Positions 1 through 64,000 of a stretch of 64,000 nt of DNA are shown piece by piece. Within the stretch, counting starts at the first letter, position 1, and each line of letters begins with the position of its first letter. The DNA is from Rosistilla ulvae (GTDB lineage: Bacteria; Planctomycetota; Planctomycetia; Pirellulales; Pirellulaceae): the NCBI RefSeq assembly GCF_007741475.1, contig NZ_CP036261.1, positions 2,170,001 through 2,234,000 on the forward strand, in the 5' to 3' direction. The notes under the pieces are model-generated. The model was not told the DNA's origin. It did no database searches and saw nothing but the letters and a program-made list of their open reading frames with translations. The translations under genes and the position numbers were made by a program.

Positions 1-222
1 AGCAATGGCAACCGACTCGACAACGTCGTTGTCCCCGTCACCGAGCTACGCCTTGGTGCCGAATACGCACACGTCTTTGCCGGTGGCAACAAACTGATCG
101 CGGGTGTCGGCTACGAACATCAGCAATTCAGCAGCCTCAGCGGTTTGGCTGGATCGATCGATCCCGAAGATGTCGATCTCGCCTTGGCCGGCCCCGTCTT
201 CTCGCTGACTTGGCAACGTTAA
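1..222 (+). CDS. C-terminal 73 residues of a probable exported beta-barrel-type protein (5' end outside window)
   Basis: Frame 1 is open from the first base to TAA at 220-222. The peptide alternates polar and hydrophobic residues (ELRLGAEYAHVF, KLIAGVGYEHQQF) and ends in a strand closing with Trp-Gln-Arg, which fits the last strands of an outer-membrane barrel such as those common in planctomycetes. The start and any signal peptide lie upstream of the window, so the family cannot be fixed. A strong hairpin follows within 50 bases. Confidence 0.55.
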   Translation, partial: SNGNRLDNVVVPVTELRLGAEYAHVFAGGNKLIAGVGYEHQQFSSLSGLAGSIDPEDVDLALAGPVFSLTWQR

Positions 223-265
223 ACGTCCGCATCTCCCCAGCGGATCGTTTGACTTTTGCAGCCAC

Positions 266-298
266 ACGCTTCCCGCCGATCAGATCGGCGGGAAGCGT
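266..298. terminator. Bidirectional hairpin between convergent genes
   Basis: A perfect 15-bp stem (266-280 with 284-298) and a CAG loop sit between the stop codons of two convergent genes. There is no clear T-run, but position and stem strength make a shared terminator likely. Confidence 0.6.
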
Positions 299-322
299 GC
301 TGCGGGGTGCGGTTTAAGACGC

Positions 323-1729
323 TTAGACGCGAGACAACATGCTCGCGATTCCGCCACTCAAGATCGGATCCATACCGGCCGCGCAATGGGCGACGCTGAC
401 GGCGTAGCCGCCCTGCGGATAGGCGTCGGCGGTGGGGATGTACCACGGACCGCCATCGGAATAGGCGGCGCAGGCGACGAAACGATTGGGCGCCGCTGCC
501 TGAGCCCGCAGTTGATATTCGATAAAGCTCTCCGACGGCAGATGGACCAACGAGACATCGTTGATATGCATGCAGCTGAGCGTGATCGGCACCATCGCCT
601 GGATCCGGCGAATCCACGCGACGGTATATGATGGCCGGTTGCGATGGACAACGCGCTGCGTCTTGTCGTTGATCTGTCGCATCAGGGCCTCTTCATCGAA
701 AGCCGGATTGATCGGCGGCAGGATGTCTTCGGTCTCCCAGCGAATCGATTCGATCGCTTCGGGGACCAACGTCTCTTGAGCGGCGACCATCCCGTCGAGA
801 ATCCGCTGGGTTAAGACAGGTCGCATCTCTTTGGAGCCGTTGTTGTATTTCCCCGCTCCGATATTGCCGCCGCACCCGTTGAAGTACATGTGGGTGCAGT
901 CGGGTTCTTGTTTCTGCATCTGCTTCCGCGCCAACCCGCAGAAGTCGGCGCTGACCCGTCCGTCGCCGTAGTAGCTCATCGGATGGCAGGCGTAATAATG
1001 ACACGCCGCCAGCTTTTTGTCGCCGTTGTAAAACGCGACCGTCTTGAGCATCGGATCGATCAGCCCTTCGGGGTAGGCATGGTGCTGTGGCGATCGCGAA
1101 CTGCTGCCACGCTGCGAGATCACCTTGCCGTCGAGACCGATCAGTCGGCGATTCCCCGCCACCTTGTCGACCTTTGCTTGGCTGCGAGCGACGTGTGTGA
1201 CCGGCGTCGTCTGTTTCATCGCTTTGCCAACCGCCTCGCGACCGGCGTCCAAGCACTCGAGGAAGAAGTCGCGCTCGACGATGTGAGGCAGATCGCCTTG
1301 TGCCAACACGATCTCTTCTGAGTCCAGACAGGCAAAGGGGGCATTGTGTTGATGCACGCAGTGAACCGCGACGCGATCGATCGTCGTGCCGGCAGCGTCG
1401 GCCAACGCTTGCCGCCACTGGATGTGAGCTGAATTCAGCAGCCCCGTCCAGTCGACGACACAGACGACGATCGGCTTGCCTGCACCCAACAACACATACC
1501 CAATCGCCTCCAGCGGATCGTCGACCCCGACGACCGGCTTGATCCAGCCGCCGCACAGCGAATGTCCCATCGGCGGCGTGACGTCGAAACGGAAGGTTCC
1601 CAGGTGAAGGTTGCCAGCCGATTCCGCGGCTAGTGCGGGGAGCGGGGCGATACCGCTAGCGAGCGTTGCTGCGGCGGTTGCCGAAATGAAACCACGACGG
1701 TTGAGTTCTTGAGGAAATAGATTTTTCAT
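323..1729 (-). CDS. Tat-exported neutral/alkaline ceramidase-like protein
   Basis: 468 residues. The N-terminus has a twin-arginine leader (NRRGFISATAAATLASG, residues 10-26) followed by Ala-rich sequence ending near ALAAE, so export as a folded protein is expected. The mature part begins LGTFRFDVTPPMG and contains VHCVHQHNAPF, YACHPMSYYGDGRVSADF and FNGCGGNIG. These resemble the metal-binding and substrate motifs of the neutral/alkaline non-lysosomal ceramidase superfamily. Planctomycetes carry many such proteins with unknown substrates, so ceramide hydrolysis is not implied. It appears monocistronic and converges on the barrel gene at the window start. No obvious Shine-Dalgarno precedes the ATG. 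Confidence 0.8.
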   Translation of the reverse strand: MKNLFPQELNRRGFISATAAATLASGIAPLPALAAESAGNLHLGTFRFDVTPPMGHSLCGGWIKPVVGVDDPLEAIGYVLLGAGKPIVVCVVDWTGLLNSAHIQWRQALADAAGTTIDRVAVHCVHQHNAPFACLDSEEIVLAQGDLPHIVERDFFLECLDAGREAVGKAMKQTTPVTHVARSQAKVDKVAGNRRLIGLDGKVISQRGSSSRSPQHHAYPEGLIDPMLKTVAFYNGDKKLAACHYYACHPMSYYGDGRVSADFCGLARKQMQKQEPDCTHMYFNGCGGNIGAGKYNNGSKEMRPVLTQRILDGMVAAQETLVPEAIESIRWETEDILPPINPAFDEEALMRQINDKTQRVVHRNRPSYTVAWIRRIQAMVPITLSCMHINDVSLVHLPSESFIEYQLRAQAAAPNRFVACAAYSDGGPWYIPTADAYPQGGYAVSVAHCAAGMDPILSGGIASMLSRV

Positions 1730-1974
1730 AGGAGAGAGATTCAGGCGGGAAAGGAGGCGGGAGAGAATACGGTGTCATTATAAACACGCTCGACAACAAA
1801 GTGTGGCAGGCAAGTGTTTCGCCACTGGTGGGGGAATCGTGGCTCGATCTGATTTATCAGCCGGTATGCAAAAGCGACTGCCGATGGGCAACACGCGTCG
1901 AGCATCTGCAGCGTTTCCGGCGGGCCGTATGCTCCAGCTTCATTCCTTTGCTTTGTCTTGCCGACAGCCGTGTT

Positions 1975-2512
1975 TCGCCCGACCAACGTGAACGACTTTG
2001 CAGCGGGAACGGAAATCGCTCGATCTTCATCGCGTGCAGCGACTGCAAGATCTTTGAAAGTGCGGTGAAGCTGTTCGCTGGTGCCACGTCAAATGGTTCG
2101 AACAACACGTTGGGGCTCGATGTCCAGCCGACAGACATCGCTTCGATTGGTAACGCTGGTAGCGAAACGTTTTCGGTTGAGGAGCAATCGATCTGAACGG
2201 CCACGATCTATCGATCGCCACCACATCGGGAACGATCACTGAAGACGACTCGACAACCCTTGCCGGCGAAAGCGTATCGATTAAAGAAGGGGGACGGGGG
2301 CTCGTCACCGTTTCGTTGGACATTCCTATCCACACCGCAGTGAATTTGGCTGTCAACTTTACCGTTGGAACCTCGCGTCGATCGCGACAGCACGGTACAG
2401 ACGGTTACCTTTGAGGCGGGCACCGTTTGAATCACAAGGTTTTACGGTGGCTAGCGTGCAAGATGCGATCGATGAAGTCGACGGTGACGTCCAAGTAAAA
2501 CCTCACCTCGGT
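1975..2512 (+). pseudogene. Decayed fragment of a Calx-beta-domain adhesin-like gene
   Basis: No frame is open throughout, yet pieces that look like successive Calx-beta strands appear in order in three frames. About 2069-2195 reads ATSNGSNNTLGLDV and SETFSVEEQSI; 2196-2376 reads TITEDDSTTLAGESVSIKEG and then GLVTVSLD; 2377-2427 reads VDRDSTVQTVTFEAGTV; 2456-2500 reads VQDAIDEVDGDVQVK. Calx-beta repeats typically carry an EGG turn, a 'TVTFEAG' strand and a 'DxxxE.DE.V' strand. Frameshifts and stops between the pieces indicate a relic. The stretch 1730-1975 upstream holds no gene I can support. Confidence 0.6.
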
Positions 2513-2557
2513 CGCGTCGCTTGGTTCGTGACAAGTTTCGCTGGGGGCCTCGGCGGC

Positions 2558-2582
2558 AACCACCGGTTTTGCACCGGTGGTT
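2558..2582 (-). terminator. Hairpin overlapping the barrel gene stop codon
   Basis: A perfect 10-bp inverted repeat (2558-2567 with 2573-2582) with a 5-nt loop overlaps the TAA of the minus-strand gene ending at 2581. No T-run follows, so intrinsic termination is uncertain; it could instead protect the 3' end. Confidence 0.45.
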
Positions 2583-3552
2583 AATAGTGATATTCCAGTC
2601 CCACAGTTGCTCCGTGGTAGAAGACACTGTCGGAGGCGTCGACGCCGTGCGGGGCGAGGAAGTTCGAATGGACCAGTTCATCCGAGGCGACGGCAACCGA
2701 TGTGACCCACATGACTTGGTAGCCCGCCACAAAATCCAGCTGGCTGGTCAGACTTCTGCGTGCATTTAGCCCCAGTTCTGCCAGAAAAGAGAGCTTCCCA
2801 CGGTTCCCCGCATCACGAGCCTGAGCGATTCCCGTGTCGTACAATGTCGATTGTTTCGCGGCATTGCCGAAAAGACCGACCTGACTAAAGCCGTCAAGCG
2901 ACCAGTTCCCTCTACGAAACAGGTTCGATTCTAGGCCAACCTGTCCGCCGTACAAACGGTTTTGCGCCGCGGTATCGATCGATGTTGGCGTCCCTCCCGA
3001 TTCAAAACCAAAGCCGATCCGATCGTCGATCTCCAGATATCGAAGTCCTGTGGTGAAGCGGAGCGATTCAGTCAACCGCCGACTGATTCCAAGTTCCAGG
3101 CTATGCAAGTCGGATGTGTGAACGCCTTCGATCGACGTGACATCGGGAAAGGCCACCGGTAAGGGGACATTCAGGACTGCGACGCTTGCCGGTCCGACCA
3201 GATCGCGATGGCTTTCACTCCATTGATCGACACTCATCCATCGCACGGTCAACGCAGTGCAAGCATCTAGGTTGTAGCGACCATTGAGTTCGTAGCCTGC
3301 CTGAAATCCCAAATCGAATTCGTTGGAATCAAAGTTGCCGTTGGGGCCCCAGAAAATTCGATTGTCGTCGTCGACCCGCTCCAAAAACAATGCCTTGGCA
3401 CCAAAGCTCCATCTCGCCGGCGCACTGCATCCAACGGCGTCACAACCACTTGAGGCATCACATTCAAATTGTCCCTGCGCGATGGAAGTGAGCCCCATCG
3501 ACAAGAGGAACCAAGCAGCTACTTGAAATCGTTTTCGATGGAACTTCAGCAT
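2581..3552 (-). CDS. Secreted outer-membrane beta-barrel protein (BBP7/Lpg1974-like)
   Basis: 323 residues with a Sec signal peptide (FQVAAWFLLSMGLTSIAQGQ) and a short Cys-containing linker (FECDASSGCDAVGC). The rest alternates in beta-barrel fashion, with strand-like segments such as GFQAGYELNGRYN, SLELGISRRL, GGQVGLESNLF and a terminal GATVGLEYHY. A C-terminal aromatic residue is typical of BAM-inserted barrels. The Trp/Gly motif ARWSFGAKALFLERVDDDNR near the mature N-terminus is characteristic of planctomycete BBP7-like proteins. Function unknown. It is transcribed alone. Confidence 0.65.
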   Translation of the reverse strand: MLKFHRKRFQVAAWFLLSMGLTSIAQGQFECDASSGCDAVGCSAPARWSFGAKALFLERVDDDNRIFWGPNGNFDSNEFDLGFQAGYELNGRYNLDACTALTVRWMSVDQWSESHRDLVGPASVAVLNVPLPVAFPDVTSIEGVHTSDLHSLELGISRRLTESLRFTTGLRYLEIDDRIGFGFESGGTPTSIDTAAQNRLYGGQVGLESNLFRRGNWSLDGFSQVGLFGNAAKQSTLYDTGIAQARDAGNRGKLSFLAELGLNARRSLTSQLDFVAGYQVMWVTSVAVASDELVHSNFLAPHGVDASDSVFYHGATVGLEYHY

Positions 3553-3708
3553 GATTATCGATTCCGTTCGTTAGCATTCGTCTGAATGTTTTTTGCGTTC
3601 CCGTTGGGATGGCTATCGAGTATTTCGTTGCCGAATTCCTTCCATTTTTCCGCCAACGGTCAAAGACTCGAGAAAAGCTCCCTCAATAGGAGGGGGAACC
3701 CACATAAA

Positions 3709-3750
3709 CCGCAAGGACTAACTCGGCAGCCCGGCGGTAATTCCTTGCGG
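3709..3750 (-). terminator. Hairpin downstream of the PafA-like gene
   Basis: CCGCAAGGA (3709-3717) pairs perfectly with TCCTTGCGG (3742-3750) across a 24-nt loop. It lies about 115 nt beyond the stop of the minus-strand gene ending at 3864 and could end that transcript. The rest of 3553-3863 shows no gene. Confidence 0.35.
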
Positions 3751-3863
3751 AGGCATGGTTTAGCGATGCGTGTTGGCACGTGCGCTCGGTCGGCATGCGT
3801 TGCAAGAAGTGTTCGGATTCGTTGCGATAGCGAGAGGGGAATTTTGCGTCACGCGGCCGAGAT

Positions 3864-5546
3864 CTACAGTCGGACGCGGCGGTTGCCGAAGGCTTTGCCC
3901 AGACGGATGCTGTTCCACGAGGCATGCACGGGAGTGTCGGTGCCGGAGAATTCGCGGATAAAACTGCCACGCCGCATCGCGCGTGGTGTGGGAGGCGGCT
4001 GTCGCATCGCCCGCAGGATCTCCTGCTCGCTGACAATCTGCTCGGTCTCACCCGCCGATTCCAGCAGCAAGTAGTACCCGTCGGATGAGAGTTCGTGGTA
4101 CTTGATGTCGAGCTTGCGGTTGGCCGGCAACGGCAGGTTCGGGCCCGCTTGTTTCAACAACATCCTCTTGGTCACCCAGTCGATGCGGCCGACAAGGATC
4201 GTGCGATCACCGGCTAATCCATCCAGCACATCGCTCCACCGCTGCAGCACTTCATACGCTTCGTCGGGCCGATTTTTGTTCGACTCCACAAATCGGCGGC
4301 AAGCGGCTTGGTACCATCGCTGGACGTCGAGTGCTGTCATCGGTCGGCCGTTGTGGACGGCGATCGCACGCTCGATCGGTTCGTCCCGAACCACAGCTTG
4401 CAATGCGCGCAGCGGTCGCCGAACGCGCGGTGGATTTTGGATCGCGCCCGCTTCGATCGCATCGATCATCAATGTGGTCGTGGCGAGCCGCAGATATTCC
4501 GCCTCCTCCGCCATGTTGCAGTCTCCCAAACAGACTTGCATCCGTTGGCGTGAACCCAGGTTGCTGAAGAGGTCCATCGGATTAAACCATCCGATCAGGC
4601 AAGCATCCATCAGATGGGCGACGCTGAACAAAGGATAAGCGTGGTTTCCCAGCGGTCCAAAGATAAATCGCAGCACGGGGGCTTTCTGAGCCAACAGGAA
4701 ATCACCGCTATCGGAAACCCAACCGCTTCCCGAGAGGATCGATCGGCTGACCAAAAACGGCGTCAACATTCGGACATGTCGACGATACAGACAGAACCTA
4801 GCAGCGACGATGATCGTCAACAGCATTGGGCTCAGCGCGATCATCGCCACGCGGTTGAGCGCTCGTTCGACCGAGCGTGGGATCGGCGTGGCATCTTCGG
4901 ATGTGTCGAATCCATCACCGAAGAACTTACGGAACAATTCCGCACGCTGCCCGCTGTCGGTTCGCATCACAGCAAACGGATAGACCGCCACAGCAATCAA
5001 CAGGTACGCGGGGATCGCGACGATCACCAACGGGACCATTATTACCCAAAACAGTAGACAGATCGTCGCCGCTAACAACAAGATGCCACGCCAACACGCG
5101 AGCCCCAGCCAGCCGGTGACTTGAATCTCGTAGTTCTCGTGAGTGCCGTAGGCGTTCCCTTGGCTGTCGCGGCTGTTCTTGATCAAGACCATCTCGCCGT
5201 CGTCGCGACAACTGGCCGCCGATTCGCTCAGCAAACGATCTTGAGCACGCTGCCATATCAAGGCATCGCGTGGGCTTTGGCATTCGGGCGTCGCCGCTTC
5301 GATCAGACCAAAACCGCCCGCATGTAGAACGCGTTCGAAACCGATCGTGCCGCCGTTGGCTGTAAAGTGCTTCTCTTCCAAGACGCTGCCGGTCGCGGTC
5401 GGCAATCGTTCCCGGAACTTCTCCAACAGCGAGCGATAGAGTTCGATCTGTTTGACGGGCGGCCCGTCTTGGTGCGGCCGAAAGCGGATCGCGTATTCGG
5501 TCTCCAGCCCCAGTAAGCGTTGAAAGATTGGAGCGTTGGTTTTCAA
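3864..5546 (-). CDS. Membrane-inserted PafA/Dop-family (Pup ligase-like) enzyme
   Basis: 560 residues from a TTG start (5546); an in-frame stop lies just upstream, and GLETEY at residues 13-18 sits as near the N-terminus as in PafA. Family motifs run in order: GLETEY, ATPEC (85-89), KNSRDSQGNAYGTHENY (123-139), LTPFLVSR (261-268), GDCNMAE (341-347), TALDVQRWY (404-412), RIDWVTKR (454-461), KLDIKYHEL (478-486) and QPPPTPRAMRRGSFI (516-530). PafA/Dop enzymes use ATP to attach, deamidate or remove the Pup modifier. Between the HENY strand and LTPFLVSR lies an insertion of about 115 residues with long hydrophobic stretches at about 148-193 and 232-254, predicting membrane anchoring. The long Dop loop is absent. 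The catalytic Asp after NGG seems replaced by Glu71. It is preceded by the Gly-Gly-Glu small gene; no proteasome gene is nearby. Confidence 0.85.
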   Translation of the reverse strand: MKTNAPIFQRLLGLETEYAIRFRPHQDGPPVKQIELYRSLLEKFRERLPTATGSVLEEKHFTANGGTIGFERVLHAGGFGLIEAATPECQSPRDALIWQRAQDRLLSESAASCRDDGEMVLIKNSRDSQGNAYGTHENYEIQVTGWLGLACWRGILLLAATICLLFWVIMVPLVIVAIPAYLLIAVAVYPFAVMRTDSGQRAELFRKFFGDGFDTSEDATPIPRSVERALNRVAMIALSPMLLTIIVAARFCLYRRHVRMLTPFLVSRSILSGSGWVSDSGDFLLAQKAPVLRFIFGPLGNHAYPLFSVAHLMDACLIGWFNPMDLFSNLGSRQRMQVCLGDCNMAEEAEYLRLATTTLMIDAIEAGAIQNPPRVRRPLRALQAVVRDEPIERAIAVHNGRPMTALDVQRWYQAACRRFVESNKNRPDEAYEVLQRWSDVLDGLAGDRTILVGRIDWVTKRMLLKQAGPNLPLPANRKLDIKYHELSSDGYYLLLESAGETEQIVSEQEILRAMRQPPPTPRAMRRGSFIREFSGTDTPVHASWNSIRLGKAFGNRRVRL

Positions 5547-5655
5547 GAGCTTCGCCTGCCGGGGTGCGCAAATTCAAACAGCACGCCCCGACGGGCTGAT
5601 TCGGTCGGGCGGTGATCGATCGCCGCCCCACCCTTTAAAAGATTCGCCGATCGAT

Positions 5656-5811
5656 TTATTCGCCGCCGTCGGGAACGACAACCTCGTCCAGATATCGCTG
5701 CGGTTGATCTTGGGCATCGACGGCGACTCGGTCGATGATCTGTTCCAAGGTTTGCGGTTGAGGCAACGTTTCGCTGGTCTGCGGTGCTTCGAGAATGGTG
5801 TCCGTCTTCAC
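5656..5811 (-). CDS. Pup-like small protein ending in Gly-Gly-Glu (putative modifier)
   Basis: 51 residues from GTG at 5811, in an open frame that extends further upstream. This start is chosen because AGGAG lies 7 nt before it and because a TATAAT promoter places the transcript start near 5876, after all upstream ATG codons. The N-terminal half is polar and rich in Pro, Gln, Thr and Glu with no predicted fold. The C-terminal part has an amphipathic LEQIIDRV stretch and ends RYLDEVVVPDGGE. Actinobacterial Pup has the same plan: about 60 residues, disordered and acidic, with a short helical C-terminus ending GGQ or GGE. A final Glu would need no deamidation. It sits 109 nt upstream of the PafA-like gene on the same strand. 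The role as a protein modifier is inferred. Confidence 0.65.
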   Translation of the reverse strand: MKTDTILEAPQTSETLPQPQTLEQIIDRVAVDAQDQPQRYLDEVVVPDGGE

Positions 5812-5818
5812 AGGGGCG

Positions 5819-5823
5819 CTCCT
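5819..5823 (-). promoter_or_regulatory. Shine-Dalgarno AGGAG of the Pup-like gene
   Basis: AGGAG on the minus strand lies 7 nt before the GTG at 5811. It is the site that fixes the 51-codon reading over the longer upstream readings. Confidence 0.7.
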
Positions 5824-5883
5824 GAATCGATAGGTGATCGGATACAATGGGCGATGCGGAATCGTTCCCACTCCATTCGCTTG

Positions 5884-5912
5884 ATTATAGAAGAAAGATT
5901 TGCGGGTCACAA
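5884..5912 (-). promoter_or_regulatory. Sigma-70-type promoter for the Pup-like/PafA-like genes
   Basis: On the minus strand TTGTGA (5912-5907, 4 of 6 matches to TTGACA), a 17-nt spacer and a perfect TATAAT (5889-5884) predict a start near 5876, giving a leader of about 65 nt before the GTG at 5811. No other promoter this good was noticed in the region. Confidence 0.6.
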
Positions 5913-6175
5913 TCAAGTGATTTCGCGGTGTGGGGCGTTGGGCGAACTGGGCAAATCTTGCCAGCAGGCTCTCCCCCATCGAGCAACGCCGCAAAGCGTT
6001 TTTCGTTATAGAGGATGCCGGTTCTCGGCCGTAGCGGAAGTCGTCAAGACTTTCGATCCACGGCGAGTCTTCCTTCCGAAACTCTTGACGAGTTCCGCGA
6101 CGCAATGGTTCACCAATTTTATATCTGATCTTCCAACCACCACTCCTGTTCACACAATCCGATCCCCTTTTATTT

Positions 6176-7060
6176 ATGTCCGCTGAATCCCTGCTGCAGA
6201 ATTACCAACTGATCGACTTTGGCGACGGTCGCAAACTCGAATCGATCGACGGCTACAAGCTCGACCGCCCCAGTCCCGCGGCGGAATGGGATGCTCCTGC
6301 GCAGGCCGATGCCTGGCAACAAGCCGATGCCGTCTACGATGGTTCGTCCTGGACGATCTTCAACGAGTGGCCCGAGTCGCTGGAACTCGACGCGGGCGGA
6401 TTCCGATTGGCTGCGGAACCGAAGCCGTTTGGGCACATCGGTTTTTTCCCCGAACAGGCTGCGAATTGGCAGTGGCTGGCGAGTTTGGCCGATCGGTTGC
6501 CAGTGGACTGTCGCGACGCGATGAATCTGTTTGGGTATACCGGCGGCAGCACGCTGGCTCTTGCTCGCGTCGGATTCCGCGTCGCCCATATCGATGCGTC
6601 CAAGCCGAGCGTCGCGCGGACCGGCGATAACGCCCGCCGCAGCGAACTGGGCGACGCGGCGATTCGCTACATCGTCGAAGACGCCCGCCGGTTTGCCGCT
6701 CGCGAGATTCGCCGCGGCCGAAAGCACAGCGTGATCGTGCTGGATCCGCCGGCCTACGGTCACGGAACCAAAGGGGATTCGTGGCGGATCCAACGCGACC
6801 TCTGGCCGCTGTTGGAAGATTGTCTGTCGCTGCTGACGCCTCGCGCGGCGATGTTGATCACCGGCCATTCCGATACGATCTGCGATTCGGATATCAGCGA
6901 CTGGTTGCGACAGAACCAACCGGCGGGACTCGAGATCGAGGAGGGGCGTTGCAAGATCCCCGACAGCTCGGGTCGCTCGCTCGACGCCGGCTATTTCGTT
7001 CGCGCGACCTGGCACTTGGACAGTCCCTCCACCATGGACTTAAGTGATGATGCAAACTGA
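6176..7060 (+). CDS. Class I SAM methyltransferase, RlmI/RlmK-like
   Basis: 294 residues. The SAM-binding region reads AMNLFGYTGGSTLALARVG followed by an acidic loop (AHIDASKPSV), and the catalytic-type motif is VIVLDPPAYGHG, as in the YccW/RlmI/RlmK family of rRNA methyltransferases. A C-terminal GHSDTI/LEIEEGRC segment also fits that family. No N-terminal PUA domain is present and the N-terminal 80 residues are short, so it matches the planctomycete 'RlmK-like' form rather than full RlmI. The target is not known. Its end overlaps larE by up to 17 bases, suggesting co-transcription. It diverges from the Pup-like gene. Confidence 0.75.
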   Translation: MSAESLLQNYQLIDFGDGRKLESIDGYKLDRPSPAAEWDAPAQADAWQQADAVYDGSSWTIFNEWPESLELDAGGFRLAAEPKPFGHIGFFPEQAANWQWLASLADRLPVDCRDAMNLFGYTGGSTLALARVGFRVAHIDASKPSVARTGDNARRSELGDAAIRYIVEDARRFAAREIRRGRKHSVIVLDPPAYGHGTKGDSWRIQRDLWPLLEDCLSLLTPRAAMLITGHSDTICDSDISDWLRQNQPAGLEIEEGRCKIPDSSGRSLDAGYFVRATWHLDSPSTMDLSDDAN

Positions 7061-7868
7061 AGCGATCGCCCAACGTTTGATCGATGAACTGCAGCGGCAT
7101 CCTCGCGTCGTCGTCGCTTTTTCAGGCGGAGTCGACAGCGCGGTGGTCGCCGCCGCTGCGCAGCGAGCATTGGGCTACAAGGCGTTGGCCGTGATGGCGA
7201 TCAGCCCCAGCGTGCCGGAGCGGCAGAGCGAATTGGCGGCGCAGGTGGCTGCGGAAATTGGGATCGATCTACAAACGATCTCAACTCACGAAACCGAACG
7301 TCCCGATTACCAACGCAACGATGGCCAACGCTGCTTCTATTGCAAACAGACGCTCTATCAAACGCTGGCGACGATCGCCGACGAGCACCGCGACAGCGTG
7401 ATCTGCAGCGGAACCAACGCCGACGATCTAGGCGATCACCGACCGGGGATCCAAGCTGGTCGCGACGCAGCGGTGCAGACGCCGTTGGCCGATCTTGGGA
7501 TCACCAAAACGATGGTCCGCCAGCTGGCAAAGCACTGGGAATTGTCGGTTTGGGATCTCCCCGCAGGGCCCTGTTTGGCCAGCCGGATCGCGTATGGCGA
7601 ACCGGTCACCGTCGACAAGCTGCAACGGATCGATCGCGCGGAAAACTGGCTCCGCGACGAAGGCTTTGCCGAACTTCGCGTCCGATTGCATCCGGGACAG
7701 CTGGCGCGGATCGAAGTCCCCGCCGCGCGGATCGCTGATTTGGTGCAGCCGGAGTTTCGCCAGCGGATGAGCCGACACTTCCGCTCGCTCGGCTTCCAGT
7801 TCATCACCGTCGATATCGAAGGCCTGCGTTCGGGCAACCTGAATCAATTGGTCTCGATCGGCAATTGA
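7044..7868 (+). CDS. larE: ATP-dependent sacrificial sulfur transferase LarE
   Basis: 274 residues, starting GTG-ATG-ATG so the exact start is ambiguous by two codons. The PP-loop motif VVVAFSGGVDSAVVAAAAQ lies near residues 25-43. CFYCK and DLPAGPCLASRI match LarE; the Cys of PCLASR corresponds to the residue that gives up its sulfur in Lactobacillus LarE. LarE converts the carboxylates of the pyridinium dinucleotide cofactor precursor to thiocarboxylates on the way to the nickel-pincer nucleotide used by lactate racemase and relatives. No larB, larC or larA is present in the window. It overlaps the preceding methyltransferase gene. Confidence 0.88.
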   Translation: MMMQTEAIAQRLIDELQRHPRVVVAFSGGVDSAVVAAAAQRALGYKALAVMAISPSVPERQSELAAQVAAEIGIDLQTISTHETERPDYQRNDGQRCFYCKQTLYQTLATIADEHRDSVICSGTNADDLGDHRPGIQAGRDAAVQTPLADLGITKTMVRQLAKHWELSVWDLPAGPCLASRIAYGEPVTVDKLQRIDRAENWLRDEGFAELRVRLHPGQLARIEVPAARIADLVQPEFRQRMSRHFRSLGFQFITVDIEGLRSGNLNQLVSIGN

Positions 7869-8000
7869 TCGCTCGCCGCGGACAAACCTTCTAGCTTGGC
7901 AGTTGCCCGAATTGCGAATTCGGTTCGCCCGGATTGCAATGCCCGCATCCGCTTGCGGCGTTATACTTCGCCCTACCGACGTCGTTCGACGAGATGGTCG

Positions 8001-8053
8001 CCTTTCGCTCCGCGAAAGTGCGGATGTACCACGCACTTTTGCGGAGCAAAAGG
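8001..8053. repeat. Compound palindrome related to the 165-bp repeat family
   Basis: Two small hairpins, CTTTCGC-tcc-GCGAAAG (8002-8018) and CTTTTGC-gga-GCAAAAG (8036-8052), are inverted copies of each other, so 8001-8022 and 8032-8053 form a larger 22-bp imperfect hairpin. The left arm also occurs in each unit of the array at 32.2-32.7 kb, marking it as a dispersed element. It fills the gap between larE and the DapA-like gene (7869-8130). Confidence 0.65.
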
Positions 8054-8130
8054 GGACAAACCCTCAACTTATCTGCCCTGAAGCGATGCGCTATCCTGGG
8101 CGACCTTCATAACACAAAGAAGATAAATCC

Positions 8131-9090
8131 ATGGATCCAACCACACTGCTGCGTCCGCGACGCAAGATCACTGGGATCTCGGCGATTCTGTTGCCGTTGC
8201 TCGAGAACAACGAAGTCGATTGGGACGCCTTTCGTCAGCATGTATTGCGGACCGCCGACGCGGGGCTGACTCCCGCCGTGAACATGGACACCGGCTATGT
8301 CAACTTGATCGACGAAGCGACTCGGTTGCAGGTCCTGGACGTGACGCGAGAGATTCTGGGATCGGGACCGTTTGTCGCGGGAGCTTTTGTTGGCGACACG
8401 CCCGGCAGCACGTTGGCTCTCGATGCCTACAAGTCTCGGATCGACGAGATCACCGCGCGTGGAGCGACGCCGGTGATCTTCCAGTCCTACGGCCTGACCG
8501 ATCAAGGGGACGCCGAGATCGTTGCCAGTTACGAGAAGATCGGCCAAGCGTGCGACCAGTTTATCGGGTTCGAACTGGGGCAATGTTTCCTGCCGTTTGG
8601 CAAGATCTATTCGACCGACGTCTATCGCCAATTGATGCTGTTGCCGCAGTGTATCGGTGCAAAACATTCGTCGCTCAGCCGCGCGGCGGAATGGGAACGC
8701 TTGGCCCTTCGCGACCAACTGCGTCCCGAATTCAAAGTCTTCACCGGCAACGATCTGGCGATCGACATGGTGATGTACGGCAGCGATTATCTGCTGGGAC
8801 TCAGCACCTTCGCTCCGGATCTGTTCGCTCGACGCGATGCCTATTGGGCCGCGGGCGATCCGGCGTTTTATGAACTCAACGACGCTCTGCAGTATCTGGG
8901 CTTCTTGACCTTCCGCCAGCCGGTCCCGGGCTACAAACACTCCGCCGCGATGTTCTTGCATCTCCGCGGTTGGATCTCGACCAACAAAACCTATCCCGGC
9001 AGCCCGCAGCGTCCCGACAGCGACCTGCCAATCCTGGAAGACGTCGCGCGGCAGCTAGGCATCTCGCTGGGCAAGGGAGGCAACGTATGA
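8131..9090 (+). CDS. Dihydrodipicolinate synthase (DapA) family protein
   Basis: 319 residues with the class I aldolase layout of the DHDPS/N-acetylneuraminate lyase superfamily: an early [20 protein letters not shown] segment and a Schiff-base lysine candidate in [10 protein letters not shown] (about residue 190). The usual GTTGE signature is replaced by MDTGYVN, so it is not a standard DapA and probably acts on another 2-oxo acid. It shares an ATGA overlap with the following flavin oxidoreductase, so the two are translationally coupled and likely serve one small catabolic pathway. Confidence 0.75.
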
Positions 9091-10517
9091 ACTATCCAAA
9101 AATCAACAGCCTAAAAACCCTCGACGCTTTCCAATCGCGGCTCGATGAACTGGAGATCCAGATCCCCTTGGATGCCGCGATGCAAAGTGGCGACGCGGCG
9201 CCGTTGGCCCAGTCGTGCGATTGGAACGGCGGCACGATTGGGAACCGATTTGCGATCCTGCCGATGGAAGGTTGGGACGGCACGACCGACGGGCGGCCGA
9301 CCGATCTGACGCGTCGTCGTTGGAAGCACTTTGGACTCAGCGGAGCGAAGTTGATCTGGGGTGGCGAAGCGGTGGCGGTCCGTCACGACGGCCGCGCCAA
9401 TCCGAATCAACTGGTGATCAATGCGGACAATCTCGCCGAGATCGAAGCCTTGCGGACGCTGCTTGTCGACACGCATCGGGAGCATTTTGGCCAAGTTGAC
9501 GACTTGTTAGTCGGTTTGCAGCTGACCCACTCCGGCCGCTTCGCTCGTCCTAACGACAAGAAGCGACTCGAACCGCGCGTCGCCTATCGCCATCAGGTGT
9601 TGGATGCAAAGTTTGGCGTCGACAGCGATGCGGCGATCTTGAGCGACGACGAACTCGATCGCTTAGTCGACGATTTCGTCGCCGCCAGCAAGCTCGCTCA
9701 GCAGGCCGGATACGCGTTTGTCGATGTCAAACACTGCCACGGCTACTTGGGGCACGAACTCCTCTCGGGCTACGATCGGCCTGGGAAATATGGTGGCAGC
9801 TTCGAGAATCGGACTCGATTCCTGCGTTCTATCGTCGACGGAATCCGCAGCGAAGCGGCTGGGCTGCAGATCGGCACGCGGATCAGCATCTTCGACTTCA
9901 TCCCGTTTGAACCGGGCCCCGAGGGGCTGGGCAGGCCGAGTCGCACCGGCGAATACCGGAGCGCCTTCGGTGGCGATGGGACCGGCGTCGGATACGATTT
10001 GACCGAACCATCGCGATTGATGCAGCTGTTGGAAGAACTGGGGATCCAACTCGTCTGCTCAACCGTTGGCAGTCCTTACTATTGTCCGCACATCCAGCGG
10101 CCGGCGATCTTCCCTCCCTCCGACGGCTACGCTCCGCCGGAGGATCCCTTGGTCGGCGTGGCTCGTCAGATCAACGCGACGGCGATGCTGAAGCGAGCGC
10201 ATCCGAATCTGCTGTTTGTCGGATCGGGTTACACCTACCTGCAAGATTGGCTGCCGAATGTTGGGCAGGCGGTCGTCCAGCAAGGCCTGGCCGACTTCAT
10301 CGGACTGGGACGGATGGTCCTTTCGTATCCCGAACTTCCGGCCGACGTGATCGCCGGGCGGACGATGCCGCGGAAGAAAATTTGTCGCACGTTCAGCGAA
10401 TGCACAACCGGGCCGCGAAATGGTATGATCTCGGGTTGCTTCCCTCTCGATCCGTTTTATAAAGCGATGCCCGAGCGCCAGCAGATCATGGCCCTGAAGC
10501 AGCAGACCAGAGCATGA
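9087..10517 (+). CDS. NADH:flavin oxidoreductase, old yellow enzyme family
   Basis: 476 residues from the ATG at 9087, chosen because GGGAGG (9075-9080) lies 6 nt upstream and the ATG overlaps the upstream TGA. Family motifs are [12 protein letters not shown] near the N-terminus, [41 protein letters not shown] and a late [11 protein letters not shown]. These form the FMN-binding TIM barrel and catalytic region of the 2,4-dienoyl-CoA reductase/OYE group. No C-terminal Fe-S/FAD module is present, and a [20 protein letters not shown] segment ends the protein. The coupling with a DapA-like aldolase suggests a sugar-acid or aromatic-acid pathway; the substrate is unknown. Confidence 0.85.
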
Positions 10518-10581
10518 TGGCGTTGGTCGCTGACACTGGGCCGAACCCACCTCGTGCAATTCAGATCAGCGATCAACACCT

Positions 10582-11787
10582 ATGCAGTCCAATAACGAAT
10601 CCGCCCACCCCGTCAACGAGCCGATCGACTTGGAGATCAAAGATGCTCAAGTCATCTTCAAGTCGGTGTGGAAAGAATTGGAACAGGAGGTCGGCCACGA
10701 GAACCTGCGGTTCCCGAAAGAGCTGATCCTGCTGGGCGGTGCGCCGGGTGCGGGCAAGGGAACGCAAACGCAGTTCATCATGGCGGCTCGCGGCCTGACC
10801 TGCCCGCCGATCGTCGTCAGCGATCTGTTGGTCACTCCCGAAGCACAACGAATCAAAGATCAGGGGGGAATCGTCGGCGATGGCGAAGTGATCGGGATCT
10901 TGCTGCGGAAGCTGTTGGAACCGATCTTTCGGGATGGAGCGGTCTTGGATGGCTTTCCGCGGACGCGTGTTCAAGTCGAATGCTTGAAGCTGTTGGTCGA
11001 TAAGATCACGCAACTGCACGCCGAGTTCCAAGGGACCGAACTAGCCGTCAACTTCCGTCGCCCCACGATCCACGCGATGCTGTTGTTCATCAGCGAAGCG
11101 ACAAGCATCAGCCGCCAACTGCAACGCGGCCGCGAGATCGAAGCGCACAATCAGGAAGTCGCCGAGACTGGGATCGGCCGCCCGATCGAATTGCGATCGA
11201 CCGATCTGAGTCCGGAAAAGGCGAAGCGTCGTTACCGCGTCTTTAAAGAGATGACGTGGGACGCGCTGCAGTCACTCAAAGAGATCTATCACTACCACTT
11301 CATCAACGCCGAGGGACCGATCGCGGAAGTCGAAGCGAACATCATCGGCGAATTGGCGTACCAAAGCTCGTTGGAACTCGATCCCAGCACCTACGATCGG
11401 CTGCGTGGCTTGCCGCTAGCGAGCGAGATCACCGTCCACGCGCGGCAGGAACTCGTCCGCCGGCTCGATTCTTACGAACTGGAACACCGCGAGCTGTTCA
11501 TTCGCACCGTCGACACGATCGATCGGAAATTTATGCCGATCATCGAACGCCACGCCCTCTCGGGCCAAGCGATTGTGAACTCCGAAGACGAACTGTTCAC
11601 CGATCCGCTGGCGCTCTGGATGTTGATCGATATCTTCTCCGAACGCGGCTACCACGCCGTCGTCGATAAACATATCCAAGCGACGCCCGAGCGAATCGAT
11701 CTGGAGACCGGGCAGATCCACAACCGCTTGAAGACGATCATCCGCACGAAGATCTCATTCAAGGGATCGGAGATCCGCCGCGGTTAG
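10582..11787 (+). CDS. Adenylate kinase-like P-loop protein with long C-terminal extension
   Basis: 401 residues. The first 230 or so resemble adenylate kinase: P-loop GGAPGAGKGTQTQF (about 53-66), an NMP-binding region with VVSDLLV and GDGEVIGILLRKLL, and VLDGFPRTRVQVE. The LID differs from canonical enzymes, with a long insertion. The last 170 residues (from about SLELDPSTYDRL) have no family I recognise; they contain a helix-rich segment and TIDRKFMPIIERH. At nearly twice the usual kinase length, the protein may be a specialised nucleotide kinase or regulator. It lies 64 nt downstream of the oxidoreductase. Confidence 0.7.
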   Translation: MQSNNESAHPVNEPIDLEIKDAQVIFKSVWKELEQEVGHENLRFPKELILLGGAPGAGKGTQTQFIMAARGLTCPPIVVSDLLVTPEAQRIKDQGGIVGDGEVIGILLRKLLEPIFRDGAVLDGFPRTRVQVECLKLLVDKITQLHAEFQGTELAVNFRRPTIHAMLLFISEATSISRQLQRGREIEAHNQEVAETGIGRPIELRSTDLSPEKAKRRYRVFKEMTWDALQSLKEIYHYHFINAEGPIAEVEANIIGELAYQSSLELDPSTYDRLRGLPLASEITVHARQELVRRLDSYELEHRELFIRTVDTIDRKFMPIIERHALSGQAIVNSEDELFTDPLALWMLIDIFSERGYHAVVDKHIQATPERIDLETGQIHNRLKTIIRTKISFKGSEIRRG

Positions 11788-12261
11788 GCTTGCTGTCCTA
11801 TCGGCAGAGCAAGTTGAACACACTGTGGCTGATAAACTGCAGCGAAGCGAAAGCGATCGCGCGACCATTTTTGAACCCTAAACACTTGCCCGAGCCTCTT
11901 TCACCCTCGACAATTTGGGGTAGATAGAAAACAGACCACCTGCAGATGTGATGGGGTGTCGTGCACAGCCCGTTGGGCTTTCGGTGCACAGCTGGCGCGG
12001 ACTTCTGAAGTCAGCTACGAAAGACACGAAACCGTCGCTTTCGATTCGGGTTTTTCGTAGATTCAAATCTCCCGCTGCTTGGGCCGTTGGTTTGCACGTC
12101 TTTTAAGCTGGGGCGTTTTCCGTAATTCAAGAGACTCCCAAGATGTTGTTTACGCAAACCCCTTCGACTCACCTTCGCTCTTTTGAAACGGGCGTTCGAA
12201 TTGGTGCAATTTAGCGTACGCAGAGTCACTCATTTCGTTCACGCAGACCAAAGGACACTCA
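11788..12261. other. Intergenic stretch without a recognisable gene
   Basis: 474 bases between the kinase-like gene and the toxin-antitoxin pair. Short open frames here have no family resemblance. No RNA gene or clear promoter was recognised. Confidence 0.5.
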
Positions 12262-12513
12262 ATGTCTTCAAAAGAAAAGGCGATATCGCTCATTCAAAAT
12301 CTTGACGATGACGTCTCGATCGACGATGTCATCGATCGACTTTACCTTCTGCGCAAAATCGAACTTGGAATTGTCCAGGCCGATACTGGTGATGTGATGG
12401 AGCACGACGCTTTCATGGATGAACTAGAGGCGGAAGATGCCCAACAATTAGATCTTCTGGACGCGACAATCGCGCGAAGATCTCCGTTCGGTGCGCGATC
12501 ATATCGCGCGTGA
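12262..12513 (+). CDS. Antitoxin-like protein of a type II toxin-antitoxin pair
   Basis: 83 residues: SSKEKAISLIQNLDDDVSID followed by DVIDRLYLLRKIELGI and an acidic tail. This matches the short helical antitoxins that precede RelE/ParE toxins, in which the N-terminal part dimerises or binds DNA and the acidic C-terminal tail wraps the toxin. It overlaps the toxin frame by 23 bases. Such pairs are usually autoregulated by the antitoxin complex binding the upstream region. The call depends mainly on the neighbour. Confidence 0.65.
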   Translation: MSSKEKAISLIQNLDDDVSIDDVIDRLYLLRKIELGIVQADTGDVMEHDAFMDELEAEDAQQLDLLDATIARRSPFGARSYRA

Positions 12514-12748
12514 CGCTCCGGCAACCGCGATGACCTATGTTCGTAAACTCCGAAATTCCGTTGGTCGTCTGAAACAATTCCCGTGCTCCGGTGAGGTTGT
12601 ACCGGAAATTGGACGCGAAGACTTGCGTGAAGTGCTCCAAGGGAATTACCGCATCATCTATCGCGTTTCAGAGCGGCGGGTCGATATCCTCGCCGTTTTC
12701 CACAGTTCGCAAATCTTCGACGAACGCGACCTCGGCAGTGCGGAGTGA
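12491..12748 (+). CDS. RelE/ParE-family toxin
   Basis: 85 residues from the GTG at 12491. Motifs RDHIARDAPATAMTYVRKLR, FPCSGEVVPEI, REVLQGNYRIIYRV and VDILAVFHSSQ are those of the ParE/RelE fold. Homology-like sequence continues upstream in frame (WTRQSREDLRS, the expected first strand and helix) to a TAG at 12449-12451, but that stretch contains no ATG, GTG or TTG. The true start may be a rare ATC at 12452, or the gene may have lost its start. If GTG 12491 is used the first beta strand is missing and the toxin may be inactive. Confidence 0.75.
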   Translation: MRDHIARDAPATAMTYVRKLRNSVGRLKQFPCSGEVVPEIGREDLREVLQGNYRIIYRVSERRVDILAVFHSSQIFDERDLGSAE

Positions 12749-13131
12749 CCGACAACCTGTTTTTGATCTTCGGCCTCTGGAGCATGCAATTCGACATTTC
12801 CAATGGCCTTCACGCAACACCAAGGAACGGTGCAAGTTCGGCCGCAAGCCCCACGTGACGCGTAGGGTACACGGCAATTTCGTCCGGGCTGAACTTCCTC
12901 GCACAGACGACACGTCAATGGAGGAACGACGTTTCGAGCGACTTGCGATCGGAGCACCTAAGTCGGGCTCACTGGCTTTGTTTGAGTCCTCTAATCGACC
13001 TGTCGCCACGCGGAAAGCGAAAAGGCAAGGGAAACTTTTTTTCAATTTCTTGTCTGCGGTTTGTCGGCGACGGCAATAATCGCTGTGAACCGACCGATTT
13101 CACACCTTTGTTGCTGGTAGACCGCGTGAGC
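12749..13131. other. Intergenic stretch, probably holding the promoter of the sigma gene
   Basis: 383 bases with no gene that I can support. Open frames that read through into the sigma factor from here lack family similarity. No clear -10/-35 pair was identified. Confidence 0.45.
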
Positions 13132-13659
13132 ATGATCGCCGACGAGATCCACGAACTGCTGGACCGGCATCGCCCTTGGCTGCTGCGGGTGATCCAGTCG
13201 CGGACCACGCTAGCGAGTGCCGTCGAAGATGTTTATTCGGAGGTTCTGCTGGCGATCGCGAAGAGTGATCATCGGCCGCGCGACGACAGTTCGCTCGCTC
13301 CTTGGTTGTGCAAGATCGCCATCCGGCAGTCCGCATTGGCCAACCGCACGGCGATGCGTCGCGATCGATTGAACAAAGATTACGCCCATCAGTCGCCCGA
13401 CAGCCCCGCCGCAAACGATCCGATCTTCTGGTTGATGGACCAGGAACGACGCGATCTGGTCCGCCAGGTGTTGCACGAGATGGAGCCCGAGGTCCGCGGC
13501 GTGCTGCTGGCGAAGTTCGTCGAGAAGCTGACCTACCCGCAATTGGCTCAGCGACTGGGCGTCGCCGAACATGTCGTGCAGTACCGAGTCGCCCAGGCGA
13601 AAAAACGCCTGCGGCAAATGTTGACCCAGCGTGGAATCGACCAAGAGGATCTGTCATGA
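13132..13659 (+). CDS. ECF-type sigma-70 family RNA polymerase sigma factor
   Basis: 175 residues from ATG 13132 (GTG 13126 is a possible alternative). Region 2 is represented by AVEDVYSEVLLAIAKSD and APWLCKIAIRQSALANR. Region 4 reads EVRGVLLAKFVEKLTYPQLA then QRLGVAEHVVQYRVAQAKKR, a helix-turn-helix. Such factors redirect RNA polymerase to a small regulon and are held by a membrane partner. The stop overlaps the start of the next gene by ATGA, which encodes a single-pass membrane protein and so is the likely partner. Confidence 0.8.
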   Translation: MIADEIHELLDRHRPWLLRVIQSRTTLASAVEDVYSEVLLAIAKSDHRPRDDSSLAPWLCKIAIRQSALANRTAMRRDRLNKDYAHQSPDSPAANDPIFWLMDQERRDLVRQVLHEMEPEVRGVLLAKFVEKLTYPQLAQRLGVAEHVVQYRVAQAKKRLRQMLTQRGIDQEDLS

Positions 13660-14396
13660 ATCCCGAACACGAACAAACTTTGGAACGTTTTGCCGCCGGC
13701 GAGATGAGTGTTGCGGAGGAGAACGATTTCCTGGCACGCTGCGAAATCGAACCGACTCGCTACCGAGCTGCCGCGTTGGCGCTGGTCGAACACCGCCGGA
13801 TCAGCGACGCGTTGGCTCAGTTTTCGTTTCCCGAAAGCCAACCGACGCCGGTGACTGCATCCGCACCGACGCCCCCGGCAACGAGGTCCCGCGGTCTCGC
13901 GTTCGCTCTCGCCGCAACGATCGCTGCGGTCGCCGTCGGCGGCTATTTGTTGGGGACGATCGGCCGCGACGATGCGGTGAACCGTGAGTTTGCCGAATCG
14001 CAACCGACAGCGACCGAGGTGATCGCACCGCCGATGCAGCTTCCACCGCAGACCGGCGACAACTCGCAGATCGCGCTACAGCAGGACGAGAGTCCCGCCG
14101 ATCCAGCGGCCAGCCCCAAACATGATCCTCGGTTTGTGGAGCTGCCTCCGGAGTCGGAGGCCGATCTTTCGGAGACTCCCGAAAACCAAGCCGCTCGCCA
14201 ATTGGGAAGCCTGTTGGCTGAACTGTTCCGCGGCGCCCAACGCGAGCCGATCTTCAGCGACCAAGCCAAATCGAAGCTCCGCAGCGATGGCTGGGAAGTC
14301 GAAGAGAAGCCGCTGATCTATGTCTTCAGCACCGACGACGGTGAGCAATACGCCGTACCGACACACAACGCGAACCTGCGTTACGTCAAACCCTAG
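13656..14396 (+). CDS. Single-pass membrane protein, probable partner of the sigma factor
   Basis: 246 residues from an ATG overlapping the sigma factor stop. The N-terminal 60 residues (NPEHEQTLERFAAGEMSVAE then ENDFLARCEIEP) resemble the cytoplasmic helical domain of planctomycete anti-sigma factors. A Pro-rich linker precedes one transmembrane helix (LAFALAATIAAVAVGGYLLG, about residues 83-102). The outer part is acidic and disordered, then has a compact end with SDGWEVEEKPLIYVFSTDDG. No zinc-binding HxxxCxxC motif is present. Anti-sigma function is inferred from coupling and topology. Confidence 0.6.
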   Translation: MNPEHEQTLERFAAGEMSVAEENDFLARCEIEPTRYRAAALALVEHRRISDALAQFSFPESQPTPVTASAPTPPATRSRGLAFALAATIAAVAVGGYLLGTIGRDDAVNREFAESQPTATEVIAPPMQLPPQTGDNSQIALQQDESPADPAASPKHDPRFVELPPESEADLSETPENQAARQLGSLLAELFRGAQREPIFSDQAKSKLRSDGWEVEEKPLIYVFSTDDGEQYAVPTHNANLRYVKP

Positions 14397-14527
14397 CTGC
14401 GGTGCAGCGATCTGAACTCGAACGATCCACCACTTGCGGCGTGGTCTCCCGGTTGGACGCTGCGCACCGACCGCGACCACGCTTTGCCAAAATGAATTTG
14501 CTATCCAACTTCCTTGGGAGAATTGAA

Positions 14528-15391
14528 ATGAAATCGATGTACTCTTTGACGATCGCCGCGTTGCTGTTTACGGCATCGCTTCCCACAGCAAACGCCGACG
14601 ACGGTGCGGCTCCAGCGATTCCTGTCCCTCCGGCTCCCGCCGCAAGCGACGACAAAGCCGCCCCCGACGCCGACGCCCCAGCGGAAGCGGAGGCAGATGC
14701 GGCGGCCAAACCGGCCGACGCTGAGACTCGCAAGCCAGGCACCCATGTGAAGGTCCAATCGAAGGATGGCGAGACGACGATCGTCGTTCGCAGCTTCGGT
14801 AAAGTGATCCACGTCGGCCCCGGCGGCCAAGTCGATGTCAGCGACCTGCCCGGCGCCGAAGTGGCGGAGGGGGAAGAGGTCGACGGCGATTCGCCGCGTC
14901 GTGGCATCAAGCGTCGCCGCGTTTTGAATCTCAGCAAGATCATGCAACTGGGTGACGATGGGATTCTGAAGGAACTCGACGCGCTGCCGGTCACGATCAG
15001 CACGCTGATCGGCAAGAGCATCACTTCGGATGCCGGAGTCGAAGGAGAGATCCAAGTGATCGGTCCCGACGGCAAGGAGTTCAACTTCGACTTCGAGGAA
15101 CTTGCCCCCGCCGGTCAGGAACTGGCGAAATCGATCGAACAAGCGATCATCGAATCGGGAGTCGAAATCCCGGCCGACGTCGCTGTCGAACTGATGAAAG
15201 CGAAACAGCGGATCGAAAAACAGGTTCAGACGCTGCGAAACCGAGCTCAACAGCAGGTCCGATTGCCCGCCGCCGCCAAAGCGATGGCAGCCGAGCAAAA
15301 GACGATGCACGAGAAACTCGATCGGATCCTGAACCGGCTGGACAAGCTGGAAACCGAGGTCGCTGCGATGAAGAAGCAGGCTGAACTGTAG
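14528..15391 (+). CDS. Secreted Ala/Asp-rich protein with C-terminal coiled coil
   Basis: 287 residues from ATG 14528, with GGGAG 7 nt upstream. A signal peptide (KSMYSLTIAALLFTASLPTA, ANADD) precedes a low-complexity Ala/Pro/Asp segment to about residue 70. The middle resembles a small beta domain (HVKVQSKDGETTIVVRSFGK), and the last 50 residues form a heptad-rich helix (HEKLDRILNRLDKLETEVAA). No enzymatic motif is visible. Given its position after the sigma/membrane pair it could be a periplasmic part of the same response, but this is a guess from position only. Confidence 0.6.
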   Translation: MKSMYSLTIAALLFTASLPTANADDGAAPAIPVPPAPAASDDKAAPDADAPAEAEADAAAKPADAETRKPGTHVKVQSKDGETTIVVRSFGKVIHVGPGGQVDVSDLPGAEVAEGEEVDGDSPRRGIKRRRVLNLSKIMQLGDDGILKELDALPVTISTLIGKSITSDAGVEGEIQVIGPDGKEFNFDFEELAPAGQELAKSIEQAIIESGVEIPADVAVELMKAKQRIEKQVQTLRNRAQQQVRLPAAAKAMAAEQKTMHEKLDRILNRLDKLETEVAAMKKQAEL

Positions 15392-15419
15392 GTCCACAGC
15401 CGGGAAGAATTCGAGGAAC

Positions 15420-15457
15420 CGCGTGATTTGCAGCGGAATCGCCCCGCAAATCACGCG
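15420..15457. terminator. Hairpin between the coiled-coil gene and metG
   Basis: A perfect 12-bp stem (15420-15431 with 15446-15457) with a 14-nt loop lies 28 nt past the upstream stop codon and about 100 nt before metG. It is a likely terminator, though no T-run follows at once. Confidence 0.55.
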
Positions 15458-15559
15458 ACCTCACCCCAGGCCCTTCGCGTCGTGCAGCTTTTCTTTACAA
15501 TGCTGGCCTCTATGGTTGTTCGCCATCCATTTCGCCAGCAAACTGCACTTGAACTTAAA

Positions 15560-17605
15560 ATGACGCGACAGATCCTGGTCACCGCCGCCTTGCCGTACGC
15601 CAACGGGCCGATTCACATCGGGCATTTGGTCGAATACATCCAAACCGACATCTGGACTCGTTTCCAGAAGCTCCGCGGCAACCGCTGCATCTACGTCTGT
15701 GCCGACGATACACACGGCACCGCGATCATGATGCGAGCCCGTCGCGAAGGCCGCAGCGAAGAGGAGTTGATCGCGGCGATGCAGGAATCGCACCAACGCG
15801 ACTTCGCCGGCTTCGATGTCCAGTTCGATCATTACGGCAGCACCCATAGCGATGAAAATCGTCAGCTGTGCGGTCGGTTCTGGCAAGCGATGCGAGACGC
15901 CAATCTGATCGTCGAGCGTCCAGTTCAACAGTTGTTCGATCCGCAAGAGCAGACGTTTTTGGCCGATCGCTTTGTTCGCGGCACCTGCCCAAAGTGCAAT
16001 GCCCCCAACCAGCCGGGCGATAATTGCTCGGCCTGCGGTCACACCTACAGCCCCGCCGACCTGATCGATCCCGTCAGCACGCTCAGCGGTGCGGCACCGG
16101 AGCTGCGCGAAGCGACGCACCTGTTTGTCGAACTGGAACAACTGCACAGCTTCCTGTCCGAGTGGGTCAAGGAATCGGGAGCGTTGCAGAGCGAGACGGC
16201 GAACTACTTGTTAGGCCACTTCCTCAGCGATGCCCTTCGCGACTGGGACATCTCCCGCCCGGCTCCCTATTTCGGATTCGAGATCCCCGACAGCCCCGGC
16301 AACTACTGGTACGTCTGGTTCGACGCGCCGATCGGCTACGTCGCCAGCACCCAGCAATGGTGCAACGCCAACGGCGAAAAGCTGGAGGATTGGTGGCAGA
16401 ACCCGAACACCGAGATCCACCACTTCATCGGTAAAGACATCACCTATTTCCATACGCTCTTCTGGCCGGGGATGCTCAAGACGGCTGGCTTCACGCTGCC
16501 GACGAAGGTTCATATCCACGGCTTCTTGACGGTCGACGGCCATAAGATGAGCAAGAGTGTCGGGACGTTGGTCTCGGCCGAAAAGTACCTGGAACATTTT
16601 GATCCGACCTACCTGCGTTACTTCTACGCATCGAAGCTGACCTCGCGCGTCGAAGACCTCGACCTGGGGTTGGACGAGTTTGCCGAGAAGGTGAATTCGG
16701 ATCTGGTCGGCAAAGTCGTCAACCTTGCGTCGCGAGTCGCCAAGTTCGCGCATCAGTTGGGCCTATCGGAAGCTTATCCCGACGACGGCGGTCTGTTCCA
16801 ACAGTCGGCCGACGCGGGGGACGAGATCGCCGCGGCGTACGAAGCTTGCGACTACAGCAAAGCGATGCGATTGATCTTGGAACTGGCCGATCGCGCCAAC
16901 CCGTATGTCGAACACGCCAAGCCGTGGGAAATGAAAAAGGATCCCGCCCGCGAAGCCGAACTGCGCGACGTCTGCACCGTCGGGCTGAACCTGTTCCGCC
17001 AGCTGTGCGTCTACCTGGCGCCCGTCTTGCCATCGCTGGCCGAGAAGTGTGGCGAACTGTTGGGCGATCCGATCACCGGTTGGCAGCAGAGCCAATCGCC
17101 GCTGCTGGGAACTCCGGTGGCGAAGTTCAAACACATGTTAAAACGTATCGAAGTTAAGGACCTGCAAAAAATGATCGACGAGAGCAAAGACGAATCCGCC
17201 GCAACCGAATCCGAAGCCCCCGCCGCGAACCAATGGAACGACAGCGATCAACCATTGAAGGACGAACCGCTGGCCGACGAGATCACCATCGACGACTTCG
17301 CCAAAGTCGATCTGCGGGTCGCCCGCGTGATCAAAGCCGAACAGGTGCCTGAAGCAAACAAGCTGCTGCACCTGACTCTAAGCCTTGGTGGCGATGAGAC
17401 CCGCAGCGTCTTCGCTGGCATCAAAGCGGCTTACACGCCCGAGCAACTGGTTGGCCGATTGGTCGTGATGGTCGCCAACTTGAAGCCGCGCAAGATGCGG
17501 TTTGGACTCAGCGAAGGCATGGTCACCGCCGCAGGTCCCGGCGGCGCCGAAGTCTTTGTGCTCGGCGTCGACGAAGGAGCTCTCCCCGGCCAACGCGCCC
17601 ACTGA
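15560..17605 (+). CDS. metG: Methionyl-tRNA synthetase
   Basis: 681 residues from ATG 15560, the usual bacterial start ([20 protein letters not shown]). It charges tRNA-Met. The class I signatures are PIHIGH near residue 19 and HKMSKS near residue 330. The zinc knuckle has two Cys pairs ([18 protein letters not shown]). An anticodon-binding helical domain follows, and after an acidic linker the C-terminal 105 residues form an EMAP/Trbp111 tRNA-binding domain ([20 protein letters not shown] onward). The length is close to the 677 residues of the E. coli enzyme. It is transcribed alone between hairpins. Confidence 0.97.
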
Positions 17606-17735
17606 TCGCCGGCGGCAAGGTTTACAAGCCGCCGATTCACAGCCGCCAACCTGCACCCGCCCGACGAAGCTGGGAGGGTCGAAAAACGTGCGTTTAGCAA
17701 GTTTTTCGGGGAGGGCATTGGATTAGATGGTTGGT

Positions 17736-17755
17736 CCTGGGACTCGCGTCCCAGG
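17736..17755 (+). terminator. Intrinsic-type terminator after metG
   Basis: CCTGGGA-ctcgcg-TCCCAGG forms a 7-bp GC-rich stem followed by CTTTT. It lies 130 nt after the metG stop in the gap before a convergent gene. Confidence 0.55.
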
Positions 17756-17760
17756 CTTTT

Positions 17761-17852
17761 GCATGCCGTCGCTTTGCGACTGAGCAATGCCGGGTCGAGC
17801 GGGAGGCCTGAAACTTGCGTTCCAGGTTCCCGCATGCCGTCGCTTTGCGACT
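17761..17852. repeat. Pair of 21-bp direct repeats 71 bp apart
   Basis: The words at 17761-17781 and 17832-17852 are identical (GCATGCCGTCGCTTTGCGAC plus T), and each follows a CCAGG word. They fill the convergent metG/E1-fusion gap. This is probably a dispersed intergenic repeat of this genome. Confidence 0.55.
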
Positions 17853-17882
17853 AGGCAGCCCCGCGGTTACGAGCGTCGCAAC

Positions 17883-20800
17883 CTAGTTCTTTTCCAGGAT
17901 GCCGGCACCGAAGGTGACACCGCCACCATAGGCACACATGCCGAATCGCTCGCCAGGTTTCATCTTCGGCAGGACTTCGTCCAGGCACAGCGGGATGCTG
18001 GTCGAGGACGTGTTGCCGTGCTCGCGGATGTTGCTGAAGACCGACGACGACACGCGACTCTGGATCGCATCGATGATCCGTTGGTTCGCTTGGTGCGGGA
18101 TGATCAGATCGAGGTTGTCGATGCCGTAACCCTGTTGATCGCAGACTCGCGTCATGCTGCCGATCATCGCGCGAACCGCTTCGGCAAACACTTTGCGGCC
18201 CTTCATTTTGATGAAGCCATTGTTTTGCGACGGTACAGACAAGGTGCTGCCATCGTCGGCTCGAGCCGACAGCTCGGGACGGTGCAGCCGCGCCTTCGAT
18301 TGGCCGAAGTGATCTTCGCCGTACAACACGGTCGCACTGCTGGCATCGCCAAACAGGATTGCGGTGTCGAGGTCGCCCAGGTCCAACAGTGGCGAAAGAA
18401 CCTCTGCGGTCACAACCAACACGCGAGCGTGCGGTTTGCTTTGCAAGAAGTCGTAACCGGCTTGCAAAGCGTACAGATAACCGGAGCAGGCGGCACTGAT
18501 GTCGTAGGCTTGGATCATCGCTTCGCTGGCACCGCCGGTCAGTTGGTGCAGGACTTGGCATGCCATCGACGGGGTGACAACGCTTGGCGAAGTCGTCGCA
18601 CAGATCACCAGATCGATGTCGTCGACGATCAAACCTTCCTTGTCCAAGACTTCCCAGCACGCCTGACTGGCCATGCTCTGAGCGGTCTCGCTCCCTTGCA
18701 CCCAGTGACGGAATTGGATTCCGGTGCGACGCATGATGTCTTCGGGCGACATCGACTTGCCTTCGACAAGTTCTTCGTTGGTGATCAACCGGCTGCCTTG
18801 AACCGTTGCGACGCTGGAGATTCCGACATCGAACGGCCGACGCTCGATCGTTTGGCGAGGAACCAGCAAGCGGTTTGGATCGGTCACGCGGCGACGCAGG
18901 ACCGGAGTGCCTGGGTTTTCGGTAGTGACCGGTTTCGGTCGCTTGTTGTCGGTCGCACAACGGACGCTGGCGATCACATCGCCGACGGGAACCGTATCCC
19001 CTTCAGCAACAAAGATCTCTTCGATCGTGCCGTCGATTTGACTTGTCAGATCGAAGACGCTTTTGGTCGCTTCCAACGATGCGACGATGTCTCCGCGAGA
19101 CACCTGTTGGCCGGGCTTGATATTCAGTTCGACCAGCAGAACGTTTTCGTCCGACGGGCCCGAACCGATCGCTTCGATCTCCGCCATGCCGACTTCCAGT
19201 TCCTTCGGCGGAATCCATTCGATGTCCATGTTCAACAGCTCAGCCGCTGTCGACAGAACGCGTTTGTACGATGGCAGGACTTCGATCTGGTTGGCGAAGT
19301 TGCACGGAATCAAAGTGTCCGCTCGCGTCACACGTCGCATCGCCACGGGAACGCGGGTCTTTTCAGCGATCGTCGCGACGACTTCGCCACCGATTCCGCA
19401 GGTGTGATTGTCTTCGTGAACGACGATCATACGAGCTGTTTTTTCAGCCGACGCCAGCACGGTCGCTTCGTCCCAAGGGGAGAGCGAACGCAGGTCGATC
19501 ACTTCGGCTTCGATCCCAGCTTGTTCCAAAGCGGTCGCCGATTTTTCGCACAGGCCGACGGTATTTCCCCAGCCGACTAAGGTGATGTCGCGGCCGGCTC
19601 GCACCTTGCGTGCAACTCCGATCGGCGTGAACTGTTTCGCGGTGTCGGGGCTCGTCGATTGGCTCGGATCGTTCAGCAACGCCTTCGGATAGAAGAAGAC
19701 GCTGGGACGTCCCGATTCAAACGCAGCGTTCAACATTCCCGCCGCATCGCCGGCGGTGCTGGGCATGTAGACGTCGACGCCGGGGATGTGAGCACAGACC
19801 GATTCGAACGAGTGCGAGTGGAACGGGCCCAAGCCGGGGCGATATCCGCCGCATGGAACCATCACGATCACTGGCGATTCCCAAGTGCCGTTGGTCCGCC
19901 AGTACATGCTGCCCAGTTCGCTGGTCAATTGGTTGTAGGCCAGCGGCAGGAAGTCGGCGAACTGAATGAAGGCAACCGGTCGTTGTCCGACGAGAGAGCG
20001 GCCGATGGCGTTTCCCAGGATGGTCGATTCCGATAGCGGAGCGTTGCAGACGCGTCCGGGGAACGCGGTGCTGAGTCCACGCGTGACGCCAAAGACGTCA
20101 CCCTTAGGATCTTCGATGTCCTGACCGTAAAGGAAGACGCGGTCGTCGTTGCCCAAGCGATCACGCAGGACCGAACGCATCGCGTCTTTCATCGTCAATT
20201 GGCCGTCGGCCTCCCGATCGCCGCGTTGTTCGCGCGAGGGATGGGTCAATTCGACCAGCAATGGTTTCTTGGCTTCGTGCGTCGCGGAGGGTTGAGCCGC
20301 GTAGATCGCGTCGTTTTCATCGGCAGCCACTTCGGCCACGACGGTCTCGCGAATCGCTGCCAGTTCGGCTTCGCTGATCCCACGCTCGAGCAACTGTTGC
20401 TCGAAACGGACCAACGGATCGCGTTCTTTTTGAGCCGCTTCGATATCTTCGGTCGGCCGATAGATCGATTGATCGTCGGCGTTTGTGTGGTTGCTCAACC
20501 GTTCGGTTTGCAACAGCACCAAAGCCGGGCCGCGCGATTCGCGAACCTGTTGAACCAAGTCGCCCATCGCTTCGTCGGAGCCAATGATATCGCGGCCATC
20601 GACGCGGTGGAGCGGCAGACCATAAAAGGAATCGGCATCGCCATCGGGGCGCGAGAAGAAGGTTTGCCCGCGCGTCTCGGTCGAGATCGCCCATTGGTTG
20701 TCTTGGATGACGATCATCAGCGGAACTTGCAAGCGAACCGCTTCGGCAACGCCTTCCAAGAACTCGCCTTCTTGAGTCGATCCGTCGCCGATGCAGTAGA

Positions 20801-21206
20801 TCGTGACCGGTTTGTTTTTGTTTTCCTTGGTCGCCGCAGCAACGCCTACCGCTTGCAGAGCGGCGTTTCCAACGGGGCCACCGAGGCTGAGGATATGCAG
20901 GTCGGCATCGCTCATCTGGGCGCACATCTGGCGGCCGCGAGAGTGCGAGGTGTCGTTGCACAGCGACGCATCGAAGAATTTGCGCGCAGTCACACCGCGA
21001 GCAATCATCAACGCCTTGTCGCGGTAATGCAGATGCAACCAATCGTGTTTGGTCAGATGACGCGCGAGGACTGCCGGCGCTTCGTGGCCGGCCCCCGAAA
21101 CGTGAAAGAAGGCCTCGCCGCGGCGGGTGAGTTCCTGCTCAACACGATCAACTTCGCGGGCCGTGAACAGCGACTTATAAAGCGACAGCAGTTGATTTCG
21201 ATCCAT
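17883..21206 (-). CDS. Fused 2-oxoacid dehydrogenase E1 alpha-E1 beta-lipoyl-KAS III protein
   Basis: 1107 residues from ATG 21206 (an ATG at 21269 adds 21 residues). Domains in order: an E1 alpha subunit to about residue 340 (TPP motif GDGSTQEGEF with a later Asn, YRDKALMIARG); E1 beta from about 345 to 680 (GQDIEDPKGDVFGVT, VVHEDNHTCGIGGEV); a lipoyl domain (LEATKSVF with its Lys, then GTIEEIFVAEGDTV); and from about 800 a complete KAS III with Cys (ISAACSGYLYA), His (IIPHQAN) and Asn (REHGNTSSTS). E1 decarboxylates branched-chain 2-oxo acids; KAS III primes fatty acids. No E2 acyltransferase core or peripheral-subunit domain lies between them. The parts suggest synthesis of branched-chain fatty-acid primers within one polypeptide, an inference from domain order. 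It appears monocistronic. Confidence 0.88.
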   Translation of the reverse strand: MDRNQLLSLYKSLFTAREVDRVEQELTRRGEAFFHVSGAGHEAPAVLARHLTKHDWLHLHYRDKALMIARGVTARKFFDASLCNDTSHSRGRQMCAQMSDADLHILSLGGPVGNAALQAVGVAAATKENKNKPVTIYCIGDGSTQEGEFLEGVAEAVRLQVPLMIVIQDNQWAISTETRGQTFFSRPDGDADSFYGLPLHRVDGRDIIGSDEAMGDLVQQVRESRGPALVLLQTERLSNHTNADDQSIYRPTEDIEAAQKERDPLVRFEQQLLERGISEAELAAIRETVVAEVAADENDAIYAAQPSATHEAKKPLLVELTHPSREQRGDREADGQLTMKDAMRSVLRDRLGNDDRVFLYGQDIEDPKGDVFGVTRGLSTAFPGRVCNAPLSESTILGNAIGRSLVGQRPVAFIQFADFLPLAYNQLTSELGSMYWRTNGTWESPVIVMVPCGGYRPGLGPFHSHSFESVCAHIPGVDVYMPSTAGDAAGMLNAAFESGRPSVFFYPKALLNDPSQSTSPDTAKQFTPIGVARKVRAGRDITLVGWGNTVGLCEKSATALEQAGIEAEVIDLRSLSPWDEATVLASAEKTARMIVVHEDNHTCGIGGEVVATIAEKTRVPVAMRRVTRADTLIPCNFANQIEVLPSYKRVLSTAAELLNMDIEWIPPKELEVGMAEIEAIGSGPSDENVLLVELNIKPGQQVSRGDIVASLEATKSVFDLTSQIDGTIEEIFVAEGDTVPVGDVIASVRCATDNKRPKPVTTENPGTPVLRRRVTDPNRLLVPRQTIERRPFDVGISSVATVQGSRLITNEELVEGKSMSPEDIMRRTGIQFRHWVQGSETAQSMASQACWEVLDKEGLIVDDIDLVICATTSPSVVTPSMACQVLHQLTGGASEAMIQAYDISAACSGYLYALQAGYDFLQSKPHARVLVVTAEVLSPLLDLGDLDTAILFGDASSATVLYGEDHFGQSKARLHRPELSARADDGSTLSVPSQNNGFIKMKGRKVFAEAVRAMIGSMTRVCDQQGYGIDNLDLIIPHQANQRIIDAIQSRVSSSVFSNIREHGNTSSTSIPLCLDEVLPKMKPGERFGMCAYGGGVTFGAGILEKN

Positions 21207-21928
21207 CGAAATATTCCGGTCGAGAGGACTGAGCAATATCGATTGTCGCGACTCGAACCTCTCTGACATTGCTATCAAAGTCGCTCGGGTCGGGACAACC
21301 GGCGGGACTAGCGATGCGGGAAAAGCGATCGCCTGTAATTCTGTATCGGATCTCGCACGCCGGACGATCATTCCTCATGAATGGATTCTCGGAGTTATAG
21401 CGAGCCAAACGAATGGTCGGACAAATCGCAATTTAATGCAATACAAACCTTGCCAGTTTTCAACGACATCCTGACACATCGCGCGGCCGCCTGAGAAGCT
21501 GGGAATTCTAGATATTTCAGCGAGACCAGCTTGCCCACAATTTGAGCCTCGATAGACCGTAGAGTCATTTTTCCGCGGCGTTTGCGGCGGTCATTGCTAG
21601 CACTCGGGGCAGTGCGAATCAGTGTCAACAAATCAAGTATCAGCCGCCACGCGATAGCATCCGGTTCTCCCCAAGAACGCGACGCGAATACGTCCCGGCA
21701 GATTTGCCGAGACACAAACACTGAATCGCCCGGTGCATCGGTCGGGCTTCGATTGCAAAGATACCTCGCGTTCCATATCATTGGCGAACCTTCCCCGTCG
21801 CAAGCAAAGAAGCATGCGTCGGGCGTAGGCGACCTCGGCGGAAGTGGCTCGCTATCAAATGGAATTCTGGTTCGCAGCACCAGCTTCGTTTGCTCAAACT
21901 TGATTTACACGGCTGCGCGAGATGATCG
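21207..21928. other. Long divergent intergenic region
   Basis: 722 bases between the E1-KAS III gene (minus) and a glycosyltransferase (plus). Open frames on both strands lack family similarity. It must hold both promoters, but no convincing hexamer pair stood out. Confidence 0.45.
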
Positions 21929-22900
21929 ATGGAGACTGGAAAGCGGCCCGTTCGCATCGTCGCTCGCCAAAACGGTGTCGGGCTCGATCGCGACGTTCAA
22001 CTGTTGCAAAGCACGCTGCCGCCGGGAACGCTCGTCGAAAACTACTCGGTCCGCTCGCTCGCTTCGATCGCCGACCGCTTCAAATCGCTCTGCTGCTCCC
22101 CCGCGCCGGGATCTCTGCCGCTGAACGTGCTGGTCGAACGGGTCCCATGGGCCTGGGTGAAGAATCAAGGGCAAAGCGTTCTGCTGCCCAATCAAGAACG
22201 GTTCCCCAAACGTCTGCTGCATCGGCTGCGAGACATCGACATCGTGTTGTGCAAGTCGCGGCATGCCGAAGAGATTTTTAGCCGGCACGCCAAACAAGCC
22301 CGCTTCATCGGCTTCACGTCGTTGGATCGGCGACTGCCCGAGGTCGCTCCCGATTACGGCAAGTTCTTCCACTTGGCGGGCAGCAGCACGCTCAAGGGCA
22401 CACAAATGCTGCTGGAACTGTGGAGCCAGAATCCGCAGTGGCCAACGCTGACGATCGTCCAACATCCGCGACACGCTCCCGAAACGGTTCCGGCAAACGT
22501 CGCGCTGTTCAAGGAGTATCTGACCGATGCGGTCCTGCAACGGATGCAAAACGAACACGGGATTCATCTGTGCCCGTCGCGATCCGAAGGCTGGGGACAT
22601 TACATCGTCGAAGCGATGTCGTGCGCCGCGGTCGTCGTCACCACCGACGCTCCGCCGATGAACGAGCTTGTCGATGAGTCGCGTGGCTTCCTGGTCCCTT
22701 GGAACCATTCGCAGCCGCGGCATCTGGGGACAGACTTTTTTGTCGACCCCGCCGAATTGCAACGCGTGATCAACGAGATTTTGGCGACCGAAACCGCTTC
22801 GCTCGAGGAAAGAGGCCAAGCCGCTCGCGGCTGGTTCGAAACCAACGAAGTCGAATTTGAAACCCGCGCTCGCGAGCTGTTCCTCGAACTGTTGCAGTAG
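21929..22900 (+). CDS. GT-B glycosyltransferase, group 1-like
   Basis: 323 residues without a signal or membrane helix. The C-terminal half carries the family 4-like nucleotide-sugar motif (CPSRSEGWGHYIVEAMSCAA, an E-x7-E arrangement) and APPMNELV plus RGFLVPW. The N-terminal Rossmann half is short and has IVLCKSRHAEEIF. It transfers a sugar from a nucleotide donor to an unknown acceptor in the cytoplasm. The short N-terminus and lack of neighbouring sugar genes leave the pathway open; the exopolysaccharide genes begin about 3.4 kb further on. Confidence 0.7.
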   Translation: METGKRPVRIVARQNGVGLDRDVQLLQSTLPPGTLVENYSVRSLASIADRFKSLCCSPAPGSLPLNVLVERVPWAWVKNQGQSVLLPNQERFPKRLLHRLRDIDIVLCKSRHAEEIFSRHAKQARFIGFTSLDRRLPEVAPDYGKFFHLAGSSTLKGTQMLLELWSQNPQWPTLTIVQHPRHAPETVPANVALFKEYLTDAVLQRMQNEHGIHLCPSRSEGWGHYIVEAMSCAAVVVTTDAPPMNELVDESRGFLVPWNHSQPRHLGTDFFVDPAELQRVINEILATETASLEERGQAARGWFETNEVEFETRARELFLELLQ

Positions 22901-22970
22901 TCACCGCGGGCGTCGCCATCGATCGCCCGCGTGCTCGGTTCGAATTCCTCTCGCTAGACAACCCGGTCGA

Positions 22971-24707
22971 TCAATTGATCTCGGGATCTTTGTCTTTGCT
23001 GCCGTCGGCGTGCAAGAAGCGGAAGTCGCAGCCGAGATCGGCCTGCGTCGTCTGTTCGAAGTACAGTTTGCCGTAACCGCGAGTGAACTTGTTCTCCGGC
23101 TGCGTCCAACCGCTGCGGCGACTGGCGAGTTCCTCGTCGCTGATCTCTAGTTCGATCTGCCGTCCGGCGACATCCAAACGAATCATGTCGCCATCTTGCA
23201 CAAACGCTAGCGGTCCGCCGACAAACGATTCCGGTGCCACGTGCAGCACGCACGCGCCGTAACTGGTGCCGCTCATCCGCGCGTCGGAGATTCGGACCAT
23301 ATCGGTCACGCCCTGTTCCAACAGATATTTTGGAATCGGCAGCATGCCCCATTCGGGAATCCCCGGAGCGCCCAAGGGACCTGCGTTTTGCAAGACGATC
23401 ACGTGGTTTGCGGTCAGCCCCAAGGCGGGATCATGAATCCGAGCCTTCAGATCGGGGTAATTCTTGAAGACGGCTGCCGGCCCGCGATGCTGCAACAAAT
23501 GTTTCTCAGCCGCTGGCGGTTTGATCACGCAACCGTCGGGAGCCAGGTTGCCGCGCAGCACGGCCAAGCTGCTCGATTCGCTCAGCGGATTCGAGCGCGG
23601 ACGAATCACATCCTCGTCGTACACCTCCGCTCCCTCGATCGCTTCGCCCAGCGTCGTTCCGGCGACATTGGGGCAATCGAGATTCAACAGGTCGCCGATC
23701 CGATGCAACAGCCCCTGCAGCCCGCCGGCATCAAACAGATCGGCCATCACGTATTTTCCAGCTGGCCGCAAGTTGCCGACGACAGGCGTCTTCTGCGAGA
23801 TCTCGTCGAAGCGTTCCAGCGTCAACGGCACCTCGGCTCGTCCAGCCAAAGCCATCAAGTGAACGATCGCGTTGGTAGATCCGCCGATCGCCATCAACGC
23901 GGTGATCGCATTGTCGAACGATTCGGGAGTCATGAACTCCGACGGCTTGATGTCCAGCCAAGCGAGTTCGACGGCGCGGGATCCGGTGGCCGATGCCATC
24001 CGCGAGTGAGACGAATGCGTCGCGGGAACCGACGAGGATCCGGGCAGGCACAGCCCCATCGTTTCGGCGATCGCGGTCATTGTCGATGCGGTTCCCATCG
24101 TCATGCAGTGGCCGGGCGATGCGGCGATGTGATCTTCCAATTCGCACCAGGCTTCGCACGACAGACGCCCCGCGCCGCGTTGATCCCAATATTTCCAAAC
24201 GTCGCTGCCGCTCCCCAGCGGTTCGCCGCGCCAACTGGTCCGCGACATCGGCCCGCCCGGCATGAAGATGCTGGGAATATCGACGCTGCGAGCTCCCATC
24301 AACATCGCCGGCGTCGTCTTGTCGCAGCCTCCCATCAAGATCACCGCGTCCAACGGATAGGTCCGCAGCGTCTCTTCGGTCTCCATCGCCAACAGATTGC
24401 GATAGTACATCGAGGTCGGCTTCATGAACGTTTCGCTGAGTCCCATCACGGGAATCTCGACGGGAAATCCACCCGCCTGCCAAACGCCTCGCTTGACGTC
24501 TTCGGCTCGTTGGCGGAAGTGGGCGTGGCACGAAATCAGATCGTTCCAGGTGTTCAAGATCCCGATCACCGGCTTGTCTTTAAACTCCTCGGTTGCAAAC
24601 CCGGCCTGCTTCTGACGCGACCGATGCCCGAAGGAACGCAGGTCGTCGGGGCCGAAGTAGCGGTAGCTGCGGAGTTGTTCGGGCGTCTTGCGTGGTCGCT
24701 CACTCAT
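22971..24707 (-). CDS. IlvD/Edd-family dehydratase, probably a sugar-acid dehydratase
   Basis: 578 residues. Typical motifs are NTWNDLISCHAHFRQRAEDV, MGGCDKTTPAMLMGA, SPGHCMTMGTASTM and, late, GAPGIPEWGMLPI and DARMSGTSYGACVLH. The Cys residues in GGCDKTTP and PGHCMTMG are cluster ligands and match the [2Fe-2S] aldonic-acid dehydratases (L-arabinonate/D-xylonate type) better than IlvD proper, as does PVEIPVMGLSETFMKPTS. It would convert an aldonate to a 2-keto-3-deoxy sugar acid. The next minus-strand gene downstream is too far for overlap, and the substrate cannot be read from sequence. Confidence 0.82.
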   Translation of the reverse strand: MSERPRKTPEQLRSYRYFGPDDLRSFGHRSRQKQAGFATEEFKDKPVIGILNTWNDLISCHAHFRQRAEDVKRGVWQAGGFPVEIPVMGLSETFMKPTSMYYRNLLAMETEETLRTYPLDAVILMGGCDKTTPAMLMGARSVDIPSIFMPGGPMSRTSWRGEPLGSGSDVWKYWDQRGAGRLSCEAWCELEDHIAASPGHCMTMGTASTMTAIAETMGLCLPGSSSVPATHSSHSRMASATGSRAVELAWLDIKPSEFMTPESFDNAITALMAIGGSTNAIVHLMALAGRAEVPLTLERFDEISQKTPVVGNLRPAGKYVMADLFDAGGLQGLLHRIGDLLNLDCPNVAGTTLGEAIEGAEVYDEDVIRPRSNPLSESSSLAVLRGNLAPDGCVIKPPAAEKHLLQHRGPAAVFKNYPDLKARIHDPALGLTANHVIVLQNAGPLGAPGIPEWGMLPIPKYLLEQGVTDMVRISDARMSGTSYGACVLHVAPESFVGGPLAFVQDGDMIRLDVAGRQIELEISDEELASRRSGWTQPENKFTRGYGKLYFEQTTQADLGCDFRFLHADGSKDKDPEIN

Positions 24708-24770
24708 GATCGGTTGCTTGGTTGGAGGCGGAAGAAATGCAGCTATAAATGGCTACTCAAACGCTGCGGA

Positions 24771-25337
24771 TCAGTCCATAAAAGCGTAGCGGAAATTGGC
24801 TGCGAACAGCACCTGCCACTCCAGCCAAGCCAGCTGCTGGCACTGCGACTGCAAATCGCCGCCGCTGCGAACCGCTTGCTGGCACAGGTCGACCATCGCG
24901 TAGGGATCCCAGCGGTCGTCGGCGATCAGCGACGCGGTCTGATCGGTCACCAGCGGCGTCGCAGCCTCGGCCAAGGTCTCGAACGCTGGATGGGTTCCGA
25001 CATTGCGGAACCAATATTTTGCGTTGCCAAAATCGTGCTCGCGGCGATGCATGATGCCATGCCAAAAGCTGCCGTCGGCGGTGTGGATATCCTGGCTGAT
25101 CGAGTGCGATCGGTCGAGATCGCCCGCCAGCAACCACAACCCGCTGTCGCAGCAGGCGGCCGCGTCGCGGTCGTGCGGTTTTCCTTGAGAATCCTGCAGC
25201 CGATTGCCGCTGATCCAATCGACGATCGCCGGATTGGTGGGGCCATCGCCCAGGCCTGGCAATTGCGACGCAGCGATTGCGTCGACGAGTTCCTGCGGCA
25301 GCGGCAGCGAACAAAAATCTTCGGTCATGGAAATCAT
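24771..25337 (-). CDS. Conserved protein of unknown function
   Basis: 188 residues, possibly starting at the second Met (25328). No signal or membrane helix. It contains LWLLAGDLDRSHSISQDIHT, SFWHGIMHRREHDFGNAKYW and FRNVGTHPAF, a His/Asp/Trp-rich set that looks like a conserved pocket rather than random sequence. It ends 4 nt after the downstream-oriented SMUG1 gene start region, with the two genes back to back on the same strand. I do not recognise the family, although similar short proteins with a WHGIMHRRE motif occur in planctomycetes. Confidence 0.6.
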   Translation of the reverse strand: MISMTEDFCSLPLPQELVDAIAASQLPGLGDGPTNPAIVDWISGNRLQDSQGKPHDRDAAACCDSGLWLLAGDLDRSHSISQDIHTADGSFWHGIMHRREHDFGNAKYWFRNVGTHPAFETLAEAATPLVTDQTASLIADDRWDPYAMVDLCQQAVRSGGDLQSQCQQLAWLEWQVLFAANFRYAFMD

Positions 25338-25341
25338 CGGT

Positions 25342-26064
25342 TCACCAAATCTGGAGGTCTTCGAGTTGTTTGGTCGCCGCTTCGGCCCAGCCTCGGTTGG
25401 CAGCGGGGCTGGCGGGGCTGGGGTGTAAGATTTTCGCCAATTTGCGATCTCCCGTCAGCACGCGGCCGGCACATTTTTCAGCAAACGCACCGACTCCCAC
25501 AACCCAAGTCGGATCGAGAGCCTCGATCACTTCAGCCAAATGCGCATCGCAGACCTGTTCCAACGCGCCCCGTTCGGCTTTGGATAACTTGTCGGGAGTC
25601 ACGTTCCGAGCCGACGCTTCCATGAAGACCAGCGGGCAATAGTTTGCCACAAAGTGCGTCTTAAAAAAATCTTTGGGATCGGGGAAACGTTCGGCAAACA
25701 GTCCCCACAGCCGCCGTCCGGAGACCTCGCTGCGTTGGCAAGCGAAACCTTCGATCGGCCGCTTCGGATGTTCGGGATCGGGCTTTTCGACTTCGGTTTC
25801 GATCTTCATCCAGTTCCGGACCGCACCGATCTCGCCAAACGGAACACCGGTCTGCGACATCCCCCACGGCCCGGGATTCATTCCCAGCAGCAGAACCTTG
25901 CAGGTCGGTTTGGCGTATCGCGACAGATACATCCGGTGCGCCGCAGCGGCATACCGCAGCGGGTTGTAGACGTGCGTCACCGGTTCGGCGAACGACAATC
26001 GGTCGACTTCGTCGGCCAGGTTCGCGGCAGATTCGATCAATCGAGTAGCGGTTTTATTGGGCAT
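25342..26064 (-). CDS. SMUG1-type uracil-DNA glycosylase
   Basis: 240 residues from ATG 26064. The active-site motif GMNPGPWGMSQTGVPFGE and the C-terminal LHPSPASPAANRGW match family 3 (SMUG1) uracil-DNA glycosylases, normally thought of as animal enzymes but known from some bacteria. HPKRPIEGFACQRSEVSGRR and FVANYCPLVFM add further SMUG1 positions. The enzyme removes uracil and oxidised pyrimidines from single- and double-stranded DNA to start base-excision repair. The Asn in GMNPG is the expected catalytic water-positioning residue. The hypothetical gene starting 4 nt after its stop may be co-transcribed. Confidence 0.9.
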   Translation of the reverse strand: MPNKTATRLIESAANLADEVDRLSFAEPVTHVYNPLRYAAAAHRMYLSRYAKPTCKVLLLGMNPGPWGMSQTGVPFGEIGAVRNWMKIETEVEKPDPEHPKRPIEGFACQRSEVSGRRLWGLFAERFPDPKDFFKTHFVANYCPLVFMEASARNVTPDKLSKAERGALEQVCDAHLAEVIEALDPTWVVGVGAFAEKCAGRVLTGDRKLAKILHPSPASPAANRGWAEAATKQLEDLQIW

Positions 26065-26230
26065 ATTGATGTCGGCCCAACGTCTCGCCATGCAGCGACG
26101 CAATCGCTGCGGAACACGATCGAAGGGATCGATCTTTTAATAGGATGGTTTAGTTTTTTGCGGCACCACGTCGACAGGAACGCCTAGCATTTTCGACCTC
26201 CCGCATGCGTCGCGCCCGAACGTAATTCTT

Positions 26231-26301
26231 ACTAGCACGAAGCGCAAGCGAGTGATTGGGCGCGTCGTTCACGATTTCACTCGCTTGCGCTTCGTGCTAG
26301 T
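26231..26301. repeat. Solitary long palindrome of the dispersed repeat family
   Basis: Perfect 25-bp arms (26231-26255 with 26277-26301) surround a 21-nt loop. The arm contains CGAAGCGCAAGCGAGTGA, the same core as the four units at 32.2-32.7 kb. It lies just past the stop of the GT26 gene, where it may also act as a transcript end. Confidence 0.85.
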
Positions 26302-26319
26302 ATGGTCGTGGTTGAACGG

Positions 26320-27126
26320 TCACCCAAACAACACCTCTTGCTGGGGCGGGATGCCGTCGTCGGTACGGCCTTTGAAGATACCCAGCCGTTGCAAGGCCAA
26401 CAAGCTTAGGTACAGCGGATTGAGGTACAGATAGCGGCGCCACAGTCGCGTCGGCTCTTTGACGAGACGAAACAGCCACTCCAGCCCGGCACGCTGCATC
26501 CATGAAGGTGCCTGCGGCAACAGGTTGGCATGAAACGCAAACGCAGCCCCCACAGCGATCAGTGGCATCGAGATCCGATCGCGCATTTCAAACGCAAACG
26601 TTTCCTGTCGTGGGCATCCGATCCCGACGAAACACAAACTGGCACCGCTGGCGTTGATCTCGTCGGCCAGTTCGGAACACTCCTCGGAGGAGAGCGTTCG
26701 GAAACGAGAGGCTCGCGCGCCGGCGACTTTCAGACCAGGAAACTTCTCGGCCAGCTTGTCGATCAAAACAGCATTCATCTCGTCGGTCCCACCGAACAGG
26801 AAGATCGATTGCTGTTGTTCGACGCACGCCTGGCACAACCGCAGCGTCAATTCGGGACCGTAGACGCGGTCGCTGAGCCCACAGCCGTGCAACAGGTTCA
26901 GCGCCCAACGGACCGGTTGCCCATCGGGACAGACGAGATCGAATCGATTCAGCCGATAGTTCTGCTCACGATCCAAATAGCCGGTCATCACGCCATGCAC
27001 CGCCAGCGCCGTGACCGACATCGATTGTCGCCCGATCGCTGCATGCATGATCTTGGCAACGGCGGCTTCATAGTCGACCGCGTCGACATTGACGCCGATC
27101 ACACTGTGTTTTCCCGAATCAATCAT
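26320..27126 (-). CDS. WecG/TagA/CpsF-family glycosyltransferase (GT26)
   Basis: 268 residues. The family pattern is clear: NVDAVDYEAAVAKIMHA, PDGQPVRWALNLLHG, IFLFGGTDEMN, LCFVGIGCPRQETFAF and GAAFAFHANLLPQAPSWMQR followed by GLEWLFRLVKEPTRLWRRYL. Members add N-acetylmannosaminuronate, N-acetylmannosamine or glucuronic-type sugars to lipid-linked intermediates of exopolysaccharide, enterobacterial common antigen or teichoic acid. The C-terminal basic helix tends to associate with the membrane. It overlaps the next upstream GT4 gene by 8 bases, so both sit in one transcript with the flippase. Confidence 0.9.
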   Translation of the reverse strand: MIDSGKHSVIGVNVDAVDYEAAVAKIMHAAIGRQSMSVTALAVHGVMTGYLDREQNYRLNRFDLVCPDGQPVRWALNLLHGCGLSDRVYGPELTLRLCQACVEQQQSIFLFGGTDEMNAVLIDKLAEKFPGLKVAGARASRFRTLSSEECSELADEINASGASLCFVGIGCPRQETFAFEMRDRISMPLIAVGAAFAFHANLLPQAPSWMQRAGLEWLFRLVKEPTRLWRRYLYLNPLYLSLLALQRLGIFKGRTDDGIPPQQEVLFG

Positions 27127-28333
27127 CGCATCGATCGTTTGTTGAATGGCCCATTACAAATTGGCAGGCGTCGATCAAACCGGAGGCCGCAAACCCGGGA
27201 GTTCGATCGCGAACCGAATCGCGACAGGCCTCGGCCATCGACGCGCGAGCCGCCGCGTCGCAAGCGAGCCAGCGATCCAAACAGCCAGACAAACCGTTGT
27301 CGTCGCGGGGATCGTACCGCCAGCCGTTGCGATCGTCTTGCAAAAGCGTGGTGGTTGCCTGTGCCAACAGACTGCCGATCACTGGCAGCCCCGAATGCAA
27401 CGCTTCATTGACGACCAAGCCCCATTCGTCGGCTAGCGTCGGAAAGATCAAGAGATCGTGCGCCGGCATCAGCGTCGGCAATTGCTCGCTGGGCAAGTTC
27501 CCGGTGAATTCAATCGCCAAATTCGCCGGCGTCGCGACAGCACTCAGCGGCTCACGCAACGGTCCCTCACCCACCATCGTTAACTGGAACTCTTGATCCG
27601 CATGCTGCTGCGCATAACGGACGACTTGCTGGACCATCGCCTCCACTCCTTTCCGCTGCGTCATCTGGCCGATGTACAACATCCGCGTGACGCTTGGCGA
27701 ACCGGAGGGTTGCAGCGGCCCAGTGTAGATGCTGTCGGGGTTGGCCGCGTAAGGAAAGTGGAACAGTCGTTTGGGATCGGCGCCGAGGTCGCTGAGCACG
27801 TCGAAGCAACTGGGGCCGTTGTAGGTGATCGCGTCGGCGCGGCCGATCAGCCATCGCCGAGCTGTGGCTCGCATCATCCCCCGTCCCTGTTCGGTATGCT
27901 GCGACATATAGGTACACAGAATCAGCTTACTGCGACGGTGCAAGATCCGATGCACCGAACTGGCCAACGAGCGAAACCCAAGCTCTAGGCTGAGCACGAT
28001 GTCGGGCTGCAGCCGCCGTAACTGGCGGCCGGTATCGTAGGGGACGTGAACATATAAGGTGTCGTCAAAACCGGCCGAATGTCGCCAACGGCGTTGCAGC
28101 GTGAGCGTCTTCTGCAATGTTACGTCCAGCCCTTCCCAACGCGGCTGGAAGTGCCGGTTCGGTTCGACATCGGTCGACAACAGCACGTGGAAGTCGCGGA
28201 TCTGCCGCGACAGCTCTTGATAGATCGGCAGCTGGTAGATCGGAATGTAATGCGTCAACAAAACCACGCGCGCATCGACGACCGGAGCGTCGCAGCGCGT
28301 TGGTTTCGGATGCGATTGCAATTCCGTATTCAT
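27119..28333 (-). CDS. GT4-type glycosyltransferase
   Basis: 404 residues with a GT-B fold. The N-terminal half starts RVVLLTHYIPIYQLPIYQEL. The C-terminal half has MLYIGQMTQRKGVEAMVQQV, LTMVGEGPLREPL, LLIFPTLADEWGLVVNEALH (the E-x7-E motif) and GLPVIGS. It is expected to transfer a sugar to a lipid-linked exopolysaccharide intermediate at the inner face of the membrane. Its stop overlaps the start of the GT26 gene, and the flippase gene is 42 nt upstream, so the three act together. Confidence 0.88.
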   Translation of the reverse strand: MNTELQSHPKPTRCDAPVVDARVVLLTHYIPIYQLPIYQELSRQIRDFHVLLSTDVEPNRHFQPRWEGLDVTLQKTLTLQRRWRHSAGFDDTLYVHVPYDTGRQLRRLQPDIVLSLELGFRSLASSVHRILHRRSKLILCTYMSQHTEQGRGMMRATARRWLIGRADAITYNGPSCFDVLSDLGADPKRLFHFPYAANPDSIYTGPLQPSGSPSVTRMLYIGQMTQRKGVEAMVQQVVRYAQQHADQEFQLTMVGEGPLREPLSAVATPANLAIEFTGNLPSEQLPTLMPAHDLLIFPTLADEWGLVVNEALHSGLPVIGSLLAQATTTLLQDDRNGWRYDPRDDNGLSGCLDRWLACDAAARASMAEACRDSVRDRTPGFAASGLIDACQFVMGHSTNDRCDD

Positions 28334-28375
28334 GATCGAAACGTCTTTCCTGTGCGTTGCACCTGCACGTTCTCC

Positions 28376-29689
28376 CTAGACCTTGTTCTGTGAATTCGCT
28401 TGCGTTTGGCGGTACATCGCGAAGAAGACGATCACCAAGCAGACGAATTGCCCGGCGGCAAGCGCCACGGGGATGCTCCAGATTCCCATCCGCGGTTGCA
28501 AGGCAAACGTCAACCCGATCAGAATCATCAACGCCACGATTCGTCCGATGATTCCTGGCGTGGGCATTCCGCGGCCGCGAAGGTACCCATCGGCTGTCAT
28601 CAGCATTCCTCGCAGCCCGCCCGAAGGCAACAGGTACCAGGCGAACATCACGGTGCCGGTAAACGCTTGTGTGTATAGGATCGGCACGGCGTAGGGGATC
28701 ACGATCGCCAACAGGCATCCGGTCGCGATCTGCCCCGCAAACATTAACGCGATAAAACGTGTGACTCCCGCCGCGGTCAACGGAGTATTGGGATCGGCAC
28801 CATGCCGGAACGAAAACAACGCCAACGCATTGGGGACGATTATCATCGTGCTGGCGATCGGGATCGCGCTGGTGTAGAAGCCTTGGTCGGTCAGCGTTCC
28901 GAGAAACAGAATCAGGAAAAGGTCGGCCCGATCCAGCAGTTCGGCGGCTATCTGCGAAATCGCCAGCCCGCGATTTTCGCTCAGCGATTCGAGCACCGAT
29001 TGCTGCGGCGGCCCGAACCAACTGCCTCGCATCCCGACTTGGCACAATAACAGGCCGGCGACGCAGGAGCCGACAAACGCCCAGGTCACGTCGCGCAATT
29101 CGCTCCATCCGGCCAGCCACATGCCCAAAAGAAGCAGCGGAAAAAATGCGGCCGCCGCGGCTCGCAGCGAACTTAGGCGATAGAAGTAGCCGCGGCCATG
29201 ATCGACGCCTTGAACCGCCAAGCGGATGTGCTGCAGAGGCAAAGTCAGTGCGACTAACGAAGCCAACGGAGCGAGGTAGCGTTTGTCGACGGGCAACGCG
29301 AACCAGGCCAACAGGACGCAGACAGCCGCGGTGACGATTCCCGTCGTGAGACCGTAACGCATCGCAGCACGCCTGGCCGCGGAGTCGCCGGCTGACGCTG
29401 GCAACTTGGCTGCCAAGCGGGCGAAGATATCTGCCGATCCCAACAAACCCATGTACAAAAACATCTGAGGGTAGGCGACGATCGTCGCGTAGGCTCCGCG
29501 TCCCTCGGGCCCCAGCAGGCGCGCGAGCAGGATCCCTTGGATCGCGAAGAATCCAAAGGTTCCAAACGCTGCGGCGATTGCGCTGGCGAGCGAGCGAATA
29601 CGCCGCTTCGAAAGAACGTTCCCATCGGTCGTCGTCGCTTCCGATTCGGGAGACTCGATCGAAGAACTGGCGGAGATTTCGGACGAAAT
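28376..29689 (-). CDS. Polysaccharide flippase (Wzx/MATE-like), start codon atypical
   Basis: A multi-pass membrane protein with about a dozen hydrophobic helices and many Gly/Ala pairs, of the MOP flippase type that moves undecaprenyl-linked oligosaccharide across the membrane. The first ATG (29464) gives 362 residues and cuts off clear N-terminal sequence: upstream in frame lie a basic patch (SKRRIRSLASAI), a first helix (AAAFGTFGFFAIQGILLARL) and LLGPEGRGAYATIVAYPQ, typical of Wzx proteins. No ATG, GTG or TTG exists between there and the in-frame stop. An ATT at 29687-29689 with AGGA 9 nt before it would give 437 residues. A frameshift near the true start is the alternative. Confidence 0.75.
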   Translation of the reverse strand: MSSEISASSSIESPESEATTTDGNVLSKRRIRSLASAIAAAFGTFGFFAIQGILLARLLGPEGRGAYATIVAYPQMFLYMGLLGSADIFARLAAKLPASAGDSAARRAAMRYGLTTGIVTAAVCVLLAWFALPVDKRYLAPLASLVALTLPLQHIRLAVQGVDHGRGYFYRLSSLRAAAAAFFPLLLLGMWLAGWSELRDVTWAFVGSCVAGLLLCQVGMRGSWFGPPQQSVLESLSENRGLAISQIAAELLDRADLFLILFLGTLTDQGFYTSAIPIASTMIIVPNALALFSFRHGADPNTPLTAAGVTRFIALMFAGQIATGCLLAIVIPYAVPILYTQAFTGTVMFAWYLLPSGGLRGMLMTADGYLRGRGMPTPGIIGRIVALMILIGLTFALQPRMGIWSIPVALAAGQFVCLVIVFFAMYRQTQANSQNKV

Positions 29690-29789
29690 AACGAGTGTTC
29701 CTATTCTGACGGTAAACCCGAACTGTTGGGCTGGGCACTAGCTGCTGTGAGTTTACCCATAGATTGAACCGAGAACATGGCCATAGCAA

Positions 29790-30115
29790 CGCTAAACAGA
29801 CGGTCTAACGCAGAAAAAACGGACCGCGGGCCGGGTTATCGCGGCCACTACGGCGAACGTGAGCTAGCTAACAATTTCCACTGGGGAACATCCGGGGGGG
29901 CAGGCTACTTGTCACCCCGCTGCAGAGACTTATTGGCGACTCTCGCAGCCGCCGAGCAGTAAATTTCCAGTCCTTTCCGCTGCGTGACCTAAGTTGTCCC
30001 TACCGGTCGCGATGATTAGTGGTGTCGAGGGGAACGAAACAGTTCACTTCGGCAAACGACTCTCCTAATCGACCGGATGGCAACATCCAATCCACCTTTC
30101 AAGGATGACACTGCG
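29790..30115. other. Divergent intergenic region
   Basis: About 330 bases between the flippase gene and a small conserved gene. It should carry promoters in both directions. I see no RNA gene or convincing open frame. Confidence 0.45.
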
Positions 30116-30493
30116 ATGGCAAAGTTCTACGTAAGCTGCGGATCTCAAACTCTCATCATCTCGGCTCCAACCGCGGAATTCGCTGCGATGCGATTGATGG
30201 ACGAAGCCATGGCAGCTCACGCTTGGATCTACGACGACGCGGATCTCAGCGAACAAGACCGTCGCGACCACCTGAGCCTCGAAGCGTTGCTCCACTTGAG
30301 TTCGACCGTGCGAGTCAGTGAATGTGGGCTCGGCCGCAGCGACGCGGGGCAGTTCGAAGTGCCGATGCTCTTGGACCAATGGCACCGTTTGATGACGGGT
30401 GTCAGCCGATTGTTTGTCTCGGCGGGACTGGAACCACGCCGCGTCTTGCCAGCGAACCTCGAGAACGTTTTGTATCCCAAATCGCCTCGCTAA
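30116..30493 (+). CDS. Small conserved protein of unknown function
   Basis: 125 residues from ATG 30116, chosen over the ATG at 30077 because AAGGA precedes it by 10 nt and the family-like part begins AKFYVSCGSQTLIISAPTAE. The sequence has a beta-alpha-like start, ALHLSSTVRVSECGLG and DQWHRLMTGVSRLFVSAGLE. No signal, helix span or known motif is present. It lies between the exopolysaccharide genes and could belong with them, but nothing in it shows a function. Confidence 0.6.
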   Translation: MAKFYVSCGSQTLIISAPTAEFAAMRLMDEAMAAHAWIYDDADLSEQDRRDHLSLEALLHLSSTVRVSECGLGRSDAGQFEVPMLLDQWHRLMTGVSRLFVSAGLEPRRVLPANLENVLYPKSPR

Positions 30494-30532
30494 GCGTGGC
30501 AGTGCAAACCGCTCCCACTCTTCGAAATCGAG

Positions 30533-30547
30533 CCGACTGTCAGTCGG
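30533..30547 (+). terminator. Short palindrome after the small conserved gene
   Basis: CCGACTG-t-CAGTCGG, a 7-bp inverted repeat 40 nt beyond the stop codon. There is no T-run; termination is possible but weakly supported. Confidence 0.3.
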
Positions 30548-30709
30548 GCCACCAACGCAACGACCCAGGCGTTGGAACCATCATCGCGGCGGCTCTGTTT
30601 TTATTGGTGCAAGCTTGGTTTTGACCTAGAGTTTCGTGTTTAGCTGGCCACCGCAGTGTGAGTGGTCGGCCGCGACTTCACGAACCTTCCGTCATTATCG
30701 ATCCGATCC

Positions 30710-32116
30710 ATGCAATCGCTAACTCCCATTCGTCCCCGCCAGCGATCCATTGAATTCTTGCGATTGATCGTCGATGGCAGTGCCATCATCGGCACGCTGG
30801 CCATCGTCAAAGGACTTTCGCCCGGTTGGTTCGACAACCAAGCGATCGTCGCCGGACTGACAGCGATCCTGGCCTTTCTGTTGCTGGGACACGTTACCGG
30901 TCTGTATCGCGCTGGTCTGGACATGACGGCGAATCAAGAAGTTGTCCGCGTGACGACGACGTGGGTGCTGACCATGGCGGTGATCGCTGGGTTGGCGTTC
31001 TTCGCTCGCTACGGACAACATTTCGCTCGTTCGGTGGTTCTCGGTTGGTGCATTATGGCACCGGTCATGATCTGCCTGATCCGGATGATTTGGAGGGTTT
31101 GCCAACGGATGCTTTTGAAACAAGGAATCGGTACTCGGCGGGTTGCCATCGCCGGCTTAAACGAGCTTGGCCTGCAGGTTTCGCGGAACATTGAACAATC
31201 GCCCGGTCTCGGTTTTCAGTTGACCGGGTTTTACGACGATCGCGATCCCGAGCGTCGATCGGAACTTGGGCCCAACGATCCGCAATTGCTCGGCAAGATC
31301 GACGACCTGATCCTCGCGGCTCAGAACAATGAATTCGATATCGTGATGATCTCCCTGCCGATGCGGGCGGAGGAGCGGATCAAATTCATCCTGGAAAAAC
31401 TGAGTGATTCGACCGCGTCGGTCTACATCGTTCCCGACTTCTTCGTCTTCGAACTGATGCACTCGCAATGGACCAACATGGGCGGAATCCCTGCGGTCAG
31501 CGTGTTCGAATCGCCGCTGTACGGCGTCGATGGCGTCTCGAAACGGCTGGTCGATATCGCAGTCACCATCTCGGCGCTTGTCGCCGCGGCGATCCCGATG
31601 TTGATGATTGCCGCCGCGATCAAACTGACCTCCCCCGGTCCAGTCTTCTTCCGGCAGCGACGTTATGGCGTCGATGGACGCGAGATCCTGGTCTGGAAGT
31701 TCCGCTCGATGACGACCTGCGACAACGGATCGGTCGTTCGGCAAGCGACCAAGGGAGACGCTCGGATCACGCCGCTGGGAGCGATCCTCCGCAAGACTTC
31801 GCTGGACGAACTGCCTCAATTGTTCAACGTCCTCGAAGGCTCGATGTCGCTGGTCGGCCCACGCCCTCACGCGTCGGCTCACAACGAACATTATCGCGGC
31901 CAGATTCGCGGCTATATGCTGCGACATAAGATCAAACCGGGAATCACCGGCCTGGCGCAAGTCGAAGGCTGCCGCGGCGAGACCGATACGTTGGACAAGA
32001 TGCAACGCCGCGTCGATTTCGACCATCGCTACATCCGCGACTGGTCGCTGTGGCTCGATATCCGGATCTTATTTAAGACGCTTTTTGTCGCCTGGCGACA
32101 ACCCGAAGCCTATTAA
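30710..32116 (+). CDS. Undecaprenyl-phosphate sugar phosphotransferase (WcaJ-like)
   Basis: 468 residues from ATG 30710. Four N-terminal membrane helices (about 25-120) and a cytoplasmic CoA-binding-like domain (RRVAIAGLNELGLQVSRNIE) precede a fifth helix and the catalytic domain: SPGPVFFRQRRYGVDGREI, VWKFRSMTT, TSLDELPQLFNVLEGSMSLV, GPRPHASAHN and KPGITGLAQVEGCRGETDT. This is the polyisoprenyl-phosphate hexose-1-phosphate transferase family that starts repeat-unit assembly by placing glucose or galactose phosphate on undecaprenyl phosphate. It is the initiating enzyme for the adjacent exopolysaccharide genes, transcribed away from them. Confidence 0.93.
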   Translation: MQSLTPIRPRQRSIEFLRLIVDGSAIIGTLAIVKGLSPGWFDNQAIVAGLTAILAFLLLGHVTGLYRAGLDMTANQEVVRVTTTWVLTMAVIAGLAFFARYGQHFARSVVLGWCIMAPVMICLIRMIWRVCQRMLLKQGIGTRRVAIAGLNELGLQVSRNIEQSPGLGFQLTGFYDDRDPERRSELGPNDPQLLGKIDDLILAAQNNEFDIVMISLPMRAEERIKFILEKLSDSTASVYIVPDFFVFELMHSQWTNMGGIPAVSVFESPLYGVDGVSKRLVDIAVTISALVAAAIPMLMIAAAIKLTSPGPVFFRQRRYGVDGREILVWKFRSMTTCDNGSVVRQATKGDARITPLGAILRKTSLDELPQLFNVLEGSMSLVGPRPHASAHNEHYRGQIRGYMLRHKIKPGITGLAQVEGCRGETDTLDKMQRRVDFDHRYIRDWSLWLDIRILFKTLFVAWRQPEAY

Positions 32117-32163
32117 GCCGTCGAGCAACACCGTTTCGGTCGCCTCGATCGATACGAGCACCA

Positions 32164-32731
32164 ATACCAGCACGAAGCGCAAGCGAGTGATCTCACAGCC
32201 TCGAACCGAATCACTCGCTTGCGCTTCGTGCTGGTATCGCCACCCAAAATTCGTTTAACCGCAGTGCCCATCGGGCCGCGTGTTGGAGGCTTGGTCGCCT
32301 TTCGCTCCGCGAAAGTGCGCTCGCCCATACCAGCACGAAGCGCAAGCGAGTGAATCCGCGATCGTCGAACCGAATCACTCGCTTGCGCTTCGTGCTAGTA
32401 TTGCCATCCCCCAACTTCGTTTAACCGCGTGCCCAACGGGCCGCGCGCCGGAGGCTTGGTCGCCTTTCGCTCCGCGAAAGTGCGCTCGCCCATACCAGCA
32501 CGAAGCGCAAGCGAGTGAATCCGCAACCATCGAACCGAACCACTCGCTTGCGCTTCGTGCTGGTATTGCTATCCCCCAACTTCGTTTAACCGCGTGCCCA
32601 ACGGGCCGCGCGCCGGAGGCTTGGTCGCCTTTCGCTCCGCGAAAGTGCGCTCGCCCATACCAGCACGAAGCGCAAGCGAGTGAATTCGCGATCGTCGAAC
32701 CGAATCACTCGCTTGCGCTTCGTGCTAGTAT
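32164..32731. repeat. Tandem array of four long palindromes, 163-165 bp period
   Basis: Hairpins at 32164-32237, 32327-32401, 32492-32566 and 32657-32731 have arms of about 27 bp, containing CGAAGCGCAAGCGAGTGA and its complement around a loop of 20-21 nt. Between hairpins, nearly identical spacers carry AACTTCGTTTAACCGCGTG, then GGAGGCTTGGTCGCC and a small hairpin CTTTCGC-tcc-GCGAAAG. Arm changes are often matched by the opposite arm (CCAG/CTGG; the final pair varies CTAGT/CTGGT), which supports selection for pairing. It lies between wcaJ-like and cdd. The reading frame through it is open only because 165 is divisible by three. Confidence 0.92.
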
Positions 32732-32852
32732 TGCCATCCCCCAACTTCGTTTAAACGGAGGCCGCGTGTTGGAGGCTTGGTCGCGTGGGGCGTTGCCACC
32801 GCGGTTAAACGATTGGTCTCGATCGAGCTTGTGGGACTACCAACGACGGCAC

Positions 32853-33284
32853 TCAACCCTCGCGAAAATCGTTGAACTGGCTCGGCAACAATTCCGCCAA
32901 TGAAATCCGCTGGGTAATTTGGCGAGTCGACGCTTCGACCATCACGATCTCCAACGCCGGTCCGAATTCGATCAGAAACTGTCGGCAGGCGCCACACGGC
33001 GAGACGCTGCCGGTTGTGACCAGCACCAAGGTTTCGAATGCACGCTCGCCCGCGGCAACCGCTGCACTGGCGGCGGTTCGCTCGGCGCAAAGGGTCAGTC
33101 CAAACGAAACGTTTTCGACGTTGCAACCTCGATAGATCGCTCCCGATTCGGCCAGCAGAGCCGCACCGACTTGGAAGTTACTGTACGGCGCATACGCCTG
33201 TTGTCGGACGTCGCAAGCAACGTCGATCAACTGAGTTAGCAGATCGGGATCTTCGGCGGCAGGCTTGGTGTCATTAGGATTCAT
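32853..33284 (-). CDS. cdd: Cytidine deaminase
   Basis: 143 residues from ATG 33284, which overlaps the deoA stop (ATGA). Zinc-site motifs are GCNVENVSFGLTLCAERTA (Cys ligand and catalytic Glu) and SPCGACRQFLIEF (two Cys ligands), the all-Cys arrangement of tetrameric cytidine deaminases. It deaminates cytidine and deoxycytidine to uridine and deoxyuridine in the cytoplasm. Translational coupling to thymidine phosphorylase makes a compact pyrimidine-nucleoside salvage/catabolism unit. Confidence 0.95.
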   Translation of the reverse strand: MNPNDTKPAAEDPDLLTQLIDVACDVRQQAYAPYSNFQVGAALLAESGAIYRGCNVENVSFGLTLCAERTAASAAVAAGERAFETLVLVTTGSVSPCGACRQFLIEFGPALEIVMVEASTRQITQRISLAELLPSQFNDFREG

Positions 33285-34576
33285 AGTTTCTTCGATTCGA
33301 TGCGTTGAATGATCAATGGCCGCGGCGCGACAACTTCGTCGGCGACAATAAATGCCTGCTGCAGTTCCTTCGTCCAGCGTTCGGCTTGGGTATCGCTGCA
33401 GAAGACGAAACCGAGAGGTTGGCCCGATTCGATGCGTTCGCCGATCGCGATGTCGACTTGCACACCAACCGCCGGATCGATCGAGTCGCCGGCGCTGCGA
33501 CGGCCGCCTCCCAGTTCGACCACGCATTGGCCGATCGTCGAGCACTCGATCGCGCTGACGAATCCCCCCCGCTGCGCCACGATAGGGTGCTTTGCCGCGA
33601 CGGGCAGATGGCCGGAGATCCGGCCACCTTGGGCGGCGATCATCTTTTCGAATCGCTCCCTCGCCGAACCATCATCCCAAACGCGCCGCAGACGCGACAG
33701 GGCCTGGTCGCGAGATTGGCAGACCTCGGCGGCGAGCAAGGCTTGCGCCGACAACTGCAGCGTCAGTTCGCGGACTTCCGCTGGCCCCTCGCCGCGCAAC
33801 AGATCGAGGACTTCGTTCACCTCCAACGCATTCCCGACAGCGCGGCCCAGCGGTTGATCCATGTCGGTCATCAACGCCGTCACCGGCAGCTGCATTTCGC
33901 TTCCCGTCTCGACAAGTGAAGTCGCCAGACTCAGCGCATCGGCGTGCGATTTCATGAACGCTCCAGAGCCGACTTTCACATCCATCACCAATGCATCCAA
34001 CGACGCCGCCAGCTTCTTGCTCAAGATGCTGGCCGTGATCAACGCGACCGATTCGACCGTCCCCGTGACATCGCGAAGGCTGTACAGCCGACGGTCCGCT
34101 GGCGCAAGTCGTTCGCTGGCGCTAACGATATGACAGCCGACTGACTTCAGGACGGCAGCGGATCTATCGAGATCGAGATCGCAGCGAAACCCGGGGATCG
34201 ATTCCAGTTTATCCAACGTGCCGCCGGTCAGCCCCAGCCCGCGGCCGCTGATCATCGGAACCTGCACGTCGCAGCAGGCCAACAGCGGAGCGAGGATCAA
34301 CGAAACCTTATCTCCCAAGCCGCCGGTGCTGTGCTTGTCGACTCGCGGCAACGAGGAAGAGTCGCGTAGCAAGGTTTCGCCACTGGCCAACATCGCCGCC
34401 GTCAACGCCGAGATCTCCTGCGGCGTCATGCCTCGCAAACAGATCGCCATCGCCATCGCCGACATCTGCGGATCGGAGACCTCACCGCCCATGAAGGCCT
34501 CGATGAACCAAGCGATCTCCGCGTCGTTCAACGGATGTCCATCTCGTTTCTTCGCGATCAATACTGCGGGGATCAA
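33281..34576 (-). CDS. deoA: Thymidine/pyrimidine-nucleoside phosphorylase
   Basis: 431 residues from TTG 34576: GGAGG (34584-34588) lies 7 nt before it and this start gives the standard N-terminus (IPAVLIAKKRDGHPLNDAEI). Conserved parts are DKHSTGGLGDKVSLILAPLL (phosphate and dimer region), MISGRGLGLTGGTLDKLES and SLDALVMDVKVGSGAFM. It cleaves thymidine or uridine with phosphate to base plus (deoxy)ribose-1-phosphate. The length is close to the 440 residues of E. coli DeoA. It is first gene of deoA-cdd and diverges from the decarboxylase gene. Confidence 0.95.
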   Translation of the reverse strand: MIPAVLIAKKRDGHPLNDAEIAWFIEAFMGGEVSDPQMSAMAMAICLRGMTPQEISALTAAMLASGETLLRDSSSLPRVDKHSTGGLGDKVSLILAPLLACCDVQVPMISGRGLGLTGGTLDKLESIPGFRCDLDLDRSAAVLKSVGCHIVSASERLAPADRRLYSLRDVTGTVESVALITASILSKKLAASLDALVMDVKVGSGAFMKSHADALSLATSLVETGSEMQLPVTALMTDMDQPLGRAVGNALEVNEVLDLLRGEGPAEVRELTLQLSAQALLAAEVCQSRDQALSRLRRVWDDGSARERFEKMIAAQGGRISGHLPVAAKHPIVAQRGGFVSAIECSTIGQCVVELGGGRRSAGDSIDPAVGVQVDIAIGERIESGQPLGFVFCSDTQAERWTKELQQAFIVADEVVAPRPLIIQRIESKKL

Positions 34577-34778
34577 TCCATTGCCTCCATCGTAAAATCG
34601 ACTCGATTCAGCAGCCTGTCCAGCACCCGTTATACCACGCTTCGCGTTCGTTTCGCACGCCGAGAAATGAACGCCAAGCGTGTTGGCGGCCCCCAAAAGA
34701 TTGCCCTCTAGATCGCAAGTGGCATAAAATGCACTCCAGAGATCGTCTCTTCTCGAAAACCGAAAGGCTGGTACAACG

Positions 34779-36485
34779 ATGTCAAAAGCGGAGTCCAATC
34801 ACAACGGAGCGGCGGAGTCACGGCGACCGATGGCCAACCTGTCGATCGGGGAATATCTGATCCGGCGGCTCAGCGATTACGGAATCGAACATCTGTTTGG
34901 GATCCCCGGCGACTACATCCTGTCGTTCTACAGCATGTTGGAACAGAGTCGCTTGAAGGTGATCGGTTGCACCCGCGAGGACTGCGCCGGATACGCAGCC
35001 GATGCGTACGCGAGACTACATGGCATGGGAGCCGTCTGCGTGACTTATTCAGTCGGCGGGCTGAGCGTCTGCAACAGCATCGCCGGTGCGTATGCCGAAA
35101 AGTCGCCGGTCGTCGTGATCTCCGGAGCACCGGGGATGAACGAACGGAAGAACAATCCCCTGCTGCACCACAAGGTCCGCGACTTCCGCACCCAATTGGA
35201 AGTCTTCCAAAAGGTGACGATCGATGCGGTGGAGCTGACCGATCCGTTAACCGCCTTTGCCGATATCGATCGGGCGCTCGATGCCGCCGACCGCTTCAAA
35301 CGCCCGGTCTATATCGAACTGCCGCGCGACATGGTCCACGCCGTCCCGCCGATCACCCATTCGTTCCGCCAGCCGGCGTGGGAGTCCGATCTAAAAGCGA
35401 TCGCCGAAGCTGCGGCTGAAACGGCGCAGCGGATCGCCGCCGCAAAGCGTCCCGTGATCGTCGCGGGTGTCGAACTGCATCGCTTCGGTTTGCAGAACCA
35501 ACTGGTGGAACTGGCCGAGCGGACGCAGATCCCGATCGCCACGACGATCCTTGGCAAAAGTGTGATCAGCGAACACCATCCGCTGTTTGTCGGATTGTAC
35601 GAGGGGGCGATCGGCCGCAACGAAGTCACCTCGTTTGTCGAACAAAGCGATCTGATCCTGCTGTTGGGCACATTTATGACCGACATCAATCTAGGCATCT
35701 ACACCGCCAATCTCGATCTCGACAAATGTGTCTACGCGACAAGCGAAGCGTTGCAGATCTCGCATCATCATTTTCACAACGTCGCGTTGGGCGAGTTCCT
35801 CGATCGATTGAACTCCTTGGATCTGAAGCCGACGAAGCGAACGATTCCCGATGCGATCACCTTCCACCGCGACCGCGAACCGTTTGAGATCGAACCGGCA
35901 GCGCCGCTGCGAATCAGCCGTATCATGTCGCGGCTGAACACCTGCTTGGATCTCGACACCGTCGTGATCGCCGACGTCGGCGATGCGCTCTTCGCCGCCA
36001 CGGAATTGGTGACCCACGATCGCGGCGAATTCCTCAGCCCGGCCTATTACACGTCGATGGGATTCAGCGTCCCGGCGGCGGTTGGTGCGGCGGCGGCGCG
36101 GCCCGACCATCGCGTCGTCATATTGGTTGGCGACGGCGCGTTTCAGATGACCGGATGCGAATTGTCGACCTTGGTCCGCAATGGTTGCAGCCCGATCGTG
36201 ATCGTGTTGGACAACCACGGCTACGGAACCGAGCGCTATCTTCAAGCGGGGGACTGGGAATACAACGAGATCCAGCCGTGGGCTTATCATAAGATGCCCG
36301 AACTGCTCGGCGGCGGCCAGGGTTTTTTGGTCGACACCGAAGCGGAATTCGACGCCGCGCTGTCGGCCGCTTGGGACGATCGATCTCAGCCGACGATCAT
36401 CCAAGCCCGGCTGGTCGAAAATGACGCCAGCGAAACCCTCAAGCGATTGGGCGAACGGATGGGCGAAAAGGTTGCCGGACGCTGA
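34779..36485 (+). CDS. Thiamine-diphosphate 2-oxo-acid decarboxylase (PDC/IPDC-like)
   Basis: 568 residues with the three-domain PDC layout: an N-terminal PYR domain (YGIEHLFGIPGDYILSFYSM, catalytic Glu in GCTREDCAGYAADAYAR), a middle Rossmann domain (RPVIVAGVELHRFG) and a C-terminal PP domain with VGDGAFQMTGCELSTLVRNG followed by IVLDNHGYGTER, which binds Mg-TPP. Such enzymes non-oxidatively decarboxylate pyruvate, indolepyruvate or branched 2-oxo acids to aldehydes. Many residues fit the PDC/IPDC clade, but the substrate cannot be fixed. AAAGG lies 10-14 nt before the ATG. It is transcribed away from deoA. Confidence 0.88.
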   Translation: MSKAESNHNGAAESRRPMANLSIGEYLIRRLSDYGIEHLFGIPGDYILSFYSMLEQSRLKVIGCTREDCAGYAADAYARLHGMGAVCVTYSVGGLSVCNSIAGAYAEKSPVVVISGAPGMNERKNNPLLHHKVRDFRTQLEVFQKVTIDAVELTDPLTAFADIDRALDAADRFKRPVYIELPRDMVHAVPPITHSFRQPAWESDLKAIAEAAAETAQRIAAAKRPVIVAGVELHRFGLQNQLVELAERTQIPIATTILGKSVISEHHPLFVGLYEGAIGRNEVTSFVEQSDLILLLGTFMTDINLGIYTANLDLDKCVYATSEALQISHHHFHNVALGEFLDRLNSLDLKPTKRTIPDAITFHRDREPFEIEPAAPLRISRIMSRLNTCLDLDTVVIADVGDALFAATELVTHDRGEFLSPAYYTSMGFSVPAAVGAAAARPDHRVVILVGDGAFQMTGCELSTLVRNGCSPIVIVLDNHGYGTERYLQAGDWEYNEIQPWAYHKMPELLGGGQGFLVDTEAEFDAALSAAWDDRSQPTIIQARLVENDASETLKRLGERMGEKVAGR

Positions 36486-36587
36486 GCCCTGTCGGCGCGA
36501 CCGCGACGTGTCGGTCGGTGCCATGTTGAGGGAAGAGAAGGAAGGAGGCTTGGCCGCGAGCCTTCGGCAACGCAGTGTCTCTTCTAT

Positions 36588-37610
36588 TTAGTAGCCGCGT
36601 TGTAGGCCGGGGTGGATATCGACGTCGAGCTCGGCGTAGCCGTGGCGTTCGATCTGTTCCAGCGCCACCGCTCCCATCACCGCATTGTCGGTGCACAGTT
36701 CCGGCGGCGCGATCACCAGCCCAAATCCGTCCCGATCGGCCGCTTCGGCCAAGGCGGCGCGAAGACGTCCGTTGGCGGCAACGCCGCCGCCGACGCACAG
36801 CTTGGAAAAACCGGTTTGGCGAATCGCTTGGCGACTCTTGGCGACCAAGCAGTCGACGACCGCCTGTTCAAAACTGGCGCACAGATCGGCCAACTGCTGT
36901 TGGGATAGCTGCAGCTGCGAAAAATCTTGCTTCCCCGGACCGACTAAACAGTACCGAACGGCGGTCTTCAAACCGCTAAAACTGAAATTCAAATGGTCCT
37001 CGCCGACCAGCGAGCGAGGGAAATCGTGCGCTTTCGGATTTCCATCGGCTGCCGCGCGAGAGACCGACGGCCCTCCGGGGAAGGGTAAACCGAGCATCGC
37101 ACCAACTTTATCGAACGCTTCGCCAGCGGCGTCGTCGATCGTTCCCCCCAGATAGTCCAGCTCGGTTGCGCTGTGGCAAGCATATAGACTTGTATGCCCG
37201 CCGCTGACGATCAGTCCCACGCAGGGATAGATCTCGCCGGGATCGGACATTTGGCAGGCGTAGATATGGGCCTGCAGATGGTTCACCGCCACCAGCGGCT
37301 TGTTCCAAGCAACGGCCAAGGTTTTGGCGGCGGTCAGCCCCACCATCAACGACCCCGCCAAACCGGGGGTGTTTGCGACGGCGATCGCGTCGAGATCGGC
37401 CGGATCGATGTCGGCTTGTCGGATCGCTTCGTCGATCACCGGCAGGATACGTTGGACGTGAGCGCGAGCGGCGACCTCGGGGACAACGCCTTGGAATCGG
37501 GCGTGCAATTCGGTCTGAGTGGCGACGGCGGCCCCCAAAACGTGGGGCCCCGAAGCGATCACCGCAGCGGCAGTCTCATCGCACGTTGATTCGATTGTCA
37601 ATATAATCAT
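36588..37610 (-). CDS. tsaD: tRNA N6-threonylcarbamoyladenosine transferase TsaD
   Basis: 340 residues. TsaD signatures are ILTIESTCDETAAAVIA at the N-terminus, the metal-binding HVQRI region and NHLQAHIYA, GLIVSGGHTSLY, GGTIDDAAGEAFDKVGAMLG and LCVGGGVAANGRLR, with a late CTDNAVM. It transfers the threonylcarbamoyl group from TC-AMP to A37 of ANN-reading tRNAs, with TsaB and TsaE. Length and motifs are standard. It diverges from rsmG, and 37611-37840 between them should hold both promoters. Confidence 0.96.
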   Translation of the reverse strand: MIILTIESTCDETAAAVIASGPHVLGAAVATQTELHARFQGVVPEVAARAHVQRILPVIDEAIRQADIDPADLDAIAVANTPGLAGSLMVGLTAAKTLAVAWNKPLVAVNHLQAHIYACQMSDPGEIYPCVGLIVSGGHTSLYACHSATELDYLGGTIDDAAGEAFDKVGAMLGLPFPGGPSVSRAAADGNPKAHDFPRSLVGEDHLNFSFSGLKTAVRYCLVGPGKQDFSQLQLSQQQLADLCASFEQAVVDCLVAKSRQAIRQTGFSKLCVGGGVAANGRLRAALAEAADRDGFGLVIAPPELCTDNAVMGAVALEQIERHGYAELDVDIHPGLQRGY

Positions 37611-37840
37611 TGCAGCTTAAGGCCCGAGCGACTTTCATTACGATATCGGCGACTCAAAGACCGATGGAAACCAAGGTGCTTGAGAACCGTTGCCGCGGCG
37701 TGTGAAGGCCGCCACGGTGCAGCCCAACGATCGCAGCTTCTGCCGCGAACGATCCGCGAACAAGGCGATCGACCAGCTTACCCGACGCGCGATCTGGTTT
37801 ACAGAAGACCAACCAAAAGACAACAAGACAAAGAGATTGA

Positions 37841-38500
37841 ATGACCGTTGAACCCGAATTCCTGCAGGCACTCGCTCAAGAAAAGATCAGCCTGCCCGAC
37901 GATCAACTCGAGGGATTGCAAGACTATGCCCGTTTGATGTGGGAATGGAACGAGAAGGTCAATCTGACGCGGCACACGACGTGGCAGCTGTTTGGGACGC
38001 GCGACATGCTCGACGTCACCCAACTGGCCAACATCATCCCCGACGACCACGAAGTCCTCGACCTCGGTTCGGGCGGTGGCGTCCCCGGGATTCCGCTGTC
38101 GATCGTCCGCCCCGACCTGCAGGTGTCGCTGGCCGAATCGGTCGGCAAGAAAGCCCAAGTCCTCAACGATATCGTTTCCGAACTGAACCTGCCGATCACC
38201 GTTTACGCGGCCCGCGCCGAGGATCTGTTGCACGATCTGCGATTCGACACGATCGTTGTCCGCGCCGTCGGCTCGCTTCGCAAACTGTGCACTTGGTTGG
38301 AGCCGCATTGGGCTTCGATCGGCCAGGTGCTCGCAGTCAAAGGCCCCAAGTGGGTCGAAGAACGCAATGAAGCCCGTCATCACGGCGTGATGAAAGGCTT
38401 GCAATTGCGAAAGGTCGCCAGCTATCAAATGCCTGAGACCGAAAACGAAGGGGTGATCCTGCAGATTTGGAAGCACGGCGTCCCCGTGGTTCGCAAGTAA
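37841..38500 (+). CDS. rsmG: 16S rRNA (guanine527-N7)-methyltransferase RsmG
   Basis: 219 residues. MWEWNEKVNLTRHTTWQLF and VLDLGSGGGVPGIPLSIVRP (SAM binding) with DTIVVRAVGSLRKL and VLAVKGPKWVEE match RsmG/GidB. The enzyme methylates N7 of G527 in 16S rRNA; loss usually gives low-level streptomycin resistance. The motif order and length are normal. It is expressed from the promoter region shared with tsaD. Confidence 0.94.
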   Translation: MTVEPEFLQALAQEKISLPDDQLEGLQDYARLMWEWNEKVNLTRHTTWQLFGTRDMLDVTQLANIIPDDHEVLDLGSGGGVPGIPLSIVRPDLQVSLAESVGKKAQVLNDIVSELNLPITVYAARAEDLLHDLRFDTIVVRAVGSLRKLCTWLEPHWASIGQVLAVKGPKWVEERNEARHHGVMKGLQLRKVASYQMPETENEGVILQIWKHGVPVVRK

Positions 38501-38543
38501 TTTCCCACGCTCCAGCCCGGCAACGCCTGGGCTAAACGTTTAC

Positions 38544-38566
38544 GACGAAGTCGTTTATACTTCGTC
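38544..38566. repeat. Small hairpin in the rsmG-cysD gap
   Basis: GACGAAGT (38544-38551) pairs with ACTTCGTC (38559-38566). Flanking words CTGGGC and GCCCAG pair further out, so this looks like one copy of a dispersed planctomycete intergenic element that may also end rsmG transcripts. Confidence 0.5.
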
Positions 38567-38696
38567 TGGCCAACGCCCAGATGATCGCGTGGGCCATCCA
38601 TCGGTCCCCGTTTTCGCCCTGGGGTTCGATCCGCTTGGGCGAACCAACGCCCCCCAACTTCTGTTCCCGGTGCCGGACAAAAGCTAACAAAAATCC

Positions 38697-39608
38697 ATGA
38701 CTGATTACAACTTAACGCATCTAAAACAGCTCGAAGCCGAGAGCATCCACATCATCCGCGAAGTGGTTTCGGAGTTTCAGAACCCGGTGATGCTCTATTC
38801 GATCGGCAAAGATTCGGCCGTCATGGTGCAGTTGGCCCTGAAGGCATTTTATCCTGCCAAGCCGCCGTTCCCGCTGATGCATGTCGATACGACGTGGAAA
38901 TTCCGCGAGATGATTGAATTCCGCGATACCTACGTTCGCGATGAACTGGGGTTGGATTTGATCGTCCACGTCAATGAAGAAGGGCGTGAGCTTGGGATCC
39001 ACCCGTTGGACGACAGCGAAAAGCACACCGAGGTGATGAAGACCGACGGCCTCAAGCAGGCGTTGGACAAATACGGCTTCGACGCCGCCTTTGGTGGGGC
39101 TCGCCGCGACGAAGAGAAGAGCCGAGCGAAGGAACGCGTCTTTTCGTTCCGCGACCGCCGCCATCGCTGGGACCCGAAAAATCAGCGTCCCGAGCTGTGG
39201 AACCTGTACAACACCAAGGTCAATAAAGGGGAGAGCATCCGCGTCTTCCCGCTGAGCAACTGGACCGAGCTGGATGTTTGGCAATACATCCACCTGGAAA
39301 ACATCCCGATCGTTCCGCTGTACAAATCGGCGGTCCGCCAAGTGGTCGAGCGCGATGGCGTGCTGATCATGTTGGACGACGACCGGGTCCAACTGCGTCC
39401 GGGCGAAAAGCCGATGGAGAAGATGGTCCGCTTCCGCACCTTGGGCTGTTACCCGTTGACCGGCGCTGTCGAATCCGAAGCGACAACACTGCCCGAGATC
39501 ATCCAAGAAATGTTGCTAACTCGCACCAGCGAACGCCAAGGCCGCCTGATCGATAAGGATGAGGGGGGGGCAGGCATGCAGAAGAAAAAGGAACGCGGAT
39601 ACTTCTAA
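38697..39608 (+). CDS. cysD: Sulfate adenylyltransferase subunit 2
   Basis: 303 residues. PP-loop motif [40 protein letters not shown] and [16 protein letters not shown] are those of CysD, which makes APS from sulfate and [17 protein letters not shown] precedes a Lys-rich C-terminus. CysD works with the GTPase subunit encoded in the next gene, 141 nt downstream, for assimilatory sulfate activation. Confidence 0.96.
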
Positions 39609-39749
39609 TCGTTTCGGCGGTCGCCACGACGCAGGGCGTCCGCCGGAATTCGAACTCTGTATCCGTTGTTTAATCATTGAGACTTCATTCCGTCGTCCAT
39701 CTCGCCATCGATCGATCCTGACGGCGCACCAAGCCCTTAAAAAACTGAC

Positions 39750-41699
39750 ATGTCGCATCAATCTGACCTCATTTCGACAGACATCAACGCCTACTTGAAG
39801 CAGCACGAGCAGAAGCAACTGCTCCGTTTCATCACCTGCGGTAGCGTCGACGATGGCAAAAGCACGCTGATCGGGCGGCTGTTGTTCGATTCGAAGATGC
39901 TCTACGAAGACGAATTGGCCAAGATGGAAGCCGATTCGAAAACCCAAGGTGCTGCCGGCGGTGAATTTGATCCGGCCCTGGCGACCGACGGTTTGAAAGA
40001 GGAGCGAGAGCAGGGGATCACGATCGACGTCGCCTACCGCTACTTCAGCACCGCGCGGCGGAAGTTCATCATTGCCGACACTCCCGGCCACGAACAATAC
40101 ACTCGGAACATGGCGACCGGTGCCAGTTCGGCCGACCTCGCGGTGATCCTGATCGACGCCCGCCACGGCGTGATGACACAGACCAAACGGCACAGTTTTA
40201 TCGTTTCGCTGCTGGGCATCCGGCACGTTGTCGTCGCGATCAACAAGATGGATCTTGTCGATTTCAGCGAAGAGAAATACAACGAGATCTGCGCCGACTA
40301 CAAATCGTTTGCCGTCCGCTTGGACCTGCCCGATCTGCACTTCATCCCGTTGTCGGCTCTGAATGGCGACAACGTCGTCGAACCGAGCCCGAACACGCCG
40401 TGGTACCGCGGCAGCACGCTGATGAATTTCCTGGAGTCGGTCTACATCGGATCGGACCGCAACCTGCAGGATTTCCGCTTCCCCGTGCAATGGGTCAATC
40501 GCCCCAACCTCGACTTCCGCGGCTTCTGCGGCACGATCGCATCGGGCATCATCCGCCAAGGGGATGAGGTCATGATCATGCCGAGTCGCAAGACGACGAA
40601 GGTCAAGGAGATCGTGACCCATGACGGCAACTTGGAAGAGGCGTTTGCATCGCAATCGGTCACGCTGACGTTGGCTGACGAAGTCGATTGCAGCCGCGGC
40701 GACATGATCGTCCGTCCGGGTAACGTGCCGCAAACCGCCGACGCAATCGAAGCGATTCTGGTTTGGATGAGCGCCAGCCCGATGGTTCCCGGAAAGACAT
40801 ACGTCGTCAAACACGCGACGCAAACGGTCACCGGAGCGATCGAAACGCTGCGTTATCAAATCGATGTAAACACTGTCCACCGAACGCTATCGCCGCAATT
40901 GAACCTGAACGAGATCGGCCGCTGCCGATTGTCGCTGAACGAATCGATCTGCTTCGACGCCTATCGCAACAACCGAGCGACCGGTGCCTTGATCCTGATC
41001 GATCGATTGACCAACGAAACCGTTGCCGCGGGCATGATCCTCGACCGCAGCTCCAGTGGTAAGAGCCAAGCGATCTGGGAAGAAGACCTCGCCGAATCGA
41101 CGGGCGAAGAGGATAGCAGCGGCCAGTTGAGCCAAGTCAGCTCCGAAGAACGTGAAGCCCGTTACGGCCAAAAGCCGGCGACGGTCTTGCTGACTGGACT
41201 GACATGCAGCGGCAAAACGACGATCGCTCGCGCCGTCGAACGCCGGCTGTTCGATTCGGGCCGTTCGGTCTCGGTCCTCGATGGGCAACAGGTTCGTCGC
41301 GGATTGAGCAAAGACCTCGGATACAGTTTTGAAGATCGCAGCGAAAACCTTCGCCGCGCCGCCTACTCGGCTCACCTGGTGAACGATTCGGGGCTGATCT
41401 GCATCGCATCGTTTGTCGCCCCCAACGCTTCGGTTCGCGACAAGGTGGCCAGCGTGATCGGCAAGGAACGCTTCTTGACGATCCACGTCGACGCACCGAT
41501 CGACGTCTGTCGCTCGCGCGACACCACCGGACAATACGCCGACGCCGATGCGGGCAAGCTGCAAGATTTCCCTGGCGTCAGCGCTCCCTATGAAGCTCCC
41601 GAAGCGGCCGACCTGACGCTGAACACCGATACGCAAAGCATCGATGCCTGCGTCGACGCGGTGATCGATCTGCTGAAACAACGCGGCTTCATCCGCTAA
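39750..41699 (+). CDS. cysNC: Bifunctional sulfate adenylyltransferase subunit 1/APS kinase
   Basis: 649 residues. The N-terminal 450 form the EF-Tu-like GTPase Cys[18 protein letters not shown] (G1), [14 protein letters not shown] (G2), [19 protein letters not shown] (G3) and VVAINKMDL (G4). The C-terminal 180 form APS kinase: P-loop [34 protein letters not shown] and [16 protein letters not shown]. The Ser of the usual kinase FISP motif is Ala here ([10 protein letters not shown]). The protein drives APS synthesis by GTP hydrolysis and makes PAPS. It follows cysD. A strong hairpin ends the unit. Confidence 0.93.
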
Positions 41700-41732
41700 A
41701 ACCTCCGGCGGTATCCGAACATCTGATGCAAA

Positions 41733-41751
41733 GGCCTCGATCATCGAGGCC
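41733..41751 (+). terminator. Terminator-like hairpin after cysNC
   Basis: GGCCTCGAT-c-ATCGAGGCC, a 9-bp inverted repeat 34 nt past the cysNC stop. A second perfect 18-bp palindrome (CAGGCCGCTAGCGGCCTG) lies at 41883-41900, nearer the next gene. Confidence 0.55.
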
Positions 41752-42003
41752 CGGGTGTTGGCTGTCACGATTTCAGCCTCTCTTTAAATGCTGGCATCTG
41801 CTGCCACGCGATGGTTGAATCCGCGGCCGATCGATCGGCGGCGCAGTGGACGAGCTAAAATTCCCGAAAAGTCCTACATAAACAGGCCGCTAGCGGCCTG
41901 GATGTGTATTGACCGCTGGGTTCGAAATATCGGATGATCCCGTCGCTTCCAGGAAACTTGAGCAATTCGCTCGATTTTCTTCGGAATAGTTGGGAGTCAT
42001 CCG

Positions 42004-43572
42004 TTGTTCGCTCGCGTTGTTATTCTGATCGCTTTATGCTGCGTCCCCGCTGCGTCGCTTGTCGTTGGACAAGAGACAGCCGGTCCGTCGTGGCGTTTTC
42101 GCTTTCCCGAATCCAACGGTGCCGAGACGTCGAGCCAATCGCAAACCGATCGCGTCGATGTCGCTTCGCTCCCACCGAAGCCCGCATACAAAAAGCCGTC
42201 GCGGATCCAAGTCCCCTCGCTGGCCGATTCTCAGATCGTGATCCCCAGTGAAGCGTCGAGTCCATCGGACAATCGAGATTTGGCGGACCGAGATTTCGAA
42301 GACGAACTGCAAGAGAACGAAGCGGCGGAGCGGATTGCCGATGCGCGATTGGCGGCCAATGGCGACCAGGATCCGTATGCCATCCTGCCGACGGCGTTTC
42401 GAAATCAGATCACCAACTTTGGCGGAACGTTTAGCACCTGGTTACCCTTCCGCCGCACCGGCCGCTTTTGGGTCAACCCCGACTATTTATATTGGTCCGC
42501 CGAAGGGATGCGCACTCCCGCTCTGGTCACCTCCAGCCCTTCGGGGACGCCGCAAAACGAAGCCGCTTTCTTGGGCGGCACCGGAACGACGGTGCTGTTT
42601 GGCCAACAAGACCTCAACGGTGGTTGGCAGAGTGGTTATCGAATCACCGCCGGCTTTGCCTTGGATCCCAACTTGCGATGGCAGCTCGAAGGTGACTACT
42701 TAAAGATCTTCGACCGCAACGAATCCTTTTCGGCCGCCTCGGACGATCAAGTCGCGCCGACCAACATCATCGGTCGGCCGTTCTTCGATCTAATCAACGG
42801 TCGCGAAACCGCTCAATTGATCTCCTACGAAAACCTCGTCTCCGGCCGGATCAGCGTCGATGCGGAATCGAAGCTCAGCTCGTTTGGTCTCTACGGTCGC
42901 GGTGCGACTTGCCCAACGCCTGGCCCATGCGATGTGATTGCGATCAACAGTCCGTTGAGCATGCAGATCGGTCGGTTCGACGTCCTGTTTGGATATCGAT
43001 ACGCCAACCTGCGAGATAGCCTGGTGTTTGCGGAAGACCTGCGCAGTCTGGACGTTGCCAATCCGGGATCGTTCCAGATTCGGGAGAGCTTCCAAACGAA
43101 AAACGAATTCAACGGCATCGAGCTGGGCATGGCTTATCACGGCCGCTGGAATCGGTTTACGACCGAACTGGTCGCCAAAGTCGCCGCGGGTAACAACAAA
43201 CAAACCGTCCAGATCGATGGCTACAGCGACATCGTCGAAGCCGGTTTTCTGGAACGCTTCCCCGGCGGCGTGCTGGCGCAGCGGACGAACATCGGCGAAT
43301 ACAAGCGGAACGAACTGGCGGTCTTGCCTCAGTTGACCTTCAACCTCGGTGCTCGGGTGACGCGTTACGTCACGCTTCGCGCCGGATATTCGCTGTTCTA
43401 TCTCAGCAACGTTGTCCGAGCTGGAGACCAGATCGATACCGATCTGAACCCCAACCTGTTCCCCCCTGAACAAATGCCGCTGGTCGACACGGTCCTGCGT
43501 CCCGAATTCGAATTCCGCGAGACCGATTTCTGGGCTCACGGTGCCAATTTTGGTGCCGACATCCGGTTTTAG
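42004..43572 (+). CDS. BBP7-family outer-membrane beta-barrel protein
   Basis: 522 residues from TTG 42004, with GGGAG 7 nt upstream. A signal peptide (ARVVILIALCCVPAASLVVG) leads to a disordered segment and then the BBP7 core: FWVNPDYLYWSAEGMRTPAL, GTPQNEAAFLGGTGTTVLFG, GWQSGYRITAGFALD and many amphipathic strands to the end FGADIRF with terminal Phe. BBP7 proteins are large planctomycete barrels of unknown substrate, probably porins or surface proteins. The last 307 bases occur again at 53737-54043; the two copies differ at about seven positions, so recombination has touched this gene's 3' end. Confidence 0.8.
   Translation: MFARVVILIALCCVPAASLVVGQETAGPSWRFRFPESNGAETSSQSQTDRVDVASLPPKPAYKKPSRIQVPSLADSQIVIPSEASSPSDNRDLADRDFEDELQENEAAERIADARLAANGDQDPYAILPTAFRNQITNFGGTFSTWLPFRRTGRFWVNPDYLYWSAEGMRTPALVTSSPSGTPQNEAAFLGGTGTTVLFGQQDLNGGWQSGYRITAGFALDPNLRWQLEGDYLKIFDRNESFSAASDDQVAPTNIIGRPFFDLINGRETAQLISYENLVSGRISVDAESKLSSFGLYGRGATCPTPGPCDVIAINSPLSMQIGRFDVLFGYRYANLRDSLVFAEDLRSLDVANPGSFQIRESFQTKNEFNGIELGMAYHGRWNRFTTELVAKVAAGNNKQTVQIDGYSDIVEAGFLERFPGGVLAQRTNIGEYKRNELAVLPQLTFNLGARVTRYVTLRAGYSLFYLSNVVRAGDQIDTDLNPNLFPPEQMPLVDTVLRPEFEFRETDFWAHGANFGADIRF
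43266..43572 (+). repeat. Left copy of a 307-bp direct repeat bracketing a 10-kb island
   Basis: This segment is the 3' end of the BBP7 gene and aligns without gaps to 53737-54043. About seven base differences were counted by eye (for example GCG/GCC, CCCCCT/CCGCCC, ACG/TCG and TTTTAG/TTCTAA), i.e. about 98% identity. It borders the block 43573-53736 on its left. Confidence 0.9.
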
Positions 43573-43811
43573 GCGAATCCGCCTGAATCAAAAAGTTGCC
43601 TGAGCAATCGCCGGAGCGCGCGTCAACACTTTTTTCAGTGCACGGTTGTGCAGGAGGTGTTGTGCCAACCATTTAAATCGCAAAACACACAAGTTTTTGC
43701 GAAAGATTCTGTCTGGTTGGTTTAACTGGTAGCGTGAGGTTTTGCTCGTGTCGCAATCCCAAAATCATCGGGCCGTGAGCCTGTCTGCTAGCCTGCCTGG
43801 GAATACCAGCG

Positions 43812-44360
43812 ATGGAGTCAACGCGTTCAGACGACAACCGCTTCACCGATGACGATTTTGCGCAACAGCTGAGCGATTGTCGCGAACAGGTTCTCCACTA
43901 TATCTTTTCACTGGTCTCCAATCGGACGCATGCTGAGGATGTTCTTCAGGAGGTGATGACTGCGCTGTGGATGAATCGAGCGCAGTACGACCCCGATCGC
44001 AACTTCCTGTATTGGATGCGCGGCTTCGCTCGAAATAAGGTGCTTGCCTATTATCGCCAGCAGTCGACCGCACCGAAGCAGTTGTCGATGGAATCGGTAG
44101 GACGGATCATTGCGCGTGTCGATGCGAATCAGCACGTCGTGGATGACCAATTGGTTGCCTTGCGTGGTTGTGTCGAAGGCTTGTCGGATCGACAACGCGA
44201 GCTGTTGAATCGGTTCTACCAACCGGCGTCGGATGTTGACCTGATCGCGCAGGAGCTGGACATCAAGCCAAGCACGGTTTACGTTCGGATGCATCGAATT
44301 CGCAGGCATTTGCTGAAATGCGTTCAATTCAGCGTAACTCGCATGAGGACGCTTGCATGA
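43812..44360 (+). CDS. ECF-type sigma factor (planctomycete/verrucomicrobial group)
   Basis: 182 residues. Region 2 reads HAEDVLQEVMTALWMNRAQY and YWMRGFARNKVLAYYRQQ; region 4 reads LSDRQRELLNRFYQPASDVD and AQELDIKPSTVYVRMHRIRR. It belongs to the ECF group linked in planctomycetes with FecR-like membrane regulators and surface proteins. The next gene starts by ATGA overlap and encodes such a FecR-like protein, so the pair forms one regulatory unit at the head of the island. Confidence 0.85.
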   Translation: MESTRSDDNRFTDDDFAQQLSDCREQVLHYIFSLVSNRTHAEDVLQEVMTALWMNRAQYDPDRNFLYWMRGFARNKVLAYYRQQSTAPKQLSMESVGRIIARVDANQHVVDDQLVALRGCVEGLSDRQRELLNRFYQPASDVDLIAQELDIKPSTVYVRMHRIRRHLLKCVQFSVTRMRTLA

Positions 44361-45775
44361 GTTTACCTCAAGAGAACGATCCGTTTGAATTGCCAGAGAT
44401 CGATCCACAAACCGCCCAGTTGGTCGATCTGTGTTTGCTGGGAGCCGGCTCTGAGGCCGATTGGGCACAGCTGGACCAGCTTCTGCAGACCGACGATCGC
44501 GTGCTTGCCTATTACGCCGCTTGCGCCCAATTGCATGCCTCATTGCAATCGATGGCAATGGAACCCAGCGATGAGGTTGTGGCCGCCCCTGTAGGGCGAG
44601 TGCCCGCGATTGTTGACCGTCGACGAACGCGTCAATCGAATCTTGTCTTGGTTGCTGCCGTGCTCTTGCTGCTGCTGTTCGCTGCGAAGCAATGGAACGC
44701 AGTCGGGCCGACGGCGCGGATCGCGTTCTCGACCGCGCAAGACCTGGAAATCGATGGCGTTTACGCCGAACGCACCTTTACGGGGCCTGGAAAGCTGCGA
44801 TTTTCAGAGGGTTCCATCGGCTTGACCCTATTGGCCAACGTCGATCTTGTGATCGAAGGGCCCGCGGAACTGGAAATTGTTGCGAGCAATCAACTGCGTT
44901 TACTGTCGGGGCGGCTGATTGCCGACGCGCATCCAAACGCCGTTCCAATCTCTATCGAGACACCGTTCTGCAAGGTGAACGACCACGGCGGCCGATTTGG
45001 GTTAGCCTCGATCGCGGGCCAACCCGACAGCATCGCAGTCTTTCAGGGGAAGATGCGGGTGTCGCAAGTTCGCAATTCTCACCTGTTGCAACAGGGCGAT
45101 GCGGTTAGCATCAATGCCGCTGGTGAAGTCACTCCACTAACATCGATCGCCGCAGGGCTGTTTCCAGATGAATTGGACATCGATGGAACATCGAATACCA
45201 ACGGGTTGATAAGGTACGTCGACGACAACATCATCGACAATTCTGACTACGGGGCCTACCGAGTCGCGGAACAACCCTTCTCTGAAGATGTGCCGGCTTT
45301 TGTCGATCGCAACCACCAATGGAACGGAATAGGACGCGAGGCAATTCCCTTGCCACTTCGAGGGGCAGAATACGTGATGACCATGGATTACGATCGGCAT
45401 CACGGGGCCAAATTACAGATTGATCTTGCGCTCCGAAAGCCGGCGATCGTTTATGTGTTGTACGATGAAAATCTAGCTGCTCCCGATTGGCTGCGACGCG
45501 ACTTCACTGAGACCGGTTTCCAAGTTGGGTTGGACAAAGGGCCGTACTTCGACAAGCGGTTGCAGGTCGATCAGCTCGAACATACCGATCTTGGTGCGGG
45601 ATCGGGTGAGAGCGTTGACGGGTGCCACGTCGTTTGGCAACGCGAAGTGCCGCAAGCAGGAACGATACGTCTAGGGGGAGTCGGTACACGCCGCAGTTCC
45701 GCTGAAAAGCTGGACGCTTCCGAAGAGAAAACGAACGACTTCAGCATGTATGGGATTGTGGTTACGCCGCTGTGA
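44357..45775 (+). CDS. FecR-like transmembrane regulator with C-terminal beta domain
   Basis: 472 residues from an ATG overlapping the sigma factor stop. A cytoplasmic helical part (about 1-85) with the DDRVLAYYAACAQLHASLQS motif comes first, then one membrane helix (NLVLVAAVLLLLLFAA, about 96-112), then a FecR domain (RIAFSTAQDLEIDGVYAERT, GKMRVSQV). The last 200 residues contain RHHGAKLQIDLALRKPAIVY and look like a NPCBM/LamG-type beta sandwich. FecR-like proteins relay a periplasmic signal to the partner sigma factor. The end overlaps the region before a DUF1559 gene. Confidence 0.78.
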   Translation: MSLPQENDPFELPEIDPQTAQLVDLCLLGAGSEADWAQLDQLLQTDDRVLAYYAACAQLHASLQSMAMEPSDEVVAAPVGRVPAIVDRRRTRQSNLVLVAAVLLLLLFAAKQWNAVGPTARIAFSTAQDLEIDGVYAERTFTGPGKLRFSEGSIGLTLLANVDLVIEGPAELEIVASNQLRLLSGRLIADAHPNAVPISIETPFCKVNDHGGRFGLASIAGQPDSIAVFQGKMRVSQVRNSHLLQQGDAVSINAAGEVTPLTSIAAGLFPDELDIDGTSNTNGLIRYVDDNIIDNSDYGAYRVAEQPFSEDVPAFVDRNHQWNGIGREAIPLPLRGAEYVMTMDYDRHHGAKLQIDLALRKPAIVYVLYDENLAAPDWLRRDFTETGFQVGLDKGPYFDKRLQVDQLEHTDLGAGSGESVDGCHVVWQREVPQAGTIRLGGVGTRRSSAEKLDASEEKTNDFSMYGIVVTPL

Positions 45776-45804
45776 TTTTTAACTCCCCTTTCGGAACACG
45801 ACCG

Positions 45805-46788
45805 ATGCGCTCGAACCGCCATCCGGGATTCACCATGACCGAGGTACTGGCCTCTTTGGTCATCGTCGGGATCGTCGCAAGCGTGCTGCTACCTGCCGTT
45901 CAGGCTGCGCGCAAGGAATCGCGTCGAATGCAGTGCAGTAACAATCTCAAACAGATCGGATTGGCGCTACACAACTATCACGATAGTCATCTCAAGTTTC
46001 CATACGGTGATGAAGGGGTGAGCGGCGGTTGGGGAAGCAATTGGAGAATCCGTTTGCTTCCGTATTGCGAACAGACCGCACTCTACGATCAATGGCAATA
46101 TGGGAAGGGGCATGGGTGGATCTTCACCGCGATCGGCAAAGAGAATCGCCAGCTGATTGACGGCGTTGCCATCGGCTGGGGGAAGTGTGCCTCTTCGCCA
46201 CTGCAAGACTTTCTGGAGGACAGTGGCGATCAACTATTCATGTTCAACTACTTCGGCATCTCAGGTGCAGAGAACAGTCCAGATGGGAGCTATGTTGCCA
46301 GCGCTCGCAACACGGCAATTCCTGCCGACAATCACCCCGGAGGTATCTACACCGCCGATGGAATGTTACCCGTGAACGAAATGATCGGGATCGACCAATG
46401 CACCGATGGAACGTCGAATACATTGATCGTTGGTGAAATATCGGACTATATTCTCGATGCGGCAAGAATCGAAAAACAAGATCTGCGTCCTGGTTTTCAC
46501 TGGGGCTGGCAGATGGGGGCAGCCAAGCCTGGTAAAGGGGCAAGCGCGTTTGTGACGTCTGCGACCGTCACCGTCCGTTACAGTCCTAATGCAAATGTCT
46601 TGTGGGCCGATGGAGCTAGTGTGGGGGGGGGCTGGCGACGCAATACGCCTCTGGCATCGGCGCACCCTGGCGGCGCTCAAGTGGCCCGCGTTGACGGCAG
46701 TGTCTACTTTGTGAATGAGAGGATTGACATCAACACGTTGACCTACCTAAGCGTCCGTAATGATGGTCAGGCGATCCGGGGACGGTAG
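45805..46788 (+). CDS. DUF1559 prepilin-like surface protein, copy 1
   Basis: 327 residues from ATG 45805; GTG 45772 is an alternative but this start matches copy 2 in leader length. The N-terminus has a type IV prepilin-style leader, SNRHPG before FTMTEVLASLVIVGIVASVL, then [20 protein letters not shown] (the planctomycete H2/DUF1559 signature) and a C-terminal [18 protein letters not shown]. Cleavage by a prepilin peptidase is expected. DUF1559 proteins are very numerous in planctomycetes and are thought to form pseudopilus or surface fibres. It is part of a cassette repeated downstream. Confidence 0.88.
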   Translation: MRSNRHPGFTMTEVLASLVIVGIVASVLLPAVQAARKESRRMQCSNNLKQIGLALHNYHDSHLKFPYGDEGVSGGWGSNWRIRLLPYCEQTALYDQWQYGKGHGWIFTAIGKENRQLIDGVAIGWGKCASSPLQDFLEDSGDQLFMFNYFGISGAENSPDGSYVASARNTAIPADNHPGGIYTADGMLPVNEMIGIDQCTDGTSNTLIVGEISDYILDAARIEKQDLRPGFHWGWQMGAAKPGKGASAFVTSATVTVRYSPNANVLWADGASVGGGWRRNTPLASAHPGGAQVARVDGSVYFVNERIDINTLTYLSVRNDGQAIRGR

Positions 46789-46843
46789 CCCTCCGACGGT
46801 TTCCAGCGAATACTCTCGGGTTGTATTAAGAGGTTCCCCGCAG

Positions 46844-47302
46844 ATGTTGTCTTCCTATAGAAGCGTGGCGATTTGCAACGTGCTTGGATTGCTTGTCGTG
46901 TTGTTGCAATCCGGCTGTTCTCCACAAGGGTTTGCCGGAACCACCGGTACCGTGCAGGGAAAGCTGACCAGGAAAGGCGTTCCTTTGAATGCTGGAACCA
47001 TTGTGACCTTTGTCTCATTTGAAGGTTTCGCAGCGTCGGGTGAGACCGATTCCGACGGGGCATTTCAGCTGATGTTTCGCGGTGCAGAAAATATTCCGGT
47101 GTCTCATTATCGGATTCAATTGGCCCCTGCGCGAATCAATCAAAGCGGGCACTTTGAAATGGATGCTGATTTGCGGAAGGCGCTAAAGGAAGAGTCTCGT
47201 GCGTGTCCATTCCCTGAAAAATACGGTGCCAGCGCTACCAGCGATCTCGAATTTGCAGTTCGGGAGGGGGACAACCTGCCGCTGATTATTGACATCGAAT
47301 AG
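46844..47302 (+). CDS. Small carboxypeptidase-regulatory-like lipoprotein, copy 1
   Basis: 152 residues from ATG 46844. A lipoprotein signal ends in LLVVLLQSGC (lipobox, Cys about residue 24). The mature protein has SPQGFAGTTGTVQGKLTRKG and a GETDSDGAFQLMF strand pair, the prealbumin/carboxypeptidase-regulatory beta fold common in partner proteins of DUF1559 genes. The C-terminus has FPEKYGASATSDLEFAVREG. Probably anchored in a membrane facing the cell exterior or periplasm. It follows DUF1559 copy 1 by 55 nt. Confidence 0.8.
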   Translation: MLSSYRSVAICNVLGLLVVLLQSGCSPQGFAGTTGTVQGKLTRKGVPLNAGTIVTFVSFEGFAASGETDSDGAFQLMFRGAENIPVSHYRIQLAPARINQSGHFEMDADLRKALKEESRACPFPEKYGASATSDLEFAVREGDNLPLIIDIE

Positions 47303-47470
47303 TGGCAGTTCGCCGAATTGCGTCAATGTGCATCAAATTTCCCAAAGAATGCATTTTGTGTGAAAGAAACACTCCATCGCAGGCAAATGGTTGCGTGGTG
47401 GCAACATTGGGTTCACGCCACAGGTTGTCACATACAACGTTTCCATTCATTTTCTGCAGGAATCATACTT

Positions 47471-48448
47471 ATGCGCACGGGAAATCGTTCCGGCTTCACT
47501 CTGGTTGAGCTTTTAGTCGTCATCGCGATCATTGGGATTTTGGTTGGACTGCTTCTACCAGCAGTTCAGGCGGCACGCGAGGCAGCCCGTCGAATGCAAT
47601 GCAGCAACAACCTGAAACAAATGGGGCTGGCATTACAGAACTACCACGACACCTATCACAAATTTCCTTATGGAGATGAAGGTGTCTGTGGAGGTGGATG
47701 GGGAAGCAACTGGAGATTGCGCCTGATGCCATTCTGTGAGCAGAACGCAATCTATGATCGATGGACCTTTGGTCCTGGACACGGCTGGACAGGTACGACA
47801 AGCGGCAATGCGAATCGCGATCAGATCGATGGCTTTTCTGTCGATTTCGGTAAATGCCCTTCATCGCCAATGGACGAATTTCGGGCTGATAGCGGCGATG
47901 AGTTGTTTCTATTTAGCTACTACGGTATTTCAGGGGCCGAGAGCAGTCCTGATGGAAATTATGTCGCGAGTGTTCGTGCCAATGCAACGGGGACAAACCC
48001 CAATGGCCTTTATAGCTCTGGCGGCATGTTACCTATCAATGAGCTTGTCGGGATGAATCATTGCACCGACGGTACATCCAATACCATTATCGTTGGGGAA
48101 ATATCCAACTACATTTTCAATGCGAATCGCACAAGCAAAGAAGACCTTCGCCCGGGATTGCATTGGGGCTGGCAAATGGGGGCGGTGGATACATTGAAGG
48201 GGGCTGCATTTGTAAAAGTCAATGCGGCGACGATTACGGTCCGCTACGCCCCCAACTCTGATTTGTTGGGTTCGAGTGGGGTGACAGCTGAAGGGGGTGG
48301 GCGTCGAAACACGCCGTTAGCTTCGGCTCACCCTGGTGGCGTGCAGGTTGCGAGAGTGGATGGAAGCGTGCAGTTCCTGTCTGAAACGATCGACCTTAAT
48401 ACGCTGACGTTCTTGAGCGTTCGCGACGACGGGCAGGTCGTGAAATAA
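47471..48448 (+). CDS. DUF1559 prepilin-like surface protein, copy 2
   Basis: 325 residues from ATG 47471. The leader is TGNRSG before [20 protein letters not shown], a near-perfect type IV prepilin motif with Glu at position 5, then [20 protein letters not shown]. The body parallels copy 1 ([69 protein letters not shown]), so the two arose by tandem duplication. It probably builds a surface fibre or pseudopilus. Confidence 0.9.
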
Positions 48449-48545
48449 CTGTGTTCTGCGAGTCCTGCCGGTCTTTGTATCGGCAAGAACCACTGCCCTT
48501 TCAAACCCTTTCCGAATGCTGAATGCATGGGAGTTTTTCTATCAG

Positions 48546-49004
48546 ATGGATGCGATAACTGTACGTCCTGTCCCGCCTGTTGTCCTGATCGTGTTGGTGG
48601 CTTTGTCACTGTCGGGCTGTTCACCACAAGGTTTCACAGGACCAACCGGCACCGTCGCCGGAAGCCTGACCAGCAAAGGTAAGCCCTTGGATTCGGGAAC
48701 GACCATCACGTTGATCTCCGCGGAAGGGTTTGCCGCCTCGGGAACGACAGATGCCGAGGGGCACTTCAATTTGATGTTTCGTGGATCCAATGAAATCCCT
48801 GTTTCCCATTACCGAATCCAGGTGACCGCAGGGCAAGCGGCCGAGGCCAGCAGCAACGAGCCCGACCCGACCGCGTATGCCACACTGGACATCAAAGACT
48901 CAAAGTTGCCGTTCCCAGAAAAGTATGGCTCCAGCTCGACCAGCGAACTCGAATTTGATGTGCGAGAGGGGGACAACGATCCGCTGGTCATTGACTTGAA
49001 ATAA
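48546..49004 (+). CDS. Small carboxypeptidase-regulatory-like lipoprotein, copy 2
   Basis: 152 residues from ATG 48546, the same length as copy 1. The lipobox VLVALSLSGC precedes SPQGFTGPTGTVAGSLTSKG, and the rest tracks copy 1 (SAEGFAASGTTDAEGHFNLM, FPEKYGSSSTSELEFDVREG). It completes the second DUF1559-lipoprotein cassette. The first nine residues of the signal region differ from copy 1, so the genes have diverged under shared constraint. Confidence 0.82.
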   Translation: MDAITVRPVPPVVLIVLVALSLSGCSPQGFTGPTGTVAGSLTSKGKPLDSGTTITLISAEGFAASGTTDAEGHFNLMFRGSNEIPVSHYRIQVTAGQAAEASSNEPDPTAYATLDIKDSKLPFPEKYGSSSTSELEFDVREGDNDPLVIDLK

Positions 49005-49240
49005 GTGGTCTAGTCCACGTTCCTCCGTTCTCTCAGCGACCAAGGTCGCCCACTCCTTTCGGCTGGATTCCAACGCCCAGCTCTGTCCGGCTGTTCGTGC
49101 GCAAGCTCTCACGTTCCGCTGCAACTGAATATCACACGCGCTCACCAGATGGTTGGCGCAACGGAAAAACCGCTTTGTAAACACTGCGATTTCCCATGCA
49201 ACCACCGAAGAACTTTCATTCGACTGCCGAGACCCTCACC

Positions 49241-51994
49241 ATGCTTTCCCGAATCTTTTTCTTTTCTCCGCGCGATCGCGGCGGAGCATTCGATCAACCC
49301 ATCTCACGCATTATTGCACGTCTGAGCAGGTGCGCTATCGCGCTATTTGCCTTGGGGATCTGCAGTGGCCAAGAAGCCGTTTCCGATCACCCCGAATCGG
49401 TTGTGATCACAACTGCCAACCGTGTTGCAGCGCCGGTGCAGCACGCGATCAAGGAGTTGGAGGACGCTTTGGTACAGAGTGGGAGAACCATCCGAGAAGG
49501 CGAGCTTCAAGAGGCGTCATGGGACGTGAATTTTGTGATCGGTAGCCCGGGTGAACACCAGGCTTTAGACCGGATGCTCGACCAATACCAGCTGTCGGTC
49601 GCGGACGAAGCGGAGTCGCTGTTGATCGCCAAACGGGGCCATGATTCGGGGTGCGATGTCCTGCTGGTCGGAAGAGATGTGCGTGGCACGGCTTATGCCG
49701 TTTTGGAAGTCGCGCAGACGATTGCTTCGGGAGAGGACGATAAGCCGTTGAGTCAGCTGATCGTCGAGCAACGCGAGTCGCCCCACCTGGCCGTTCGTAG
49801 CGTAACGCAGCAGATGTTTAATCGCGAGCTGGAAAGCGCTTGGTACGAAAGTGAAGCGTTTTGGCATTGGTACTTTGGGATGATGGCGAAGTGCCGATTG
49901 AACAATTTTTCCATGACGTTTGGGCACAATACAAACTACATGATCCCGCCCTATGCATGGATGGTTAAGACGCCGGAGTATGCCGATGTCGGGGTCCAAG
50001 GGATGACGGATCAAGATCGCAACGCGCATCTGCATCGCTTTCGAAGGATTACAGAAATCGCCGATGAACATGGCGTGGATTTCACGCTTGGGCTTTGGAC
50101 CCAGTTACCTGTGGTTGCAGTTCGCGAGGGACTGGATTTTGGCAAGTCCCCTGTGATCAACCTTCCGGAAGGGGGCGATCGCTCCAAGTACTGCGCGGTG
50201 GGATTGGCGGAACTGTTGAAGGTTTGTCCCAAGATCTCAGGCGTACAGTTGAGGATGAATTTGGAGAGTGGCATTCCGCATGACCAGCAAGAGACCTACT
50301 ACAAAACGCTGTTCGATGGAATCGCGTCGTGTGGACGTCCGGTGAAGCTTGATTTGCGATACAAGAGCCTCAGCCAGCACACAATCGATTTGGCCAGACA
50401 AGCAGGGTTGGATGTCAACGTGTCAACGAAGCACTGGTGTGAACACATGGGCTTGCCCTATCACCCGACTTGGGAGGATCGCGCATACGCCGCCAGTCGC
50501 TATGGATTTGGAAGCATGTTGCATCACAACCGCAACTACAGCGTCACGTATCGGTTGTGGAATGTCGGCACGTCTCGCCTGCTGCTTTGGGGAGATCCCG
50601 ATTTTGCTGCGAGATTTGCCGAAAGTTGTACTTTGGGTGGAGGACGCGGGTTTGAGGTCTTTGCGCCACTGTCCTACCAGGGCTATGGGGATGCACCCGG
50701 TAAATGGCGCGTGTTGGCCGACACATCGTTGGAGCATTATCGCTGGGAACAGGAGAGATACTGGCCGTTTTATCTCGCCTTCGGTCGCTGGGGCTACAAC
50801 CCCGATACTTCGCTGAAAGTCTGGGAACGAGAGTTCAGAAATCGTTATGAGCAAAGCACAGCAGAGTCAATTGGATCCGCTTTACGCTCGGCAAGCCGGA
50901 TCCTGCCATTGATAACCACAACCACCCAGTTCAGCGCCGGCGGCTTTCGATTCTGGCCTGAGATGATGACCTGCATGCATCTGGATGCTTACCGCCGAAT
51001 TCAACCAAGTGATTATTCTCAATTCTATGCAATCGCTCCTTTTCAATCGGGAAATCATTGGCGTGGCGAAGGCTGGGCATCGAAACACTCCAGCTACGTT
51101 GAAGATGCGATCAACAACAACCTCAATTCCAAGTGGACACCGATTCAAGTCAGCCAGTATCTACGCCAATTAGCTGATGCGACGGATGAAAAACTCGACG
51201 CAGTGGAAGATGCGTCCACCGTCCGCGATTCCGCCAATCCAGACGATAACGAGTTGCGATCAACAGTGATCGACTTGAGAGTTCTGGCTTTACTGGCACG
51301 CTACCATGCTGACAAGAAACTGGCGGCGACCCATCTGGAGTTTTTCCGACAGACCAAGGACCCGACACGTCTGAAGCTCGTACGGCGTCATATTCTTGAA
51401 ACCCAGCGGCATTGGCAACAGATCGTTGCACTAACCGATGGGCAATATTATGACGATCTTGTGCTGGGATTCTCCAAGGAGCATCATTCCGACTTCTTGT
51501 CGCGCCTTCATGAACACGTTGGGCACTGGAAGGATCGTTTGGACGATGTTCAGGCCGATGTCGATTATGTAACAAAATTGCTCGCCGACAATAAAATTGT
51601 CGATGAAGAATTGACCTCGCAGGAAGGCGAGGCGATGCAGCGCTACGTGGGCGAAGTGCCAAGTACCACACCGATTCGCTTTTCCCATCAACGTCTTGAG
51701 TCGATCCGAGCGGGCCAAGCAATCACGATCAACGCGAGCGTTTCCTGTGACAAACCACTGAAACAGGTGTCGGTCTACTTCCGACCACTCAATCAGACCA
51801 TGAGCTGGAAACGCATTGAGATGGAACGACAGGGAGATAGCGGGACCTACCAAGCCGTTATACCTGCCGAAGCGATCAATCCCAGTTACGACTTTCAATA
51901 CTATCTAGAAGCCAAGCACGAAACCGGCGGCAGCTTCTGGCCAAAGTGGAATTTGGAGACGCCGTATGTTGTCGTTCCTGTAACTGAACGTTAG
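49241..51994 (+). CDS. Large secreted protein, probable glycoside hydrolase (GH20/GH67-like N-domain)
   Basis: 917 residues from ATG 49241 (an ATG at 49196 is the alternative). A signal segment (LSRCAIALFALGICSGQEA) is followed by a zincin-like domain like the N-domain of GH20/GH67 enzymes (SWDVNFVIGSPGEHQALDRM, VGRDVRGTAYAVLEVAQTIA). A TIM-barrel-like centre has NNFSMTFGHNTNYMIPPYAW, GVDFTLGLWTQLPVV and SGVQLRMNLESGIP. Helical and beta-sandwich domains follow. No exact family match or catalytic pair could be assigned, but the plan fits alpha-glucuronidase-like enzymes. Next to a GH172-type protein it probably degrades an algal or plant glycan. Confidence 0.6.
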   Translation: MLSRIFFFSPRDRGGAFDQPISRIIARLSRCAIALFALGICSGQEAVSDHPESVVITTANRVAAPVQHAIKELEDALVQSGRTIREGELQEASWDVNFVIGSPGEHQALDRMLDQYQLSVADEAESLLIAKRGHDSGCDVLLVGRDVRGTAYAVLEVAQTIASGEDDKPLSQLIVEQRESPHLAVRSVTQQMFNRELESAWYESEAFWHWYFGMMAKCRLNNFSMTFGHNTNYMIPPYAWMVKTPEYADVGVQGMTDQDRNAHLHRFRRITEIADEHGVDFTLGLWTQLPVVAVREGLDFGKSPVINLPEGGDRSKYCAVGLAELLKVCPKISGVQLRMNLESGIPHDQQETYYKTLFDGIASCGRPVKLDLRYKSLSQHTIDLARQAGLDVNVSTKHWCEHMGLPYHPTWEDRAYAASRYGFGSMLHHNRNYSVTYRLWNVGTSRLLLWGDPDFAARFAESCTLGGGRGFEVFAPLSYQGYGDAPGKWRVLADTSLEHYRWEQERYWPFYLAFGRWGYNPDTSLKVWEREFRNRYEQSTAESIGSALRSASRILPLITTTTQFSAGGFRFWPEMMTCMHLDAYRRIQPSDYSQFYAIAPFQSGNHWRGEGWASKHSSYVEDAINNNLNSKWTPIQVSQYLRQLADATDEKLDAVEDASTVRDSANPDDNELRSTVIDLRVLALLARYHADKKLAATHLEFFRQTKDPTRLKLVRRHILETQRHWQQIVALTDGQYYDDLVLGFSKEHHSDFLSRLHEHVGHWKDRLDDVQADVDYVTKLLADNKIVDEELTSQEGEAMQRYVGEVPSTTPIRFSHQRLESIRAGQAITINASVSCDKPLKQVSVYFRPLNQTMSWKRIEMERQGDSGTYQAVIPAEAINPSYDFQYYLEAKHETGGSFWPKWNLETPYVVVPVTER

Positions 51995-52048
51995 TCGCTA
52001 GGTCGACGCTGCCCTTTGATAACTCCTAAAAGTCTTGATGAACATCTG

Positions 52049-53641
52049 ATGATACTACCAAAATGCAATTTAGGCTGGTTGAACGTCCGTGGATTACAGT
52101 GGCGGATTGTAATGTCTGCCGCATTCCTGCTCGGGGGCTCGGCAACCGCGTCGGCGATCGGCGACAACCCGTTCCAGCTTCAACTGCCCGACAATCCGGT
52201 TGCCGATCGAGTTGCCGTGAAACGTTGGATTGCGCCGCATCAAACCGATACCCGGGCGGTCTTGGAAGGCCCCGGCTGCATCAAGCACATCTGGATCACG
52301 CTCAAGCATCCGGCAAAGAGCGTCATGGCGAACCGCAAATTGGTGATTCGCATATTTTTTGACGATGCCGAAACACCTCATGTCGAAGCCCCCGTTGGCG
52401 ACTTCTTTGGCGTGATGCATGGTGAAGACGCTTACGATATCAACACGCCCTTCATCAGCGTAAAGCAGTATTCTGGCTACAATTGTTACTTCGATATGCC
52501 GTTTTCGAAGAACGCTCGAATCGAGCTCGAAACGGGAGAAGAAGCAAACAACTGCTTTATCCAGGTCGATTGGCATCGCTACCCAGGCCAGGAAATGAAA
52601 GAGCAACGCCGATTTTGTGCGCGATGGCGAAAAGAGAACCCAACCAAACGCTATTCCAGCGACTATTTGATGCTCGATGCGTTAGGCGAAGGCCAATTGG
52701 TTGGCTTTTTCTATGGTTTGCGTTTGATCGACAATGTGGATCGTTGGAGTCATGCCGGCGCGGACAATATCTATATTGACGGCCAAGGCGAGTACCCGGC
52801 CTATATTCGAGGAATCGGCGGGGAAGACACCTTCGGGACAAGCTACGGCGGTGCGCACCATCCTCCCGAGACACACCTGGATGCCGGCATTCCCTACTAC
52901 GAACACGAAGACATTGGGGAGGCCCGGCGTGTCCAGCGTTTGGTCGGTTATCGCTTCTTCACGCGAGACCAAATACCCTTCCGCGAATCGATACACATGC
53001 GATTTGCAACGATGAAAAACAATGTTTGTTCGATGGTCTACTGGTACCAAAAAGGGGAACCGAAGCAGTTTGTGAAGATGCCCGACTTCAAGACGCTGTT
53101 GCCCGACACGCCATTGGCCGGCGGCCAGATGGATGTGATCGAGCATCACAGTGGTGCCTGGCGACTGGGGAAGGTGCTGCCTAACAAGGACAACGTGGCG
53201 ATCGAGCAGGCGTTGCAAGTCGGTCTGCAGGATTCGCGTATATCGGAAGATTGGGAAGTTTACCGGGCGTTTCATGGTTTTGTGGATTTCAATTTATCCG
53301 AACGCCCCCACGAATACGGCGTCGGCGTTCACTATCAACCCGCGGCCCGACAGGCTCAAGCCATCTTTACCGTCGACAAACCAACCGAAGCGGTGCTCCG
53401 ACTCGCTTACGATGACCATGCGGTGTTGCACGTGAATCAAGAGCAGGCTGTTGACCTTGGCAACCATACAGCCTTTCGCTCACGAGAGGTTCCAATTCAG
53501 CTGCAGGCTGGGGACAACCTCATTCAGCTCACGCTGTCAAACACGACCGGCACCAACCACGGCGGCTGGGCTTATGCTTTCAAGTTGACGACCGAATCAG
53601 GTGACCAGCTGTTGCCTCTGGCCGACACCGGTACCAATTGA
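52049..53641 (+). CDS. DUF2961 protein (GH172-like), secreted
   Basis: 530 residues from ATG 52049 (TTG 52016 and ATG 52112 also possible), with a signal segment ending FLLGGSATASA. The DUF2961 core is visible in LEGPGCIKHIWITLKHPA, VEAPVGDFFG, YNCYFDMPFSKNARIELETG, FFYGLRL and IRGIGGEDTFGTSYGG. Members of the former DUF2961 were shown to be glycoside hydrolases of family GH172, acting on fructofuranosides and arabinofuranosides. The C-terminal 130 residues form an added beta domain (VLRLAYDDHAVLHVNQEQAV). It lies 54 nt after the large hydrolase-like gene, so the pair likely works on one glycan. The substrate is inferred only by family. Confidence 0.78.
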   Translation: MILPKCNLGWLNVRGLQWRIVMSAAFLLGGSATASAIGDNPFQLQLPDNPVADRVAVKRWIAPHQTDTRAVLEGPGCIKHIWITLKHPAKSVMANRKLVIRIFFDDAETPHVEAPVGDFFGVMHGEDAYDINTPFISVKQYSGYNCYFDMPFSKNARIELETGEEANNCFIQVDWHRYPGQEMKEQRRFCARWRKENPTKRYSSDYLMLDALGEGQLVGFFYGLRLIDNVDRWSHAGADNIYIDGQGEYPAYIRGIGGEDTFGTSYGGAHHPPETHLDAGIPYYEHEDIGEARRVQRLVGYRFFTRDQIPFRESIHMRFATMKNNVCSMVYWYQKGEPKQFVKMPDFKTLLPDTPLAGGQMDVIEHHSGAWRLGKVLPNKDNVAIEQALQVGLQDSRISEDWEVYRAFHGFVDFNLSERPHEYGVGVHYQPAARQAQAIFTVDKPTEAVLRLAYDDHAVLHVNQEQAVDLGNHTAFRSREVPIQLQAGDNLIQLTLSNTTGTNHGGWAYAFKLTTESGDQLLPLADTGTN

Positions 53642-53736
53642 ACCTGGATTTCTTACGCACTTGTGGTGTTAGGATGGGGGCTTTGATGGTGGCGAGGGGT
53701 GTCATGTTCTTTTGTAAAGAGCCAGCTTAACGCTTT

Positions 53737-54043
53737 CGGCGTGCTGGCCCAGCGGACGAACATCGGCGAATACAAGCGGAACGAACTGGCGGTCTTGCCT
53801 CAGTTGACCTTCAACCTCGGCGCTCGGGTGACGCGTTACGTCACGCTTCGCGCCGGATATTCGCTGTTCTATCTCAGCAACGTTGTCCGAGCTGGAGACC
53901 AGATCGATACCGATCTGAACCCCAACCTGTTCCCGCCCGAACAAATGCCGCTGGTCGACTCGGTCCTGCGTCCCGAATTCGAATTCCGCGAGACCGATTT
54001 CTGGGCTCACGGTGCCAATTTTGGTGCCGACATCCGGTTCTAA
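53737..54043 (+). pseudogene. Second copy of the BBP7 gene 3' end (right copy of 307-bp repeat)
   Basis: Encodes the final 101 residues of the BBP7 protein (GVLAQRTNIGEYKRNELAVL to FGADIRF) with one amino-acid change (Thr to Ser), but has no signal peptide or upstream barrel sequence. Upstream, 53642-53736 is unrelated to the BBP7 gene. As a gene it is a truncated remnant; as DNA it marks the right end of the inserted block, after which the ancestral order (BBP7 end, then murB) resumes. Confidence 0.88.
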
Positions 54044-54210
54044 AGTATTTGCCGCAGCAAAATGGGCTTCTCTCGGGCCTCTCGCCATAGCAAACGCTTG
54101 ACGAAGCGGTTGGTTTTGCCGGCGTCTCGGCTTGTCGAAACGGGGCTCGATGTGCGACATTAGGTCCTTTCACCATGGTGGTTTCTCTCGCGATTGGCAG
54201 AACTTAATCG

Positions 54211-55089
54211 ATGGCATTTCCTGAACACCTGCAGCATTTGATCTGCAATGATGAATCGTTGGCCCCTTACACCTGGCTGCGGATCGGTGGACCGGCCCGC
54301 TATTTCGCCGAGCCGACGTCGCGCGACGAATTAATCGATTTGGTCCGCGCCGCCCATGCCGCCGAAATCCCAATCCGCGTGCTCGGTGGCGGATCGAACC
54401 TGCTGGTTCGCGAATCGGGCTTCCCGGGACTCGTGTTGTCGCTGTCAGCCGCTTCGCTTGGGGAGATCCACGTCGATGGGACACAATTGACAGCCGGTGG
54501 TGGCGCTCGATTGTCGCATTTGGTCACGATGGCGGTTGGCAAAGGGCTGGCCGGAATCGGGCATCTGATCGGGATTCCCGGAACCGTTGGCGGAGCGTTG
54601 CAAGGCAATGCGAGCGCTGGCGGCAGCGATATCGCCCAGGCGATCGAATCGGTGGAACTGCTGTCGTTTGCGGGAGAGGTGAGCCACCGGACCCGCGACG
54701 ATCTGCAATTTTCCTATCGTCACAGCGATCTGGGCGACACGATCGTGCTCTCGGCTTGCTTTCAATTGGAAGCGGGCGACCCGATCGAATTGACTAAGCG
54801 GATGCAGAAATTGTGGATCGTGCGACGCAGCGAACGTCCTCGGGATGAACCGCGCGTGATCACTCCGTTTATCGATCCCGACGGCGCGACCGCTTCGGAT
54901 TTGATCGAACAAGCCGGATTGAAGGGGATGCGTCAGGGAGCGGTTAGCTTGGATCCGCTGAGACCAAAATATCTGGTCGCTGGCGAAGGTGCTAGCAGCG
55001 ACGATGTGCTAGCGTTGATCGACAATGTTCGCGACAAGGTCTCCTTGCAGACCGGGATCGACTTGCAAATGAATCTGAAAATCTGGTAG
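54211..55089 (+). CDS. murB: UDP-N-acetylenolpyruvoylglucosamine reductase-like (MurB) with altered active site
   Basis: 292 residues. The FAD-binding part is standard: TWLRIGGPARYFAEP, IRVLGGGSNLLVRESGF, LIGIPGTVGGALQGNASAGG and FSYRHSDLGDTIV (active-site Arg kept). The C-terminal catalytic part is unusual: where MurB has SAG-S/C-x-FKNP with the proton-donating Ser or Cys, this protein reads RVITPFIDPDGATASD before LIEQAGLKG, and the usual ANFIVN and final Glu region also differ. MurB reduces enolpyruvyl-UDP-GlcNAc to UDP-MurNAc in peptidoglycan synthesis. Reduced or changed activity should be considered. It is 40 nt before an FtsQ-like gene. Confidence 0.85.
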   Translation: MAFPEHLQHLICNDESLAPYTWLRIGGPARYFAEPTSRDELIDLVRAAHAAEIPIRVLGGGSNLLVRESGFPGLVLSLSAASLGEIHVDGTQLTAGGGARLSHLVTMAVGKGLAGIGHLIGIPGTVGGALQGNASAGGSDIAQAIESVELLSFAGEVSHRTRDDLQFSYRHSDLGDTIVLSACFQLEAGDPIELTKRMQKLWIVRRSERPRDEPRVITPFIDPDGATASDLIEQAGLKGMRQGAVSLDPLRPKYLVAGEGASSDDVLALIDNVRDKVSLQTGIDLQMNLKIW

Positions 55090-55129
55090 CGTTGCTTCGC
55101 ACCGATCACAGTATGTACGGAATTGGCCG

Positions 55130-56023
55130 ATGGGCGGAAAGAAGCACAAAGAAGCGAAGCCGGCATCGAGTCGATCGACGTTGGGTAGCGCCCTCGGGGG
55201 CATGATCAAAGCCCCCGCCGCGCTCGCTTTTCTCTGGCCAGTGCTGTTGGTGGCCGGTGGCTATTTGGCGTGGCATCGCTGGGGGGCCGACCAGATCAAC
55301 CGTCGCTACAACGCCCTGAACATCGAACAGGTGCAGATTTCTCCCCCTCCAGAGTACATCCGATCCAATGTGATCGAATCGGTTTTTCGGGCGACCGATC
55401 TGACGAAGGTCTCCTTGATGGACCTGCAAGCGACCGCGCAAATCGCCAACGCGTTTGCTACCAGTCCCTGGATCGAAAGCGTTCGCCGCGTTCAAAAAAC
55501 CTCTACCGGCAATGTCGACGTTCACGTCGCTTATCGCCGCCCGGTGGCGATGGTGAAGGTTGTCAGTCGGCATCCGGAAGTCGATGGGATGTCGTTTTTT
55601 CCCGTCGACGGGCAGAGCGTGCTGTTGCCGACGGATGATTTTTCGCGAGCCGACACGCTGAATTACATCCATATCGTCGTGGAACGGGACACCTATCCGA
55701 TCAGCGGTGTCGGGTCGAAGTTTGGCGATACAAAGGTAACCGACGCCGCTCTGCTGGCGATGTTGCTGTGCCCGTATCGCGAAACGCTTGGAATCGAAGC
55801 GATCACGATTACGCAGCGGTCGCCGCACGATGAACGTCCGCAGCTGTTGAACTTGGTCCTGAAGAACGGGAAACAAATCGTCTGGGGGAGCGCTCCTGGA
55901 AAAGAACTCAACAACGAACCGCACGCATCGGTTAAACTGCAAGCCTTGTTGAAAGACTCCAACACAGGTTTGCGGGATCTGCACGTTGCTCAACCGCTGG
56001 CTGCCGACCCGGCCAGACGCTAG
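55130..56023 (+). CDS. FtsQ/POTRA-like single-pass membrane protein
   Basis: 297 residues: a basic cytoplasmic start (GGKKHKEAKPASSRSTLG), one membrane helix (ALAFLWPVLLVAGGYLAW, about 30-48) and an outer region with a POTRA-like beta-alpha-beta pattern. In it VEQ-type strands (IEQVQISPPPEYI), a helix (DLTKVSLMDLQATAQIANAF), SPWIESVRRVQKTSTGNVDV and HVAYRRPVAMVKV fit FtsQ's POTRA domain and the strand that follows. FtsQ joins the division machinery in most bacteria and usually lies after murB, murC or ddl. Planctomycetes mostly lack FtsZ, so its job here is unclear. The overall match is weak. Confidence 0.55.
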   Translation: MGGKKHKEAKPASSRSTLGSALGGMIKAPAALAFLWPVLLVAGGYLAWHRWGADQINRRYNALNIEQVQISPPPEYIRSNVIESVFRATDLTKVSLMDLQATAQIANAFATSPWIESVRRVQKTSTGNVDVHVAYRRPVAMVKVVSRHPEVDGMSFFPVDGQSVLLPTDDFSRADTLNYIHIVVERDTYPISGVGSKFGDTKVTDAALLAMLLCPYRETLGIEAITITQRSPHDERPQLLNLVLKNGKQIVWGSAPGKELNNEPHASVKLQALLKDSNTGLRDLHVAQPLAADPARR

Positions 56024-56091
56024 GCTGCGATTGCTTCGACGGCAATGGTTGCGGTTGGGGATGCTCAAAATGCCAGGCGGGAGAACAAAAG

Positions 56092-57126
56092 ATGCGCGGA
56101 CCGGTTCGTACCACAACAGCGATCCTATTTGCTTTGATCGCGAATTGGGCAGGGGCCCAAGATGCGGGGACGCTGGAAACGTTCGCGGCCCGCGATACGC
56201 TCTCCGCCTTGCAAGATCCTAGCTCCGACGCCACGGCCTGTCTGGAAGGCTTTGCCTGGCCCACGGCGAACTTCGACGTCACTGTTGAAACGGTCGACGG
56301 CGATGCTTCGCCGCGAAGCGTGCGGTTCCCATCGCCGTTGGATACCGGCAACCCAATCAATGATCGGGTGACGATGAAATGGTATGTGGCCAAGGGGCCT
56401 CAAGGCGAGACATTAAATCGCCCCGCGGTCTTGGTGGCCCATGAATCGGGATCGGGGATGACCGTTGGCCGGTTGGTCGCCAAAACGCTTTCACTGTACG
56501 GCGTACATGCTTTCTTGATCCACTTGCCACATTACGGGGACCGTCGCGATCGGACGCTCAAGCCGGAAGACCAAGACGTGGTCAAAACGATGCGTCAGGC
56601 AGTCGTCGATGTCCGCCGCGGCCGCGATGCGATCGCCGTTCTGCCCGATGTCGATGCTTCGCATATCGGATTGCAAGGAACCAGCTTAGGCGGCTTTGTC
56701 GCGGCCCTGTCGGGAAGTCTGGACGACGGATTTGAGAAGGTCTACATCACGCTGGCCGGAGGCGACTTTCACAGTCTGTTGACCAATGGCGTTAACGAAG
56801 CGGCCAAGATGCGCCAGAAGCTTGCCGACGCTGGGTACACCGGTGAAAAATTGCGGCAACTGGTCCAACAGGTCGAACCGCTGCGGATCGCGCATCGCTT
56901 GGACCCTCAACGGACGTGGATGTTCACGGGATCACAGGACCGCGTGGTGCCGATGGCCAATGCCCAGGCGCTGGCCAAGGCAGCGAAAATTTCCGCGGAA
57001 CATCACGTGATCGTTCCGGCGAATCACTATTCGGCGATCCTCTATTTTCCGACGATCATCGATCTTATCGTTCGCCAAAGCTTGCCCGCCGATGCCATCC
57101 CGGCGGCGTTGAAGTCCGATTCGTAA
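56092..57126 (+). CDS. Secreted alpha/beta hydrolase
   Basis: 344 residues with a signal peptide (TTTAILFALIANWAGAQ). The nucleophile elbow is LQGTSLGGFVAALS (Ser about residue 203), the oxyanion-type turn HESGSGMTVG precedes it, and Asp and His candidates are in TGSQDRVVPMANA and VPANHYSAIL. This is the complete triad arrangement of alpha/beta hydrolases, near the dienelactone hydrolase/peptidase S9-like group. Exported, so it acts on a periplasmic or external ester or peptide; the substrate is unknown. It lies 68 nt after the FtsQ-like gene. Confidence 0.72.
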   Translation: MRGPVRTTTAILFALIANWAGAQDAGTLETFAARDTLSALQDPSSDATACLEGFAWPTANFDVTVETVDGDASPRSVRFPSPLDTGNPINDRVTMKWYVAKGPQGETLNRPAVLVAHESGSGMTVGRLVAKTLSLYGVHAFLIHLPHYGDRRDRTLKPEDQDVVKTMRQAVVDVRRGRDAIAVLPDVDASHIGLQGTSLGGFVAALSGSLDDGFEKVYITLAGGDFHSLLTNGVNEAAKMRQKLADAGYTGEKLRQLVQQVEPLRIAHRLDPQRTWMFTGSQDRVVPMANAQALAKAAKISAEHHVIVPANHYSAILYFPTIIDLIVRQSLPADAIPAALKSDS

Positions 57127-57220
57127 CCGCTGTGCCGTGAAACGGTGCGCGGGGCGCGACCCGCCATTGCCAGTTTTCCCCATCTCCCAAACGCCACATC
57201 CAAGTGCTATCCTTACGCTC

Positions 57221-58075
57221 ATGAAACTCGCAAAATTTAAACAACCCAACGGGCTCGTCGCGGCAGGCATTGTCGACGGCGATGCGATCCAAGCACTCGA
57301 CCTCTCGGCGGGCAAATTCGAAGCGCTATCGGATCTGTTAGACGCAAAAGACATTCCGGCCGCTGTCGATTATTTGCCCAAACGCGACCCGCATTCTTTG
57401 GACAAAGTCCAGTTGTTGCCGCCGATCGATCGCCAAGAGGTTTGGGCGGCGGGTGTTACGTACAAACGCAGCCAAACGGCGCGGATGGAAGAATCCGAAG
57501 CGGCGGCGTCGTGTTACGACCGCGTCTATGTCGCCGATCGCCCCGAGTTGTTTCTCAAGGCGACGCCGCACCGCGTTCGCGGCGATGGCCAGGAATTGCG
57601 GATCCGCACCGACGCGACCTGGAACGTTCCCGAGCCCGAAGTCACATTGGTGCTCAACAGTCGGATGCAGATCGTCGGTTATACGATCGGCAACGACATG
57701 AGTTCTCGCGATATCGAAGGCGAAAATCCGCTGTACCTGCCACAAGCCAAAGTCTATGACCAATGTGCCGGTCTGGGACCTTGGATCACGTTGAGCACCG
57801 CGATGCCGCCGCGCGAACAGATGACGATCGATCTGCAAATCGACCGCGATGGGCAGACCGTCTTCTCGCAATCGACCGCTGCCGATCAGATGGCTCGCAG
57901 CTTTGAAGACTTGGCCAGTTGGTTGGGACGCGACAACAGCTTTCCCAATGGGGCGTTTCTGATGACCGGAACCGGCATCGTCCCAGGAACCGACTTTACG
58001 CTGGCTGCTGGCGATGTGGTTCGAATCTCGATTGCCGGTATCGGCACGTTGACGAATTCTATCGTTCAAGGCTAA
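57221..58075 (+). CDS. Fumarylacetoacetate hydrolase (FAH) family protein
   Basis: 284 residues from ATG 57221. FAH-family signatures: EVWAAGVTYKRSQTARMEES, ELFLKATPHRVRG, PEPEVTLVLNSRMQIVGY (metal Glu residues), GYTIGNDMSSRDIEGENPLY and a late FPNGAFLMTGTGIVPG. These enzymes cleave or hydrate acylpyruvates or 2-keto-3-deoxy sugar acids using a divalent metal. The following gene is an enolase-superfamily member, so a shared sugar- or aromatic-acid pathway is plausible: the dehydratase would make a 2-keto-3-deoxy acid that this enzyme cleaves. That pairing is inferred. Confidence 0.88.
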   Translation: MKLAKFKQPNGLVAAGIVDGDAIQALDLSAGKFEALSDLLDAKDIPAAVDYLPKRDPHSLDKVQLLPPIDRQEVWAAGVTYKRSQTARMEESEAAASCYDRVYVADRPELFLKATPHRVRGDGQELRIRTDATWNVPEPEVTLVLNSRMQIVGYTIGNDMSSRDIEGENPLYLPQAKVYDQCAGLGPWITLSTAMPPREQMTIDLQIDRDGQTVFSQSTAADQMARSFEDLASWLGRDNSFPNGAFLMTGTGIVPGTDFTLAAGDVVRISIAGIGTLTNSIVQG

Positions 58076-58121
58076 ATCCCCGCACTCACCCTCCTCACTC
58101 TCTCTCCCCGCCTGCCTGCAA

Positions 58122-59465
58122 ATGCTTTCCAACATCCGAATCTGCGACCTTCAAACCAACATCACTCAAAATCCCTATCGCACGCCGATGAAGTTCGGCG
58201 GTCGCGTGGTGTCGGGGGTCGATGTGTTAGATGTCCGCTGCACCGTGGAAACCAAAAGCGGACGCCGCGCCGAGGGCCTCGGATCGATGACGATGGGGAA
58301 CGCGTGGTCCTGGCCCAGCCAAACCGTATCGTCCGACCAAACCTTGGCCGCGATCGAGACGCTTGCCCAACGCCATGCCGCAGCGGCGATGGAAGCGAAA
58401 GTCGAAGGGCATCCGTTGGAGATCTGCCACACGTTGGCGAAGCTATTAAAACCGTTGGCGGCCGATGTCGTCAGCGATGCCAAACTTTCCGAACCGATGC
58501 CGCAATTGGCCTGCCTGTTGGCTGCCAGTCCGTTGGAAGCAGCGCTGTTCGACGCTCAGGGCAAGGCGCTTGGAACCAGCAGCTACCGCCTGCTGGGCAA
58601 AGACTACGTCAACTCCGATCTGCAGCCCTATCTGGGCAATGATTTTGCGGGGCACTACCTGGATGAATTTGTCAGCCCGCAGCCGCAATCGAGCATGCCG
58701 ATCTACCATCTGGTCGGAGCCTTGGATCCGTTGACCGACGTCGATGTCGACCAACCGGTCGGCGATGGGCATCCCGAAACGCTCGCTGCTTGGATCGAAG
58801 CCGATGGATTGACCCATCTTAAGATCAAGCTGGCGGGCGACGATCTGGACTGGGATATCGACCGCGTCGCTCGCGTCAGTCGCGTGGCCAGCGAGAGTTC
58901 CCGCGGGGCGACGACCGATTGGCGATTTTCGCTCGATTTCAACGAACGCTGTGCAAATCAACAGTATGTGATCGACATGCTGCAAGGCGTCGCCAAGGTC
59001 AGCGATGATGCCAACGGACGGATCCAATATATCGAACAGCCAACGCATCGCGATCTGGCTCGGTTCCCCGAAAACACGATGCACGAGGTGACGAAGATGT
59101 TGCCGGTCGTGATCGATGAATCGTTGGTCGATCTGGAAAGTCTGCACCTGTCGCGCGAGTTGGGTTACAGCGGTATCGCGCTGAAAGCTTGCAAGGGGCA
59201 CGCTGAGGCGTTGCTGATGGGAGCCGCGGCGCAGCACTACAAGCTGTTCCTGTGTGTCCAGGACCTCACCTGTATCGGTGCCAACTTCTTGCACTCCGCA
59301 TCGCTTGCCGCTCACATCCCAACCGTGGCCGCGATCGAAGGGAATGGTCGCCAGTATTGCCCAGCCGGAAACGAAGGCTGGGAAAAGAAATTCCCAGGGA
59401 TGTTCGAGATCACCGACGGGACCGTCGAAACCGGCCTGCTCAACGGACCAGGGCTGGGGTACTGA
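58122..59465 (+). CDS. Mandelate racemase/muconate lactonizing enzyme family (enolase superfamily)
   Basis: 447 residues. The capping domain has TPMKFGGRVVSGVDVLDVRC. The barrel carries LKIKLAGDDLDWDIDRV (KxK-type base near THLKIK), FSLDFNERC (Asp ligand), IQYIEQP (Glu ligand) and VVIDESLVD (third ligand), followed by SGIALKACKGHAEAL (a Lys on the opposite side). This is the full acid/base and metal set of the superfamily, likely a sugar-acid dehydratase or a racemase/epimerase. It follows the FAH-family gene by 46 nt. Confidence 0.85.
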   Translation: MLSNIRICDLQTNITQNPYRTPMKFGGRVVSGVDVLDVRCTVETKSGRRAEGLGSMTMGNAWSWPSQTVSSDQTLAAIETLAQRHAAAAMEAKVEGHPLEICHTLAKLLKPLAADVVSDAKLSEPMPQLACLLAASPLEAALFDAQGKALGTSSYRLLGKDYVNSDLQPYLGNDFAGHYLDEFVSPQPQSSMPIYHLVGALDPLTDVDVDQPVGDGHPETLAAWIEADGLTHLKIKLAGDDLDWDIDRVARVSRVASESSRGATTDWRFSLDFNERCANQQYVIDMLQGVAKVSDDANGRIQYIEQPTHRDLARFPENTMHEVTKMLPVVIDESLVDLESLHLSRELGYSGIALKACKGHAEALLMGAAAQHYKLFLCVQDLTCIGANFLHSASLAAHIPTVAAIEGNGRQYCPAGNEGWEKKFPGMFEITDGTVETGLLNGPGLGY

Positions 59466-59833
59466 GAAGCGAGCAAGCGATGAAGTCTGCCGATGCTCCC
59501 TTTGCAAAGCCTCTGCGATCTCGGTGGCTCCGCGTTTCAATCACCTCGTTCCCCACGCCGAATCGCCGCGTGTCGCAAAAGGGGAAACTTTAACGCAGAG
59601 CTGCAGAGAAGACACTTCTTTAGAAGCGGCCAGAAAACCTCTGGTCGGATTGGCACCGCATCTTTAAAACTCGGTTTTCTGTCCGGCTCTAAGCGATTCG
59701 GGGGTGCCTCAAGGTTCCCGTCAATTTGCGATCGGCAAATTCGCGATCGCGGTAGCGGGAAGAGCGATGTTAAGCAGCATGGGCGGTTCGCATCGAACCG
59801 CCACGGTTTGCTAACGCCGGTGGCGAACGTCGC
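59466..59833. other. Convergent intergenic region with hairpins
   Basis: 368 bases between the enolase-superfamily gene and convergent msrA. It contains GGCGGTTCG-cat-CGAACCGCC (59782-59802), a 9-bp perfect stem that likely ends one or both transcripts. No gene was seen. Confidence 0.55.
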
Positions 59834-60481
59834 TTATTCTTTCTTCGCTTTGTCGCCGAAGATCTCTTGGAACTTCTTTACCTTCGGAGCGACGACAAAC
59901 TGGCAATACCCTTGGCCAGGATTCTGATTGAAGTAGTCCTGGTGATAGTCTTCGGCAGGGTAAAAGATCTCCGCTTCGCTGATCTCGGTAACCGCCGGAC
60001 CGCCGGGAAACGCATTCGCCTTGTTCAGTTTGTGCTTGTAGTTTGTCGCAATCTCTTTTTGTTCGTCGTTGTGATAGAAGATCACACTGCGATATTGGGT
60101 GCCTACGTCGTTCCCTTGACGGTTTCGCGTCGTGGGGTCGTGCGTTTTCCAAAACACCTCCAGCAAGGTGTCAAAGCTGACTTTCGCTGGGTCGAAGGTG
60201 ATCTGGCAGACTTCGGCGTGGCCGGTGCGGCCGGTGCAGATCATCTTATAAGTCGGATTGGGAACCCGGCCACCCATGTAGCCCGAGACGATCTTTTCGA
60301 CTCCTTCGAGTCGTTGGAATACCGCTTCGACGCACCAGAAGCACCCGGCACCAAAGGTTGCGACTTGCATGTTGTCTGTTCCTGCTTGGGCAGCCGGTTC
60401 GCTGCTGTTCTGTGGTTCATCGGCCCGAGCGACACCCGCTGTCACCGCGATCAACATCGCCATTGTGATTAAATTACGCAT
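59834..60481 (-). CDS. msrA: Periplasmic peptide-methionine (S)-S-oxide reductase
   Basis: 215 residues with a signal peptide (LITMAMLIAVTAGVARADE). The catalytic motif GAGCFWCVEAVFQRLEGVEK and GYMGG, TGHAEVCQITFDPA and HDPTTRNRQGNDVGTQYRSV are those of MsrA, and a C-terminal GYCQFV supplies a resolving Cys. It repairs S-methionine sulfoxide in exported proteins. No MsrB domain is present. It is monocistronic. Confidence 0.95.
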   Translation of the reverse strand: MRNLITMAMLIAVTAGVARADEPQNSSEPAAQAGTDNMQVATFGAGCFWCVEAVFQRLEGVEKIVSGYMGGRVPNPTYKMICTGRTGHAEVCQITFDPAKVSFDTLLEVFWKTHDPTTRNRQGNDVGTQYRSVIFYHNDEQKEIATNYKHKLNKANAFPGGPAVTEISEAEIFYPAEDYHQDYFNQNPGQGYCQFVVAPKVKKFQEIFGDKAKKE

Positions 60482-60824
60482 CGTGGTCTGTCTCCGTTTC
60501 AGTGGTCTTCAAGGCCGACGTTCTCACTCCGGCTGATCCCTGTATAGTATAGCGATCCGACGACTGGAGGCGAAAGATTACTTGCCTGTCAGCGACTGCA
60601 TGGCCTCCGTCGCCCCTTTGGGGTCGGGATCGATTCCCAGCACTGCGTGCACCACATCGCGGCGATTTCGGCGGCGCGGCGAGACGTTTCAAGCGCACAA
60701 CCGTCAGAAACGAGCGTCGGTGCCGGCCGTTTCGCGCTCTGAGGCAAGATTCGGCGGCGGGTGGGGATTACCATAGATGAGGCTTTCTGCTTCGTAATCC
60801 CACCCCCGCTGTTGCTCTCCGCTG
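60482..60824. other. Divergent intergenic region
   Basis: 343 bases between msrA and the 666-residue protein gene. It should contain both promoters. TATAGTATAG at 60543-60552 is a candidate -10 area, but no matching -35 was identified. No gene was recognised. Confidence 0.45.
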
Positions 60825-62825
60825 ATGATCTCTCCACTTGCCATCCACCTCGGCTGTCGATCGTTTCAACTTTTCGCCTGCCTGTTCTTCGGCATCGTCT
60901 TGGCCGCCCAATCGGCTGTGGCTCGCGAAATTGTGCTGCCCGAGGTGCCAGCGAATTGGCAGACGCTTGCGCAGACCGATCTCGCGGCGCTGCAGGATCA
61001 ATTGACCTCGGTCTTAGAGGCGCAGTGGGATGCAGTGGAGATCGATGCCGACGACGATGCGGTGTCGCTGCTAGCCAAAGCGGATCAGATCTTTGCACTC
61101 AACGCGGCGACGCGGCAACGCATCGATGCGCTCTGGACGTTGAGTGGCCAGATCGGCGCTGCGGCTGATTCGCCCGAGGCTCGTCCGGCGGCTGCGGCTT
61201 TCTTGAAGACGATCTCCGCCTGGGTCGATTTCTCTGGACGCCTGCGTTACGCGACGCGCGAACAGACTCGTCAGACGGTGCGGCGTTTGTCGCGTCCCGA
61301 TGTCGGGCGACTGATCTCTTTGGCGGAGCGTCATCGAGTTGGCATCGTCGCTCCGGCGATTGCATTTGTGTTGGTTCAACCGCCGCCGGGCAGCAGGGCT
61401 CGTCCGTTTGATGATGCTACGCGGCGTCATCTGCTTCGATTGATCCAATCGACTCACGAGATCGATGCCACCGCGTCGCTGTACCAATTTTTGCGTTGGC
61501 CCCACACGCCCGATTGGCTGCAACTGCATCTATTGAACACGCTGCGATCGATCGGGATTTCTCAAGCCTCTTTGACCGACAGCGATCGGTTGTCTCCGGC
61601 AGAGTTGTTGGACGCGGTCCAGCAGATGCCAACTGAAACGCTTTCGGTTGACGATCGCCAACTGCGGATCGACCTGCTGGCGTGGCTCGCCCGCCTGGCC
61701 GACAAGGGAGTCAGCGGCCCGACGTTCCGTTGGGGGCCTGTGGAAATTCAAGCCGGCGATTGGGTCTTGCAACGCAATCCATCGCCATACAATCGCTTCA
61801 CCGATCTTTCCCCCGGCTTGTTCACTCACGTTGGGATCGCGGCGGAAGTAACCGACGAAACGGGAGTCCGCCGGATCGTGATCGTCGATCTTCCCGAAAC
61901 CGGCACCAAAATCGAAGCCGATACCGCCGACGAATTTGTCTCGACCAGCCTGCACTGGATCGTGTTGCGTCATCGCGATCCCAAGTCGGCGGCGGCGATG
62001 GGACGCGTCGCGGCGAAACTGGCTGGTCGAACGTCCGAGTTTGATCTGACCTTTAATACCGCGTTGGTTCACGAGCAACGCGGGATCGTCGATCGCCCCG
62101 ACGAAGCCGTGCGGACCTATTGCGCTGGATTCTTGGCGTTGTGCGCTCAAGAGGCGGGTGTGTCGTGGGAGCAATTATTTCCGCTGGTCGAACGACCGAT
62201 CAACGACCGGTGCGGCGAGAACTTGAAATCGCTGGGGCTGACGATGACCGAATTCCTCTCTCCCAGCGGCCCGCTGTTTTCGCCCGATATGCAAATCGTC
62301 GGCGCCCGGCCACCGATGTACGCTCCCGACAATCAGATCCGCGAAGCTGTCTACGATCAATTCGCCCGCAGGATCTCCGAACGGAAGTTCCAGATGCACG
62401 AGACATCGGCGCAGCGGTTGCGGCAACAGCTAGCCGAACTGAGCAGCGATTACAGCTGGGTTCGGGCGGCGCTCGCCCAAGTCAATGACGTCAGCCCCGC
62501 GATGGATCTAGTCGTTGCCGGACGCGTGGCGACGATCGTCGAGAATTTGGATGCGATCGCCGACAAGCAGTCGGAAGCTTTCAGCGATGCGATGACCTTG
62601 GTTAGCGGACAACGCGTGCCCGCCAAAGCCTCGGCCGAAGAGGCGGCTCGGTTGACGGAGGTCCTGGCGCAGCTGAAGGCAGACCATCCGCAGTGGTTCG
62701 CCGACGCGGCCGCTGGAAAGCTTTCAAGCCGCCAGCTGCAGCAGCTTTTGACGCGGTTTTATGCCGAACAGGGGCAGGCCTCGGTCGACGCGATGTTTTT
62801 TCCGGAATCGCCCGCGCCGCAGTAG
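60825..62825 (+). CDS. Secreted protein with permuted NlpC/P60 (YiiX-like) domain and helical arms
   Basis: 666 residues with a signal peptide (FQLFACLFFGIVLAAQSAVA). A helical first part (to about 300) precedes a papain-like domain in permuted order: GDWVLQRNPSPYNRFTDLSP then LFTHVGIAAEV supplies the His, and TYCAGFLALCAQEAG about 110 residues later supplies the Cys. This His-before-Cys order is typical of YiiX/LRAT-like members of the NlpC/P60 superfamily, which act on cell-wall peptides or acyl groups. The C-terminal 170 residues are helical. The exact reaction is unknown. Confidence 0.7.
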   Translation: MISPLAIHLGCRSFQLFACLFFGIVLAAQSAVAREIVLPEVPANWQTLAQTDLAALQDQLTSVLEAQWDAVEIDADDDAVSLLAKADQIFALNAATRQRIDALWTLSGQIGAAADSPEARPAAAAFLKTISAWVDFSGRLRYATREQTRQTVRRLSRPDVGRLISLAERHRVGIVAPAIAFVLVQPPPGSRARPFDDATRRHLLRLIQSTHEIDATASLYQFLRWPHTPDWLQLHLLNTLRSIGISQASLTDSDRLSPAELLDAVQQMPTETLSVDDRQLRIDLLAWLARLADKGVSGPTFRWGPVEIQAGDWVLQRNPSPYNRFTDLSPGLFTHVGIAAEVTDETGVRRIVIVDLPETGTKIEADTADEFVSTSLHWIVLRHRDPKSAAAMGRVAAKLAGRTSEFDLTFNTALVHEQRGIVDRPDEAVRTYCAGFLALCAQEAGVSWEQLFPLVERPINDRCGENLKSLGLTMTEFLSPSGPLFSPDMQIVGARPPMYAPDNQIREAVYDQFARRISERKFQMHETSAQRLRQQLAELSSDYSWVRAALAQVNDVSPAMDLVVAGRVATIVENLDAIADKQSEAFSDAMTLVSGQRVPAKASAEEAARLTEVLAQLKADHPQWFADAAAGKLSSRQLQQLLTRFYAEQGQASVDAMFFPESPAPQ

Positions 62826-63031
62826 AAGCGGACATCAGCTCGATTGCCCTGTTTTTTCGGCTCGGATCGGCGGCGATGCAACCGCGACGGCGATTCGGCC
62901 GACCCGATAACTTTTCAGTGTCGTAATGCAGACCCGACCGACTCCGTCGATTAGAATGTTTGCTGTCGGTCGGTCGCGAATCGATCGCACGGCCCTTCCC
63001 CGCCTCAGCTTCCTCAGCACACTCAAACGCT

Positions 63032-64000
63032 ATGAACAGACGCTTTGCTCGTGCAATCTGCACGCTGGTTTTGACCTATCCATGCATTTCGGGGCTCACC
63101 GCGTCGGCACAGTTGCCGGTTGCTGAATTGCCGGAAGAGCGCGAGGTCAAATACAGCACCGACATCTATCCGGTCTTAAAGAAAAACTGCGTCGCCTGTC
63201 ACAACGCCAGTCGCGATGAGAGCGGTGTGAATTTGGAATCGGTCGAAAAAATGTTGGCCAGCGACAGTGACGAGCTGTTGGTCGCGGGAAAATCGGACAC
63301 CAGCTGGTTGTTTCTCCTGGCAGCTCACATCGAAGAACCGATCATGCCCCCAGAAGACAACGAAGTCGGCGCGGCACCGCTGAGTCCGATGGAGTTGGCG
63401 TTGTTGAAGCGTTGGATCGATCAAGGAGCCAAGGTCGACGTCGCCAATCCGGGCATGGTGAAATACGAGTGGCAAGCGTTGCCCGCCCATTTGCGTACAG
63501 TCTACGCATCGACGATGTCGGCCGACGGTCGCCTGGCAGCAGCCAGCTTTGGCAATCAGATCCGCGTTTTTGGAAAAAGCTCGTCGGCGCCGATCGCTGA
63601 ATTGTCGAGTGTCGACGAAGCGGGCAAGCCGACGCCGCCGCACCTCGATTTCGTCCAAGACCTCGCCTTCTCGCCGGTCGACAACCGTTTGGTCTCGGCC
63701 GGTTTCCGAAATGTCAAAACCTGGACTCTGAACCCTCCGCAAGCGATCGCGTTGCCGAGCTTCGATCCGGCAGCCAGTTTGTCGCTGGCGATCGATCGCA
63801 CCGGAAGTCAGGTTGCCAACTATACCAAGCAGGGAGAAGTGCAAGTTGCGGCGATCGGATCCGATGCGTGGCAGTGGACTCAGAAGATCGCATTGCCCGA
63901 GGCGTTTGCTGGCGACGCGGCTCCCGCCGTGGTGACAGCGGTCGCTGCCGACGGCAAGACCGCTGCGATCGCTTGGCAGCAAGAACTGCGGATCGTGAAG
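63032..64000 (+). CDS. Cytochrome c plus beta-propeller protein (3' end outside window)
   Basis: 323 codons are present from ATG 63032, and the gene runs off the window. A signal peptide (FARAICTLVLTYPCISGLTA) precedes a planctomycete-type cytochrome c domain: YSTDIYPVLKKNCVACHNAS with heme motif CVACH and a later axial Met candidate in EEPIMPPED. WD40/PQQ-like blades follow (STMSADGRLAAASFGNQIRV, DLAFSPVDNRLVSAGFRNVK). Such proteins are common in planctomycetes, often beside DUF1501/DUF1553 genes; the role in electron transfer or sensing is not settled. Confidence 0.82.
   Translation, partial: MNRRFARAICTLVLTYPCISGLTASAQLPVAELPEEREVKYSTDIYPVLKKNCVACHNASRDESGVNLESVEKMLASDSDELLVAGKSDTSWLFLLAAHIEEPIMPPEDNEVGAAPLSPMELALLKRWIDQGAKVDVANPGMVKYEWQALPAHLRTVYASTMSADGRLAAASFGNQIRVFGKSSSAPIAELSSVDEAGKPTPPHLDFVQDLAFSPVDNRLVSAGFRNVKTWTLNPPQAIALPSFDPAASLSLAIDRTGSQVANYTKQGEVQVAAIGSDAWQWTQKIALPEAFAGDAAPAVVTAVAADGKTAAIAWQQELRIVK

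Follow-up and report, generated by a model that had tools for sequence, protein, structure and literature searches.

To our knowledge, pupylation is experimentally known as a tag only in actinobacteria, where it is mostly tied to the proteasome. A form held at the membrane was predicted by Iyer, Burroughs and Aravind in 2008 (PMC2588565), who described Pup together with Pup ligases carrying a transmembrane insertion in Rhodopirellula and Plesiocystis, without linkage to the proteasome, placed the insertion after core strand 4 and proposed the pupylation of membrane-associated proteins. A single-copy planctomycete relative of Dop and PafA also serves as an outgroup in Hecht et al. (PMC7947786), in the available part of that paper. 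The locus described here resembles both. Like the system of Iyer et al. (PMC2588565), whose example species we compare by their published description, it joins a small G[EQ]-ended protein to a PafA relative with a strand-4 insertion and predicted anchoring, and has no linked proteasome genes. Like the outgroup in the available text of Hecht et al. (PMC7947786), its enzyme belongs to the same phylum and falls outside PafA and Dop; the main text of that paper, so far as available, differs in lacking the word "transmembrane" and in naming no paired small gene. The original prediction had suggested that the pairing and topology might be new, but both had already been described by Iyer et al. (PMC2588565).

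The locus lies in the single-contig genome (7.48 Mb) of Rosistilla ulvae. The window, that is, the whole stretch of DNA analysed (64,000 nucleotides), corresponds to C1:2170001-2234000, and has these features:

5884-5912, minus strand: putative sigma-70-like promoter of the small gene, TTGTGA-17 nt-TATAAT, a consensus match
5819-5823, minus strand: AGGAG ribosome-binding site, 7 nt ahead of the GTG start, as read from the sequence
5656-5811, minus strand: gene of the small Pup-like candidate modifier, 51 aa, GTG start, C-terminus ...YLDEVVVPDGGE
5547-5655, minus strand: leader between the small gene and the enzyme gene, 109 nt, with a predicted fold
3864-5546, minus strand: gene of the enzyme of predicted PafA/Dop fold with membrane insertion, 560 aa, TTG start at 5546
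5334-5336, minus strand: codon of Glu71, at the position of the PafA/Dop catalytic Asp in the alignment (Glu in 80/81 sequences, Asp in 1/81)
4968-5105, minus strand: first hydrophobic part of the insertion, covering residues 148-193 (modelled as helix 146-194)
4788-4874, minus strand: second hydrophobic part of the insertion, covering residues 225-253 (modelled as helix 224-253), with a strongly basic stretch after it

The gene of 51 codons with TATAAT, AGGAG and a GGE end, claimed in the original prediction, is confirmed (5811-5656), and so is its spacing of 109 nt to a same-strand enzyme of the PafA/Dop family (TTG at 5546; PF03136, 2.3e-80). The small protein ends in ...VVVPDGGE. Its promoter-like site matches the consensus at 10 of 12 positions, one such site being found against a mean of 0.2 in shuffled sequences, and the surrounding region (5820-5919) is identical in both congeners. 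The leader differs from that of each congener at 2 of its 109 positions, and its folding scores z -2.80 against shuffles over the tested span 5540-5660. Nucleotide identity of the small gene among congeners is very high; since conservation is patchy in other regions too, recombination at the small gene is possible. Between the GLETEY motif and the stop codon upstream of it, the TTG of the enzyme gene is the sole ATG, GTG or TTG.

The pairing is widely kept. A scan of named genomes with an enzyme alignment gave 121 confirmed relatives, and 58 of the best 80 of these loci have, immediately upstream of the enzyme, a short frame on the same strand that ends in G[EQ]. The remaining 22 comprise two contig ends, one proteobacterial locus (L062) with no upstream small frame, and 19 loci of the Rhodopirellula/Rubripirellula/Stieleria/Roseiconus type, which have flanking sequence but no small gene close to the enzyme. 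One locus has two upstream frames, of which one is probably due to chance. Of the 75 loci with 500 nt of upstream sequence, 56 have a G[EQ]-ended frame, as compared with 24 among 919 control windows, so that the small frame predicted to be kept beside homologues is mostly kept; all 57 frames found end in Glu, whereas of the control frames 10 end in Glu and 14 in Gln. We collected 63 small proteins, namely the 58 linked ones, the two of R. ulvae itself and three from relatives. Every tail ends in GE (63/63) and none in GQ, in a search that required Gly at -2 but allowed Gln as well as Glu at the end. The GGE end that had been expected to be fixed is therefore fixed in its final GE, while the preceding Gly is found in 46/63. 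Further inwards, Asp at -20 is kept in 59 of the 63 and Tyr or Phe at -12 in 61, and positions -23, -26 and -27 are hydrophobic in 94-98%. A profile derived from the tails and run over the loci gave no other strong match, the next best having an E-value of 1.1. No neighbouring gene recurs from clade to clade, and two genes may therefore suffice.

The two genes also occur together across genomes. Among 60 relatives, R. ulvae included, the PF03136 domain is present in 21, all of which belong to its own family (21/37), with none in the other families of the order (0/23). The small-protein profile A2, which has 16 rows, one of them the R. ulvae sequence that it matches at 1.0e-15, gave a match at E<=0.01 in 20 of the 21 enzyme-bearing genomes and in none of the 39 enzyme-free ones; 14 of these 20 are independent, since four others supplied rows of A2 and a further two are congeners. 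When the limit is relaxed to E<=0.05, matches also appear in three enzyme-free genomes, short of the C-terminus. The single enzyme-bearing genome missed by A2 (G011) has a linked but divergent small gene, and the match in G005 is a frame cut at a contig end, with its tail outside, beside an enzyme that is likewise cut. R. ulvae and both congeners (G000, G001 and G002) each have two enzymes and two small genes, and G010 and G025 each combine a single A2 match with three PF03136 genes, of which one is of the membrane type. Iyer et al. (PMC2588565) described a Pup gene that invariably adjoins PafA; here, in contrast, four Rhodopirellula-type genomes have the small gene unlinked yet present (ends SGDGE or HDGE, E 4.2e-6 to 0.008), with 1, 1, 1 and 2 enzyme copies. 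In the genomes where copies were counted, every enzyme gene has its small partner. In a draw of 392 genomes of the phylum, R. ulvae included, PF03136 occurs in 37 and A2 matches 10 of these, together with three enzyme-free genomes in which no match reaches the C-terminus. The 27 PF03136 genomes without a match are not evidence of absence, because A2 is narrow, candidates were scored in part, and tandem PafA/Dop-like systems are included; of 29 loci viewed in this draw, nine had a GE-ended frame, the enzyme frame being misassigned in several.

The enzyme matches PF03136 (Pup_ligase) over residues 10-547 with 271 bits (cut-off 25), and lies far below the cut-offs of both the Dop equivalog TIGR03688 (181.9 bits; cut-off 492.3) and the PafA equivalog TIGR03686 (174.1 bits; cut-off 551.3); neither cut-off is reached by the planctomycete tandem enzymes. 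Its structure, predicted from 55 sequences (pLDDT 92.5, pTM 0.92), has Dop as its best solved match (4b0r; Z 47.9, 408 residues aligned, 2.2 A, 31% identity), followed by PafA (4bjr; Z 40.8, 415 residues aligned, 2.8 A, 25% identity) and then YbdK at a Z of about 22. The sequence score of the core is likewise higher for Dop (149 bits) than for PafA (98 bits). By predicted structure and by sequence, the core thus appears nearer to Dop, a hydrolase, than to PafA, a ligase, which counts against reading it as a ligase. The GxETE motif, E83, D127, [QH]136xN138, R268, R335 and K460 are conserved in 73-81 of the 81 sequences. Glu71 was placed by sequence alignment, by way of the neighbours of the catalytic Asp given in the available part of Hecht et al. 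(PMC7947786); this Asp is D64 of PafA, present as D64N in the PafA-Pup structure as the available part of PMC8599861 describes it. The alignment suggests that Glu replaces the catalytic Asp, and this counts against pupylation. In the available text of Hecht et al. (PMC7947786), the switch between ligase and hydrolase is assigned to the alpha-loop and the residues flanking the catalytic Asp, and in our alignment the residues flanking this position in the membrane enzymes are unlike those of both PafA and Dop.

The membrane insertion claimed in the original prediction recurs in the related enzymes. It directly follows core strand 4 in the model (strand 136-142, then helix 146-194), and among the best 80 of the 121 relatives the first hydrophobic block is present in 80/80 and the second in 68/80 at a Kyte-Doolittle threshold of 1.5. 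Over 81 sequences the mean Kyte-Doolittle values are 1.66 and 1.28, respectively, and the basic stretch after the second block contains 22% Lys and Arg. The loop between the blocks is net acidic and, with the strongly basic stretch that follows the second block, would fit two crossings. A helix of 49 residues is too long for a single crossing, so that the crossings could number two, or four as in Iyer et al. (PMC2588565). Their number must be even if both halves of the catalytic core are to lie on the same side of the membrane, and the use of ATP suggests that this is the cytoplasmic side. The description of Iyer et al. (PMC2588565) differs in its four transmembrane segments and its linked membrane-protein gene; in our loci the hydrophobic blocks number two, and the clades have no neighbouring gene in common.

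The small protein resembles Pup in its size, partial disorder and tail. Neither Pfam nor NCBIfam profiles gave a Pup family match to the window's small protein, nor did NCBIfam for seven small proteins or Pfam for 16 members. Over the last 30 residues it can be aligned with actinobacterial Pup with a gap of one residue (hhalign probability 11%; pairwise E 0.0028, with two Pups only), which would suggest at most a weak homology and, like the lack of a profile match, counts against pupylation. A low-confidence model from five sequences (mean pLDDT 71, pTM 0.36) predicts helices at residues 22-35 and 37-41, neither helix nor strand before residue 22, and a free tail. A PADLOC search for defence systems matched neither the small protein nor the enzyme. 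A module borne on plasmids or phages was also considered and rejected: a scan of viral contigs gave no relative, and the plasmid and phage collections gave two actinobacterial records and one record, respectively, each of about half length with 30-31% identity.

The lack of Mpa/ARC and 20S proteasome genes reported for the window extends to the whole genome, where none was detected and HslV alone was found. The best Mpa/ARC match in R. ulvae (142.9 bits, positions 172-385) covers the AAA core only, whereas three control genomes with tandem PafA/Dop-like enzymes gave 291-313 bits over nearly the full length, beside the enzymes. The only proteasome-fold match in R. ulvae is followed by a gene read as hslU and is on this ground taken to be HslV. 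Of five other genomes with a membrane pair, G012 and G447 have no proteasome-fold match and G029, G446 and G448 have weak ones (24-30 bits). The curated Mpa/ARC cut-off (504.75 bits) was reached by none of 15 genomes, tandem controls included, and the tandem genomes G071, G073 and G106 gave no match to PF00227; the absence of a divergent proteasome is accordingly less sure.

The original statement that there is one PafA/Dop-family gene is correct for the window, but the genome contains a second PF03136 gene at C1:670874-672466, with its own small gene, and no further one. The enzymes of the pair in the window (A; tail VPDGGE) and of the second pair (B; tail TQQQGE) belong to different clades, so that the two pairs look old and separate rather than recently duplicated. 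By eye, the type of tail follows the enzyme clade, with GGE in the clade of pair A, GE tails other than GGE in that of pair B, and GGE again in a clade of other phyla, with one exception (L108, DGE). The membrane enzymes form one group apart from PafA and Dop in a tree of 20 membrane and nine other rows (support 100/99), in which the other nine rows are unresolved, and again in a tree of 51 membrane and eight other rows (100/94), in which three groups meet; these trees have no true root, and nearness to PafA or to Dop is not decided by them. Members occur in Planctomycetota and in assemblies labelled Myxococcota, Acidobacteriota, Spirochaetota, Bdellovibrionota and Pseudomonadota, most being metagenome assemblies, so some phylum labels may be wrong. 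Planctomycetota also contain tandem pairs such as that of G073, which we take to be of the UBact type. This pair resembles the membrane pair in having Pup_ligase family enzymes with a small modifier gene, and differs in its two enzymes, its GGQ end and an adjoining ARC-like ATPase; in the alignment its enzymes have no strand-4 insertion of the membrane type. Its GGQ-ended small protein likewise has no NCBIfam match.

These observations, that is, a conserved gene pair, in which no enzyme copy of the counted genomes lacks its partner, a predicted fold with conserved active-site residues, a hydrophobic insertion, and the non-detection of Mpa/ARC and 20S, lead us to consider it fairly probable that the pair forms a stand-alone, two-gene, pupylation-like system on the inner side of the cytoplasmic membrane. 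In it, the small protein would be a largely disordered modifier, with a final 30 residues that could fold into two short amphipathic helices ahead of a flexible tail ending in Gly-Glu, and the enzyme a core of the glutamine-synthetase/PafA type that is anchored to the membrane through its insertion. With a modifier that ends in Glu from the outset, no separate deamidase would be required. The tag would not be fed to a proteasome but could alter the activity, location or turnover of its target. From the Pup-like tagging at the membrane that was originally proposed, the pairing and the Pup-like character hold; we infer the ligase activity, together with a Pup-type ligation to an amine target, the cytoplasmic side and a non-degradative role. 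Like actinobacterial pupylation, such a system has a GS-type core, a GxETE motif, a small, partly disordered modifier and a GG[EQ] end. Unlike it, there is one enzyme per modifier rather than a ligase and a depupylase, a membrane insertion, Glu in place of the catalytic Asp, an end in GE only, and no Mpa/ARC or 20S detected.

Other readings of the pair deserve consideration. That the small gene is a chance open frame beside the enzyme gene is extremely improbable and can be rejected, given the uniform GE tails (63/63), the conservation across phyla, the upstream-versus-control counts (56/75 against 24/919) and the co-occurrence (20/21 against 0/39). In LysW, a C-terminal Glu carries a biosynthetic intermediate, and the small protein might similarly be a peptide carrier, with a small amine (an amino acid or an amino-lipid, for example) joined to its terminal Glu at the membrane by an amidoligase. 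The single enzyme per small gene, the GE end in 63/63 and the membrane insertion would all suit such a carrier, no target protein is known, and the superfamily otherwise makes small amides (PMC2588565). We nevertheless regard it as rather unlikely, since no biosynthetic genes are common to the neighbourhoods across clades, the core resembles Dop/PafA most closely (Z 37-48, with YbdK at 22) and the small protein has a Pup-like spacing of its helices.

The closeness of the core to Dop in structure and sequence raises the question of a hydrolase that removes a small protein attached by an unrelated ligase, or of an enzyme that works in both directions, and the trees do not separate these options. 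A pure hydrolase would lack a known ligase, however, because R. ulvae has no PF03136 gene beyond the second pair and the gene is single-copy in 16 of the 21 enzyme-bearing relatives; a GE end, moreover, needs no deamidation. On balance this seems unlikely. It is also conceivable that the small protein acts on the enzyme as a regulatory subunit or an inhibitor without ever being conjugated, in which case its tail would merely fill the active site. The presence of a partner for every enzyme copy counted, and a tail type that goes with the enzyme clade as judged by eye, would agree with this, but no part of the protein is more fixed than its last residue (Glu in 63/63, with Gln allowed), as expected of a reacting end, and we think this reading very improbable. 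The pupylation-like system described above remains our preferred reading, its odds being based on the single enzyme and the GE end. A bolder version, to which we give little credence, is that R. ulvae runs two parallel, mutually orthogonal membrane tagging systems that need no proteasome, each with its own dedicated modifier and ligase, the ligases forming a third enzyme family beside PafA and Dop with Glu for Asp, and the modifier being perhaps placed on an aminolipid, in an Atg8-like bacterial lipidation, as well as on proteins.

The gene pair is real, widely kept and was predicted in 2008. Literature searches, with most subscription papers and bioRxiv preprints outside their scope, found no experimental study of the membrane form. 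New, as far as searched, are the retention of the partner when it is unlinked, the strict GE end, the Glu in place of Asp (80/81), the presence of two distinct pairs in a genome where no proteasome was detected, and the wider host range. With two genes, clear partners and cultured hosts, the 2008 prediction is directly testable. The membrane form would show what this enzyme core does outside the split between PafA and Dop, and a conserved, membrane-anchored form that is free of the proteasome would suggest signalling roles for small-protein tagging in bacteria.

Between the congeners, the two close relatives of Rosistilla ulvae, the enzyme diverges far more than the promoter, small gene and leader (window 5520-5920), and the leader separating small gene and enzyme is predicted to fold better than its shuffles (z -2.80). 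Two genes lie downstream of the pair:

window 323-1729, 468-aa protein
window 2581-3552, BBP7-type outer-membrane porin

A Pfam search of the 468-aa protein gave no match; we take it to resemble a neutral ceramidase relative. Comparison of the neighbourhoods across clades revealed no gene common to them.

The same genome encodes a second pair:

G000:C1:669374-673966 (L002; L110), 55-aa small protein and PF03136 enzyme

Here the small protein ends in QQQGE, and the enzyme, which also carries a hydrophobic insertion, belongs to a different clade from that of the window.

Where the small gene is unlinked from the enzyme, it is followed in two genomes by a further gene:

L160:3637-4443, TBK1r
L163:2331-3242, Roseiconus

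Its product has a single, N-terminal hydrophobic stretch and a likely coiled coil, and no counterpart was seen beside the small gene of CA13 or K23_9. A membrane-protein gene is mentioned by Iyer et al. (PMC2588565), and this is perhaps the same gene.

Two records filed as mobile elements contain Pup-system genes. A faecal "Bacteriophage sp." entry (L185, MT835496.1) holds Dop, Pup (GGQ) and PafA together, and is probably a piece of actinobacterial chromosome; the 11.85 Mb Nonomuraea "plasmid" (L184, NZ_LT559118.1), with dop and pup, looks like a chromosome.

In PF03136-family enzymes from other planctomycete families (L125, L126, L128-L131 and others) the Pfam match is interrupted by about 60-105 residues near profile position 360-370, and the match of the tandem enzymes of genomes G073, G106 and G107 breaks at the same place.

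Two divergent PF03136 proteins also occur in tandem (also L026-L029):

L115 (G010:C75), tandem pair
L116 (G025:C394), tandem pair

One of the two proteins has a long C-terminal extension, and beside the pair lies a small protein whose C-terminus reads NRSGQ or NSSGQ. An ARC-like match (81 bits) in G010 overlaps the gene next to the pair. Both G010 and G025 carry the tandem pair in the same genome as a membrane-type pair.
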